Made by a program: the position numbers and the translations under genes
Source of the DNA: Thermoplasmata archaeon
GTDB lineage: Archaea; Thermoplasmatota; Thermoplasmata; Thermoplasmatales; Thermoplasmataceae
NCBI GenBank assembly: GCA_021800105.1
Contig: JAJYZI010000004.1
Span: 1 to 49,232, forward strand
Direction: 5' to 3'
Length of the DNA stretch: 49,232 bases
Notes under the pieces: generated by a model
What the model was told of the DNA's origin: nothing
The model's database searches: none
What the model saw: only the letters and a program-made list of their open reading frames with translations
Part shown: positions 1-49,232 of the stretch, one piece after another
Layout: every line of letters begins with the position of its first letter
Position numbering within the stretch: the stretch's first letter is position 1

Positions 1-148
1 AAGATTGCAATCTAGTCAACAGTTTATCTCTATATAAAAGATAGATGAACATGCATTAATATTTTATTTAAGATAAATGTAAACGCATAGAAAGTTTTCG
101 AATCTCATCCCAGTGAAGGTATTCTTTGTTGCGGTAACTGAATGAGTT
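1..148. other. AT-rich left-edge intergenic region
   Basis: No gene is visible here. On the minus strand there is a box-A-like TTTTATATAG (42 down to 33). About 27 nt downstream of it is a TTG at 10-8, so a leaderless gene could start there and run off the left edge. A perfect 12-bp palindrome, AGATTGCAATCT, sits at 2-13. The divergent-gene reading is inference only, because too little sequence is present to test it. Confidence 0.35.
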
Positions 149-154
149 TTTATA
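149..154 (+). promoter_or_regulatory. box A of the HIT-protein gene
   Basis: TTTATA is centred about 25 nt upstream of the ATG at 176. This is the spacing expected if transcription starts at or next to the start codon, so the mRNA is probably leaderless. It supports ATG 176 as the start. Confidence 0.6.
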
Positions 155-175
155 CATCGGAACATTCAATATCCC

Positions 176-604
176 ATGGAGAAAAGGGATTGCGTGTTCT
201 GTAGGATAGTTGCCGGAGATATTCCTTCTGCAAGATTATATGATGATTCAGATGTTATTGCCATCCTTGATGTTAACCCCATTTCCAGAGGTCATTCGCT
301 TGTCATTCCGAAGCATCATTTTGAATATCTTGAGAGGGTAGATGCAGAAACTTTCGGGAAGATTGCAGAGGTTGCCCGTCGCCTCTCATCACATATGATT
401 GAAACTCGCTTTTGCGAAGGGACAAACCTCTTTCTAGCTAATCATGAGACTGCCGACCAGAGCGTCTTCCATCTCCACATGCATGTCATTCCCAGGCGGA
501 CAAATGATGACATGAACATTGCAGGCTGGTGGAAAGAGATCTCTCACGGCCTTCAAGCTGCAGAAATGAAGGAGCTAGCCATTAAACTATCAATAAGGAA
601 ATGA
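176..604 (+). CDS. HIT-family nucleotide hydrolase/transferase
   Basis: This 142-residue protein belongs to the histidine triad family, which hydrolyses or transfers nucleoside monophosphates from adenylated or related substrates (Hint/diadenosine polyphosphate hydrolase type). The catalytic HLHMHVIPR motif is plain, with His99, His101 and His103. An N-terminal CVFC pair (residues 6-9) matches the zinc site of many Hint-type members, and the length is normal. It is a single gene with its own box A. The exact substrate cannot be read from the sequence. Confidence 0.9.
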   Translation: MEKRDCVFCRIVAGDIPSARLYDDSDVIAILDVNPISRGHSLVIPKHHFEYLERVDAETFGKIAEVARRLSSHMIETRFCEGTNLFLANHETADQSVFHLHMHVIPRRTNDDMNIAGWWKEISHGLQAAEMKELAIKLSIRK

Positions 605-652
605 TATAGGCGTTCTCTTCTAACTAACCTATCCATGATTTAACCGCCTAGA

Positions 653-659
653 TTTTTAA
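653..659 (+). promoter_or_regulatory. box A of valS
   Basis: TTTTTAA lies about 24 nt before the ATG at 680, consistent with a leaderless valS transcript starting independently of the HIT gene. Confidence 0.5.
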
Positions 660-679
660 GATCCTAGCAATAATCCTTT

Positions 680-3037
680 ATGGATCTGGACTTGCCAAAG
701 ATGGAAGAGAAGTGGAGAGTATTCTGGGAGGAACACTCTACCTATGCCTTCAACCCTGATGCCAGAGGCGAGATATATTCGATTGATTCTCCTCCCCCTA
801 CTGTGTCCGGTGATCTACATATGGGGCATTCATTTTCATATGTTCACCAGGACATAATTGCTCGCTTTAAGCGAATGTCCGGTTTTAATGTTTTTTATCC
901 AATGGGCTTCGACGACAATGGCCTGCCTACTGAAAAGTATACGGAAAAAATTTCAGGAAAAAGGTTGCGCGATTTCCAGCCGGAAGAGTTTATAGATCTT
1001 TGCAACGAGGCTGGCCTTGAAGGAGGGGCTAAAATAAAAGAAATGTTCAGGAAGCTTGGACTCAGTGCAGATTTGGCCAATGCATATCGGACTTATTCCA
1101 AGGAGTCTAGGAGGATATCACAAGCAATGTTTCTGGATCTTGTCAGTAAGAAGAGGGCATACAGGAACAAAGGCCCAGTGCTTATCTGCCCATCATGCAG
1201 GACGGCGATCTCGCAAATCGACATGAAAGACATGGAGAGGGAAACAGAGTTTTATTATATTCGATTCAAGGGAGTTGATACTAAAGATGTACAAATAGCG
1301 ACGACACGGCCTGAGATGCTTGGATCATGTGTTGCACTGTTCGTGAACCCGGATGATGCAAGATATTCGGATTTCATAGGGAAGAAAGTATCGGTCCCTT
1401 TATATGACTTCAGTGTCATGATCCATTCGGATCCCTTCGTAGACCCTGGAAAAGGCACAGGAGCCGAAATGGTCTGTACTTTTGGAGATCAGAATGACGT
1501 TGATCTCTGGAGGAAGTATTCTCTGGATACAAGGATCATAATCGACTCAAATGGTAGAATGAATGGCGACACTTTTGTGCATTCTGGCATCACTACGACC
1601 GAGGCAAGAAAAATTATTGTGGAGCGTCTGAAGTCAAATGGGTTCATAACGAAAGCAGAAAGGAAGAAACAGACAGTCAACGTACACGAAAGGTGTGATA
1701 CTCCCGTTGAAATAGGCATCCTTGATCAATGGTACATAAAGTACATGGATCTTAAGAATAGGATGGACGCCGCCGGGAATTCCATACGGTGGTATCCGGA
1801 TTTCATGAAGGTCAGATATGATAACTGGGTCAGGGGATTGAAGGTTGACTGGTGCATATCAAGGCAAAGGGTTTTTGGAGTCACTTTTCCCCTCTGGTAT
1901 TGCAAGAACTGTGGCGAAATTGTCTATGCAGATGAATCCATGCTTCCGGTAGATCCAAGATTCACCAACTATAAAGGTGCTTGCCCGAAATGCAGTGGAA
2001 CAGAATTTGTTGGCGAGACAGATGTGATGGACACCTGGGCAACTTCTTCTCTTTCTCCAAGACTCGCAAGCCTGCCTAGAGGCCTGTTCGAGAAAATATA
2101 CCCGATGACTGCAAGATTCCAGGGTCACGAAATCATCACCTCCTGGGCATTCACAAGTATAGTCAGGGCAATGATTCATGACAATAAAATTCCATGGGGC
2201 CAAATAGTATTGAGCGGGATAGTGAAGAATCCCCAGGGACTGAAAATGAGCAAGAGCCGCGGAGACAAGTTTTCACCCGAAGATTTTGTACAGAAGTATG
2301 GATCTGATGCTGTCAGGCACTGGTCAACTGTCTCGGGTAACGGTGAGGACATATCGATTGACGAGAAGGACTTCATGAGAGGCCGCAAGACAGTGATCAA
2401 GATACTGAACGCCGGCAACCTTGTATCAACCTTGGGCGAAGGACATGTTTCAAGAATTGAAAGCGTGAAGGGAGAGCCTGAAAACTGGATATTAAAGGAA
2501 CTGGCCGAAGTGACCAGATCAATGACGGAGTTCATGAACTCATACAGTCTTTCCAAGGCGCGCATGGTTCTTGATAACTTCTTCTGGAACACGTTTTGCG
2601 ACAACTACCTTGAAATTTCCAAGGCGAGGATGAAGATGGATGTCCTAGATCCTGCCGAGAGGGGTGAGATTGCATCAACGCTTTATCTTGCATTTGAGTC
2701 TATTCTGAGAATGTATGCTCCCATAATGCCATTCATCACAGAGGAACTGTATCATACTGTCCTCAAAAAGGAAGGATCTATTCACAATCAATCCTGGCCG
2801 ATCTCATACCCTGCCGCCTCTGAAGAGATGCACAGGAAGCTCGAATATATAATCAGGACGATAGCCATGATCAGATCTGAAGCATCAAAGTCAGGGAAAG
2901 TTTCGGGAAGCAGCATCATCCTTCATGGAGAGAGAGAATTGCTTGAGAAGCATAGAAGTCTCATCGAGGGGGTGACAAGGGCGGAAATCGTCTCCATAGA
3001 CGAATCCCCGGACCTCATTGTGCAGGTTAGGAAATGA
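680..3037 (+). CDS. valS: valyl-tRNA synthetase
   Basis: Class I aminoacyl-tRNA synthetase that charges tRNA-Val in the cytosol. The 785-residue chain shows the HIGH-type motif as HMGH (47-50) within a PPPTVSGDLHMGH context. The editing domain carries ATTRPEMLGS, zinc-ribbon-like CxxC pairs occur (CPSC, CKNC/CPKC), and the KMSKS loop is intact (522-526). The C-terminal anticodon-binding helical domain is present. The length is on the short side but usual for archaeal ValRS, which lack the long C-terminal coiled coil of bacterial enzymes. The start is fixed by the box A about 24 nt upstream. ValRS rather than IleRS is chosen from the editing and active-site wording. Confidence 0.96.
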   Translation: MDLDLPKMEEKWRVFWEEHSTYAFNPDARGEIYSIDSPPPTVSGDLHMGHSFSYVHQDIIARFKRMSGFNVFYPMGFDDNGLPTEKYTEKISGKRLRDFQPEEFIDLCNEAGLEGGAKIKEMFRKLGLSADLANAYRTYSKESRRISQAMFLDLVSKKRAYRNKGPVLICPSCRTAISQIDMKDMERETEFYYIRFKGVDTKDVQIATTRPEMLGSCVALFVNPDDARYSDFIGKKVSVPLYDFSVMIHSDPFVDPGKGTGAEMVCTFGDQNDVDLWRKYSLDTRIIIDSNGRMNGDTFVHSGITTTEARKIIVERLKSNGFITKAERKKQTVNVHERCDTPVEIGILDQWYIKYMDLKNRMDAAGNSIRWYPDFMKVRYDNWVRGLKVDWCISRQRVFGVTFPLWYCKNCGEIVYADESMLPVDPRFTNYKGACPKCSGTEFVGETDVMDTWATSSLSPRLASLPRGLFEKIYPMTARFQGHEIITSWAFTSIVRAMIHDNKIPWGQIVLSGIVKNPQGLKMSKSRGDKFSPEDFVQKYGSDAVRHWSTVSGNGEDISIDEKDFMRGRKTVIKILNAGNLVSTLGEGHVSRIESVKGEPENWILKELAEVTRSMTEFMNSYSLSKARMVLDNFFWNTFCDNYLEISKARMKMDVLDPAERGEIASTLYLAFESILRMYAPIMPFITEELYHTVLKKEGSIHNQSWPISYPAASEEMHRKLEYIIRTIAMIRSEASKSGKVSGSSIILHGERELLEKHRSLIEGVTRAEIVSIDESPDLIVQVRK

Positions 3038-3086
3038 TTTATTACGACGCAGGGTTATCTCATAGTACGGGAGCGGGATCTGACAG

Positions 3087-3611
3087 GTGCTGAGGGATTA
3101 TAAGAAAATAGCTAGGCTGTCATATATCCTTATAGTGATAGCGATTGTCCTGATCGCGCTTTCTGTGGTATTCATAATATCCGATTCACCCCAATCAGAG
3201 GATGTAAGCATTCAGGCCGGGTCCTCCTATCATCTTACGTATAATGTCACAATAAAACAGGGGGATTATCTTTTTTATTCGGTGATAGCAAATAACTCAA
3301 GGGCAAATTTTACTGCCTGCCTGGTTGCACCAACGGGTGCAGTTACTGCCCTAGGTAACATTACAGGAAACGGGTCATTAAAGAAGGATGTGGTTGCGTC
3401 AGATTCAGGCAACTGGACACTTATCCTGAAGAATAATGCAAACCTAAATGCATACGCCAGGCTCACAGTGTACAGGATAAGTTATCTCATTACGTATACA
3501 ATTGTTTTTGGTGTATCACTTTTTGCCTCAGGCTTCATATTGCTCCTCGTATCTCTTAATCTGAGAAGGCGTGAGGGAAACTATTCAAGGCGTCAGAGAG
3601 GCCTCGATTAA
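3087..3611 (+). CDS. small membrane protein with extracytoplasmic domain
   Basis: This 174-residue protein is not recognised as a named family. It has an N-terminal membrane helix (about residues 12-30), an outside domain of about 100 residues rich in Asn/Ser with several N-x-S/T sequons, a second helix (about 132-158), and a basic cytosolic tail ending RRREGNYSRRQRGLD. The middle resembles a small beta-sandwich (GDYLFYSVIANNS, SGNWTLILKN), possibly of the pre-peptidase C-terminal type, but this is only a resemblance. The start is GTG at 3087, because an in-frame TGA lies two codons upstream. It follows valS by 49 nt and may be read through from it. Confidence 0.7.
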   Translation: MLRDYKKIARLSYILIVIAIVLIALSVVFIISDSPQSEDVSIQAGSSYHLTYNVTIKQGDYLFYSVIANNSRANFTACLVAPTGAVTALGNITGNGSLKKDVVASDSGNWTLILKNNANLNAYARLTVYRISYLITYTIVFGVSLFASGFILLLVSLNLRRREGNYSRRQRGLD

Positions 3612-3613
3612 GA

Positions 3614-5464
3614 TCAATAATTGCTCTTGACGCTTGAGGGATTAAGTTTTTGCTTGAACGCATCGTTGAGCCGTGTAGCTACTCTCACCACGCCGATGTG
3701 AGATAATGCCTGAGGAAAATTACCAAGCATCTCGCCATTCTTAAGATCTATCTCCTCAGAGAAGAGGTTCAGGTGATTCCCTCTCTGTATCAGGCTTTCG
3801 AAAGCTTCACGCGCTTTTCGCATCTTGCCAAGATAAATGAGATCCTCAACATACCAGAACGAGAGAAGCAGGAACGCGTTATCTGGAACACGGAATCCGT
3901 CGTCATTGAGATATCTTCGGAAAAGATAGCTATCATACATAAGATCCTCTTCTATTTTCTCAATTGTTCCGGAAACGAGTGGATCATTTGTAGGCAAGAA
4001 CCCAAGGAGTGGCAGCCGCAAGAGAGCGCCGTCAACCTGATCGGAACCAAAGTACTGGGTAAGGTAAGATCCCGTGGGATCCACCCCATTGTCAAGGACG
4101 GCTTTCTTGATCTGGTTTGCAATCTCACGCCAAGCATCAAACGGACCGGACATCTTAAGCATCTTTCCCATGAGGATGGCACGGTCGAAGGCGGACCAGC
4201 AGATCAGTTTTGAGTAAACGTAGTGCTTCGGTTCAGTCCTGAACTCCCAGATGCTCGAGTCAGGTTCTTTCCAAAGTTTCTCCAGTGTTTTGAGGAAATC
4301 CACCACGAAGTTCCAGAGATATGAGTTGACTATCCCCCCAATCCTAGCAAGATAGTAAATTGCATTTATGATTGATCCGTATTCATCTATCTGGAGCTGG
4401 CTGGAAGCCTTGTTCCCGACACGTACAGGCTTTGTATGCATGTAGCCGTCAAAATCTATTGTTCTCTCCCTGAGTGATGTGCTCCCATCTATTGTGTAAA
4501 TTGTGTGGAGTTGATTGCTCTTAGTTATACTTTCCATCATATCATAAAGGAATTTTGTCGCTTCCTTTTTCAGACCTATCATCGAAAGAGCTTCAACCAC
4601 ATAGGCAGTGTCCCTGACCCATGCATACCTGTAATCAAAATTCCTCTCCCCTCCAATGGCTTCAGGAAGACTGGAAGTGGGAGCTGCAACCATAAGGCCA
4701 GTGGGTTCGTAGAACAGCCCTTTGAGAGCAAGCGCGGATCTCGAAACCTGCTGGCTGTACACCCCATGATAGTTGCACTGTGAAAGCCAGTTTCTCCAAT
4801 AGTCAGATGTCTCCTCCAGGCGTTGATATGACTTGTAATCCGTGATCTTGGCGAGATTTTTGACATCCATGAGTAAAACAAGCCATTTTGAAGCATAGCG
4901 CTTAAGGAGGAAGGATCCCGTTACCGTATTGTCCTTAAGATAAAGAGGAGAATCGCTTACGATTGCTGCGGACCGGGAGTCTGATTTGAATATGTACCCG
5001 GAGGTTGTTTTCTCAATTTCGGCTTTCCCCCTAGCGTAATCGAAGATAGGCTTGAATTCGACGTTGACCCGGATGTCCGCTTCAGGCGCTTCCACGTAAC
5101 GGTGTATCTCAGGAAAATTTATTGTCGAATATTCAGAAGCAGGTATGAAATCTGTAAGACGAAGCACAGTCTTGCCATTACGGATGAATTCAGTATGCAG
5201 AATGTTGGTCATTTCCTTGTAGTTCTGATACACCCTTAAATCCGAGGTATCCGCTGGCCTTATTGAGAAATAGCCTCCCTTCCTAGAGTCGAGAAGGGAT
5301 GCAAACACTGGATCTGAATCAAACCTTGGGAGACATGCCCAGTCAATAGTGCCATTCGCTGCAACAAGGGCTGCAGTCCTGTTTCCACAAATCATCCCGT
5401 GATACCTTATGAAAGGATACCCTTCCTCCTCTATCCTGCTAAAATCAATGGTATCACTGAACAT
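3614..5464 (-). CDS. GH15 family trehalase/glucoamylase-like glycoside hydrolase
   Basis: The 616-residue enzyme has the layout of archaeal/bacterial glycoside hydrolase family 15: an N-terminal beta-sandwich (GNRTAALVAANGTIDW near residue 30) followed by an (alpha/alpha)6 barrel. Visible barrel motifs are GGERNFDYRYAWVRD (271-285) and WEFRTEPKHYVYSK (406-419), with Glu407 the expected general acid. The C-terminal block is PDNAFLLLSFWYVE (527-540). In most GH15 sequences I know, this last block reads EGAFLLCSFW with Glu as general base. Here Asp528-Asn529 stand at that place, which is unusual. Some Thermoplasma GH15 enzymes act on trehalose, so trehalase is as likely as glucoamylase. The gene is convergent with the 3087-3611 gene and is preceded by a box-A-like TTTTAAT about 30 nt upstream. 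Confidence 0.88.
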   Translation of the reverse strand: MFSDTIDFSRIEEEGYPFIRYHGMICGNRTAALVAANGTIDWACLPRFDSDPVFASLLDSRKGGYFSIRPADTSDLRVYQNYKEMTNILHTEFIRNGKTVLRLTDFIPASEYSTINFPEIHRYVEAPEADIRVNVEFKPIFDYARGKAEIEKTTSGYIFKSDSRSAAIVSDSPLYLKDNTVTGSFLLKRYASKWLVLLMDVKNLAKITDYKSYQRLEETSDYWRNWLSQCNYHGVYSQQVSRSALALKGLFYEPTGLMVAAPTSSLPEAIGGERNFDYRYAWVRDTAYVVEALSMIGLKKEATKFLYDMMESITKSNQLHTIYTIDGSTSLRERTIDFDGYMHTKPVRVGNKASSQLQIDEYGSIINAIYYLARIGGIVNSYLWNFVVDFLKTLEKLWKEPDSSIWEFRTEPKHYVYSKLICWSAFDRAILMGKMLKMSGPFDAWREIANQIKKAVLDNGVDPTGSYLTQYFGSDQVDGALLRLPLLGFLPTNDPLVSGTIEKIEEDLMYDSYLFRRYLNDDGFRVPDNAFLLLSFWYVEDLIYLGKMRKAREAFESLIQRGNHLNLFSEEIDLKNGEMLGNFPQALSHIGVVRVATRLNDAFKQKLNPSSVKSNY

Positions 5465-5595
5465 TGGTTGACATGAGTATCAAACCATATCATTAAAAGC
5501 CATTTGTTTTTCTTATTTCCAAGTAATTGATGAAAAGAACATGAGGGGGATAGAATAAATAAATGAAGAGAGTAAGCATGTGAGCGAAGACGGAA

Positions 5596-6678
5596 ATGCT
5601 CGAACATACATTTTCCTGCAACACACCTGCATCCGAATGCAGGGTATCGGTCGGTAGTGGAATAGCTGACAGAATGATTTCTACCCTTAGGGAAAGCAAC
5701 ACTGGGCTTATTGTTGCTGGCTCTGGCTTTCTGAATTCCTGGAACATCGCTTTCGAGAGCATTGAGAAATCATTGCCTGAAGTACAGGTTGCGCGAGTTG
5801 AGGATGGGGAGGGGCTAAAGACATTTGACTCATATATCGATCTGATAAAGGTCATGCGATCATGCAGACTGGACCGGGGATCTTCCATTGCATATTTTGG
5901 TGGTGGAACGCTTGGGGATTTGGCTGGATTCTGCGCATCAACATACATGCGTGGAATTGGCTTAATCGCATTTCCCACAACGCTGCTTGCCATGGTAGAC
6001 TCTTCCCTTGGCGGAAAGAATGGAATAGATCTTGCAGACGGCAAGAATGCAGTCGGTACATTCTATAACCCAAGCATAGTGATGATGGATACTGATTATC
6101 TTACAAAGGGATTGGAACATCAGAAGCAGGGAATAGCTGAGATGGCAAAATATGGTTTCATACGAGATGCGTCAATCATTGATGATCTACTTTCTTTCTC
6201 AAATTATACGGCACTCACAAGATATCCTGCACTTCCTGATCTAATATTCAAATGTGTTCGAATCAAGATGGATATTGTTTCAACGGATCCGCACGAAAAG
6301 TCCGGAAAGAGGGAGCTTCTGAACTTTGGGCACACCGTGGGGCATGCGATTGAAAGGGCATCCAGATATAGGATCCCGCATGGTACGGCGGTTATGTGGG
6401 GGATGAAGATCGAATCACAGCTAACGTTCAGCATTTTTGGGATTAAAGATATTGCAAGCGATCTGATTGATGATATCGCCAAACGCTTCAATATCGAACA
6501 GATATCCTTAGGAGAGAATATGCAACAGAAGCTTATGGATGCAATAAGATATGACAAGAAAGTAAGATCTGGCAATATCACGGTGCAGGTATTGGATGGT
6601 CTGGGATCCTGCAGGAATTTGGTACTTCCTGTAGATAAATATTTGGAGGCGTTAGGTAAATGGCTGAAGGAAAATTAG
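5596..6678 (+). CDS. aroB: 3-dehydroquinate synthase
   Basis: Second step of the shikimate pathway: DAHP to 3-dehydroquinate, NAD- and metal-dependent, cytosolic. The 360-residue chain is of the classical bacterial/eukaryal AroB type. Its motifs include GGGTLGDLAGF, PTTLLAMVDSSLGGKNGID, KNAVGTFYNP and the metal-binding region NFGHTVGHAIE. Many euryarchaea instead use the unrelated AroB' aspartate-semialdehyde route. ATG 5596 is the only usable start because an in-frame TGA lies 15 nt upstream. An AT-rich box at about 5555-5566 would give a leader of about 10 nt. It heads the aroBEKA operon and overlaps aroE by 19 nt. Confidence 0.95.
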   Translation: MLEHTFSCNTPASECRVSVGSGIADRMISTLRESNTGLIVAGSGFLNSWNIAFESIEKSLPEVQVARVEDGEGLKTFDSYIDLIKVMRSCRLDRGSSIAYFGGGTLGDLAGFCASTYMRGIGLIAFPTTLLAMVDSSLGGKNGIDLADGKNAVGTFYNPSIVMMDTDYLTKGLEHQKQGIAEMAKYGFIRDASIIDDLLSFSNYTALTRYPALPDLIFKCVRIKMDIVSTDPHEKSGKRELLNFGHTVGHAIERASRYRIPHGTAVMWGMKIESQLTFSIFGIKDIASDLIDDIAKRFNIEQISLGENMQQKLMDAIRYDKKVRSGNITVQVLDGLGSCRNLVLPVDKYLEALGKWLKEN

Positions 6679-7484
6679 TAGGATTGATAGGGAGGCCGGT
6701 ATCCCAGTCAGCGGGCCAGTTTGTATATAACAGTATATTCAGTGAGATGGCTATTGATGCATATTATGCCGCTATTGACCTGGCGCCGGTCAATCTGGCG
6801 CCATTTCTTAAACGTGCGGGGGATCATTTTTTTGCCCTGAACGTAACATCACCACACAAGAACACAGTCCTGGACTTCTGCGACAGGCTCTCTCCGGCGG
6901 CAGCAAAGACGCAGTCCGTAAACCTTCTAAGTTTTTACGATAGCCGGATTACAGGAGACAATCTTGACGTCGCTGGATTTCAGAATCTAATTGCCATCAA
7001 CAAGTTATCCCTCAACGGCATGAATATCGTGATAGTAGGTTCAGGCGGAGCTGCAAGAAGCGTGATGCATGCTTTATCAGGCAGATACAGACCTGCATCT
7101 CTGCATGTTGCAAGCAGGAATCCTGAGTTGACAGAGAGGAAGCTGGAAGCTTACGATCTCGATTATCCCGTGATTTCTTACTCCGATATGTTCAGATTAT
7201 GCGATATTGTGGTAAACTGCACCCCAGAATCAGTGGAGAGGGTTCTCCCGCCTCCCCCGCCACGCAGGGCAAAAGTCGGAGTCGCAATTGATTTGGTTTA
7301 CAATCCACCCAGAACCATGTTCCTAAAGATAATGGAGGAAAACGGATGGAGAATTATTAACGGCGAGGAGATGTTTATAGGACAGGGCCTGGCTACTCTT
7401 GATAAAATGTTTGATCTTTCAGGCAAGAGGGTTGAGGATCTATTTAGAAAGGAGTTCCAGAAGTTCAGGGAGATTTCACCTTGA
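6660..7484 (+). CDS. aroE: shikimate dehydrogenase
   Basis: Reduces 3-dehydroshikimate to shikimate with NADPH. The 274-residue protein has the two-domain AroE layout. The N-terminal substrate domain carries NVTSPHK with the catalytic Lys, and the Rossmann part carries VGSGGAARSVMHAL followed by ASRNPE. The usual NTD.GF motif reads NLDVAGF, and the usual SLSP stretch near the N-terminus is SAGQF, so the substrate loop is somewhat divergent. The start overlaps the end of aroB by 19 nt and the TGA overlaps the TTG start of the next gene, indicating translational coupling. Confidence 0.93.
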   Translation: MAEGKLVGLIGRPVSQSAGQFVYNSIFSEMAIDAYYAAIDLAPVNLAPFLKRAGDHFFALNVTSPHKNTVLDFCDRLSPAAAKTQSVNLLSFYDSRITGDNLDVAGFQNLIAINKLSLNGMNIVIVGSGGAARSVMHALSGRYRPASLHVASRNPELTERKLEAYDLDYPVISYSDMFRLCDIVVNCTPESVERVLPPPPPRRAKVGVAIDLVYNPPRTMFLKIMEENGWRIINGEEMFIGQGLATLDKMFDLSGKRVEDLFRKEFQKFREISP

Positions 7485-8296
7485 AGGTCACGACCCATGG
7501 CGGCCTCTCCGTAATTTCTGCATTCGCAAATGGGATAGGAGCAGCGATAGGGATTAATCTTCCTCTGGATGTTGAGTTTCTGGATTATGACAGGAAAAAC
7601 AGTGTTGCCATAGAAAAGACACTTGACCTGCTTAACAGGATGTATGGCATGGAATATCATCCTTATGTCCGCGTAAGAAGCAAAATACCCAGGGCTGTCG
7701 GCCTTAAGAGCAGCAGCGCCCTAACTCTGGCCGTTGTCCTCGGATTTTTTCATTATCATGAGAAGGATCTGGTAGATGTCCCTGCTGTCGCTGCAAAGTG
7801 CTCAAGGGCAAATGGCACATCCGTTACAGGCGCTATTGATGATATATACTGCGCCCTGCACGGTGGAGTAACCCTGACAGATAACAATAAAGACGAGATG
7901 CTCATTCACCGTCCGGTAAAGGAGAGAGACGTTCTTGTTTGCTATCCAAAGAATGTGAGGCGGGTGACTTCCAAGATAGATCAGGCATCAATCAAGAATG
8001 CCGCAAATTCATTTGAACCATTGAGGAGATTAGTTGAAGATGGTTTTTATTACGAGGCGATGGTATTGAATGGTTTGATTCTGGGTAACATACTCGGTTA
8101 CAATAGTGAGATACTGTCTTATCTTCTGAGGAGCGGTGCAACCTACTCATCTATTTCAGGGAAGGGTCCTGCAATGTTTGCAATTTATGATAATCATGAG
8201 GATCTAATCAATGCTTCAAGGAATTTTCCTTCAAAAAGGTATGAAGTTATAATGACCAGGCTCAGTAATACAAAGGCTATGGTGAAATTTAATTGA
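7481..8296 (+). CDS. aroK: shikimate kinase, archaeal GHMP type
   Basis: Phosphorylates shikimate with ATP. The 271-residue protein belongs to the GHMP kinase superfamily (homoserine/mevalonate kinase fold), not the P-loop AroK/AroL family of bacteria. The ATP-binding motif PRAVGLKSSSALTLAVV lies at about residues 67-83, and a C-terminal GHMP motif appears as SGKGPAMFAIYD. The start is a TTG that shares three bases with the aroE stop (TTGA at 7481-7484). The flanking aroE and aroA support shikimate rather than another GHMP substrate. Confidence 0.94.
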   Translation: MKVTTHGGLSVISAFANGIGAAIGINLPLDVEFLDYDRKNSVAIEKTLDLLNRMYGMEYHPYVRVRSKIPRAVGLKSSSALTLAVVLGFFHYHEKDLVDVPAVAAKCSRANGTSVTGAIDDIYCALHGGVTLTDNNKDEMLIHRPVKERDVLVCYPKNVRRVTSKIDQASIKNAANSFEPLRRLVEDGFYYEAMVLNGLILGNILGYNSEILSYLLRSGATYSSISGKGPAMFAIYDNHEDLINASRNFPSKRYEVIMTRLSNTKAMVKFN

Positions 8297-9546
8297 CCTC
8301 GGTGGTTGTTTCTCCTGGCGATCTTCGTGGAGAAGTTACTGCCCCGGGATCCAAAAGTTTCACTCAGAGAGCCGTGCTGATATCAGCCTTCAGCAACACA
8401 CCGCTTGTGCTTGATAATGTTGCTTTTTGCGACGATGATCTGATCTCAATTGAGATCGCCAAGAAATGTGGTCTTAATGTGAGCACTTCCAAAAATTCCT
8501 TGAGGGTGCAGGGTGAATTCAGGCATCCTGATAGTATATTTGCAGGAGAGTCAGGAACTTCATATCGCCTTGTCGTAGGTTTACTTGCTGGAAAGCGGTC
8601 TATAGTTGATATTGAATTAAGTAGACAGTTGGCCGGGAGACCAATTCGCCCCTTACTCGTCGCACTATCGGAAAGAGGGTTAACTTACCGTGCGGATGAT
8701 CTAACTCTTCATCTTGACGGATCCGGAATTACAAGTGGCAAGATCAGGATTGATGGATCAGAAAGTTCGCAGTTTGTCAGCGCTTCTATATTGTTTCAGT
8801 CAATGATTGGAGGCGAGGGCATTGTCATGATCAGCAACAGGATTGTATCAAGCGGATATGTGAACCTGACCGCAAACATTCTTTCAAGATTTGGACCTGC
8901 AGTCAGGGAGACAGAGAATGGTTTCAGGGTAACAGGCGAATTTAATCATGCGCCGCTTAGCCTTTCCGCGGATGGTGATTATTCTGCGGCGGGTTTTCTG
9001 TTTTCCGCCGGACTCCTTTGCTCTCCGGACGGCATCGTAGTTCATGGGCTGCAACATAATTCGGACCAGCCGGATTCTGCAGTCCTGCAAATGATTCCAT
9101 GCAGTAGTGATGCGGCCAAAGAGGATTCTTATACTGTCTCCAAAAGGCAACTGGAGCAGATTACAGTCGATGCAGCTTCAAACCCGGATCTAGCACCGCC
9201 TCTTGCCGTCCTTGGAATGTTCTCTGAGGCGGGGTGTCGTATTATGAACCCAGGAAGGCTTCGAGGGAAGGAAAGTGACAGGTATGCCGATATAAAGAGA
9301 CTGGCACGCGCTTTCGGATCAAGGATCCAGGATTCGGGTGATCTTCTTTTCATCAGAAAAGGCGATTCAGGCAGATATCCGGAATTACTTGCGTTCACTG
9401 AACACAGAATGATCATGGCAGGGATTATCGCTGGAATTGCCTCTGGCAAACCTGTAAAGCATTCCAACGTGGAAAAGATAGCAAAAAGCTATCCTTCTTT
9501 TCTGTCTGATCTCAAAAGACTGGGAGCTGGTGTCGACTTTCTCTGA
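8293..9546 (+). CDS. aroA: EPSP synthase (3-phosphoshikimate 1-carboxyvinyltransferase)
   Basis: Joins PEP to shikimate-3-phosphate. The 417-residue protein opens with the substrate-binding APGSKSFTQRAVL block. It then has ESGTSYRLVVGLL (equivalent to the usual G-N-[SA]-G-T/S region), SSQFVSASI, and the late RLRGKESDRYADIKRLARAFG block with the conserved KESDR. It is the last gene of the run and starts with a TTG overlapping the aroK stop, repeating the TTGA junction seen before aroK. Stem-loops follow its stop. aroC, aroD and the DAHP-forming genes are not in this window. Confidence 0.95.
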   Translation: MTSVVVSPGDLRGEVTAPGSKSFTQRAVLISAFSNTPLVLDNVAFCDDDLISIEIAKKCGLNVSTSKNSLRVQGEFRHPDSIFAGESGTSYRLVVGLLAGKRSIVDIELSRQLAGRPIRPLLVALSERGLTYRADDLTLHLDGSGITSGKIRIDGSESSQFVSASILFQSMIGGEGIVMISNRIVSSGYVNLTANILSRFGPAVRETENGFRVTGEFNHAPLSLSADGDYSAAGFLFSAGLLCSPDGIVVHGLQHNSDQPDSAVLQMIPCSSDAAKEDSYTVSKRQLEQITVDAASNPDLAPPLAVLGMFSEAGCRIMNPGRLRGKESDRYADIKRLARAFGSRIQDSGDLLFIRKGDSGRYPELLAFTEHRMIMAGIIAGIASGKPVKHSNVEKIAKSYPSFLSDLKRLGAGVDFL

Positions 9547-9558
9547 GCAATCTGACAT

Positions 9559-9634
9559 CCTCTCCATCGCAAGCGATAGGAGGTTTCTGATTCACCTTCT
9601 GTTCTTCGTCTGGATATAAACGCACTCAGAAGGT
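9559..9634 (+). terminator. two inverted repeats downstream of aroA
   Basis: In the 219-nt gap between aroA and argS there is a hairpin at 9559-9583, with inner stem ATCG/CGAT around CAAG and an outer CCT/AGG. There is also a perfect 8-bp inverted repeat, ACCTTCTG (9594-9601) with CAGAAGGT (9627-9634), followed by TTTTAAT. They may end or process the aro transcript. A box-A-like GATATAAAC lies inside the second loop, so a small RNA starting near 9640 is an alternative. No ORF is evident in the gap. Confidence 0.35.
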
Positions 9635-9739
9635 TTTAATCACCAATTACAAGACTCCGAACATTTTGATAAATCTATCGCAATTCATCCACATCGCAAT
9701 CTTGGTGGCTTTCTTGCTCAGATCATTGTAAGAAAATGA

Positions 9740-9746
9740 TTTATAC
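9740..9746 (+). promoter_or_regulatory. box A of argS, deciding its GTG start
   Basis: TTTATAC is centred 23 nt before GTG 9766. The nearby ATG at 9756 opens only an eight-codon frame that ends in TGA. The spacing therefore argues for leaderless initiation at the GTG. Confidence 0.6.
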
Positions 9747-9765
9747 AGCCCGATCATGAAGACCC

Positions 9766-11412
9766 GTGCTGCTCTTTGAAGATATCAGGGATTCAATTAT
9801 TCGTACATGCAGGAGTCTGGCGCTTGATGTCAGCGCTAAAGACCTTGATACTGATAGGACCGGACATGCAGATTTCTCCCTGAAACTTTTCCGTTTTTTC
9901 GGCAAGCCGGGATTTGAAAAGTTGATGCAAAGTGCATTAAATGAATTGGGCAAGGAGAAATATGTCTCTTCCGTTAGTTTAGATGGCAAGTATCTCAACA
10001 TCAAGATCAAGGAGCAATCATACCTGGATATAATGGACACTTCTCTGAAAGAGAAGGGCATCTTCCCGGATACTTTCCAGGACCCGGACCGTGTTCTGGT
10101 TGAACATACCAGTACGAACCCAACCGGCCCAATTCACATCGGCAGGGCAAGGAACTCGATCGTTGGTGATTCCCTTGCCAGGATCCTTAAGCGCTACGGG
10201 TACCGAGTCACGACACAATATTTCGTCAATGATACCGGTAAGCAGGTAATGGGTCTTTACCTTGGTTACCTTAAGTCTCCGAGCAGGATAATAGATATTC
10301 AGCACCTTTTAGAAGGTTACAGGAAAGTTTATCGGGAAATAGAAGAGGATAAGAGCAAGGAGAAGGAGATAGAAGCACTGATCAAGAAGTATGAGTCCGG
10401 AGAGCCAACTGTGGTAAGGGAAGTACATGAAATATGCACAGTGATGCTCAAAGGAATAACCACATCCCTTTCAAGGATTGGGATAAAGATTGACGATTAC
10501 GTGTGGGAATCAGGATTTTTGAAGAGTCAGGAGATGGATGATGTCCTTTCCTCCCTTTCCGACAACATAAAAAGTGAAAATGATGCCCAGTTCATAGAAC
10601 TCAGCAACGGATCAAAGGTCTTCCTGCGAAGGGGGGATGGCACATCTCTCTATACACTGCGAGATCTCGCCTATCATAAGTTCAAGTCACTGAACTATGA
10701 CTGGCTTATCGACGTTCTAGGCGAAGATCACCGGGACTATGCAAAATCCCTTGTTGAAATCCTTCAGGACATGGTGAACCTGCGCTCTAAAATATCATTT
10801 GTATTCTACAGCTTTATCTCTCTTGACAGCGGTAAAATGTCAACCAGATCTGGAAACGTCGTGACACTTGACGAGCTGATTGAGAAGGCAGAGCAGAATG
10901 CCATGGAGATTGTAAAATCAAAGAGGCCTGACCTGCCTGACGATGGTCTGCGCAAGATTGCAAACGCCGTAGCAGTATCTGCTATCAGGTTCCAGATTGC
11001 CAAGATTAACCTTGGAAAGGAGCTGGTATTCAAGTGGTCGGAAGCGCTCAACCTTGAGGGGGATTCGGCACCTTATATCATGTATTCATACGCAAGAACT
11101 ACCAAGATACTGAAGGAAGCCAGTACTGACGGCGAAACAAGCAATGTCTTTGATCAGTACGAGCGCTCCCTGCTCCGGATGCTCTACCTGTATCCCTACT
11201 CTCTTCAGGCTGCAAAGGATGGCCTTCGAGTAGATCCTATCGCTTCATACTTGCTGGAACTAGTGCGTTCATTTAATGACTTTTACAACAATTGCAGGGT
11301 TGTCGGATCGGGTGAGCATGAGGTGAAGAGAGCTAAGATCGTCAATATTTACAGACATGTTCTTCAGGATGCGTGCTACCTGGTCGGAATAAATCTGCTT
11401 GACGAGATGTAG
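9766..11412 (+). CDS. argS: arginyl-tRNA synthetase
   Basis: Class I synthetase charging tRNA-Arg. The 548-residue protein has an N-terminal Add-1-like tRNA-binding domain (1-105). The catalytic HIGH region is VEHTSTNPTGPIHIGRARN and the KMS loop reads KMSTRSGNVV, both typical of ArgRS. The C-terminal DALR anticodon-binding domain includes APYIMYSYARTTKILKEA. The length is normal for archaeal ArgRS. It begins with GTG behind its own box A and is followed by a probable terminator near 11584. Confidence 0.96.
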   Translation: MLLFEDIRDSIIRTCRSLALDVSAKDLDTDRTGHADFSLKLFRFFGKPGFEKLMQSALNELGKEKYVSSVSLDGKYLNIKIKEQSYLDIMDTSLKEKGIFPDTFQDPDRVLVEHTSTNPTGPIHIGRARNSIVGDSLARILKRYGYRVTTQYFVNDTGKQVMGLYLGYLKSPSRIIDIQHLLEGYRKVYREIEEDKSKEKEIEALIKKYESGEPTVVREVHEICTVMLKGITTSLSRIGIKIDDYVWESGFLKSQEMDDVLSSLSDNIKSENDAQFIELSNGSKVFLRRGDGTSLYTLRDLAYHKFKSLNYDWLIDVLGEDHRDYAKSLVEILQDMVNLRSKISFVFYSFISLDSGKMSTRSGNVVTLDELIEKAEQNAMEIVKSKRPDLPDDGLRKIANAVAVSAIRFQIAKINLGKELVFKWSEALNLEGDSAPYIMYSYARTTKILKEASTDGETSNVFDQYERSLLRMLYLYPYSLQAAKDGLRVDPIASYLLELVRSFNDFYNNCRVVGSGEHEVKRAKIVNIYRHVLQDACYLVGINLLDEM

Positions 11413-11583
11413 GTTTCGTTGGGATCTTTGACCAAAAGTAACATCATGTCAAGATTGTGTAAGGATTGAACAAAATCAAGTGTCATCCTTAAGGACTGGA
11501 ACAGTGCATTCAATTCCAAAGAGAATGACCCTGAAGGAACTTGATCAAAACTATCTTTGATTCAAATAAATAAAATTATGAAT

Positions 11584-11620
11584 ATGGGTTTAAAAAACAC
11601 CCATGATTATTTTTTCTTTT
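11584..11620. terminator. hairpin and T-run between convergent argS and surface-protein gene
   Basis: ATGGGT (11584-11589) pairs with ACCCAT (11599-11604), and a T-rich stretch (TTATTTTTTCTTTT) follows on the plus strand. It fits a terminator for argS. The hairpin also lies just past the stop of the minus-strand gene, so it may serve both directions. Confidence 0.5.
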
Positions 11621-14528
11621 CCAGCTTCTTCTGCTCGGGGATCTGAATCTTTGGTTTAGACTCGGTCTTTGACGCTCTAGATCCTCTTGTTGCAAACCTG
11701 TAGTACCCGAGGAATATTACAACTATAACAACAATAATACCTATCACGATCAGTGGGGTGGTATAGGCCGGGGGAGAGACAGATACTGTGGTGGTGTACG
11801 CACCTAGCTGGTTAAAGTATGTCGGCTCGCTTGTATTGTTGGCAAGAACTTCGATATTAAGGCTTCCCTTGAGGTTTGGAGACCACTTGAATGACAGGTT
11901 TCTGGTCTGAGACACGTTGAGCGGTTCATTGGTATATGTCTGTTGTGCAACAGTGACTCCGTTGACAACTATCCAGATCTTGAAGATTGTAGTATTTTCA
12001 TTTCCCTTGTTAGTAACATTGATGTATATAGTTGAGGCACTTCCCTGTACAAGCTTTCCAGCTACGTAGATCGAGTTCACCACAAGCCTTGGTGTGTTAA
12101 CAAGCATTGTAAGCGTTCTGTTCAAGTAACCTGAGACGCCATTATGTGTAACCTTTAGAGTCACAACCACGTTCTGGAGAGTGTTGAATTTGACTACTAC
12201 CCATGTGCCATTGAAACTTCCGGATACAAATGGGATAGCTGCTGAATTGTATCCAATCTTTGTCCCATTCTGGTATGAGAATGACCAGTTGAATGAAAGT
12301 TCGGAGATGGGGAAATATGGATCAGTTGTCGCGTTACCCGAAAGCAGTACACTAACACCGGATACTGGGTTGATTATGGAAAGCTTTGTGTTTGTCACAT
12401 TGTAGACGTTTATTGCCGGTGATGGTGGCGTAGTTACTGTTACATTGACTGCAAAGTACACTTTTGTGGATCCGCCTGTCACTCCAGTTACCGTCAGGTT
12501 TCCTGGAAGATTTGTTCCATTCAGTGTAGGGGTGGGGAACCTGTTGGTTGCGTTAGGCGATGCAGATGTGAAGTTTGTAAAGTTCCAGTCGTAGTCAAGG
12601 AACATCTTGTAGCTTGTTCCCGGTATAGTAAGGGAAGAATTGTATGCGCTGAAAGATACTGGAGTGAGCTGTGGAACAGATATCGGAACCGGTGAGGTTG
12701 ATGTTGCTGAGGTATTTCCTCTGTAAGGAGACTTCCCGCTGTAGCTTATTGTATAGTTAGCAAAGGGTGTTCCGTTATATGCGTAAACAGTGAAAGATGT
12801 CTTGTTTGTCTGGTTCGAAGCACTGACACCTGTTATGTTCACAGTGCTCTTCAAGGTAGTTCCAAAGTTAAATGAAATATTGTAGCCATAGACAACGCTT
12901 TTTCCGTTTACTGTCCAGGTGAAGTTGGAAAGCAGGTAGTTGCTCTGACCAGTAACTGGATTGTAGAAAGCGTTTGAGACATTGATAGAAACGGATGTGT
13001 TCGTCGGGACCACAAATACTGTATTTTTCTGGGTGGAGTTAAGCATGTACTGGCTAGAGGTAAGGCCTTTCCAGGACATGCCGATATTTGCATTTATGAA
13101 TTTAGGAAGTTTCAAGGACCCAAAGTTCAGTGTGAAAAATCCAGTGGAGGATAAAGCGCTGACTTTGACTGGCGAGGTGTATGAAGTCACAGTAACAGAG
13201 GAACTGGCTAGTCCAAGGCTTGAGTTACTATATGCGAATTGGTAAAAGTACTGCAGTTTTCCAGGTTCATTAACTGTTGCAAGACCAAATATCTTGACAG
13301 CCAGTGGCGGCTTGTATACAGAAGTAGTAACTGCGTTGTTGTAATATGCAGCATCAACTGTCGCAGAGAAAGTGGACGCAGTAAGCGTCATGGATCCGCT
13401 CACTTTTGCAGTTTGCAGGGCATAGTTGTAGGAACCAACCATTATTGTGGAGTTGGTATAGTTGAGGAACTGCGAAGTCAGGTAAGTGTTAAGATAAGAA
13501 GTTGTGAAATGATCCAGGATCTCCTGCCAGTAAAGAGAGCCAACACTGGCATTCGGCAGGTTCGGAATTGGTGTTGAGTTATTCAGAGAATATGTTATGG
13601 AGACATTAAGGTATGATGGGTTCTTTGCCAGTGCATATGCTGTGGTTATTGTTGAGTTTGACGGCGTCAGTATCACTGAATTTGGCCCAGCCTTCACGGG
13701 ATATAACTGATATGGTGCATATCCGGGTGATGATATCATAACAACACTGTCTGTCCAGTTGTTTGAGAAGACTGTGTACTGATCACCTGTAAACTGCTGT
13801 GTGTTGTAGGAAAGCGATGTCTTGTTAAGTACCACTACGTTAACTGAACTGATAGTTGCGCCTGTACTGCTTGTCACATAGCCGAATATGTTCTCTTGTC
13901 CTGTTATTGAGACAGATACAGGAGATGTGCCGACTACGTTCACGCCGTACTGGAAATATGCTCCGTCGTAGTACACCCTAACAGTAAGAGGCCCACTCGG
14001 AAGACTGACGTTCCTTGCGGTACCATTTGTGGTTATTGTATTGAAAACAAATCCACTGGAATCTATGAAAGATACGGTTGCACTGGATGGAGACAGTCCG
14101 GTAATGGAGAAGCTATGCGTTGATGTTGAAGCTACAGGAACTGTGAGGTTCAGGGATGTGGTTGCTTTGCCAACTGTCAGATTATAGTAAAGCTGGCTTG
14201 CGATTACATAACCAAATCCCGCGACGTTACCAAAAAGTGGCTGCACGACGAGCTGGTAGCTTCCGTATGTAAGATTAAACGAAACGCTTGCTCCGGTTGA
14301 ACTTGATACGAGGACTCCCTGGTAATTGTATATATTTGTAACAGTTGAGACATTTGCGTTGGATATTGTGTTTCCATTCTCCGCATAGAATATGTGCTCA
14401 TTTACTATCCCTGTTTTCGGTGTTATTGCGTAGGAATTACTAGAAATGACTACTGCTCCAAGCAGCATCATTGTCGTTAGCAATATCGCTATTATTATGT
14501 TCCTTTTCAATAGGATCGTCCTCTTCAC
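11607..14528 (-). CDS. large surface-anchored beta-rich protein with CARDB-like domain
   Basis: A 973-residue secreted protein of unknown role. It has an N-terminal signal/anchor helix (about 10-33, rich in Ile/Leu/Met), an extracellular part extremely rich in Ser, Thr, Asn and Tyr with dozens of N-x-S/T sequons, a C-terminal membrane helix (PLIVIGIIVVIVVIFLGYY) and a basic tail ending KKLEKKK. The N-terminal third looks like carboxypeptidase-regulatory/Ig-like beta sandwiches (NIFGYVTSSTGATISSVNV). A PKD-like stretch precedes a CARDB-like adhesion domain of about 100 residues just before the membrane (LVVNSIYVAGKLVQGSAST, NVTNKGNENTT). It starts at GTG 14528, 22 nt from a TATATT box. It could be a cell-surface (S-layer-like) glycoprotein or adhesin. 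Confidence 0.8.
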   Translation of the reverse strand: MKRTILLKRNIIIAILLTTMMLLGAVVISSNSYAITPKTGIVNEHIFYAENGNTISNANVSTVTNIYNYQGVLVSSSTGASVSFNLTYGSYQLVVQPLFGNVAGFGYVIASQLYYNLTVGKATTSLNLTVPVASTSTHSFSITGLSPSSATVSFIDSSGFVFNTITTNGTARNVSLPSGPLTVRVYYDGAYFQYGVNVVGTSPVSVSITGQENIFGYVTSSTGATISSVNVVVLNKTSLSYNTQQFTGDQYTVFSNNWTDSVVMISSPGYAPYQLYPVKAGPNSVILTPSNSTITTAYALAKNPSYLNVSITYSLNNSTPIPNLPNASVGSLYWQEILDHFTTSYLNTYLTSQFLNYTNSTIMVGSYNYALQTAKVSGSMTLTASTFSATVDAAYYNNAVTTSVYKPPLAVKIFGLATVNEPGKLQYFYQFAYSNSSLGLASSSVTVTSYTSPVKVSALSSTGFFTLNFGSLKLPKFINANIGMSWKGLTSSQYMLNSTQKNTVFVVPTNTSVSINVSNAFYNPVTGQSNYLLSNFTWTVNGKSVVYGYNISFNFGTTLKSTVNITGVSASNQTNKTSFTVYAYNGTPFANYTISYSGKSPYRGNTSATSTSPVPISVPQLTPVSFSAYNSSLTIPGTSYKMFLDYDWNFTNFTSASPNATNRFPTPTLNGTNLPGNLTVTGVTGGSTKVYFAVNVTVTTPPSPAINVYNVTNTKLSIINPVSGVSVLLSGNATTDPYFPISELSFNWSFSYQNGTKIGYNSAAIPFVSGSFNGTWVVVKFNTLQNVVVTLKVTHNGVSGYLNRTLTMLVNTPRLVVNSIYVAGKLVQGSASTIYINVTNKGNENTTIFKIWIVVNGVTVAQQTYTNEPLNVSQTRNLSFKWSPNLKGSLNIEVLANNTSEPTYFNQLGAYTTTVSVSPPAYTTPLIVIGIIVVIVVIFLGYYRFATRGSRASKTESKPKIQIPEQKKLEKKK

Positions 14529-14542
14529 GGGGAAGTAAAAAA

Positions 14543-14553
14543 CATAATATAAA
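14543..14553 (-). promoter_or_regulatory. box A of the 973-residue surface protein
   Basis: On the minus strand TTTATATTATG lies about 22 nt before the GTG at 14528. It supports leaderless initiation at GTG and an independent promoter for this gene. Confidence 0.5.
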
Positions 14554-14596
14554 CGTTTTTGACTGCCTTATAACACTGGACATTATTTATGAAAAG

Positions 14597-14610
14597 CCGC
14601 GAAAAAGCGG
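14597..14610 (-). terminator. GC hairpin after the rtcB-amidohydrolase operon
   Basis: CCGC and GCGG form a four-pair stem around a six-base loop, followed on the minus strand by CTTTTC. It sits about 22 nt beyond the amidohydrolase stop and is the likely end of that transcript. Confidence 0.4.
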
Positions 14611-14631
14611 TTTTAATCATTTTCACAGAGG

Positions 14632-15663
14632 TTAGCATTTCATTTCAATTCGCGAGAATTTTTCGCCGGAAGAACGCATAACAACCTCGTATGGCGTCAT
14701 AAGGTTTGATCCGAAAAAGAGAAAATTGTTCCTAAGCCTCGCATCGACAGAAGGGAAAACTTTCCGCCAGTTATGTGTCGCCATCGATATTATCGTCTCT
14801 GGATCTATCCTCTTTGTATATTTTGCGTTCAAGTACAAAAAGCTCATCTCGGCAAATAAATCAGGGTTTGCAATCATGCAATTATCAGTACCTAGCATGA
14901 CATTGATTCCAGCTCCGATGATTCGAGAATAGTCCACCCTGATGCCATAAAATACATTTGACCTAGGAGTAACTGCCACGGAAATATGCTTTTTACTGAT
15001 CATAGCAAGATCAGAATCGCTGCAGAATCCACAATGCACAAGAAAATCCGGGTTTAATTCGATCACCGCAGCTGCGTCTTCCCTAGCTGCTTCACTAAGG
15101 TGCAGGGCAAACAACTTTCCATCCCTGTGTGCCCTTTCTGCAGACAATCTTAAAAGTACAGAATCGTCATCGATTATTGAGCTCAGTGCAATACCATTGG
15201 AAGCCTTTAGCACCTGATCAATCTCACTGACGCGCCTGGGTCGGCCAAGTATAACTTTTAACTGACTATCTCGCAAGTTTCTTCCAAGTTTTGTTCCATC
15301 AACACCGCCTTCCCTGAAATCACAGAAACCAAAACTGCCAGTCTTGCCCATTACATCTAATGATTTTCTTATCCCTGCCTCCTTTTCAGAGCTGCTTGCC
15401 CTATTAAGAGCTGTATGTTTGAAGCCGCCGGGTCCTACAGAATCGCGAAGGTTTGACGGTGGTTCATCCTTAATGAACGAGTCGGAGATGTGCACATGGG
15501 AATTGAATGGGGCAGGGATCACTGTCCCAATGTAAGCAGGCGAGTTTGGTATGTTCTTTGAAAAGACAATGTTCTCTCCGTCAAGTTTAAGCGTCCCCTT
15601 CTGCATTCTGTTTTCCCAGAATATATGACCAGATACCTCAGTTGTTGTTATGCGGGCAGTCAT
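14632..15663 (-). CDS. metal-dependent amidohydrolase (deaminase-like)
   Basis: TIM-barrel amidohydrolase superfamily protein, about 343 residues from the chosen start. Metal ligands are visible as HVH in FNSHVHISD, a His in LHLSEAA, a second lone His in LVHCGF, and the late Asp in LGTDNCM. The wording is closest to the cytosine/guanine/5'-methylthioadenosine deaminase branch, but the substrate is not clear. An upstream ATG (15696) lies inside rtcB. ATG 15663 forms an ATGA overlap with the rtcB stop and gives a normal N-terminus, so I take it as the start. The gene is translationally coupled to rtcB. A role in recycling nucleotides or bases from RNA repair is inference only. Confidence 0.8.
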   Translation of the reverse strand: MTARITTTEVSGHIFWENRMQKGTLKLDGENIVFSKNIPNSPAYIGTVIPAPFNSHVHISDSFIKDEPPSNLRDSVGPGGFKHTALNRASSSEKEAGIRKSLDVMGKTGSFGFCDFREGGVDGTKLGRNLRDSQLKVILGRPRRVSEIDQVLKASNGIALSSIIDDDSVLLRLSAERAHRDGKLFALHLSEAAREDAAAVIELNPDFLVHCGFCSDSDLAMISKKHISVAVTPRSNVFYGIRVDYSRIIGAGINVMLGTDNCMIANPDLFAEMSFLYLNAKYTKRIDPETIISMATHNWRKVFPSVDARLRNNFLFFGSNLMTPYEVVMRSSGEKFSRIEMKC

Positions 15664-17099
15664 CCCTTGATCACTCCAAGCGGCTTTAGCCTGCATGTAG
15701 GTTCGGATATTTCAGATCTTGAGATGACTTCTATCACGCCTTCTATATCCTTGTAACTACCGGGAGCCTCCTCGACCAAGCCTTTTCTGGTTGCAGACCT
15801 GACATTGATCCCCATGGATTCGAGGTTACCGGCCACTTCCGTGTAGCTGAATCGGGATGTGGCCTGGTGTCTGCTCATAGTCCTACCCGCCCCGTGGCAT
15901 GATGATTCAAAAGATATTGCGTCGTTCCCCTTGCTTGCGGTCAGAAGATAGGAGGCTGTTCCCATATCGCCAGGTACTATCACAGGCTGCCCTGTCTCTT
16001 TAAAGATGCCTTGTACTGATGGATTGTCGGATGAAAATGCCCTGGTGGCTCCTTTTCGGTGAATGACCACTTTCTGCCGTTTGCCGGAAATAATGTGATC
16101 CTCGATTTTTGCCATGTTATGCGAGATTGCGTATACCAGCTGAATCGATGGATCATCCTTAGGCAGATGGAAAACATGTGAAAAGATCTGCCTCACCTTC
16201 CAAAGGATAAGTGATCTATTTGCAAAGGCAAAGTTTGCTGCACCGTTCATTGCCTCTAAATAGTCACGAGCGATCCTTGACTTGATGTGTGCTGACATCA
16301 ACTGGCTGTCTTCCGGGTGCATAATGACTCCATCCGGCTTCTCTGAGAGAGCTTTCAGGTAATCAGTTGCAACCTGATGACCAAGACCGCGTGACCCTGT
16401 ATGTGCCATAACCATTACTTCACCCTCGAAAAGCCCGAATTTTGCCGCAGCTGGATTATTGAATATTTTCTCCACCTTCTGTATTTCCACAAAGTGGTTA
16501 CCGGATCCGATAGAAAGTAGCTGGTTCAGCCCTCTTGCCTTTGCCCTCTCAGATATAGCAGCGGTGCTTTCCACTGCTAACGACCCCAGGTCCTCCATCT
16601 TAATCGAATCCTCCTCAGTTATGTACCCCTTGTCGATTGACCATCGCACGCCTGAAAGGCAGATTTGCTCCAGATCATTATGGGAGACATTCCGTAATCC
16701 TGCCTTGTTAAACCCGACAGGAATTTCCCTGAAAAGCGAGTCGACAAGATCCTTTAGATGAGGGGAGACCTCCTTCTCGGCAAGTCCTGTCCTGATAAGT
16801 ATTACGCCACAGTTGATGTCGTATCCAACTCCTCCAGGCGAGACGAGCCCTTCGTCTGAGTCGAATAATGCAACTCCACCAATTGGGAAACCGTAACCCT
16901 GATGGATATCTGGCATCGCAATTGCCCTTCCCACAATACCGGGCAGTGATGTGATGTTGAGGAGCTGGATCAGTGAACTGTCGCGCCTTGCTGCTTCCAT
17001 CATTGCATCGGATGCAAATACCTCAGCTGGAACATTCATTCTGCTCTCGTCGTATGCAGAGTATCTGTAATTATCCACTTTATGGAATTCAACCTGCAT
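15660..17099 (-). CDS. rtcB: RtcB tRNA-splicing / RNA 3'-phosphate ligase
   Basis: GTP- and Mn-dependent ligase joining 2',3'-cyclic phosphate or 3'-phosphate ends to 5'-OH. In archaea it seals tRNA exon halves. The 479-residue protein contains all landmarks: IHQGYGFPIGG, SPGGVGYDINCGV with the metal-binding Cys, GSGNHFVEIQ, HTGSRGLGHQ, and SSCHGAGRTMSR with the His that becomes guanylylated. No intein is present. A TTG at 17123 would add eight residues, but ATG 17099 aligns with the usual family N-terminus. Its stop overlaps the next gene by 4 nt. No archease gene is seen nearby. Confidence 0.95.
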   Translation of the reverse strand: MQVEFHKVDNYRYSAYDESRMNVPAEVFASDAMMEAARRDSSLIQLLNITSLPGIVGRAIAMPDIHQGYGFPIGGVALFDSDEGLVSPGGVGYDINCGVILIRTGLAEKEVSPHLKDLVDSLFREIPVGFNKAGLRNVSHNDLEQICLSGVRWSIDKGYITEEDSIKMEDLGSLAVESTAAISERAKARGLNQLLSIGSGNHFVEIQKVEKIFNNPAAAKFGLFEGEVMVMAHTGSRGLGHQVATDYLKALSEKPDGVIMHPEDSQLMSAHIKSRIARDYLEAMNGAANFAFANRSLILWKVRQIFSHVFHLPKDDPSIQLVYAISHNMAKIEDHIISGKRQKVVIHRKGATRAFSSDNPSVQGIFKETGQPVIVPGDMGTASYLLTASKGNDAISFESSCHGAGRTMSRHQATSRFSYTEVAGNLESMGINVRSATRKGLVEEAPGSYKDIEGVIEVISRSEISEPTCRLKPLGVIKG

Positions 17100-17315
17100 T
17101 GCAGTCAGGTTATGCCAGATCAAAAAATAATGATTTACATTTTCGCTGCTTCCTTAGCCTCTTGGTTTTCAACCTTACTGGATATTTACAAATTGCTTGC
17201 CTTTATTGCTTGGCTGGAACGATCATGCGTGACCACCGGTGAATGTGTCCCTTCGCCTCTCTATACCCTTCAGGCATGAAGCTGGAAAAGCTTTAGCCTT
17301 GTATCTCATCATGCA

Positions 17316-17531
17316 GTGTTGAAATCCATTGATATCGGATCGCTCGGCAATGATGAGGCTTTTAAGCTACGCCTTCAGATAGCGCTGAGGTACCAGGCAG
17401 TCAAGATTAGGGCCGTTTCAGATCAACCCGATAAATTTGATGAATATATCTCACAGCGGGTGGCTGCTATAGAGAAAATGATTGGAAAGAATGTTTCAGT
17501 GACAGAAAACGGCAAGATAATTTATCCCTGA
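17316..17531 (+). CDS. small conserved-looking protein, function unknown
   Basis: A 71-residue ORF that I do not recognise. The sequence is charged, soluble, and has a plausible helix-rich core (KLRLQIALRYQAVKIRAVS) and a tail NVSVTENGKIIYP. It starts with GTG, and a weak box (CTTTAGCC) lies about 23 nt upstream. It lies in the same direction as the winged-helix and acetyltransferase genes that follow, though the next gene has its own promoter. It is listed as real on composition and lack of a competing frame, but with modest confidence. Confidence 0.5.
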   Translation: MLKSIDIGSLGNDEAFKLRLQIALRYQAVKIRAVSDQPDKFDEYISQRVAAIEKMIGKNVSVTENGKIIYP

Positions 17532-17564
17532 ACGCTACAGATATGCCTAATCAGTAAGCAATTA

Positions 17565-17574
17565 TTTATTTTTA
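17565..17574 (+). promoter_or_regulatory. box A of the winged-helix gene
   Basis: TTTATTTTTA is centred about 24 nt upstream of ATG 17593, matching the leaderless pattern seen elsewhere in the window. Confidence 0.5.
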
Positions 17575-17592
17575 GAACGCTTTAAGGTATAC

Positions 17593-17922
17593 ATGCAGAA
17601 GAAGCAGCATGTTATTTTGGGAGAACTTGTCGAAGACGTGGATAGGCTAGCCAGGCACATTTCCATAATTGAGGCACTGCGTGAATCGCAGCCCGCTGGT
17701 ATCATCAAACTATCTCAAATAACAAATCTTCCGGAGCATAAGGTTCGGTACTCCCTCAGGATACTTGAAAAAAATGGTGTCATCAAGCCTTCCCGCGAGG
17801 GCGCAGTGCTGACTGCAAGCTTTACGAGAAGTCATAAACAGATCGCAGAAAACGTTCAAAAAATATCAAAGGATATATCAAGTGTTCTGAAGAGATTGAT
17901 GAACGTGTTGAGAGAGAACTGA
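17593..17922 (+). CDS. winged-helix DNA-binding protein
   Basis: The 109-residue protein has a helix (residues 1-27), then a clear winged-helix pattern: ISIIEALRESQPAGIIKLSQITNLPEHKV is helix-turn-helix-like and is followed by RYSLRILEKNGVIKPSREG with the wing. A C-terminal amphipathic helix (about 80-107) could dimerise. It is probably a small transcription factor whose targets are unknown. It runs directly into the acetyltransferase gene (1-nt gap), so the two are very likely co-transcribed. Confidence 0.75.
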   Translation: MQKKQHVILGELVEDVDRLARHISIIEALRESQPAGIIKLSQITNLPEHKVRYSLRILEKNGVIKPSREGAVLTASFTRSHKQIAENVQKISKDISSVLKRLMNVLREN

Positions 17923-17923
17923 A

Positions 17924-18463
17924 TTGTCTTTGATCCGAAAACATGTCGAGTCACCAGCAGACATGCTCTTGATAAGAAAGGCTGAACCCAGGGATGCCAA
18001 GAAGATAATAGAGTGCATGCAGAGCGTTATGGACGAGCGAATCTATTTTGTCAGCGAATATTATCTTTACACGGAGCGTGGAGAGCAGGAGAGACTCAGG
18101 AATCCGGATGATCTGACCCTAGTTGCTTCAATAGGCGATAAAATTCCAGGTGTACTGACCCTTCAGAGAGGAGTGTATAAGAAGAACAGGCATACTGCAA
18201 ACCTCGGAATAGCGGTTGTGAACGGATACAGGCATCAGGGGATCGGATCTGGGCTTATAAGGGAGGCACTGCGCTGGGCTGAGGAGAACGGGATAAAAAA
18301 GGTTAACCTGGAAGTCTTTTCAACCAACGTTAACGCAATAGAAACCTATAGGAAAATTGGATTCGTTCAGGAAGGAGCCAGAAAATCCCAGTTCATAATA
18401 AACGGAGAATACGTGGACGATATCTTGATGACCTACTGGATAGATCCCAAGCTAGCCAGCTGA
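17924..18463 (+). CDS. GNAT-family N-acetyltransferase
   Basis: The 179-residue (from TTG 17924) or 166-residue (from ATG 17963) protein has the acetyl-CoA-binding motif A as GYRHQGIGSGLIREAL, and the late strand NAIETYRKIGFVQEGARK. It most resembles the RimI/RimJ/ribosomal or polyamine acetyltransferase-like branch. The acceptor is not predictable. ATG 17963 begins with a usual GNAT N-terminus (LLIRKAEPRDAKKI) and may be the true start. The TTG immediately after the upstream stop is the alternative. Coupled to the winged-helix gene. Confidence 0.85.
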   Translation: MSLIRKHVESPADMLLIRKAEPRDAKKIIECMQSVMDERIYFVSEYYLYTERGEQERLRNPDDLTLVASIGDKIPGVLTLQRGVYKKNRHTANLGIAVVNGYRHQGIGSGLIREALRWAEENGIKKVNLEVFSTNVNAIETYRKIGFVQEGARKSQFIINGEYVDDILMTYWIDPKLAS

Positions 18464-18465
18464 AC

Positions 18466-19158
18466 TTATTTTAGCAACCTGACTTCTGCGCCTTCCTTGC
18501 CTTTCCTGCTGATAAGATCCAGGATATCGCCCCTCATTCCAGCTGGAATTTCAAGCATTCCAATCCATGCACCTGAATGGTCCCATTCTTCCTTGACAAT
18601 GTATCCGCTTCTTGCAAGTTCTCCATACACCCTTCCGTAGGCATCTCCCACAAGCTTGACCGCGATCTTGATCCTTTCCATCCGTATCGGGATCAGTGGC
18701 TTTATTGCCTTGAGGACAGTCTGGAGCTGATCAGATGCGCTCTTGAAAGGGTCAATATGCACTTTTGATTCTTCCATTGCCTGAAGTATTCTGGCAGGAG
18801 GATGAGGAGCGTTCATCTGAGGATTGATTGCTTCCCTGGCAATCATTTCTACAATCTGTTTCCTCTTTTTTTCTAGCATTTCCCTTCTTTGTTCAGTCGT
18901 GAGGTGGATTTCGCCGCGTTTAACTATCTCAATTGCCACCTTTGATATGTCTGTGGTTCCGAATACTTCTTTAAGGGTTTCTTCTCCTGCTTTTTCTCCC
19001 TTCCTTGAATCCTTGAAGACCTGATCAAGTGCAAGATCCTTGTCTATGTCAATAACCCCGGTCTTTATGCGGTCTGTAGAGTCCGGATCAACCAGTATCT
19101 CAAAACGGTGTCCGTGTGACTCAAGCTTTGCAACTATGGCATCCTCAACTTTTACCAT
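18466..19158 (-). CDS. ribosome maturation protein SBDS (Sdo1) homologue
   Basis: The 230-residue protein is the archaeal Shwachman-Bodian-Diamond protein, which helps release the anti-association factor aIF6 from 50S subunits. The N-terminal FYSH domain (1-90), central helical domain and C-terminal ferredoxin-like domain are all present, with the usual phrases [20 protein letters not shown] and [13 protein letters not shown]. It sits downstream of psmA, part of the known archaeal proteasome-exosome superoperon, but the next gene is on the other strand, so rrp4/rrp41/rrp42 do not follow here. Confidence 0.95.
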
Positions 19159-19354
19159 CTTTGCTGCGAGTATAAAAATTTTACATTTAATTCTTTACCT
19201 TCATGCAATAAGGGTGATTCTTTCCCAAGGGAGATGAGAACACTGATTTTGCATTGGCTGATCCCCTTTACAGGATCTAAAGCTATTTAGTACTCCCGTC
19301 GTGCACTTGGAGAATGAACTGCTCTTGTAATATATTTAAAAAAGTATGGGAATG

Positions 19355-19373
19355 CCCTGATTACGGACCAGGG
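19355..19373 (-). terminator. hairpin and T-run after psmA
   Basis: CCCTG and CAGGG form a five-pair stem with a nine-base loop. On the minus strand a TTTTTT run (19344-19339) follows shortly afterwards. It lies about 50 nt past the psmA stop inside a 261-nt gap, so psmA and SBDS may not share one long transcript. On the plus strand a box (ATATTTAAAA, about 19331-19340) could instead drive a short RNA over the same hairpin. Confidence 0.35.
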
Positions 19374-19419
19374 TTATTTGAGTAATTTTTTTCCTATGCA
19401 GATTTGACTGGCTTCTTCC

Positions 19420-20124
19420 TCAGGAAGTGAACTTCGCAGCCTCTTCCTTTGTATAGAAGTAATACTTGTTACCTACAGTAATGGTTGCGATCTCAGGTGA
19501 TTTGACGCCTCCCTCTTCCTCAAGCGCAACTTTCAGGGCTGCAATGCCGAGAGCGACTGCTTCTTTCTCCTTAAGGTCTTCCTTGTATTCTTTCTCAAGG
19601 TATGCGACTACCTGGTCCTTTCCTGATCCAACTGCTACTGCCTTGTATTCGTTTATTGTTCCAGCTGGATCACAATCGAAGAGTCTGGGTCCAACCCTGT
19701 CTACTCCTGCGTATATGAGCGAAACACCATAAGGTCTGACTCCGCCGTACTGGGTGTACTGCTGCATCTGGTCGGCCACCTTCCTGACAAGATTTTCCAT
19801 GTTTATCAGGCCCCCATATGTTACTTTTTCCTGCTGTGCCGCAACTCTAGAGAAATCTATCAAAACCCTGGCATCTGCAACCAGACCTGAGGTAACTGCC
19901 GCGACATAATCATCTATCAGCTGAATTTTCTCAACTGAGTTCTGCTCTACTAGCCTGCTTCTAACCTTTCTGTCTGAAATAAGAAGAACGCCGTTTGAAA
20001 ACTTGAGACCAAGTGCTGTCGATCCTTTCTTTACCGCCTCCCTCGCGTACTCAACCTGAAATAACCTCCCATCTGGGGAAAAGACTGTAATTGCCCTGTC
20101 ATAGTTCATTTGACCTTGCTGCAT
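19420..20124 (-). CDS. psmA: 20S proteasome alpha subunit
   Basis: The 234-residue protein is nearly superposable on the Thermoplasma alpha subunit as I recall it: [19 protein letters not shown] opening, the YDR gate/HbYX-pocket region, [31 protein letters not shown] and [12 protein letters not shown]. Seven copies form each outer ring of the 20S core and control substrate entry. There is no N-terminal Thr nucleophile, as expected for alpha. The start follows a box (TTTATTATTC, 20166-20157) by about 38 nt, with a GGTG ribosome-binding sequence in the short leader. Confidence 0.98.
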
Positions 20125-20216
20125 TGCCTAACACCTTCACAGCAAATTGGATCTTGAATAATAAAGCTTTGTTGATTAATTGCAATACAACTCATAGGCA
20201 CTTTCAAGGAGCATAC

Positions 20217-20223
20217 TTATAAG
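20217..20223 (+). promoter_or_regulatory. box A deciding the start of the TIM-barrel hydrolase
   Basis: TTATAAG is centred 26 nt before ATG 20246 but only 8 nt before the upstream TTG at 20228. Leaderless initiation at 20246 is therefore preferred, shortening the protein by six residues. Confidence 0.6.
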
Positions 20224-20245
20224 CATTTTGCAATCATATCTGGAA

Positions 20246-21079
20246 ATGGGATCATCCGTAATCCCTGGAGCTTTTGACGCACACTTCCACCTGAATCCGG
20301 GGGAGCTGGGGAAAGAAGCAGTCAGGAGGTTCAAGGCATCAGGTGGAACTGGAATTAACCTTGTTAATCTGCCGGATTATTCGATCGGGTATACAGATTA
20401 TTATGAAAGGCGCTATGAGATAACGATTCGACTGGCAGATATGGCACGTGAAAGCGGATTAAAAGTGTCAGTAACACTTGGTCCTTACCCGCTTGACTAT
20501 TTTTTCTGGGAAAAGGGCGGGTTCAATGCAAAACAGATGATGCTTGACGGTGTTGATCTCGCCGCTAAATATTGCAAGCAGAACGTTGCAAGCGCAATAG
20601 GTGAAATAGGAAGGCCACATTTTCCTGTAGAACCCAGGGTTATAGAAGATTCCAACGAGATTATGCAGCGTTGCTTGGAGGTATCCAGCGAAATAGGATG
20701 TGCTGTAGTGCTTCATACGGAAGATCTTGATACGAAAGGATTAGAAGGCATTCACACAATGATCGTTCGAGCGAGAGCCAATCCAAGGAAAGTTGTCAAA
20801 CACCACGCTTCACCCGAGTTGAATGGAATATGTCCCGAGGTTTCCAGATCCATTCTCGCAACTAGAAATAACGTGCGAAGTGCAATTCATGAAAAAATCT
20901 GGAATTTCATGCTGGAAAGCGATTACGTTGACGATCCTGGTAAACCAGACAAGGTCATACCACCAGATTCCGTGCCAAAAAGGGCAATAATGATAATGGA
21001 ACAGTACATGAATTACGAGGAGATTTTTGCATCGATTTTTCAGGATCTTCCTGAGTACGTGTTTTCGATACAACTCTGA
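20246..21079 (+). CDS. TatD-related TIM-barrel metal-dependent hydrolase (COG1099 type)
   Basis: The roughly 277-residue protein has metal-binding motifs of the TatD/amidohydrolase fold: DAHFHLNPGE near the N-terminus, AIGEIGRPHFP with Glu, VVLHTED, KHHASPE and the late ESDYVDDP. The last motif, together with PPDSVPKRA, matches the archaeal group of predicted TIM-barrel hydrolases rather than true TatD DNases. Substrate unknown. It is divergent from psmA across a gap of about 120 nt that holds both promoters. Confidence 0.85.
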   Translation: MGSSVIPGAFDAHFHLNPGELGKEAVRRFKASGGTGINLVNLPDYSIGYTDYYERRYEITIRLADMARESGLKVSVTLGPYPLDYFFWEKGGFNAKQMMLDGVDLAAKYCKQNVASAIGEIGRPHFPVEPRVIEDSNEIMQRCLEVSSEIGCAVVLHTEDLDTKGLEGIHTMIVRARANPRKVVKHHASPELNGICPEVSRSILATRNNVRSAIHEKIWNFMLESDYVDDPGKPDKVIPPDSVPKRAIMIMEQYMNYEEIFASIFQDLPEYVFSIQL

Positions 21080-21144
21080 CCCTTTCCAAGCTTGAGGAAT
21101 CTATCTTCAGAAAGATAATAATATCGCATCCGTGATTAACCACC

Positions 21145-21762
21145 ATGGCGCTTACACCCATTCAGGTTGACAAGGTTTGCACAGACCTGCAGACTGCCGT
21201 AAGGGTGGAGAAAAGCTCTAAAAAAGTCAGGAAAATAGAATCTGATTTTTACCGCAGCGTACTGGAAGCCCTCCGGACACTCAGGATCGAGGCAGATGGC
21301 GCAGTAGCTTCTGACATAGAGAAATACATGAAGATAAAGGAGCGCATTAAGCAGGTGGAGACAGATTTTACGGTCTTTTTCCAGCTCAGGTTCAGCAAGC
21401 TAATGCGCCTCTCCCTGCATGAGGTTGAAGGAGAAGAATGGAACCAGCTTACTTCGGAGGAAAAGGAATTCCTTGAAAAGCAGAAGCAGACTATACAGGA
21501 CATGATACACAGGTTCACCGATACTTCAGAGCGCGAGAGTCAGGTTCCTGTTGTTACGAGAGAGGAGATAGAACTTCAGCCTGTAAAGGAGCAGAAAAAG
21601 GTTGAGGATAATTATGTTCTTCTGCGAATAACCTCAGATCTCCCACCTATATCGCAACCTGAAGGTGACTATGTCCTCAGGAATAATGATATAGTCCATC
21701 TTAAAGAGGGTTTTGCAAACATGCTGATCTCGAGGAAATGGGCAGATAAGATTCAGGTATGA
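21145..21762 (+). CDS. GINS replication complex subunit (Gins51 type)
   Basis: The 205-residue protein has the archaeal GINS layout: an N-terminal helical A domain (about 1-125, ending in KEFLEKQKQTIQDMIHRFTD), a charged linker, and a C-terminal beta-rich B domain (about 152-205) with YVLLRITSDLPPI and DIVHLKEGFANMLISRKWAD. GINS joins MCM and a RecJ-like protein in the replicative helicase. Thermoplasma is known to use a single Gins51-type subunit as a homotetramer, and only one gene is present here. A box-like AATAATAT lies about 25 nt before the ATG. Confidence 0.9.
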   Translation: MALTPIQVDKVCTDLQTAVRVEKSSKKVRKIESDFYRSVLEALRTLRIEADGAVASDIEKYMKIKERIKQVETDFTVFFQLRFSKLMRLSLHEVEGEEWNQLTSEEKEFLEKQKQTIQDMIHRFTDTSERESQVPVVTREEIELQPVKEQKKVEDNYVLLRITSDLPPISQPEGDYVLRNNDIVHLKEGFANMLISRKWADKIQV

Positions 21763-21850
21763 TATTTAGGTCCGCCCCGATATCTTATTTTATTGCGAAC
21801 ATACATCAATAAAGATAATAAAGCCGATCACTCTTCTTCGACCGAATGTA

Positions 21851-22158
21851 AAAGCCCGAGGACAGCTAACGCTCGAAAGAGTGAGGAAAGTCCTCTCTCC
21901 ATGGTAAAGTTCAACCGGCGCAAGCCGGTATCCCGAGAGGGATGGTAAAGAGAAAAGAAATGCACGGTTTCCAGCAAAGTATGATTCAGAACGATGACGT
22001 TCCTGGAAGCACCGATGGGAACTCTCCCTGAATGGAGAAAGTCTAAACAGGCCCAGTGAGGTTACCGCAAGGGCCGGGTAAGACGCAGACCGAAAGGTCA
22101 TCAGTCGAATGCTGTCAGCCGCAAAAGCGGGGAACAGAAAGAGGCTTACTCCGGGCAT
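21851..22158 (+). ncRNA. rnpB: RNase P RNA (archaeal type)
   Basis: The universal core is easy to see. The 5' half carries GAGGAAAGTCC (21883-21893), and the 3' half carries ACAGAAAGAGGCTTAC (22134-22149), the two strands that build helix P4. The ends can pair as P1: GCCCG (21854-21858) with CGGGC (22152-22156). Other local hairpins are obvious, for example CCGGCGCAAGCCGG and GACCGAAAGGTC. The length of about 300 nt is normal. The RNA removes 5' leaders from pre-tRNAs with its archaeal protein partners. The ends are estimates of plus or minus about 10 nt. An AATAAAG-type box at about 21819 could be the promoter. Confidence 0.94.
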
Positions 22159-22222
22159 TTATTGTTCGACATTAAATTCGGCACCGAAAAATACATCTAT
22201 GTTGTTCTGGATTCGTTGCGGT

Positions 22223-22414
22223 ATGGCAGATAAGAAGTGTGAGGTGCCAGGTTGCACTAACGACAGCTTTCAGACAGTGCCCGCAGATCTAGCACACAAG
22301 GCTTTCCCCTCGATTGAGGGCAAGGGTAAAGTCCACCTGTGCAGGGAACATTACAAGGAATACAAAAAAGCGACCAAGAAGGAACGTGAGCTGAAGCGGA
22401 TGGATTGGGTATAA
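22223..22414 (+). CDS. tiny zinc-type protein, function unknown
   Basis: Starting at ATG 22223 the protein is 63 residues: a CEVPGC knuckle near the N-terminus and a CREHYKEYKK motif about 30 residues later, so four likely zinc ligands (C-x4-C and C-x2-H), followed by a strongly basic tail (KKATKKERELKR). The long in-frame extension back to 22109 lies inside RNase P RNA and is rejected. It has the looks of a small nucleic-acid- or ribosome-associated protein, but I recognise no named family. It lies 65 nt after the RNase P RNA and 3 nt before the glycosyltransferase. Confidence 0.75.
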   Translation: MADKKCEVPGCTNDSFQTVPADLAHKAFPSIEGKGKVHLCREHYKEYKKATKKERELKRMDWV

Positions 22415-22417
22415 TCC

Positions 22418-23233
22418 ATGGGGGACCCAGACGGCATTTCGGTTGTCATAACTACACTTAACATGGGCCAGTATATTGCCGATCTTCTTGACAGCCTTGT
22501 GTCGCAGGAGCAGCCTTTTGAGGTTATAGTTGTGGATTCGCTGAGCGCGGATGAGACGGCCGATATAGTGTTAAAGTATTCGATCGAGTTCCCGTATGTG
22601 CACCTGATCCAGAAGAAATGCAGCAGGGGTGAGGGTAGAAATATTGGAGTGAGGCAGGCCGTCTACGACTACGTTCTTTTTACGGATGGCGATGCAATTG
22701 CGAACGCGTTCTGGATAATGAAGATGAGGCGCTTGTTCAAGAAAGGAGCTAAAGTTGTGGCCGGGAAGGCTATTGCGATGGGTTATCAACCATTTGAGCG
22801 CCTTGGACGGGTTGAGCTTTTTTTTGACGATTTTGACGTAACATATCCGAGCGTTAACCTTGGTTATGAAAAGTCACTTTTCCAGGAAATTGGGGGATTT
22901 GATCCCATCTTCGTCACGGCCGAGGATATCGATCTGAACATCAGGGCTGTTATGAATGGAGCCAGGATAGAATACTGCCCTGATTGCACTATATACCATA
23001 GAGCGAGAAGCACTGTGATAGGCTTCGTGGAACAGGCATTCTGGAATGGATTCGGACGGAAGCAGCTTACGCTGAAGCATGAAAATGTTTGGAGCCACTT
23101 CAGGGCATCGGAAATATTCAAGCCGCAGATAATCAATTTCTGGTACATTATCCGGGGTATTTCAGCCCTAGTGGGTTACATTACCTGCAAGCTGTTCGGT
23201 GAAGAATTCCTGAAGAACAATATGTCGTCATGA
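22418..23233 (+). CDS. family 2 glycosyltransferase
   Basis: The 271-residue protein has a GT-A fold signature: ISVVITTLNMGQYI at the N-terminus, FEVIVVDSLSADET, the nucleotide-sugar/metal motif FTDGDA (DxD), GGFD and TAEDIDLNIRA. There is a possible membrane-associated stretch near the C-terminus (WYIIRGISALVGYITCKLF). It probably transfers a sugar onto a lipid carrier or glycan, but donor and acceptor are not predictable. Its end overlaps the end of the convergent thermopsin gene by 6 bp. Confidence 0.9.
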   Translation: MGDPDGISVVITTLNMGQYIADLLDSLVSQEQPFEVIVVDSLSADETADIVLKYSIEFPYVHLIQKKCSRGEGRNIGVRQAVYDYVLFTDGDAIANAFWIMKMRRLFKKGAKVVAGKAIAMGYQPFERLGRVELFFDDFDVTYPSVNLGYEKSLFQEIGGFDPIFVTAEDIDLNIRAVMNGARIEYCPDCTIYHRARSTVIGFVEQAFWNGFGRKQLTLKHENVWSHFRASEIFKPQIINFWYIIRGISALVGYITCKLFGEEFLKNNMSS

Positions 23234-26200
23234 TGCGATATCTCGGCGTCTTCTTCTCATCAGAGCATAAGTTATAATAGATCCAATAACCAAACCCACA
23301 ATTGCCCCTGCAATTATGTAGAGCGATGATGCGCTGCCTGAAGTTCTTGTAAACATCAGGTCTATTGTAATATTAGACTGGTTAACGGTGAACTGTTGAC
23401 CCTCGATGGTCTGGTACCCGTTTAAATGTGAGACGTTGTAGGCATATGTTCCATCTGTAAAGTTAATGATAGTCATGGTAGGAGAAGTGCTGTTGAATTC
23501 CTGTGAATTGATATATACATGCCAGAGAGTGCCACCGGGAAGTCCGGTTTCATGAAAAGTGACCGAGAAAGAGGATGGCATCCCTGTCGGGAAGTAAGCG
23601 ATTGTGATATTAAGCGGGGAACCAGTGACTGAGAATGGATAGAAGCTGTCTGTATAATATCCTGGAACTGATTGCGGGAATATCTGGTAAAGTTTTCCCG
23701 ACTCAAGGAATATTGATACGCTGCCACCATCCAGAGTGAATCCGATACCAGCCTCTGGTATGGAGAACCCCCACGTTGATCCGGCAGGTACACCGGTTTC
23801 CTTGACAGTGACATTCAAGTACAGGTTATACTCTACGAATATGTTCCCCACAGGTCCATGGACATAGAAGATTCCTGATTGCAGCATCTGTGATCCTATG
23901 TATGAAGTCGGCACAAACTCCTCCTCAGCATTCAGGAGAATAAAACCCAGGATCTGGTATGTACCGTTAGGAACGTATATGCTCTTTACTGTACCGTAAC
24001 TTATGCTATAGACAGCATTGTTAATGTCAAAATATGTGATCTGGTTTACAGGCAGCCCGGATGCGGATACATTTACCATTGTTGTGTATAGCTGGAGAGG
24101 AACAAAGTCGAATCCGTCATTAATGCTTCCGTTCAAAATATTCTGCCCCGGAAATACAAGTCCCAGCCCACTGCCGTTGTAGGGAGATGAACCATCACCG
24201 AAATAATTGTAATAGAAATTCCCACCCTGATAACTGCCTCCAATTATGCTTCCGGTGAGAACATCTCCATCAATAACCTGGGAGCTGGCAGCCGATCTCC
24301 TTGATATATTGAATGCATTATGATATGTTACGTTGCCGTCATTGTATATATTTGCATACAGCCCGTCAATGCTCACAATCGTTATGGTTGTATCAAAAAT
24401 ATTATTGAAAACAGTATTCCCGCTGCTTTCTACCGTGAGTCCTATGGGTGCAGAGCCATAGTAAGATCCATTAGATATAACCGGTGCATTGATAAACGTG
24501 TTATTCCAGACGTAATTGCCCGATGATATTGAAGCGTCGCCATATATCAGCAACCCGGATCCCTCGCTGCAGATCAGGTTGTTTTCTACGAGGCTTGAAG
24601 TGACATTCCATAGTGTCAGGCCAGCAACATATGGGACGTTGTAGTAGGTGTTCCCACTGAAGACCGCAGCCGGAAATGCTCCTGATACGGTGCTGTTGGT
24701 CATGATTACATGTGATGAGTTATAGAGGTAAATGCCCAGGTTGTTTGCTGGTGTCATGCCAAGAGCCTGCGCTATGGCAAGGTTAAGTTTGCCTGAAAGC
24801 ACATACTGGAAAGCGGGCCCGCCTCCGGGACTCTTGAATCCATTCATAACCGCGTAGGCGCTGGAATCCTTTACGAGTAATCCAGTGTATTCAGGGAAAA
24901 GGTAGTCGTTTACAACGTTGAAAGCTTGGTTCAGCATGCTTACAGAATCGAGACCAATGGATCTCAAGTATTCGTTTCCTGGAAGAACATACGGATTTCT
25001 CTCAGATCCGTTACCCGAAATTGCAAGCTGTGCCATTTCAGCGTTCCCTGATATGTACAGTGGGGTATAGAGACCTGCAGTTTCGTTCGAGGAGAGTGAG
25101 ATGCTTCCTAGTGCACTGAAACCGTCCTGACCAAGTGAAATAGGATAAACGGAAGAAGAGTTATGGTAACTGAGCATGACCTTTATGGCATATGATCCGG
25201 GCATAAGATGCGTTGTGAATACTCCCCCGGTACCAGTAGGTGCCCACTGAGCATTTGAGCTGCTGAATGAGCTTCCTTGGCTGAACATTACAAAAGCTGA
25301 TTCCGGGTATATTGACGCAGTGACAAGAGCAAACCCAGATTCACTTGGCGAGGTTATGTTCCAGAGTCCTGAAATAAAGGATGGGCCGGTGTATAGATAT
25401 TCGGTTGTACCGGTGTAGTATGCCGATACTCCAGAGGAAGTCTCGCCTGTTGCAGAACCTGAGTCATAGGCGGACCCTATTGGCAACATCTGGGAAGATG
25501 AATCCTGGTAATACATGTTGAGGGATGCATTGATCTGGTTGAAATCAGCTGTTGAACCGCCACCCGGACCCCCAAGATCTAGCTCCGCATCAAGCGGAAT
25601 GGCGCCAGTTCCTGAAAGAGTGTTTCCGCTGACCTTGAAGTATGCATCTGGTACAGGAGAACTGGAGCCTGGAAGTGTGGAATTGAACTGCACATTGTCG
25701 TAAGAGGAGGAGAAGGCGCCTGAACTACCGTTAAGGCTGGCATTTGTCAGTGTATAGTTGAAGAATACAGAATTGTCCTGTGCCTGGTTGGTGGTATTCA
25801 GGTAGAGTGAGAGCGAAAAAGGCGCAGCAACTGTGTAAGTTGGTCCTACCTTGTAGTAGTAAAGACCAGGCACCACGTTCCCCGTATAGCTGTGAAATGT
25901 TCTATTGTTAATGACCGCATTCGGTGAGCTGAAGTTCCATATGTTGTCCACGAAAGTAAGCTGGTGAGTTCTGGAAGAGTAAAATGCAACATTCTGAATC
26001 CAGTATTCGTAACCGGGGACGCCTGCAATGGTAACGCCTGTAAGAACTGCATTGAACTGTATGGAGAAGGAATAAGGAGAGCTCGTTCCGGGGTAGAACT
26101 CAGATACGCTGCTTATGTTTATCCTTCCCTCAAAACTGCCTGTTGTGTAAGTGTAGGGAACAATTGTTCCGGACTCGTTCCTGAGACCGTATGAAGCCAG

Positions 26201-26557
26201 CCCCATAGGAGCTGGGGCCGAAGTGTACACGGGCCCTGTAACCAGTTTACCGGGGTTTGGTACATTGAAGTTTGGAAGCATTTTAGCAATTTGAGGAATG
26301 CTTGAACCATTCATTTTTTCAAACGTGTAGTTGAGCATAGAGCTCCATGTTCCATTCAACCTTGCATTTGTGGATGTCGTTGCAATGGACGGTGCGACAA
26401 AAGTCAGGCTACTGTTATTAGCTGGTAAACGTGATTGAGAAGAATGAACGGCTGGTCCCGTTTCTCCATAGGCAGTGTTGCTCGGAATATTGAGTGATAT
26501 CAAAAGAAAAAAGATGACCATGGATAAGACAAGGATGACCCGGACAAGACGTTTCAT
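23228..26557 (-). CDS. thermopsin-like (peptidase family A5) surface protein with beta-helix and repeats
   Basis: A 1109-residue exported protein. It has a signal peptide (about 1-30), then a thermopsin-type region with the family wording APMGLASYGL (116-125), a central PGYEYWIQNVAFYSSR block, and LWNI with following strands. After it comes a region with NosD-like parallel beta-helix turns (NNTFINA, NTVFNNIFDTT, VTYHNAFNIS), about 600-760. There follow three copies of an extracellular repeat, the last two opening KETGVPAGSTW and HETGLPGGTLW. A membrane helix and RRRRRD tail end the chain. Thermopsins are acid proteases of acidophilic archaea, and a cell-anchored protease is the likely role. 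Catalytic Asp residues cannot be assigned by eye. Confidence 0.85.
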   Translation of the reverse strand: MKRLVRVILVLSMVIFFLLISLNIPSNTAYGETGPAVHSSQSRLPANNSSLTFVAPSIATTSTNARLNGTWSSMLNYTFEKMNGSSIPQIAKMLPNFNVPNPGKLVTGPVYTSAPAPMGLASYGLRNESGTIVPYTYTTGSFEGRINISSVSEFYPGTSSPYSFSIQFNAVLTGVTIAGVPGYEYWIQNVAFYSSRTHQLTFVDNIWNFSSPNAVINNRTFHSYTGNVVPGLYYYKVGPTYTVAAPFSLSLYLNTTNQAQDNSVFFNYTLTNASLNGSSGAFSSSYDNVQFNSTLPGSSSPVPDAYFKVSGNTLSGTGAIPLDAELDLGGPGGGSTADFNQINASLNMYYQDSSSQMLPIGSAYDSGSATGETSSGVSAYYTGTTEYLYTGPSFISGLWNITSPSESGFALVTASIYPESAFVMFSQGSSFSSSNAQWAPTGTGGVFTTHLMPGSYAIKVMLSYHNSSSVYPISLGQDGFSALGSISLSSNETAGLYTPLYISGNAEMAQLAISGNGSERNPYVLPGNEYLRSIGLDSVSMLNQAFNVVNDYLFPEYTGLLVKDSSAYAVMNGFKSPGGGPAFQYVLSGKLNLAIAQALGMTPANNLGIYLYNSSHVIMTNSTVSGAFPAAVFSGNTYYNVPYVAGLTLWNVTSSLVENNLICSEGSGLLIYGDASISSGNYVWNNTFINAPVISNGSYYGSAPIGLTVESSGNTVFNNIFDTTITIVSIDGLYANIYNDGNVTYHNAFNISRRSAASSQVIDGDVLTGSIIGGSYQGGNFYYNYFGDGSSPYNGSGLGLVFPGQNILNGSINDGFDFVPLQLYTTMVNVSASGLPVNQITYFDINNAVYSISYGTVKSIYVPNGTYQILGFILLNAEEEFVPTSYIGSQMLQSGIFYVHGPVGNIFVEYNLYLNVTVKETGVPAGSTWGFSIPEAGIGFTLDGGSVSIFLESGKLYQIFPQSVPGYYTDSFYPFSVTGSPLNITIAYFPTGMPSSFSVTFHETGLPGGTLWHVYINSQEFNSTSPTMTIINFTDGTYAYNVSHLNGYQTIEGQQFTVNQSNITIDLMFTRTSGSASSLYIIAGAIVGLVIGSIITYALMRRRRRDIAS

Positions 26558-26597
26558 GAACTACAAATTTAAACCGACTTATTAAATGATAGCACTT

Positions 26598-26623
26598 CTA
26601 CTTAGTGCCACTGTGCTTAGTAG
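26598..26623. promoter_or_regulatory. imperfect dyad upstream of the thermopsin gene
   Basis: The stretch reads CTACTTAG, a central GTGCCACTGT, then GCTTAGTAG: CTACTTAG and CTTAGTAG form an imperfect inverted repeat. It lies immediately upstream of the probable minus-strand box A (TTTAATAA, about 26589-26581), about 29 nt before the start. That is where an archaeal activator or BRE-proximal regulator would bind. Confidence 0.3.
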
Positions 26624-26805
26624 AGGATCTTCGAATATATCAAATGGAATAAGGCTCAATCTGTTTATAAACGAGAAGAACCTTATTTTCGGCGAGTGAT
26701 TGATTAAAAAGATTTCATATCCGATATTTTTCACATTAACAAAAGCTCGTCAGCGTATATAAGAAACTGATTTTCTTTCGAAATTAAGTGTAACAGGTGT
26801 CGTTA

Positions 26806-26880
26806 TGCTCCGACCGGGATTTGGACCCGGGTCGCCGGCTTGAAAGGCCGGTATGCTTGGCCGGACTACACTATCGGAGC
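26806..26880 (-). tRNA. tRNA-Glu (UUC)
   Basis: Reading the minus strand, a full cloverleaf forms: acceptor stem GCTCCGA/TCGGAGC with A discriminator, anticodon stem around loop CTTTCAA giving anticodon TTC (Glu), and T arm CCGGG-TCCAAAT-CCCGG. No CCA is encoded and no intron is seen. It closely resembles archaeal tRNA-Glu sequences. Confidence 0.96.
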
Positions 26881-26895
26881 GAACCTAGCGGAAAG

Positions 26896-26905
26896 CCTTA
26901 TAAAT
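26896..26905 (-). promoter_or_regulatory. box A of tRNA-Glu
   Basis: ATTTATAAGG on the minus strand ends about 16 nt before the mature 5' end of the tRNA (centre about 20 nt). This is close to the usual spacing for a tRNA made with little or no leader. Confidence 0.55.
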
Positions 26906-26941
26906 TATATTACCTTTTTTGACTCTTCGAAAAATTCACTA

Positions 26942-27979
26942 TCAGGATATTGCATACCGGAGGATCGCGGAAATCCCCCCAAATCCCTTCAGTGTGATGC
27001 CTGGATCGCTATGGGAACTCAGTATGCTGATCTTAGCCCCCATGCGCATTGACTTTTCTATCAGATTCCTGTACTGCGGATCCCTGGCTTTGTCCTCGGA
27101 GATCAACAATTCTGCGACTGCACCAGAATCTATAGCTGTCTGCACCTGATCAAAACCGTAAGTGGCGAGACCGCCTGACTTCAGCGCCTTCATGAAGGAA
27201 TCGATTGAGCTCTGCTCCCTGGAAAGTCGGGTGCTTTCCAATACCTTTCTTGCCTCCTCGCTTCCCATGTACTCGTATATTGCCTGTTCGTCCGTTCTCG
27301 ATGAAGAGTGTGTTACGATGGGATGCTTGGAAAAATCTGCCTGTTCCTTAAGGTATGTTGCAATGTTATCCCGCGCAAAGCCAGGTCCCAGTATGGTTAT
27401 GGGTACTGATCCGGAAAGTAACGGCCTGATGCTGTTTGCGATCTGACGAAAGAAGGACTCCTCTGAATATGAGGAATCATAATATTTTCCACTTTTTCCG
27501 GAGTCAATATGCCCTGCGCTTTGGATGCCATATACCCTGAGCAGGTAAACATTGGCTTCATCATCATCCAACCCGATGAATATTCCAGTTGTCTTCGAAG
27601 ACTCCTCTGTGGATTCCTGAAGCATGTTTCGTTCCGACTGGTTCCAGGATTGCTTGAGAATCTTCAGAATGTCCCCCGGTTTTACTATAGCTGACTGGTG
27701 CTCTCCAATTATCTCATCGGGTCCAGAGCTTAAAAGACCAAGTATCCTGAGCCTGTTGGAGAAGGCCTGAAACTCGACCTTTTCGATCTGCAGTGTGACA
27801 GTGACAGTAACGCGCTCTGTCTCCTTCGATCTTGCCATGTCTTCCTGCTTCTCAGTTCTCCTCCTTACTGCAGTAAGGACAGAGTCACCTGCGTGGATGA
27901 TGTTCTGTAAATACCAAAGATCGTTTATTCCCTCGACCTGTACGTCGACTGTCTGCTCATCAATGTGGAGTATCTTCAT
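26942..27979 (-). CDS. pelA: pelota / Dom34 ribosome-rescue factor
   Basis: The 345-residue protein is archaeal pelota, an eRF1-like factor that, with aEF1A and ABCE1, splits ribosomes stalled on broken or stop-less mRNA. An Sm-like N-terminal domain (1-130) carries NDLWYLQNII and ERVTVTVTLQIEKVEF. The central domain has GPGFARDNI with no GGQ peptide-release motif. The C-terminal L7Ae-like domain has AVAELLISED. It is translationally coupled to the upstream Mut7-C RNase (ATGA overlap, 27979-27976). Confidence 0.96.
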   Translation of the reverse strand: MKILHIDEQTVDVQVEGINDLWYLQNIIHAGDSVLTAVRRRTEKQEDMARSKETERVTVTVTLQIEKVEFQAFSNRLRILGLLSSGPDEIIGEHQSAIVKPGDILKILKQSWNQSERNMLQESTEESSKTTGIFIGLDDDEANVYLLRVYGIQSAGHIDSGKSGKYYDSSYSEESFFRQIANSIRPLLSGSVPITILGPGFARDNIATYLKEQADFSKHPIVTHSSSRTDEQAIYEYMGSEEARKVLESTRLSREQSSIDSFMKALKSGGLATYGFDQVQTAIDSGAVAELLISEDKARDPQYRNLIEKSMRMGAKISILSSHSDPGITLKGFGGISAILRYAIS

Positions 27980-28407
27980 ATCTCTATGCCAAGCTCCCTA
28001 AGAAATTCAACTATCTTAATGAAGTGATCTCCTTCCCAGTAGTATTTGCCGCATTTTGAACAATAGAGCACGGTCGAGAACCTTTCAAGCACTCCTTCAG
28101 GAATCTTTCCTTTGAGACCGGCTGTATCTATCTTTTCAAGCTGATGATTGCATTCCGTGCATCTTGTGAATACAAGATTTTTATCGACAGTAAAAGTGGA
28201 TAAAAACTGCCTTATCTGTTCCCTATGATCCTGTGATGTAATGTAAAGGGACCTCTTATATCTGCTATGAAGTTCCTTGTCCCTCGTTAGCAGGAACAAA
28301 TTATCGGCTTTGCATTTCCCTATAATTTGAGTGTCACTGAGATTAGAGGAAGCATATTCAACGTCGAAACCCATAATTCGCAGCCACCTCGCGAGACGAC
28401 CAAGCAT
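27976..28407 (-). CDS. Mut7-C (PIN-like) RNase domain protein with zinc ribbon
   Basis: From ATG 28407 the protein is 143 residues and starts MLGRLARWLRIMGFD, the hallmark of the Mut7-C family of predicted PIN-fold RNases. It also has LLTRDKEL with the catalytic Asp (41-46) and a zinc ribbon from CTEC (83-86) and CSKC (116-119). Family members begin further upstream with a FLAD motif holding the first catalytic Asp. In this DNA, codons for KFLADH stand in frame right before the ATG, but no ATG, GTG or TTG precedes them down to a TGA at 28449-28447. The true start may therefore be non-standard. A GGAGGT purine run lies at 28443-28438. The stop overlaps pelota. Confidence 0.85.
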   Translation of the reverse strand: MLGRLARWLRIMGFDVEYASSNLSDTQIIGKCKADNLFLLTRDKELHSRYKRSLYITSQDHREQIRQFLSTFTVDKNLVFTRCTECNHQLEKIDTAGLKGKIPEGVLERFSTVLYCSKCGKYYWEGDHFIKIVEFLRELGIEI

Positions 28408-28423
28408 GTGATCCGCAAGGAAT

Positions 28424-28769
28424 TTACTTCTCTCCAGACCTCCACCTTCTGATCAGGTCGTATCCAAGCTCCATAAGGTCTAGAACCCTGGATGCTACAA
28501 AATTTACCATGTAGTCAAAGCTCCTCGGCCTTGTAATGTAACCCGGGCTCGCAGGAGCTAAGCCCTGCTGATATTTCCTTATCATCAAATGTACAGGTAG
28601 CTAGCTGCAGTAACTCGTCCCTAGTTGAAACGATTTCCTTCATGAAGACCTTTTTGGCTCCCCCGCTTACGACAACGTGTGTTTCGTAATTTTCAAGATT
28701 CCTGAGGAGAGTAATTGCAAGAAATGAACCGGAACCTCCGGTCACTCCAATGACGAATTTTTCCTTCAT
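28424..28769 (-). pseudogene. ubiX: broken UbiX/Pad1-type flavin prenyltransferase
   Basis: The gene opens normally at ATG 28769 with MKEKFVIGVTGGSGSFLA (FMN-binding start of UbiX) and continues to DDKEISAGLSS, the spot just before the usual SGSF motif. It then reads CEPGLHYKAEEL and stops at 28515. In another frame of the same strand the C-terminal UbiX sequence appears immediately: APASPGYITRPRSF, then VASRVLDLMELGYDLIRRW, stopping at 28424. About 75-80 central residues are missing (the PCS..T and RE.PL..HL.NM regions) and the frame changes at the join. The promoter-like box (28800-28791) is still there. An assembly deletion is the alternative. Confidence 0.85.
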
Positions 28770-28804
28770 TGTTGTGCCACAATAGCTGCCTTTGTTATTT
28801 AGTA

Positions 28805-29359
28805 TTACCTCTTGCGGTTAAAAATGAAATAAAGCACAAATATCGAGGCTATGAGTGCTACTGTGATTCCTATGTATATGTATTGGACCTCAGGTTTCTT
28901 TATTTTTGGAACAGACCATGAGAAACCGGGGTATGCGCCCGCGTTTAGTGCCTGAATGTTTGTGTATCCCGGAACCTGGGAGCTCATCGATTTTGTTCTG
29001 TTGAAAGCAATGGTAAAGTTTTTCAGTGAGGGTTCGCCGATGGACGAAAGCTGGGTGACGATCTGCAATCCATAGGGATTTAGACCTTTATAGCTCAGAT
29101 CAAATAGGATGAGATCCTCCGTAGCATTCCCGGACCAGTTATATGTAACAATGGCCCTGTTATTGTATATGTCGTCAAAGTAAGATGTCCAGTTGCTCGA
29201 TGTTATATTGTAAATAGATCCATCGTAATTGTACGGAATGCTTGGTAGTGAAGAGGGCTGTGCCCCTAAGGGAGGGATGGATGCATTGCTCAGGCTAGGA
29301 AGAAATGACACCGCCAAGAATATGGCGATAACCGCAACTGTTATGATCTTTAATCTCAT
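28805..29359 (-). CDS. small secreted membrane-anchored protein
   Basis: The 184-residue protein, of no recognised family, has a signal peptide (about 5-26, AVIAIFLAVSFLPSLSNA), an outside domain of about 130 residues with Tyr/Asn/Ser-rich sequence and several sequons, and a C-terminal membrane helix (YIYIGITVALIASIFVLYFIF) with NRKR tail. The same plan is used by the giant surface proteins in the window, on a small scale. It lies between the ABC exporter and the ubiX remnant, on the same strand, with a box-like TATACAG about 29 nt upstream. Confidence 0.7.
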   Translation of the reverse strand: MRLKIITVAVIAIFLAVSFLPSLSNASIPPLGAQPSSLPSIPYNYDGSIYNITSSNWTSYFDDIYNNRAIVTYNWSGNATEDLILFDLSYKGLNPYGLQIVTQLSSIGEPSLKNFTIAFNRTKSMSSQVPGYTNIQALNAGAYPGFSWSVPKIKKPEVQYIYIGITVALIASIFVLYFIFNRKR

Positions 29360-29541
29360 TTAACGACAACGCAAATCAAAACACTGTATATGATGTTTCT
29401 GAATGCCCTTACCTTTTCCCACATGAACATGAGGAGAATGCAAAAATAACAGTTCCCCTGCTTGGTTACCTCCAATCAAGGCTCAGCACTCAGAAAAGGG
29501 GTATTGGAGAAAGCTGTGCATAATGTAATAAATGAAGAGAA

Positions 29542-31026
29542 TCAATCCCTCTTTACGGCTAACGAGTATGCTATTGCGAAAGGTACTATCATCCACAAGA
29601 TCCCCGCCATAATCAGGAGAGGAGCGTTTATACCAAAAAGTGCAGGATTGATTGATGTGCTGGAAATCAATCCCATTTTTCCGGTGAAAAATGTCTGTAC
29701 CAGGCTACCGTATCCCGCTGGACTTATATAGTCGAATAGGACCTCGGCAGACAGATAGGTGTTCGTGCCTGAGCCGATACCAAGTGCTGAAAGGATCGCT
29801 ATTGGTATAATTGTCCAGAATAAATCCCAGACAACAAAAATTGCAATAGCAGCACCCAGCAGTGCGCCTTGTGACTTGACCAAGTGGGAGAACATGTAAA
29901 CGAGGGCAAGGAAGGATAGCCCCTCAACCACGTATGTCCAGATAAAGTAAGTGTCGAAATATGCCGATAGATATGATCCAAGATAATGATTGATTATCAG
30001 ATCTGAAAACAGCATGGAAAGTGCTACTGCACCTATGATAGCCACGGAATTGGAAATGAATCTTGAAAAGATTATCTCTCCACGTGTAATAGGACGCTTG
30101 AGCACTGATTCCAGAACACCTGTTGTCCTATCCTTCCCATAGGTAAGGTATGCAGCAAATATTGCGAGTATGGGTATCAGGAATCCAAGTATCTGTGATG
30201 TGCCTGAAAAAACGAGACTCTGGAGATCACTCTGGCTCAGCTTTGTATACAGGGAAAGAGGCCCAAGTATTCCAACAGGAGCGCTGTCAGATGATGTGGT
30301 AAATACGATGAATGCTCCGGTAGAATTTGTAGCCACCACGCTGTAATTTGTCCCTCTGTCCACTGCTGTTACCTGGGGGAATATCGTAGTTTCGACAAAC
30401 CCTGATCTGGTTAATGAGAATGTGCTGTTTGCCTCAAGCGAAGCGGGATTGATTGACGAAATCCTGGAAAGATTGACCGGTGAGATATAAAATGTAATTG
30501 GTGGTGCGGTGGAGCCGCCAGAACCAACGTATAGTGCAAGCATTCCAAGGTTTGACTTGTTTGTAGGGTTGAATATTCCGTTTACGACAGTTAATCCAGA
30601 AAATGAATTGAATGTATTAATCTGGAATGCGGACTGTGTGCTTGATACAGGTTGCCTGAATCGTTCGTATGTAAAGTTAACGAGGACGGTTAATGTCTTT
30701 CCCGTCGGGATAGCCGGAATTGTAGCGTTGGCAAAACCATTCTTGTTTGCCGCACTGCTGTAAAATGTGTTGTTATACTCGTAATAGGCAGTAATATGGC
30801 TTATCGGTTTTCCATAAGCATCATGGAAATAGCCGACCATAGTAAGGTTCTGGCCACTTATGTAATAACCTGTGGTAAGTTCTGGGGTTGATGGAACATT
30901 TACTGTAGAAAAGGTGGATCCGTTTTCGTAGGCGAGCAGGGATGCGAGACCAACTATTGCTACAATCATTATGATGACAAATTTGCTTGTAAGTGTTCTC
31001 CTGATCTCGTATGTAATAGGTCTCAT
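29542..31026 (-). CDS. ABC-2 type transporter permease with large outside domain
   Basis: The 494-residue protein starts with the ABC-2 pattern ITYEIRRTLTSKF and one membrane helix (about 17-33). An extracytoplasmic part of about 220 residues with an Ig-like segment (LTMVGYFHDAYGKPISHITAYYEY) follows, then about five further helices (280-490) including YLTYGKDRTTGVLESVLKRPITRGEI, the typical cytosolic coupling region of ABC-2 exporters. It overlaps the ATPase gene by 4 nt and clearly forms one transporter with it. Substrate unknown. Confidence 0.85.
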   Translation of the reverse strand: MRPITYEIRRTLTSKFVIIMIVAIVGLASLLAYENGSTFSTVNVPSTPELTTGYYISGQNLTMVGYFHDAYGKPISHITAYYEYNNTFYSSAANKNGFANATIPAIPTGKTLTVLVNFTYERFRQPVSSTQSAFQINTFNSFSGLTVVNGIFNPTNKSNLGMLALYVGSGGSTAPPITFYISPVNLSRISSINPASLEANSTFSLTRSGFVETTIFPQVTAVDRGTNYSVVATNSTGAFIVFTTSSDSAPVGILGPLSLYTKLSQSDLQSLVFSGTSQILGFLIPILAIFAAYLTYGKDRTTGVLESVLKRPITRGEIIFSRFISNSVAIIGAVALSMLFSDLIINHYLGSYLSAYFDTYFIWTYVVEGLSFLALVYMFSHLVKSQGALLGAAIAIFVVWDLFWTIIPIAILSALGIGSGTNTYLSAEVLFDYISPAGYGSLVQTFFTGKMGLISSTSINPALFGINAPLLIMAGILWMIVPFAIAYSLAVKRD

Positions 31027-31940
31027 TGCTTCTCACCTATTAGCCCGAAGAAGTATTCTTCCAACGTTTCTCCCATCGGGGTAAACTGCCTTATCCTGTA
31101 CCCTGCTTTTATCATGTTTTCCGGAATCCTGGCCAGCTGATCGTCAGTTATAGTCAGGTCAGAAAGAACTATATCATGACCATCGAACCTTGGATCTCCG
31201 AATTCCTTGAGTATCCTCAGGCATGAATCATCATAGTTGTCCACTGAAATTTTGACAATTGTCTTTCCGAGAGTCCTCAGCTCATTCCTGGTAAGTATCT
31301 TGATAAGTTTTCCATGGTTGATTATAGCTACTCTGTCAGCAACATCCTCAACTTCGCTGAGTATGTGCGACGAAAGCAGTATCGCTTTCCCTTCCTTTTT
31401 CATTTCAAACATTAGATTCCTGACAAAAACGACGCCTTCTGGATCTAGGCCGTTCAATGTCTCATCAAAAAGCACGTTCTTCGGGTCCCCAACTATCGAT
31501 TCGGCTATTGCAAAACGCTTCTTCATTCCTTGAGAATAGTTCCTGAGTTTCTTATCCAGATCATTGGCAAGGCCGACCTTTGTGAGGAGCGTCTTAATCC
31601 TCCTATTTGCCTCCTCAGCTGGTATCCCATAAAATCCGGCGAAATACCTCATCAACTCCACTGGCTTAGCGTTAGGCTCGAAGTTGGGCAGTTCCGGTAT
31701 CCAACCGATCTGTCCTGCTGCTTTCACCTTGTCTGTCACTATATCATGACCGTCTACCAATACATGACCGGAGGTTGGAAGTATTATTCCTGAGGCCATC
31801 CTTATTGAGGTTGTTTTCCCAGCTCCATTCAGGCCAACTAGACCGAGTATCTGGCCATCCAGTATCTCGAGATCTAGAGAGTCAACCGCGGGAGGTGTGT
31901 TGTGTGTATATATCTTGGTTGCGGATTCAATCTTTATCAT
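31023..31940 (-). CDS. ABC transporter ATP-binding protein
   Basis: Standard ABC ATPase of about 305 residues: Walker A GLNGAGKTTS, signature NYSQGMKKR, Walker B NVLFDETLNGLDP, and switch His in LLSSHILSE. It belongs to the CcmA/drug-lipid export branch, consistent with the ABC-2 permease that follows. A GTG at 31958 gives a longer frame, but ATG 31940 lies 25 nt from the box A and begins MIKIESATKIY, the normal family N-terminus. ATGA overlap with the permease. Confidence 0.93.
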   Translation of the reverse strand: MIKIESATKIYTHNTPPAVDSLDLEILDGQILGLVGLNGAGKTTSIRMASGIILPTSGHVLVDGHDIVTDKVKAAGQIGWIPELPNFEPNAKPVELMRYFAGFYGIPAEEANRRIKTLLTKVGLANDLDKKLRNYSQGMKKRFAIAESIVGDPKNVLFDETLNGLDPEGVVFVRNLMFEMKKEGKAILLSSHILSEVEDVADRVAIINHGKLIKILTRNELRTLGKTIVKISVDNYDDSCLRILKEFGDPRFDGHDIVLSDLTITDDQLARIPENMIKAGYRIRQFTPMGETLEEYFFGLIGEKQ

Positions 31941-31960
31941 AATGCACTTCTGCGCCACTC

Positions 31961-31969
31961 GATATTTAG
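31961..31969 (-). promoter_or_regulatory. box A deciding the start of the ABC ATPase
   Basis: CTAAATATC on the minus strand is centred 25 nt before ATG 31940 and overlaps the upstream region of the rival GTG at 31958. It therefore supports the shorter protein. Confidence 0.55.
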
Positions 31970-32108
31970 GATTGAATAATAAACGTTCCTGAAAAGCTAA
32001 TTAGTATAGGATTCGGAGCAATAACATTGAAGGAAGGAGAGGCAAGTGGTAACACCCCGGATCTCCTGTTTTGAGTTTGTGCCATATGTCCATACTGAGT
32101 AATCAATC

Positions 32109-33755
32109 TCAGAGGAAATCTGATCGGTTCTCGGCAATATACAAGGAGATTTTTGTTCTGCCCGCATTCATTGCCTGCATTATATCGTACTGTTCCTTCA
32201 CAATCAGGGAAAAGGAGAAATCAGCGGACTCCACAAATTCTATCCCTCTGGATGCGGCAATCTGCATGTATGCGCTTTTCCTCGCCCTGTCTAGACTGTT
32301 CAGGCTTTTCAGGCCGACGGTCAGCTTCCTTGACTTTGCTAGAGACAGGAAGGAATCATGGTGCGCATATATGTTGCTCTCTACGAGATCTGCATCTTCA
32401 GGAATATTTGGGTATGTCTCGAGAGGAAGACAGTATATTCCACTTCCCGTATATTTCGAGTTAAGTAGCAGATTGACGCCGATTTTTCCCAGCGCATTTC
32501 TGTAGTACGTTAGTAGGGGATTGAATGCCCTCTTTTTGAACTCGTCAGTAATCTGGTTAAGCTGTCCTCCTATTGCTTCACTGGACTCATAAAGTGTTAC
32601 ATTGAGACCGGATTTAGCAGCAAAAAGTGCTGCTTCAAGTCCTTGTATGCCAGCCCCTATGATTGTAATCTCTCCTGAATATCTCTCGGGTCGCCTGTAT
32701 TCGTAACCAACCGAAGGGTTGACTGTGCATCTTACTTCTCCATAGGCAAGATCCCTGCAGCCCTGGTTACACCTTATGCAAGGACGCAGCTGGGAGGGAG
32801 AATTCATTACTTTTATGGAAAAAGAGGGATCGGCAAGCATTCCCCTACCCACGGATACAAAGTCGCAGATTTCTAGTGCCTTTTCAATAGACTCAGCGTT
32901 GACAAGCGATCCAACGATCATCGAAGTGATCTTCGGCTTCCTTGGCAGCTTGGAGAAGACGTGTGCTTCCTGAGTATAGAAAGAAGCGGAAGAACCGGGA
33001 GGGTTGAAATTTCCAGCAGAGAAATGAACGTAATCTATCCCATGAAGGGATTCAGCAACTTTGAGTCCGTATGAAGGATCGAAGCCGTTTGGATCGTCTT
33101 CGTAGAGGCTGAGCCTGATCCCGGCCGGGATATCCTTTACTTGCCTTACGGCGTCAATGATCATCTGAGGAACAATTAGTCTTTTTTCAAAGGATCCGCC
33201 ATATCTGTCCTGCCTGATGTTCAGGTTAGGGGATATGAATTCATGAATGAGGTAACCATGGGCGCCATGTATCTCAATTCCGTCAAACTTGGCATTATAT
33301 GCGGTCAAAGCCGCCTTCTCAAAATCTTTTACTACTTCCTCTATGTCGCCCCCTGACATTTCAGAAGGGATCCTGCCTAAATAATCAACAGGGGATGGTG
33401 CCATCGGTTTTTTCCTGTTTTCATCCTGAAGTGCCTTACCGCCGGCATGAACAATCTGCATGAATGCCTTTGTCCCATACTTATGTAAGCTCTCCGGTAT
33501 CCTCCGGAGCTTCGGAACCTGTGTGGAACTGAATGCGCCAAGTTCGTTCCTGGAACCCCTTGAGTTTAGATCGTTAATGTACGTGTACTCTGTTATGATG
33601 AGCCCCGCTCCGCCCTTTGCCCTCGCTTCCAGATAACTTAAGTGTGCTTCGTTAGTTGTTCCGTCTGGGTTTGCAAGATTCGAGATCATTGGAGCCATGG
33701 CAATCCTGTTTTTTATCTCAAGGCTGCCTATGTGTCCAGTCTGCTTGGAACGCAT
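32109..33755 (-). CDS. old-yellow-enzyme family NADH:flavin oxidoreductase with FAD-domain remnant
   Basis: The 548-residue flavoprotein resembles 2,4-dienoyl-CoA reductase/NADH oxidase of the OYE family. The N-terminal FMN TIM barrel (1-330) has KNRIAMAPMI, HAGGKA, the active-site EIHGAHGYLIHEFISP and DRYGGSFEKR. A 4Fe-4S-type cluster motif CIRCNQGC with a following RCTVNP comes next, then a Rossmann segment ITIIGAGIQGLEAALFAAKSG. Full-length relatives are about 640-680 residues with complete FAD and NAD halves. Here the C-terminal half is about 100 residues short and poorly conserved. The electron donor and substrate are unknown. A box TATTATAC lies about 20 nt before the start. Confidence 0.87.
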   Translation of the reverse strand: MRSKQTGHIGSLEIKNRIAMAPMISNLANPDGTTNEAHLSYLEARAKGGAGLIITEYTYINDLNSRGSRNELGAFSSTQVPKLRRIPESLHKYGTKAFMQIVHAGGKALQDENRKKPMAPSPVDYLGRIPSEMSGGDIEEVVKDFEKAALTAYNAKFDGIEIHGAHGYLIHEFISPNLNIRQDRYGGSFEKRLIVPQMIIDAVRQVKDIPAGIRLSLYEDDPNGFDPSYGLKVAESLHGIDYVHFSAGNFNPPGSSASFYTQEAHVFSKLPRKPKITSMIVGSLVNAESIEKALEICDFVSVGRGMLADPSFSIKVMNSPSQLRPCIRCNQGCRDLAYGEVRCTVNPSVGYEYRRPERYSGEITIIGAGIQGLEAALFAAKSGLNVTLYESSEAIGGQLNQITDEFKKRAFNPLLTYYRNALGKIGVNLLLNSKYTGSGIYCLPLETYPNIPEDADLVESNIYAHHDSFLSLAKSRKLTVGLKSLNSLDRARKSAYMQIAASRGIEFVESADFSFSLIVKEQYDIMQAMNAGRTKISLYIAENRSDFL

Positions 33756-33793
33756 TCTGCAAGATAGCTGTATAATAGATAAAGGTAATCGAA

Positions 33794-36700
33794 TCAGGTT
33801 TTTTCCTGTAGCATTAAATATGGTTCTCCGTCAGGGTCGTATTCCACTTTAATTAGTCCTTTCTTAGACATTTCCTCGATTGTTGCATAAAGTGCCTTCC
33901 TCCGGACTTTCCAGCTTACAGATTGCCTTTTAATTTCTTTCAAGGAATGATTGGCGTAGCCGATAAGAAGTTCTTCTATTTTCTCCGGATCGCTAGACTG
34001 ACCTGCCATTCGCAGTGCAAGAACTATCAGAAATAGTCCTACCGCTGCAATAAGTGGATACCAGCCTATTGAAAATACACTCTTTGTGAGCGTGAACTGG
34101 TGACCGTTATAGCTCACAACGGCGGTGACGGTCGAATAGCCGAATGGCATAAAATATTCAATAAAAAGAGATCCGTTTGAAGAATCTCCAGTTGCCTTGA
34201 TAGTAACCGAAGCATTTGCTGTGTTCTGTCCGGAAAGACCCACCTGGAAGAAGCCAATCCCGAATAGCGAGAATGCATCGAACCTTGAGGAGGTAATATT
34301 TACGAAATTGGTTGTTATGAATACCGTCTCAGCTGTAGCATAGTTTCCGCAGGAATCAAGAACATACAGAGAGACATTAACAATTGTATTCTCCCCAATA
34401 TCCATATTCAGACTCCCGCTCAGACTGGAAACATTCATGGCAATCGTTTGATTCAGGTAGTGCAGCAAAATCGTTTTCAAAGGGGCTTTATCTTCTATGC
34501 TGTATCGAATGTACTGGCTATTGCGTGTCTGTTGTGAAATACTTACAACAGGGGGTGCAGTCTCATATGTTACCGGGACGTCGACTGTAGTGTGATCTGA
34601 CCATGCGTTTAGTTCGTACACGACAAGTGAATAGTTGCCTGTGCCGTTCTGGAGCGTCAATATGCCGCCTCTTGATTGCTCCACCCCGATTCCACCGAAG
34701 TAAAGGGTATAAAGGTAGTTGACCCCGGGAAGCTGATCCTGACCTACCTGGATGAGGGATGAGTTGGTGAATATGTGTGAACCGGCAGCGTAAGCCGCCG
34801 ACGGGTTAGTGTTGTTAATGCTTAATGTGATTGAAGCTTGACTCGAAAGACCGCTTGGTCCCGTGGCTACCAGGAGTATCTTGTATATCCCATTAACAGA
34901 GAATATGTATGTTTCCTTGCTTGCGTTGAAAAACATGTTATTACGCCCTGATGCCGAGAATAGAACAGTACCGTTCGCTGAAATCACACCCAGTGAAATG
35001 TATGCGCTAGAATTTGTCTGAGCGTTTAAAATGAAAGTATTGTTTGACGAATTTCCAAAGAAGGAATAGTTGCCTGATAAATTACCTGATAACAAAAGCT
35101 CAGGGCTGTATGCCACTACAAATATTGAGCGTTCCGCAAGAAATAGTGATCGGCCGTCGAGTTGAACCGCTGAAATAGAAACCGTGAGATTCCCATTAAT
35201 GAGGCTAATGTTTTCTGAAGTAGAGTTCGTACTGATATTTTCGGAAATGTCCTTCCCTATGACTTCAATCGTGTATTTCTGTGTATATTGGACTGCCGAC
35301 CATGCAAGCAGATAGTGCAGCGATGGTAGAAATGTCCCATTCTGAAGGTTGATCTCGAAACCATATGTATTGTTTGAGATTACGTTTACATCGAGCTGAT
35401 AGATGTGATCGACCCCGAATTCATCGACCAGACCCACATGGATCGCCTGGTACCCTGTCAGGTTCCCGAATGCAACATGAACCGTCTGGTTTTCTGGCAT
35501 AATGCTTGTGTTGCTGCCAGCATAGGCAATGCTAATATTCTTTATCTGAGACCAGTAGGTGAAGTTTATACCAAGGTCAAAATTCTGTGACACAAAGGAG
35601 TTGTTCGCGACGCTCAGCAACAGGTCAGGATTACCGTTATCCACCACAATTGTTGAAGTGTAAGATGTCTTATATCCCTGCATGTTGCTAATGTTAAGGA
35701 ATGCAGAATAGGAGCCATCAGATATGTCAGTGCTGTCAAATTCGAAGTATGAAGTTTCCGACTTCAGTGCCAGGTTGCTGAATGCAAGCAATGCAGTAAA
35801 CTGACTTGTGGATTGAATGTTAAAGTCAAGGATTACCTGCTTTCTCAACACATAGGTGCTGTTAATAATTGCAGAAGGAGGTTTTCCAGATAATAAGGAA
35901 TGCGATCCGTTATAGTATATTACCATAGCTGAATGTGAAAGGAGTATTATACCGAATGATGAGAAAGCATCCGGAACATATCCGCTTGCATTTATTGCCT
36001 GAAAGGAGAATATGATATCCCCGGATGCCAGGAACAGATTTCCTCCGGAAAAAAAGGAGAAAGCATGCGGGGAAATGCCCCCTGCCGCCATCCCCTGTGT
36101 TACTACGACATCTAGCCCGAAGTATCCGGCAGGGGATAGATATGATACTGTCGTGTTGCTTCCGTAAGACAGGATGGATGAAATGTTGCCGGAGTCACTG
36201 AAGGTCTTTACCGGGGTATATGCGAAAGGTGTACTGTCCATACTGCTTTTTGAAACCAAGTCGAAAGATGAATTCTGGGGGTAAATCGAGGTTTTATAGA
36301 TAGTATTATTCAGGAGCCAAGAGGCAGTAACATTCATATTCACTATGTATGCGTTAAGTAGTAAAGCATGCAGAAGAGGCGATATGTTAAAATTTGATTT
36401 CAGAGCCCCGTCTGCGATATAGGCAACTTCCCCGCTATTTCCCAGCAGAACGTATCTGCCGTTGTGGCCGATTATCCCTTCGAATCCTGCCAGTGAGCTG
36501 TCAATTGTTGTTGCGTTCACGGTTAAGTTGCTCTTTGAAACAGTAAAGAGGATACTTGTCGTCAGGTTGGAGGCGACATAAATTATGCTTGAGCTGGAAT
36601 CTCTGACGATTATACTTAGGTTCCCGCTCAATGTTCTGCCAGAATAGAGATTATAACTTGTCGAGTTTTCAATGTTGTATGCAGCTATCATGTTCGAGGC

Positions 36701-37552
36701 TGTTATTCCGATGAGAATGTTCAGGGGGGCGTCAAACCATGTATCGTTGTAATAGAGTGAGCCGAACGGATTCTCTTCGATGACTGATTTCGATGGGTAT
36801 ATTGCAGTATGACTCGGTGGGAATTGGTTGTATGTTGAAGAGTTGTCTATGCTGATCGAATATAGCGTAAAAGATGATATGCTTCCGCCGAGAATGAGCT
36901 CTGGATTCTCGTTGACGACGCATGAGGCAGGGTACATTAAGGGCATCCTGGAATTTTGCCCCCTCGCGAGAAATGAGAAATATGTTGATCCAGAACCTGA
37001 CAGATACGAGATAGAAAGGTTACATAATGTGTTCTGTGAGGGCTCACCAGACACCTGCATAGATGAGGAATTCCTATGCTCAAACAATCCGTAGCCATTA
37101 CCCGGGCCGAATGAGAGATTAAGCATTGTGTTGTCTCCTGATATCAATGCTATATAATCTTCGGTAAAACCAAAGTTTCTCGTGTCATTCCACGAAAATG
37201 ATAAGCATAGAGTGAAGTTAACATAGGTCCCATTAGCCCCGACAGCTAGGTATGATGCGCCATTGCCATTGCAGGTCGACAGCAGAAGGCCGGTTCCGTT
37301 TGTTCCTTTTCCTGTTTCTGCAGTCAAGGTACTGCCATTCCCTATCACGGAAAATTGAAAAAGTGAGGAATTGGAAGGGAATGTTCCTGAAGGGCTGTTC
37401 GAAAAATAATAAGTTCCTGTTTCCTGCACCGAGACGCCAGGCTGTCCATATGCATGAACTGGTACAAATGCAGTAAGTAGCATTATTAGAATTAATGCAA
37501 TAATTCTCAAGCTGCTGGAAATCGGCTGCTTAATATGAAACTTGGCATTCAA
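33794..37552 (-). CDS. giant surface protein with membrane helix and cytosolic winged-helix-like tail
   Basis: A 1252-residue protein with an N-terminal hydrophobic signal (about 12-35), an outside part of about 1120 residues very rich in Ser/Asn/Tyr/Ile with many sequons and no recognised catalytic motif, one membrane helix (WYPLIAAVGLFLIVLALRMA, about 1160-1182) and a cytosolic tail of 70 residues. The tail reads like a winged helix: EKIEELLIGYANHSLKEI, WKVRRKALYATIEEMSKK, then GLIKVEYDPDGEPYLML as the wing. The N-terminal region might be a LamG-like sandwich and the 280-420 region propeller-like, both guesses. It starts at TTG 37552. This build suggests a sensor more than a plain S-layer protein. 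Confidence 0.75.
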   Translation of the reverse strand: MNAKFHIKQPISSSLRIIALILIMLLTAFVPVHAYGQPGVSVQETGTYYFSNSPSGTFPSNSSLFQFSVIGNGSTLTAETGKGTNGTGLLLSTCNGNGASYLAVGANGTYVNFTLCLSFSWNDTRNFGFTEDYIALISGDNTMLNLSFGPGNGYGLFEHRNSSSMQVSGEPSQNTLCNLSISYLSGSGSTYFSFLARGQNSRMPLMYPASCVVNENPELILGGSISSFTLYSISIDNSSTYNQFPPSHTAIYPSKSVIEENPFGSLYYNDTWFDAPLNILIGITASNMIAAYNIENSTSYNLYSGRTLSGNLSIIVRDSSSSIIYVASNLTTSILFTVSKSNLTVNATTIDSSLAGFEGIIGHNGRYVLLGNSGEVAYIADGALKSNFNISPLLHALLLNAYIVNMNVTASWLLNNTIYKTSIYPQNSSFDLVSKSSMDSTPFAYTPVKTFSDSGNISSILSYGSNTTVSYLSPAGYFGLDVVVTQGMAAGGISPHAFSFFSGGNLFLASGDIIFSFQAINASGYVPDAFSSFGIILLSHSAMVIYYNGSHSLLSGKPPSAIINSTYVLRKQVILDFNIQSTSQFTALLAFSNLALKSETSYFEFDSTDISDGSYSAFLNISNMQGYKTSYTSTIVVDNGNPDLLLSVANNSFVSQNFDLGINFTYWSQIKNISIAYAGSNTSIMPENQTVHVAFGNLTGYQAIHVGLVDEFGVDHIYQLDVNVISNNTYGFEINLQNGTFLPSLHYLLAWSAVQYTQKYTIEVIGKDISENISTNSTSENISLINGNLTVSISAVQLDGRSLFLAERSIFVVAYSPELLLSGNLSGNYSFFGNSSNNTFILNAQTNSSAYISLGVISANGTVLFSASGRNNMFFNASKETYIFSVNGIYKILLVATGPSGLSSQASITLSINNTNPSAAYAAGSHIFTNSSLIQVGQDQLPGVNYLYTLYFGGIGVEQSRGGILTLQNGTGNYSLVVYELNAWSDHTTVDVPVTYETAPPVVSISQQTRNSQYIRYSIEDKAPLKTILLHYLNQTIAMNVSSLSGSLNMDIGENTIVNVSLYVLDSCGNYATAETVFITTNFVNITSSRFDAFSLFGIGFFQVGLSGQNTANASVTIKATGDSSNGSLFIEYFMPFGYSTVTAVVSYNGHQFTLTKSVFSIGWYPLIAAVGLFLIVLALRMAGQSSDPEKIEELLIGYANHSLKEIKRQSVSWKVRRKALYATIEEMSKKGLIKVEYDPDGEPYLMLQEKT

Positions 37553-37727
37553 GTTGCAAGCAGGTTCTTCCTTTGGCTATCTCACTAAGTAACGATCCAT
37601 TATTTTTCCTGATTTTGGCTATATCTGTGATACAGAATGATTCAAAATCCAATTAAAGACCTCTTCGTCAGATCCTGTGTGCTTAGAGCAAGAATGTAAA
37701 AGGAATAGGCTGAAGATTCGATCCTTC

Positions 37728-37736
37728 TATATTTAT
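37728..37736 (+). promoter_or_regulatory. box A of the gap operon
   Basis: TATATTTAT is centred about 23 nt before ATG 37755 and is the only good box in the 202-nt divergent gap. The rest of the gap (37553-37727) shows no ORF. Confidence 0.55.
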
Positions 37737-37754
37737 GATTGAGATCGTGAAACG

Positions 37755-38771
37755 ATGATCAGGGTCGCGGTTAACGGTTTCGGAACTATTGGAAGAAGGG
37801 TGGCTGATGCGATAACGCTGCAGGACGACATGTTGGTGGTAGGAATTGCAAAAACCTCTCCCGACTACATAGCGAAGCTTGCGTCGGTTAAATACAGGAT
37901 CTTTGTTCCTGACCAGAAATTTATGAAGGAATTTGAGGATAAGGGAATAAAGGTTGAAGGCTCAGTCGAGAACATGATCGAAGAGGCTGAAGTTGTAGTT
38001 GATGCAACGCCTGAGGGAGTTGGTGAGAAAAACCTTGCTATCTACAAAAAGAAGGGGGTCAGAGCTGTCTTTCAAGGGGGAGAGGAAGCAGATGTTGCAG
38101 AAACCAGCTTCAACGCATACGCCAACTACGATTCGGCGTTAGGCAAGAATTATGTGCGGGTTGTCTCATGTAATACCACTGGTTTGGCGAGGACTGTCTC
38201 GACTCTTAGGGACTCGATAGGAGTGAGCAAAATCTATGCGACGCTTGTCAGGAGGGCCACAGACCAGAACGACAGCAAGAAAGGACCAATAAACGCTGTA
38301 GAGCCGAGCCTTTCATTCCCGTCACATCATGGGCCGGATCTGCAGACAGTAATTGGAAATATTCCCGTGGACACGGTTGCAGTGAAGGTACCGACAACAC
38401 TCATGCACGTTCATGTCGTAAACGTAGACCTCCAGAAAGAAACCAATTCGAGTAAGGTTATAGACCTCTTCTCTGAGAAGAGAAGGATCTTTGTAACTAC
38501 CGGAAAAGATGGAAAGAGCTCAACCGCCCAGATCATGGACTATGCACGCGAGCTTGGCAGGCCACGGGGAGACCTCTTTGAGATTGCGGTGTGGAAGGAG
38601 AGTATTAAGGTCAGCGGGACTAGGCTGAACTTTGTCCAGGCCGTCCACCAGGAAAGCGACGTTGTTCCTGAAAACGTTGATGCAATCAGGGCGATGTTTG
38701 AGTTGTCGGATAGAGAAGGTTCTATAGAGAGAACGGATCGCTCTCTTGGTATCAAGGGAGGAATGCAGTAA
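37755..38771 (+). CDS. gap: glyceraldehyde-3-phosphate dehydrogenase, archaeal type II
   Basis: The 338-residue enzyme interconverts glyceraldehyde-3-phosphate and 1,3-bisphosphoglycerate with NAD(P). [15 protein letters not shown] is the nucleotide-binding start, and SCNTTGL holds the catalytic Cys139. HHGPDLQTV and the [10 protein letters not shown] block are typical of the archaeal type II enzyme. In Thermoplasma-type metabolism glucose is broken down by a non-phosphorylative Entner-Doudoroff route, so gluconeogenesis is the likely main use. Its TAA shares one base with the radA ATG (TAATG). Confidence 0.96.
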
Positions 38772-39751
38772 TGGCAAAAGAGGAAAAGACGGTAAAGGAA
38801 GAGAAGAAAGTCGAGGTTGAGGATCTTCCCGGAGTTGGTGAAGCCACGGCTGAAAAATTAAGGGAAAATGGTTATGATGACATACTGTCACTGGCAGTTG
38901 CGTCCCCGAAGGACCTTTCAGAACTAGCAGGAATCGGGGAGGGCGCCGCAGTAAAGATCATTGCTTCCGCCAGGAAGTTTGCAGACGTAGGTAACTTCGA
39001 GAGCGGTGAAGAGATAATGAAAAGACGGCAGCTTGTAAAGAAGCTGACCTCCGGATCCAAGAACCTCGACGAGCTCATAGGTGGCGGCCTTGAAACCCAG
39101 TCTATAACTGAGTTCTTCGGAGAGTTCGGATCTGGCAAAACCCAGATAATGCAGCAGCTTGCGGTTAACGCAACCATGCCGGAAGAAATGGGAGGATTCA
39201 ACTGCGACGTTCTCATGATCGATACGGAGAATACCTTCAGGCCTGAGAGAATTATACAGATGGCAAAAGCAAAGGGTCTTGATCCTGACGAGACCCTGAG
39301 AAGAATACAGGTAGCTAGGGCATATAATTCACACCATCAGATACTCCTGGTCGAGAAGGCGATCGAAGAGGCAAAGGGAAGGAACATAAAACTACTGATT
39401 GTTGACTCGCTTACTTCCCACTTCAGGGCAGAATTCATGGGACGGGGATCGCTTGCAGGCAGGCAGCAGATGCTTAACAGGCACATGCATGATCTGCTCA
39501 AGTTCGGGCTACTTAACAACGCAGTAATTGCGGTTACTAACCAGGTTTCTGCGCGTCCGGATGTGTTCTTCGGTGATCCGACCGCCCCAATAGGAGGAAA
39601 TATAGTCGGGCATACAGCAACCTTCAGGATTTATCTTAGGAAGTCGAAAGCTGGGAGAAGGATTGCTAGGCTGATAGACTCGCCGAACCTGCCGGAGGGA
39701 GAAGTTGTGATCCAGGTAACTGAAGACGGCATCAGTGATCCGCCAAGTTGA
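38771..39751 (+). CDS. radA: RadA recombinase
   Basis: Archaeal RecA/Rad51-type strand-exchange protein, 326 residues. A helix-hairpin-helix N-domain (17-72, [12 protein letters not shown] and [12 protein letters not shown]) is followed by the ATPase core with Walker A GEFGSGKT (117-124), the Walker B strand LLIVDSLTS, and the DNA-binding region [20 protein letters not shown]. No intein. It is coupled to gap by a one-base TAATG overlap and followed at once by the ACT-domain gene. Confidence 0.97.
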
Positions 39752-40276
39752 TTGATCCTCATGTGGACAAAACTGAAGTCCCGTTTTGAAAAGTTACCTT
39801 CGCAGGCGAAGGTTGCACAGCTCATGCTGGCACTCGGCCTAAGTGTCAGGAAGAACATTGACAATGAGTATTCGGTGTTCTGCGGACAGATTATGCTTTC
39901 CCCATCTCAGATCGGGAGGACAATGAATATAGATCGCAGGGTCGTGATAGAAACTATCAGGAGGATTGCAAAAGATCCTGAACTCCTTGAATTTTATTCT
40001 TCGCTCACTCCAACTGCAAATCTTGGTGCTTCAAGTTCCAGGCTCGGAATGGGTGTGATGCAGATCATACCGGAGTCACCGGATCAACCCGGTATCATCG
40101 CTGGCACGCTCGCAATAATTGCGCGCATGAATATCAGCGTGAGGCAGGTGATCGCTGATGATCCTGAGCTGAGTGAAGAACCAAGGGCAACTATAGTCAC
40201 TGAGAGGCCTATACCGCCGGAAATAGTGCCGGAAATTAGGAAGGTTCCTGGTATCAAGGCACTAGTTATAATGTGA
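39752..40276 (+). CDS. HTH plus ACT-domain protein
   Basis: The 174-residue protein has an N-terminal helical DNA-binding-like half (SPSQIGRTMNIDRRVVIETIRRIAKDP, about 50-77) and a C-terminal ACT-like ligand-binding half (LGMGVMQIIPESPDQPGIIAGTLAIIARMNISVRQVI, about 97-134). This matches an archaeal family of ACT-domain proteins of unknown role. An amino-acid-sensing regulator is plausible. TTG 39752 directly follows the radA stop. ATG 39761 is the alternative start, three codons in. Its end overlaps the convergent M61 peptidase gene by 11 bp. Confidence 0.8.
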   Translation: MILMWTKLKSRFEKLPSQAKVAQLMLALGLSVRKNIDNEYSVFCGQIMLSPSQIGRTMNIDRRVVIETIRRIAKDPELLEFYSSLTPTANLGASSSRLGMGVMQIIPESPDQPGIIAGTLAIIARMNISVRQVIADDPELSEEPRATIVTERPIPPEIVPEIRKVPGIKALVIM

Positions 40277-42029
40277 CTGCGGATAGAAGTACCCTTTCCA
40301 TTATTTTCTTTTTATCTCCCTGTTCAGGGACTTCCGTTATCTTATAGGTATCGAATGGAAACGGTTCAGCATCGCTCATAATACTCATAAGGTTGTTTCT
40401 CCTGAATACAGTTATAGTTACCTTTTCACCGGATTTCGACCTGAATGCGTCAACCATAACTTTTGCACCCTTCATTATAGCCGAAGTATTATCGTCCCTG
40501 AACCTCGCACCATTTATTGCCACTAGCTCATCTCCGCTGTTTATACCTGCACGGTAAGCTGGCTTTCCCTTGATGACTGCCGCAACCGTGTAAGCTATAC
40601 CGTCCCGTTTTAAGATAATTCCTGACCATGTGAGTAAGGCCCTTGAATCAACGGAATGCGTTCGATCTATCTTCAATCCCATTTCGGCGAGTTCGGCGTC
40701 GAAGTCTATCTTCTCGGTCCCCCTGATATACCTGTTGAAGAAATCATTGAAGTCCTGTCCGGAAAGATCCTTTAGGGCAGCAAGCAAGTCCTTTTCGGTG
40801 AAGCCTTTTCCATCCTTCCTGAACTTCTCGTAAAGCAGGAGGAGAAGGTTATCAAGTGATTTGCTGCCTGCTGTGAGAGCAGCTATCTTCTTGCTCATCA
40901 GGAGGCCTATCACCTTACCCTTCAGATAATATGAAATGTAGCTGTTGACATCATCGGGAGAAGGCTTGTATAGTCTTATCCATGTATCAAATGAAGAATC
41001 TGCAAGAGAAGTCTCAAGCGAACCGGGTGTGAACTCAATCAACTTGATCGACTCACCCAGGAATTCGAGGTATTTCGATTGGTCGATTAGTTTTGCCCTG
41101 AGAATTATCAGGTCTGCAAAATAATCCGTAACTCCCTCGGAGAACCACAAAAGAGTTGTATAATTTTCCTCCCGATAGTTGAATGGGCCAAGTTCAACAG
41201 GCCTGATGCGCTTAACATTCCACGTATGGAAATATTCATGCGCAATCACGGACATCAGACGCTTGTAATAATCGTCGTCAAAGATCATTGCGGGATCCAT
41301 TGAGACAGCACATGAGGCCGAGTGTTCAAGACCGCCGGTCTGGTTTCCCAGGTATGATTGCAGTATGAAAACATAGCGCTTATAGGGTGCATGCTCAAAT
41401 ATCCTGAGTGTGGCCTCGACGATCTTCTGCATATCGTTAAGGAGTTTCTGGAAGTCACCGTTGAATTGCCCGTATAGAGCAACTTCATGCTCCTTTCCAT
41501 CGACTGCAAAGGAACCGCTCAAATGCTTGCCTATTTCAACCGGAGAATCAACGAGGACGTCATAATTGATCGCTCGATACACATTATCAATTGTCTTTTC
41601 CAGCGAAGTCGAAATGCGCCAGTCTGAAGGTATATTGAAGGATATTTCAAGGGCCTGATCCTTGTATCCCTCCATGTACATGAATGCGCTAGTACCGAGT
41701 ATGAATGCATGGCTGGCATCCAGATGAGTGGATCGGATAGAAAGCTCTTCACAGAATACAAGATATGATATCCTAAGCTCTGTGCTCCCTGCTGTAGATA
41801 TTCTCCAGCTGCTCTTGTCCTTCTTCCTCGCCTCAAGGATCCTGCCATCCGAGGAATGTGCGCTGAGACTCCTGACATTTCTGGCAAAGTCTCGTATGAG
41901 ATAGCTTCCCGGGGTCCAGGCAGGCATTGTAAGTATTATCTCATTGTCCGTTATTTCTGAGATTGCCATTTCAACTTTAAGCAGGTGCAGGTGGGGTTCG
42001 TCGATAGTTACAAAATAGGTCAGCTTCAT
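40266..42029 (-). CDS. M61 family metallopeptidase with PDZ domain
   Basis: The 587-residue protein belongs to the glycyl aminopeptidase family M61. It has an N-terminal beta domain with MPAWTPGSYLIRDFARNV (35-52), the zinc-binding HEYFH (264-268) followed by TWNVKRIRP, the downstream metal ligand Glu in WFSEGVTDYFADL, and a C-terminal PDZ domain (about 465-555, KPAYRAGINSGDELVAINGA). No signal peptide is seen, so it is cytosolic. A role in peptide turnover after the proteasome is likely. Confidence 0.93.
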   Translation of the reverse strand: MKLTYFVTIDEPHLHLLKVEMAISEITDNEIILTMPAWTPGSYLIRDFARNVRSLSAHSSDGRILEARKKDKSSWRISTAGSTELRISYLVFCEELSIRSTHLDASHAFILGTSAFMYMEGYKDQALEISFNIPSDWRISTSLEKTIDNVYRAINYDVLVDSPVEIGKHLSGSFAVDGKEHEVALYGQFNGDFQKLLNDMQKIVEATLRIFEHAPYKRYVFILQSYLGNQTGGLEHSASCAVSMDPAMIFDDDYYKRLMSVIAHEYFHTWNVKRIRPVELGPFNYREENYTTLLWFSEGVTDYFADLIILRAKLIDQSKYLEFLGESIKLIEFTPGSLETSLADSSFDTWIRLYKPSPDDVNSYISYYLKGKVIGLLMSKKIAALTAGSKSLDNLLLLLYEKFRKDGKGFTEKDLLAALKDLSGQDFNDFFNRYIRGTEKIDFDAELAEMGLKIDRTHSVDSRALLTWSGIILKRDGIAYTVAAVIKGKPAYRAGINSGDELVAINGARFRDDNTSAIMKGAKVMVDAFRSKSGEKVTITVFRRNNLMSIMSDAEPFPFDTYKITEVPEQGDKKKIMERVLLSAVTL

Positions 42030-42085
42030 CTTTATAGCCTACGGAATAAAATTTCATTAAATTTAAAACTTCGTTATTCAGTGTT

Positions 42086-42517
42086 TCAGGATGCTTTTGT
42101 CGCCAGGAACGCGGTTGCAACGCTTCCCAGCAACAGAATTGTAAAGGCAAGTGAAGTTCCGAAGAGACTTCCTGTGCCAGGTAACCCGAAGCCAAAAAGA
42201 TACTGGATGCCATATATCGACGTAGTGCTGTATTTCGATATCGGAAGCCCAAAGAATGCATCTAGAACCATGGCAAATGCCCCGAGTGCTGAGAAGAAGC
42301 CAATAATATGCCTTATTTTTGCATTGTAAGAGAGGAGAAGCATGATGAAGAATATACCATCGAGTAAAAGATAGCCCAAGAGAGCGTAATAATGAAGGAT
42401 GCCAAAAGTGTAAAGCCTGTGGTCGTAAAAGACAAGGTAAATTCCTCCGGCCAGTTGTATGGCCAAGGAGATTACTAATTTCTCTTCCCTTGAAACAGGC
42501 ATCTGGGCGTATTTCAT
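42086..42517 (-). CDS. four-helix membrane protein, function unknown
   Basis: The 143-residue protein has a short basic N-terminus and four hydrophobic helices (about 15-30, 40-62, 68-88, 113-138), with the loop DAFFGLPISKYSTTSIYGIQYLF. I recognise no family. The 45200-45652 protein has the same size and helix number, and both may be relatives of small DoxD/DUF-type membrane proteins, but I cannot show it. The start lies about 26 nt after a TAAATAAAG box. Overlapping minus ORFs in other frames are shadows. Confidence 0.7.
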   Translation of the reverse strand: MKYAQMPVSREEKLVISLAIQLAGGIYLVFYDHRLYTFGILHYYALLGYLLLDGIFFIMLLLSYNAKIRHIIGFFSALGAFAMVLDAFFGLPISKYSTTSIYGIQYLFGFGLPGTGSLFGTSLAFTILLLGSVATAFLATKAS

Positions 42518-42670
42518 TTTTCAATTAATGTTTATCTTTATTTACCGGAAGCTTTCAAGTGCCAGTATGAATGAATGCCCGAAGCGGTTTTAAGAAGTCT
42601 TGCGTGATTCCAATAACCAAGTGCAACCAAAACCGAAAGAATATTACCTCTATTTTGATATTATTGCAAA

Positions 42671-43333
42671 ATGGAGACAATCAATGTTTTTCCTGATCGA
42701 GAGGACATTGTCCTCCACAGCGAGGTAAAAAGGAGAAAGATGCAATATGCCGTTAATTATCTCTCGATGCTCGGTGAATCTGGCCTTGCCTTTGCTGGAA
42801 TAAGCGGTTCTGTGTCATATGAACCAAAGGAAGGAGATGATGTTGACATCTTCCTCATTGCCGATGACGGCATGCTTTGGGAGGTCATTTTCCGGGCTTT
42901 TCTAAGGAGAAGGATTCTTGGCTTGCATGATATCTGCCTTTCCCTTTGCATGTCTTCCTCTTATGCATATAATTACTATTCCGACATCAGAGATCCACTG
43001 GTTATGGAAGATGCCGCACATGTCATTCCTGTCTATGGTGCGGCCTATTATGCAGATCTTTTATCCAGAGCTGGCGAGAGAGATCATCGAGCACGCTTAA
43101 GGGAGAGATCCAGAAGCTGGAATCCGAGGCAGGCAGTCTCGGGAATCCTCTTCCTCTTGCTTGCACCAATGATGATCATTAAGGGTCTGATTGTAAACCA
43201 CCGCCTAATGGCATCCGGTCGTGGATCGGAATCATTCAGGACCCTTATTTCCAGAAGCTATTTTGTGCTGGATTCCGAGAAATACAGAAGACTTATGGAG
43301 TCAAGGAAAGCAAGAAGTGGAAATCATGATTAA
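42671..43333 (+). CDS. membrane-associated pol-beta-type nucleotidyltransferase
   Basis: The 220-residue protein has the nucleotidyltransferase signature GISGSVSYEPKEGDDVDIFL (43-62): the GS pair at 46-47 and the metal-binding D57-x-D59. A later hydrophobic stretch (QAVSGILFLLLAPMMIIKGL, about 155-174) suggests a membrane anchor or amphipathic helix, followed by a basic tail. Such MNT-like proteins modify proteins, RNA or small molecules with nucleotides. The target is unknown. It overlaps the following glycosyltransferase gene by 8 nt, so the two probably act in one pathway. Confidence 0.75.
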   Translation: METINVFPDREDIVLHSEVKRRKMQYAVNYLSMLGESGLAFAGISGSVSYEPKEGDDVDIFLIADDGMLWEVIFRAFLRRRILGLHDICLSLCMSSSYAYNYYSDIRDPLVMEDAAHVIPVYGAAYYADLLSRAGERDHRARLRERSRSWNPRQAVSGILFLLLAPMMIIKGLIVNHRLMASGRGSESFRTLISRSYFVLDSEKYRRLMESRKARSGNHD

Positions 43334-44216
43334 AGAAGCCATAGTCGTTTCATATAATGATCCTCAGGGCCTTAAGCAGATGATTGACTCGCTGCTTTGC
43401 TCGTCATTCGTAAGAATAGCAGTGGCATATGGTTCCCCGAACATTGCTGATTATTCTTTCTTAGATGAAGTAAATGATACAAGATTAATACGGATCAGAG
43501 AGAAAGAACGTGGAGGGAAAATAGCAGCGATAAATTCCTGCCTTGATTTTATGCACGGCGATATTCTTTATCTTATTTCCTCAGACATTCACTTCGATCC
43601 ATCTGCTATCAGCGAAATTGAGCGATGTTTCTCCAGCGAAGTTGGAGTTGTGTTCCCCGATGTCGTCCCGATTGAGAGGCCCGGACTTTCATCGAGGACT
43701 GGAGCACTGTTATGGCAGATAAGGAACGCTTCGCTCATGCATATTGCATTAAAAGGTGAAATACCGCATGGAGGAGAGATGATTGCGTTCCGCCGGGAGC
43801 TTGTTTCAAGAATGCCTGATGTCGTTAATGATGAGGAATACATCTGCATGTTAGCCGCAAGTCAAGGTATGAAGGTTGTATACGCAGATAATGTAAAGAT
43901 CAACAACCTAGCTGCTGAAAACGTTCGAGACTATATTATGCAGAGGAGTAGAATTATCTATGGGCACAGGCAGATGTGGTCCATGGGATTCCGGCCACAG
44001 ATAATGGATTTTCTGCTGCTTTCAGATCCGCTCCTTTTTTTCAGAAACATATATGCAGCAATTAGGAAGAGAAGCGATCTCGGACCTTACATTTTCCCGC
44101 TTCTCTTGCTCGAGACTATAAGCCTGCTATCCTCTTACAGGTACGAACGAAGAAAGAATGTGCTCATATGGAGTTTGGCAATGTCTACAAAGCCTTCAAG
44201 TGGCTGGAAGCGATAA
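43326..44216 (+). CDS. family 2 glycosyltransferase, membrane-associated
   Basis: Starting at ATG 43326 the protein is 296 residues: IKEAIVVSYNDPQGLKQMI opening, GKIAAINSCLDFMHGDILYL, SSDIHFDPSAI where DxD usually stands (here S-S-D), then GGEMIAFRREL, NDEEY and QRSRIIYGHRQ, typical of the C-terminal GT-A acceptor region. A hydrophobic C-terminal segment (YIFPLLLLETISLLSSY) may anchor it. The longer frame from 43221 runs inside the nucleotidyltransferase gene and is not used. It could work on an undecaprenyl/dolichyl-type glycan. Confidence 0.85.
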   Translation: MIKEAIVVSYNDPQGLKQMIDSLLCSSFVRIAVAYGSPNIADYSFLDEVNDTRLIRIREKERGGKIAAINSCLDFMHGDILYLISSDIHFDPSAISEIERCFSSEVGVVFPDVVPIERPGLSSRTGALLWQIRNASLMHIALKGEIPHGGEMIAFRRELVSRMPDVVNDEEYICMLAASQGMKVVYADNVKINNLAAENVRDYIMQRSRIIYGHRQMWSMGFRPQIMDFLLLSDPLLFFRNIYAAIRKRSDLGPYIFPLLLLETISLLSSYRYERRKNVLIWSLAMSTKPSSGWKR

Positions 44217-44249
44217 CACCTTTCACTGTAAGATAAGAGAGGTGTAAAC

Positions 44250-45107
44250 ATGGAATACAGGGAATTTGGAAAGACTGGTTTTAAACTGCCGCTATTTGGA
44301 ATGGGCACATATTATGATCCAGGGTGGATAGCAGCTGCCAAGCTTCTGAAGATGAAGCCAAGGAGTGAATTACACCTAAATGCAATAATTACAGGCCTTG
44401 ACCAGGGTGTGAATTTCATTGATACCGCCGAGATTTATGGAACGGAGACTCTGGTGGCCAAAGCAATATCCGGGAGAAAAAGGGACGAAATCTTCATAGC
44501 GACGAAGGTTTGGAGATCCAATCTCGATTATGATTCTGTGATCAAGTCCTGCAATGGGAGCCTGAAGAATCTCCAGACAAGTTATATAGACCTTTACCAG
44601 ATTCATTTTCCCAACAAACGGATCAAGATTTCAGAAACCATGAGAGCAATGGAGTATCTTGTAAAGGAGGGGAAAATCAGGTATATTGGTATAAGCAATT
44701 TTTCCCTAAGACAGATGCTGGATGCTGAGGAAGCATTAAAAACAAATGATCTTGCTTCTACGCAGATGCCGTACAGCCTCGTTGATGGAAAGATAGAAAA
44801 GGATATTCTTCCCCACTGCCGTGAAAGAAAAATGGCAGTTCTTGCTTATTATCCCCTGGGACATGGAAAGCTTGGATCGGATAACGCATCCCTGAGCGCT
44901 GCTGTCGCTGATATTTCGAGGAACCATGGAGGGAAGTCATTGTCGCAAATCGCCCTGAACTGGTTCTATTCTAAGCACGAAAATGTGTTTCCCATACCTA
45001 GGGCATCAAATACAGTGCATGTCACAGAAAATGTCGGTTCTGTTGGCTGGAGACTCAGTATGGATGAGATCAGCAGACTTGAAAGCACAATTTCAAGAGC
45101 GAAATAG
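44250..45107 (+). CDS. aldo/keto reductase
   Basis: The 285-residue NADPH-dependent oxidoreductase has the catalytic tetrad in DTAEIYG (Asp, Tyr), ATKVW (Lys) and YQIHF (His). The binding motifs are YIGISNFSLRQM and the C-terminal IPRASNTVHVTEN. A clear ribosome-binding GAGGTG stands 7 nt before the ATG, as expected for an internal operon gene, and the gap to the glycosyltransferase is 33 nt. The substrate (a sugar or aldehyde) is not predictable. Confidence 0.93.
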   Translation: MEYREFGKTGFKLPLFGMGTYYDPGWIAAAKLLKMKPRSELHLNAIITGLDQGVNFIDTAEIYGTETLVAKAISGRKRDEIFIATKVWRSNLDYDSVIKSCNGSLKNLQTSYIDLYQIHFPNKRIKISETMRAMEYLVKEGKIRYIGISNFSLRQMLDAEEALKTNDLASTQMPYSLVDGKIEKDILPHCRERKMAVLAYYPLGHGKLGSDNASLSAAVADISRNHGGKSLSQIALNWFYSKHENVFPIPRASNTVHVTENVGSVGWRLSMDEISRLESTISRAK

Positions 45108-45169
45108 AAGAGGTTTAGATTTTTTGTATTCGCTTTTGGTATATTCTAATATGGAAAATTGAGGCAAAG

Positions 45170-45177
45170 TTTATACA
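45170..45177 (+). promoter_or_regulatory. box A deciding the start of the 45200 membrane protein
   Basis: TTTATACA is centred about 26 nt before ATG 45200 and only about 12 nt before the earlier ATG 45185, so the shorter protein is preferred. Confidence 0.6.
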
Positions 45178-45199
45178 TTATAATATGGATCATTATCTA

Positions 45200-45652
45200 A
45201 TGGCAGATAAAAAACAGAGGGATAGTTACTTCGTTACGCAGGGCCTGCTCCTGGTAGTTGCGTTCATAACGGCGGTTGCCATCCTTCTTACAGATAATAA
45301 CCTGCAGACTGATTTCCAGACTGTTCCGAAGTATTTTTATCACTGGTATGGGATGCTCGTTGTTGCATTGATCTCGCTTATAGGGGGTGCTTTGATAGCC
45401 GTAAAGCATAACACATTTTTCGGAAAGATAGGAGTAATCGGTTCCGCTATTGTCGCAATATTCCTCGTAGCGGATATAGCCACGTATTCGTCCCTAAATG
45501 TTGGGCTTTCCGCATCCCAGTTCGCTGGTTATCTATTCAGTTTCTCCCGCTATGACGGGTTCCAGCACTACATCCCCGGACTTTATCCGCTTCTTTTCAT
45601 TGAATATATTCTCGTGATCATAGTAGGAGCCATAGGTCTTAGGAAAAAATAG
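45200..45652 (+). CDS. four-helix membrane protein, function unknown
   Basis: The 150-residue protein starts MADKKQRDSYF and has four hydrophobic helices (about 13-32, 47-66, 72-92, 120-145) separated by the loop SASQFAGYLFSFSRYDGF. The end is a short GLRKK tail. I do not recognise a family. Its promoter gives a leaderless transcript. An ATG five codons upstream (45185) is the alternative. Confidence 0.72.
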   Translation: MADKKQRDSYFVTQGLLLVVAFITAVAILLTDNNLQTDFQTVPKYFYHWYGMLVVALISLIGGALIAVKHNTFFGKIGVIGSAIVAIFLVADIATYSSLNVGLSASQFAGYLFSFSRYDGFQHYIPGLYPLLFIEYILVIIVGAIGLRKK

Positions 45653-45702
45653 GAATTTCACTCAACATCGAAATTCATGAAAACCCTATTTTAGGCAGGG
45701 AT

Positions 45703-46230
45703 TCAGAAAAATTCGGAAACAGACTTCGGGCTGTTAATCCTGCTCAGGCCGCTTTCATCCTCTATCATTATAGTGAGCCCAATTGCACTTTCCCTTACGT
45801 TTGACAACCTGTTTCGAATAACGTTGATTTTAGATTCGTTTTCCGGGTCTCCCATAAATAGGTCAAGGCGGTCATATATGGTGAGCAGGATTCCTTCGAC
45901 TGTCGTCAGATCGCCTCTGGAATCATCACCAGGAAGAATCTCCGCATCAAGCTCTGGTATTATTATAGATGCTTTCGGAGATCTGTATACAAGGACACTG
46001 AGGTCCTCGGGCTCGGTGATCCTGAGCGTAATTTTCTCCTTTTTTTCCTGCCCTTCTGAATATACCTGCGGGTTCTTGTACATGCAGTTGTGGCAGACAT
46101 ACGTGTTTATGACTATCCTTCCTTCATATGGTATTGTGGTCGTAAAGTAGATTAGGAATAGGTTTTTGCCGCAAACGGGGCATTTCATCGATGTTTCGAT
46201 TTCCGGTGGAGGTTCATAGTCTTCCGGCAT
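45703..46230 (-). CDS. ZPR1-type zinc finger protein
   Basis: The 175-residue protein has one zinc finger, CPVC (17-20) with CHNC about 30 residues later, followed by a ZPR1-type beta domain (KITLRITEPEDLSVLVYRSPKASIIIPELDAEI) and helical hairpin. Archaea carry single-module ZPR1 proteins. The eukaryal protein binds translation elongation factor eEF1A and assists its folding. The first 17 bases overlap the end of the IDI-2 gene, so it is coupled to isoprenoid genes. Confidence 0.88.
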   Translation of the reverse strand: MPEDYEPPPEIETSMKCPVCGKNLFLIYFTTTIPYEGRIVINTYVCHNCMYKNPQVYSEGQEKKEKITLRITEPEDLSVLVYRSPKASIIIPELDAEILPGDDSRGDLTTVEGILLTIYDRLDLFMGDPENESKINVIRNRLSNVRESAIGLTIMIEDESGLSRINSPKSVSEFF

Positions 46231-47284
46231 CGTAAGCTCCCATCCATGTTTTCAACGGATCAAAAATAATCCTTTTCGCTTTTCTCAGCTGTTCGATCTT
46301 AGAAGATCCTGTGAGGAACATTGTTATCTTAAGATCCCGGATAATCTGGTAAATAACGGCCTCAATCTGTTCGTATGAATCGTCTGCACCTTTGAGAAGA
46401 GATCTTGCGAAGCCTCCCATCGCTGCTCCAAGACTTAGTGCCTTGGCTAGATCCTGCCCATTCCTGAGTCCACCACTTCCAATTGTCGGTAGGATATCAT
46501 GACAATATTCTATTGAGGCTGGCGATGGGACACCCCAGTTCCAGAAAGTTTCCCCTGATGTCATCTTTTCACTATCGCCCGCATTTTTCGCCCTGTAATA
46601 TTCAATCGCAGCGAAGGATGTGCCTCCCAGTCCTCCAACATCTATAGCCCTGACGCCTGCGTCCTTGAGCTGCAAGCATGCCTCCCTGGAAAAACCGTTT
46701 CCTGTTTCCTTGGCGATGACGGGATAACTTCCAGCAACTTCAGAAAGCCTTTTCAAAATGCCCTTGGCATTGTGATCTCCTTCGGGTTGGACCATTTCCT
46801 GGAGAAAGTTGAAATGAACAATCAGGAAACTAGCATCTATCAGCTTGAACGCGTACTCGATATCAGCATCAGTGAAAGCTCCTTTTCCCTGCTTAACGAG
46901 TTGTGGAGCACCTATGTTAGCAAGTCTGACAGGCACCTTAAATTCATTGATCACGGAATAAGTCTCCGAGAGTCCGTGATCCTGGATGCATGCACGCATG
47001 CTTCCTACCCCCATCGGAATGTTAAACTTCTCAGCCGCCTTTGCAAGGTTCCGGTTTATTGTCTTTGCCCTGCTTGTTCCACCTGTCATTGATGAGATGA
47101 CCATAGGATGTGAGAACTTCTTACCAAGAAACCCAGCCTCGGTTGAAATTAAGTCATAATCGAAGTCAGGTACAGCCTGGTGTATCAGGCGTATATCATC
47201 CCAGTAGTTTCTCTCGGAGGTTACCTTCTCCTCCTCAGCTATCTTTATATGTTCAGTCTTGCGAGCCTCTATCTTTTCATCCAA
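46214..47284 (-). CDS. fni: isopentenyl-diphosphate isomerase, type 2
   Basis: The 356-residue FMN-dependent enzyme interconverts IPP and DMAPP for archaeal lipids. Family motifs are RKTEHI near the start, ISSMTGGT, the glycine-rich MGVGSMR, NIGAPQL, VIAKETGNG, VGGLGGTSF and GSGGLRNGQDLAKALSLGA. It begins with TTG 47284, immediately after the IPK stop, so these two consecutive late mevalonate-pathway steps are expressed together. Confidence 0.96.
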   Translation of the reverse strand: MDEKIEARKTEHIKIAEEEKVTSERNYWDDIRLIHQAVPDFDYDLISTEAGFLGKKFSHPMVISSMTGGTSRAKTINRNLAKAAEKFNIPMGVGSMRACIQDHGLSETYSVINEFKVPVRLANIGAPQLVKQGKGAFTDADIEYAFKLIDASFLIVHFNFLQEMVQPEGDHNAKGILKRLSEVAGSYPVIAKETGNGFSREACLQLKDAGVRAIDVGGLGGTSFAAIEYYRAKNAGDSEKMTSGETFWNWGVPSPASIEYCHDILPTIGSGGLRNGQDLAKALSLGAAMGGFARSLLKGADDSYEQIEAVIYQIIRDLKITMFLTGSSKIEQLRKAKRIIFDPLKTWMGAYDAGRL

Positions 47285-48022
47285 TTAAATCACCGTGCCG
47301 ATGAAATCTTTCTCCCCAATGTCATTAAGCCTTTCAGGTTTGTTACCGTTGACAACAACAACCTTTCCTGCATGCTTTCTTATCTTCAATATTTTCTCGT
47401 ACTTTGACTTCATGCCGCCAGTCACGTCATTCATGACCTGGCTAAACGCAATGTTCCTGTCAATGGATTTGAGTAGCTTAGCATCACTGACTGTCTTTGG
47501 GTCATTATCGTAGATTCCGTCAACATCGGTCATGAATATTACCAGATTTGGTTTGAATACTGCACTGAGAGCTACCAAAAGATCATCCGCCGAGATAATC
47601 TTTATCATTCCTGCGCGCAGAATAACATCACCCATGCCCAGTGGAGTGAACCCCAGAGACAAGTATTTTTTGAAATCAGTGAGGTCGGGAGACCCGTTTC
47701 GGTATATAGACTGGGTGGGAATACTGATGGGGGATAATCCTTCTTCAAGCATAATTCCCGCGATCCTGGTATTGAGATCAAGAACGTCTTTGTGAACTAT
47801 TGAGAAAGCATGCACATCCTCTTGCTTGAACTTCTTTGGGAAACCGCTTTTCTTGGCAATAATATGACCGAATGATCCTGCCCCGTGAGTCATTATAAGA
47901 TCTTCATTCAAAATGGAAAGTGTCTGAATGATTTTTTTGCAAGAGTCTTCCCTGAATCTCCTGTACACATTCTTGTCAGTTATCACACTGCCGCCGATCT
48001 TAACTAATATCAATACGAACAT
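47285..48022 (-). CDS. ipk: isopentenyl phosphate kinase
   Basis: The roughly 245-residue amino-acid-kinase-fold enzyme phosphorylates isopentenyl phosphate to IPP. Motifs are LVKIGGSVITDK at the N-terminus, MTHGAGSFGH with the catalytic His, FMTDVDGIYD and DVTGGMKSK. In Thermoplasmatales the mevalonate route goes through 3-phosphomevalonate and decarboxylation to isopentenyl phosphate, so IPK is essential there. ATG 48022 fits the family N-terminus. ATG 48037 adds five residues and is the alternative. First gene of the IPK-IDI2-ZPR1 operon. Confidence 0.95.
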   Translation of the reverse strand: MFVLILVKIGGSVITDKNVYRRFREDSCKKIIQTLSILNEDLIMTHGAGSFGHIIAKKSGFPKKFKQEDVHAFSIVHKDVLDLNTRIAGIMLEEGLSPISIPTQSIYRNGSPDLTDFKKYLSLGFTPLGMGDVILRAGMIKIISADDLLVALSAVFKPNLVIFMTDVDGIYDNDPKTVSDAKLLKSIDRNIAFSQVMNDVTGGMKSKYEKILKIRKHAGKVVVVNGNKPERLNDIGEKDFIGTVI

Positions 48023-48209
48023 AATGCATTTAGGCATTAACTTCTTTTCTTTAATTCAAAGTGGTTTAGTAGATGTACACATCAGGTTTGATACAGCAGG
48101 TTAAGTCCTATTTCCTGTTTTAGATATTCCAAGTTACTTGCCTTGATCGCTTTACTCAAAAGCAATCATCAGCACAGATTAGTTTTTGCCCACGTACATA
48201 AAATCATGA

Positions 48210-48217
48210 TTTATTTA
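48210..48217 (+). promoter_or_regulatory. box A of the methyltransferase gene
   Basis: TTTATTTA is centred about 28 nt before TTG 48242 and supports leaderless initiation at that TTG. The remaining gap (48038-48209) is AT-rich with no ORF. Confidence 0.45.
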
Positions 48218-48241
48218 TGAGTAAACGTTAATTAGATTAAA

Positions 48242-48925
48242 TTGCGTTTTTGTTTTGTGGATCCTCCTGATTACGAAAACTATGATTACCTCGGTGAGTG
48301 GAAAAATAGAGAAATACTGGATTTGGCGGAAAGAAGACTTATTATGAAACTCGCTGGAAGCCCAAAAAAGACGCTCGAGCTGGGCGGTGGATTTGGGAGA
48401 ATCACCTCTGTCCTGGAGAGAATAAGCGAAGAGACTTATATGGTCGATTTCTCTAGCAGGAACTTAGAAGAAGCTAAAAAACGGTTGACCAGAACACAAT
48501 TGAGGCGTTGTGATTTTTTCAACCTCCCCTTTGAAAGCGGTCTGTTTGATCTAATAGTAATGGTTAGAGTTATGCATCATATCAACAATCCAACTTTAGT
48601 GTATGATGAAATACTCAGGGTAGGCAAAAAAGGTTCGACAGTAATCATTTCAATTCCATACTCACCCCTTTCGAAAATGAGGGAAATAAAAGAAATAAGA
48701 GAAGTTAAGACAAAATTAGGGGTACATAAAATATATTATGGCCCACCAGAAACATACCTGGATAAGAGAATGAGTCTTGAGGCGATATTTGGAACCGGTT
48801 TGTTTGACAATAGAATCGGCAAAAAGCTGCACAAATTGAGTTTCCTGAGCTTTTTTGACGTAACTACAGCCAGATTTTGGAAATTGAAAAACAACCTATT
48901 TCTTAAATTTAGGTTGCCTGACTGA
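48242..48925 (+). CDS. SAM-dependent class I methyltransferase
   Basis: The 227-residue protein has the SAM-binding motif I as TLELGGGFGRITSVL, motif II YMVDFSSRNLEEAKK, and LIVMVRVMHHINNP, as in the UbiE/COQ5-like Methyltransf_11 group. The codons are richer in A/T than those of the rest of the window (about 35% G+C in the lines I counted). Next to a glycosyltransferase it may modify a glycan, but that is inference. The end overlaps the convergent gene by 30 bp. Confidence 0.85.
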   Translation: MRFCFVDPPDYENYDYLGEWKNREILDLAERRLIMKLAGSPKKTLELGGGFGRITSVLERISEETYMVDFSSRNLEEAKKRLTRTQLRRCDFFNLPFESGLFDLIVMVRVMHHINNPTLVYDEILRVGKKGSTVIISIPYSPLSKMREIKEIREVKTKLGVHKIYYGPPETYLDKRMSLEAIFGTGLFDNRIGKKLHKLSFLSFFDVTTARFWKLKNNLFLKFRLPD

Positions 48926-49232
48926 ATCAAGCAGACCAAGCAAGAGATTTTCCATCAGCTTTTTCCTGTTTTGTTCTCCCAACATGATGTAGGTAAGTAG
49001 ATTTGGAAGAATGAATTTAAGCGAGTGGAAGAGTGCCCTCCAAATAAAAAATGAGTCATTTAAATGAACTTCCCTCATATACGTGAACCAGTTTGTAATC
49101 TCTAGCTTTACGCGGTTTGGATCACTGCGACCATGCACTGACCAGTACCCAAATTTTCCAGGTAAAGGCACATCGTGATAAATTTTAGCGTATGATGTGG
49201 CAAGCACTTTAAAACCAGCCGACTTTAACTTT
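48896..49232 (-). CDS. C-terminal part of a family 2 glycosyltransferase (runs off the edge)
   Basis: An open frame continues to the window end. The visible about 112 residues read LKSAGFKVLATSYAKIYHDV, like the end of the GT2 catalytic domain (G.KV...A.V.H), followed by the aromatic region typical of rhamnosyl/galactofuranosyl transferases (WFTYMREVHLNDSFFIWRAL). A GTG at 49207 is not a start but an internal Val. The first two thirds lie outside the window. Confidence 0.7.
   Translation of the reverse strand, partial: KLKSAGFKVLATSYAKIYHDVPLPGKFGYWSVHGRSDPNRVKLEITNWFTYMREVHLNDSFFIWRALFHSLKFILPNLLTYIMLGEQNRKKLMENLLLGLLDSVRQPKFKK

Follow-up and report, generated by a model that had tools for sequence, protein, structure and literature searches.

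What does it mean that the gene for pelota is translationally coupled, in a Thermoplasmata archaeon, to a gene for a small Mut7-C domain protein? Pelota enters the A site of stalled ribosomes and splits them together with ABCE1, and to our knowledge it is absent from bacteria. In the 49,232-nucleotide stretch of DNA that we analyzed (contig JAJYZI010000004.1, called the window below), the initial annotation read the upstream gene, mut7C, as a Mut7-C/PIN-like RNase with a zinc ribbon and proposed that it cuts mRNA on pelota-bound ribosomes. A nuclease acting with archaeal pelota, if there is one, is not established in the literature that we examined, and our literature search found no publication joining Mut7-C and pelota.

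The product of pelA matches the pelota model TIGR00111 with 198.4 bits (E 1.9e-58), exceeding the equivalog threshold of 177.65, and the PDB entry that it matches best, 2qi2 (E 6.8e-77), carries the annotation of a pelota-related protein. An identity as aRF1 was rejected, as the aRF1 model gave only 57 bits. Judged by these matches, pelA in the window is a full-length pelota gene. The mut7C-pelA junction reads GAGATATGAAG, in which the pelota ATG at 27979-27977 overlaps the mut7C TGA at 27978-27976 by 4 bp, and the ATGA overlap claimed in the initial annotation is thus present as described (Table 1). Such a 4-bp overlap is ordinary, being found in 18 of the 43 loci that we scanned; in nearly all of the remaining loci, the nearest in-frame pelota start lies no more than about 35 bp from the Mut7-C stop. 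The tRNA gene directly downstream of pelA marks the end of the coding part of the mut7C-pelA unit.

Table 1. Features of the mut7C-pelA locus in the window, and loci with RibD_C upstream of mut7C
Feature	Position or loci	Strand	Basis
ubiX remnant (UbiX-type flavin prenyltransferase), internal deletion and frameshift	28427..28769	-	UbiX models and alignment
mut7C, stand-alone Mut7-C domain protein with zinc ribbon	27976..28437	-	PF01927; probable CTG start 28437-28435
ATGA overlap, mut7C stop/pelA start	27976..27979	-	sequence
pelota (pelA), mRNA surveillance/ribosome rescue factor, 345 aa	26942..27979	-	TIGR00111 match
tRNA-Glu(TTC), directly downstream of pelA	26806..26880	-	ARAGORN
RibD_C upstream of mut7C	L174, L178, L255, L256, L257, L260, L261, L264, L266, L268, L271, L272		

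PF01927 matches the mut7C product with 136.5 bits (curated cut-off 23.3; E 9.3e-40) over profile positions 2-145 of 146. The reading frame is open to about 28446 and closes at the TGA of the junction. Its first ATG, at 28407, lies two codons past the invariant Asp11, and the window sequence holds no in-frame ATG, GTG, or TTG between the upstream stop and Asp11. Each of the five genomes examined in the genus (the window, L021, L028, L029, and L171) has a CTG that follows the GGTGGAGGT stretch. Translation of mut7C probably starts at this CTG, which we prefer because a start at ATG 28407 would delete Asp11. Since the GGTGGAGGT stretch doubles as ubiX coding sequence, its conservation alone is no proof of the CTG start, and our case relies mostly on the need for Asp11 and less on the conserved stretch. 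Other members of the family (L017, L152, and L024) appear to have just ATT or ATA at this place. It is possible that mut7C uses near-cognate starts coupled to the upstream ubiX, both in the window (28437-28405, minus strand) and in its relatives. The 3′ end of the ubiX remnant overlaps the mut7C start. Its 84-residue ORF matches UbiX models across the N-terminal 70 residues only and, compared with the intact ubiX of genomes G002 and G003, the window copy misses a segment of more than 200 bp, either through a real deletion or through an assembly error.

We used PF01927 and TIGR00111 profile searches to locate both genes in 61 genomes of the window's order and 128 genomes of the phylum, Thermoplasmatota. 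Directly upstream of pelA and on the same strand, mut7C was found in 58 of the 61 order genomes carrying both genes (counted by hand). The pairing is therefore no accident of the window assembly, and an adjacency confined to this genome, which the initial annotation had named as a refutation, does not apply. The three order genomes in which the genes are not adjacent, G019 and G035 from one genus and G041 from another family, still keep both. Across 29 loci inspected over about 8 kb to either side, no pelA neighbor other than mut7C is shared between families (f1, f3, f4, and f5); ubiX upstream of mut7C is limited to the window's family, and the other flanking blocks are family-specific as well. 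Two of the 29 loci show no Mut7-C ORF in our neighborhood script, yet a Mut7-C match adjoins pelota in both genomes, and we take these gaps to be artefactual, caused by start codons or by ORFs that overlap. The pelota tree, drawn with a midpoint root and with the four out-of-order pelotas clustering at 100/100, fits a single gain of the pairing close to where the order begins, with two losses. Thus, the coupling that had been noted in one genome is real and order-wide, and it was kept across families f1 to f5 with hardly any breaks while the other neighbors were shuffled. This long retention hints at something beyond shared transcription, contrary to a plain co-expression view.

How surprising is such a pair? 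For a base rate, we compared 400 kb of genome G040 (family f5) with 800 kb of G027 (family f1), to which the locus of the pair in G027 was added, and found 20 of 66 tight same-strand pairs conserved between the two families. By Pfam, about half or slightly more of the 22 conserved pairs appear to share a complex or pathway: secretion ATPase with membrane proteins, cas genes, ATP synthase, lipoate ligase parts, an electron-transfer pair, and a kinase with an FMN-type isomerase. The others are housekeeping neighbors that share no obvious step, among them PdxT-GcvT, JAB-NAD kinase, FMN-type isomerase-ZPR1, and truB/cmk/EMC3/adk/secY. Given this mixed make-up, conserved coupling hints at a functional tie without proving one. 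Within the window itself, genes for a kinase, an FMN-type isomerase, and a ZPR1-like protein (45703-48037, minus strand; named by sequence resemblance) stand in apparently the same order as at L202:13968-16266 of family f5 (named by Pfam), and this set appears to be a conserved mixed-function operon.

Outside the order, the pairing was not found in any lineage that we sampled. In the rest of Thermoplasmatota, mut7C is next to pelA in none of the 61 genomes that carry both genes; most have them on separate contigs, so a few adjacencies could hide at contig ends. The nearest case is G107, where the two genes are convergent and about 4 kb apart. Likewise, none of 77 Mut7-C loci from two other phyla (flanks of about 1.5 to 5 kb; Thermoproteota and Asgard archaea lie outside this sample) has pelota nearby, and 80 named pelota loci, some on short contigs, show no clear Mut7-C neighbor, the sole signal being a partial, weak one at L134, about 7 kb from pelota. 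The conserved adjacency in distant lineages that the initial annotation had named beforehand as support was thus not borne out by any of these three samples. The two genes also differ in distribution. Mut7-C is missing from 39 of 97 good Thermoplasmatota genomes (∼40%), whereas pelota was found in 95 of the 97, and no Mut7-C was found in those Methanosarcina and Methanobrevibacter genomes of our sample from which pelota loci came. Sulfolobus acidocaldarius and Haloferax volcanii, by contrast, each carry a Mut7-C gene.

In other lineages, mut7C switches its operon partner. In 12 of 23 loci outside the order, spread over nine Thermoplasmatota families (Table 1), the gene immediately upstream, on the same strand, encodes a RibD_C reductase, and the two genes often overlap by 4 or 8 bp; two of these RibD_C members were confirmed by Pfam. 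This linkage to the riboflavin pathway spans more widely than the linkage to pelA. Endonuclease V follows mut7C directly on the same strand in five loci (L283, L288, L292, L297, and L189) and AMMECR1 stands beside it in three (L183, L185, and L186), with one member of each confirmed by Pfam. With names read from the sequences and not from profile results, HD-type proteins adjoin Mut7-C in 10 loci, PolX-like proteins with a PHP-type domain in seven, and AmmeMemoRadiSam-like proteins in five (L298, L302, L312, L313, and L318). Two different members of the AmmeMemoRadiSam set thereby adjoin Mut7-C in separate phyla, a recurrent link. The association of PolX with Mut7-C in Halobacteria has already been published (PMC9226535); it is likewise a lineage-specific operon partnership, but the partner there is a DNA polymerase and no translation factor. 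For the bacterial fusions of a ubiquitin-like domain to Mut7-C, Iyer et al. saw no conserved context (PMC1779556).

We then asked what the Mut7-C protein itself could do. In an alignment of 17 sequences, the window included, drawn from order members, other Thermoplasmatota, Thermococci, Hadarchaea, and Methanoperedens-type and Alkanophagales archaea, D11, D37, and D55 as well as C95, C98, C128, and C131 are invariant. The Mut7-C identity and the zinc ribbon (C-x2-C ... C-x2-C) of the initial annotation hold for the window protein; its RNase label is annotation only, and in PMC11347159 the domain is described as RNA-binding, with a TOPRIM-like fold. Resemblance to PIN domains is weak, both for the Mut7-C profile against the PIN structure 1o4w (E 0.014) and for hhalign against PIN proteins of the studied genomes (probability 8%), where D37 and D55 align to the PIN D...TxD motif. 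A single-sequence structure model reached a pLDDT of 62, too poor for a fold search, and no relatives were found in our viral scan and phage search.

Iyer et al. made the case that Mut7-C has catalytic residues of the PIN type (PMC1779556). Busetto et al. solved the structure of the worm MUT7-C domain, which shows a TOPRIM-like fold and contributes to RNA binding; the isolated domain, from worm and from human, served as a negative control in their RNase assays, and they stated that the role of archaeal and bacterial stand-alone Mut7-C is unknown (PMC11347159). RNA is recovered along with a mycobacterial homolog on purification, and it could not be determined whether this homolog is an active RNase (PMC7052010). 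Nuclease activity is not reported for any Mut7-C in the literature that we examined. Our profile alignment places no Asp of the worm domain at D37 or D55, and the inactivity of the worm domain is therefore a poor guide to archaeal Mut7-C. From its sequence, archaeal Mut7-C is a putative RNA-acting protein, probably RNA-binding and possibly a metal-dependent nuclease; the last activity is plausible.

Comparison with known systems places the window protein closest to the stand-alone prokaryotic Mut7-C proteins (PF01927; for example Thermococcus A0A097QWN3, PMC11347159), which it resembles in domain extent, Asp triad, and Cys4 zinc ribbon; in the sampled Thermococci these have other neighbors, whereas the window gene is coupled to pelA. 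The C-terminal MUT7-C of metazoan MUT-7/EXD3 (PDB 8q66) shows detectable profile homology (E 5.6e-6) but is fused to an exonuclease, carries insertions, and lacks Asp at the two positions noted above. The bacterial fusions (Mycobacterium tuberculosis Rv0579 and Thermotoga maritima TM_0779; PMC1779556, PMC7052010) share Mut7-C and the zinc ribbon and differ in their N-terminal ubiquitin-like domain, which the window protein lacks. The SMR-type no-go-decay nucleases Cue2 and NONU-1 have an unrelated domain, and any likeness lies in the proposed analogous role only. Neither the window genome (70% completeness) nor four archaeal control genomes gave an SMR-domain match, so that an enzyme doing this job in archaea would probably belong to a different type.

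With these data, we weighed several explanations for the coupling. The proposal of the initial annotation is that Mut7-C is an endonuclease that cleaves mRNA on stalled ribosomes to which pelota is bound and so serves as the dedicated no-go-decay nuclease of the order. The order-wide coupling, the missing SMR match, the invariant Asp triad, and the argued PIN-type residues (PMC1779556) all fit it. However, the adjacency is absent outside the order, pelota is common without Mut7-C, Mut7-C has equally tight and unrelated partners elsewhere, three order genomes keep both genes apart, and the literature examined reports no such activity; we consider the proposal improbable. The enzyme that it implies, a pelota-dependent Asp-triad zinc-ribbon nuclease unrelated to the eukaryotic SMR nucleases, is just as doubtful to us, and Mut7-C as the mRNA-cutting enzyme of pelota is a testable, weakly supported idea. 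Pelota's own N-terminal domain could instead be the archaeal no-go-decay nuclease, with Mut7-C irrelevant to cutting, although later yeast work reportedly challenged the Dom34 nuclease claim directly. This activity was proposed from work on Thermoplasma acidophilum and yeast, with a conserved acidic patch, as reported in PMC2613156, and one Asp of this region, D40 in the numbering of the first sequence, does not vary among six aligned pelotas, the window's included. As later yeast work credits cutting to other enzymes (Cue2, PMC9841427), we regard this alternative as very unlikely.

A looser tie has more in its favor: Mut7-C may bind or degrade RNA freed when pelota and ABCE1 split stalled ribosomes, with no cutting on the ribosome. 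Members of both protein families work on RNA or on the ribosome, mut7C is kept as the only shared neighbor of pelA, and RNA binding is documented for the domain (PMC11347159) and for the mycobacterial homolog (PMC7052010), but partner switching and the absence of the pair elsewhere weigh against such a tie, which we judge rather unlikely. At the other extreme, unrelated housekeeping genes could be hitch-hiking, held together only as their overlap makes separation costly. The 20 of 66 conserved tight pairs, several of unrelated function (JAB-NAD kinase, PdxT-GcvT, and FMN-type isomerase-ZPR1), are consistent with this; the pair has very rarely been broken across families f1 to f5, which argues against it, as does the share of conserved pairs that belong to one complex or pathway, and we judge it unlikely. 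These assessments are not exclusive, since the best explanation includes co-expression with or without the looser RNA quality-control link.

Taken together, we lean towards an order-specific coupled operon, gained once, that co-expresses an RNA-acting Mut7-C with pelota. In this scenario, mut7C and pelA would have been joined once near the base of this Thermoplasmatota order and kept in nearly all members. The mut7C product would be a small RNA-acting protein made of an Asp-triad domain, PIN- or TOPRIM-like, and a zinc ribbon. Most likely, the coupling would set the co-expression and dosage of two housekeeping proteins of RNA and translation; the looser tie, for example Mut7-C disposing of RNA left once ribosomes are split, is plausible. 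Both RNA binding or cleavage by archaeal Mut7-C and its joint action with pelota are what we infer. The partner switching of mut7C is a warning against inferring function from the Mut7-C neighborhood of one lineage. For the order itself, the conserved coupled pair offers a specific and cheap test for an archaeal pelota-linked nuclease.
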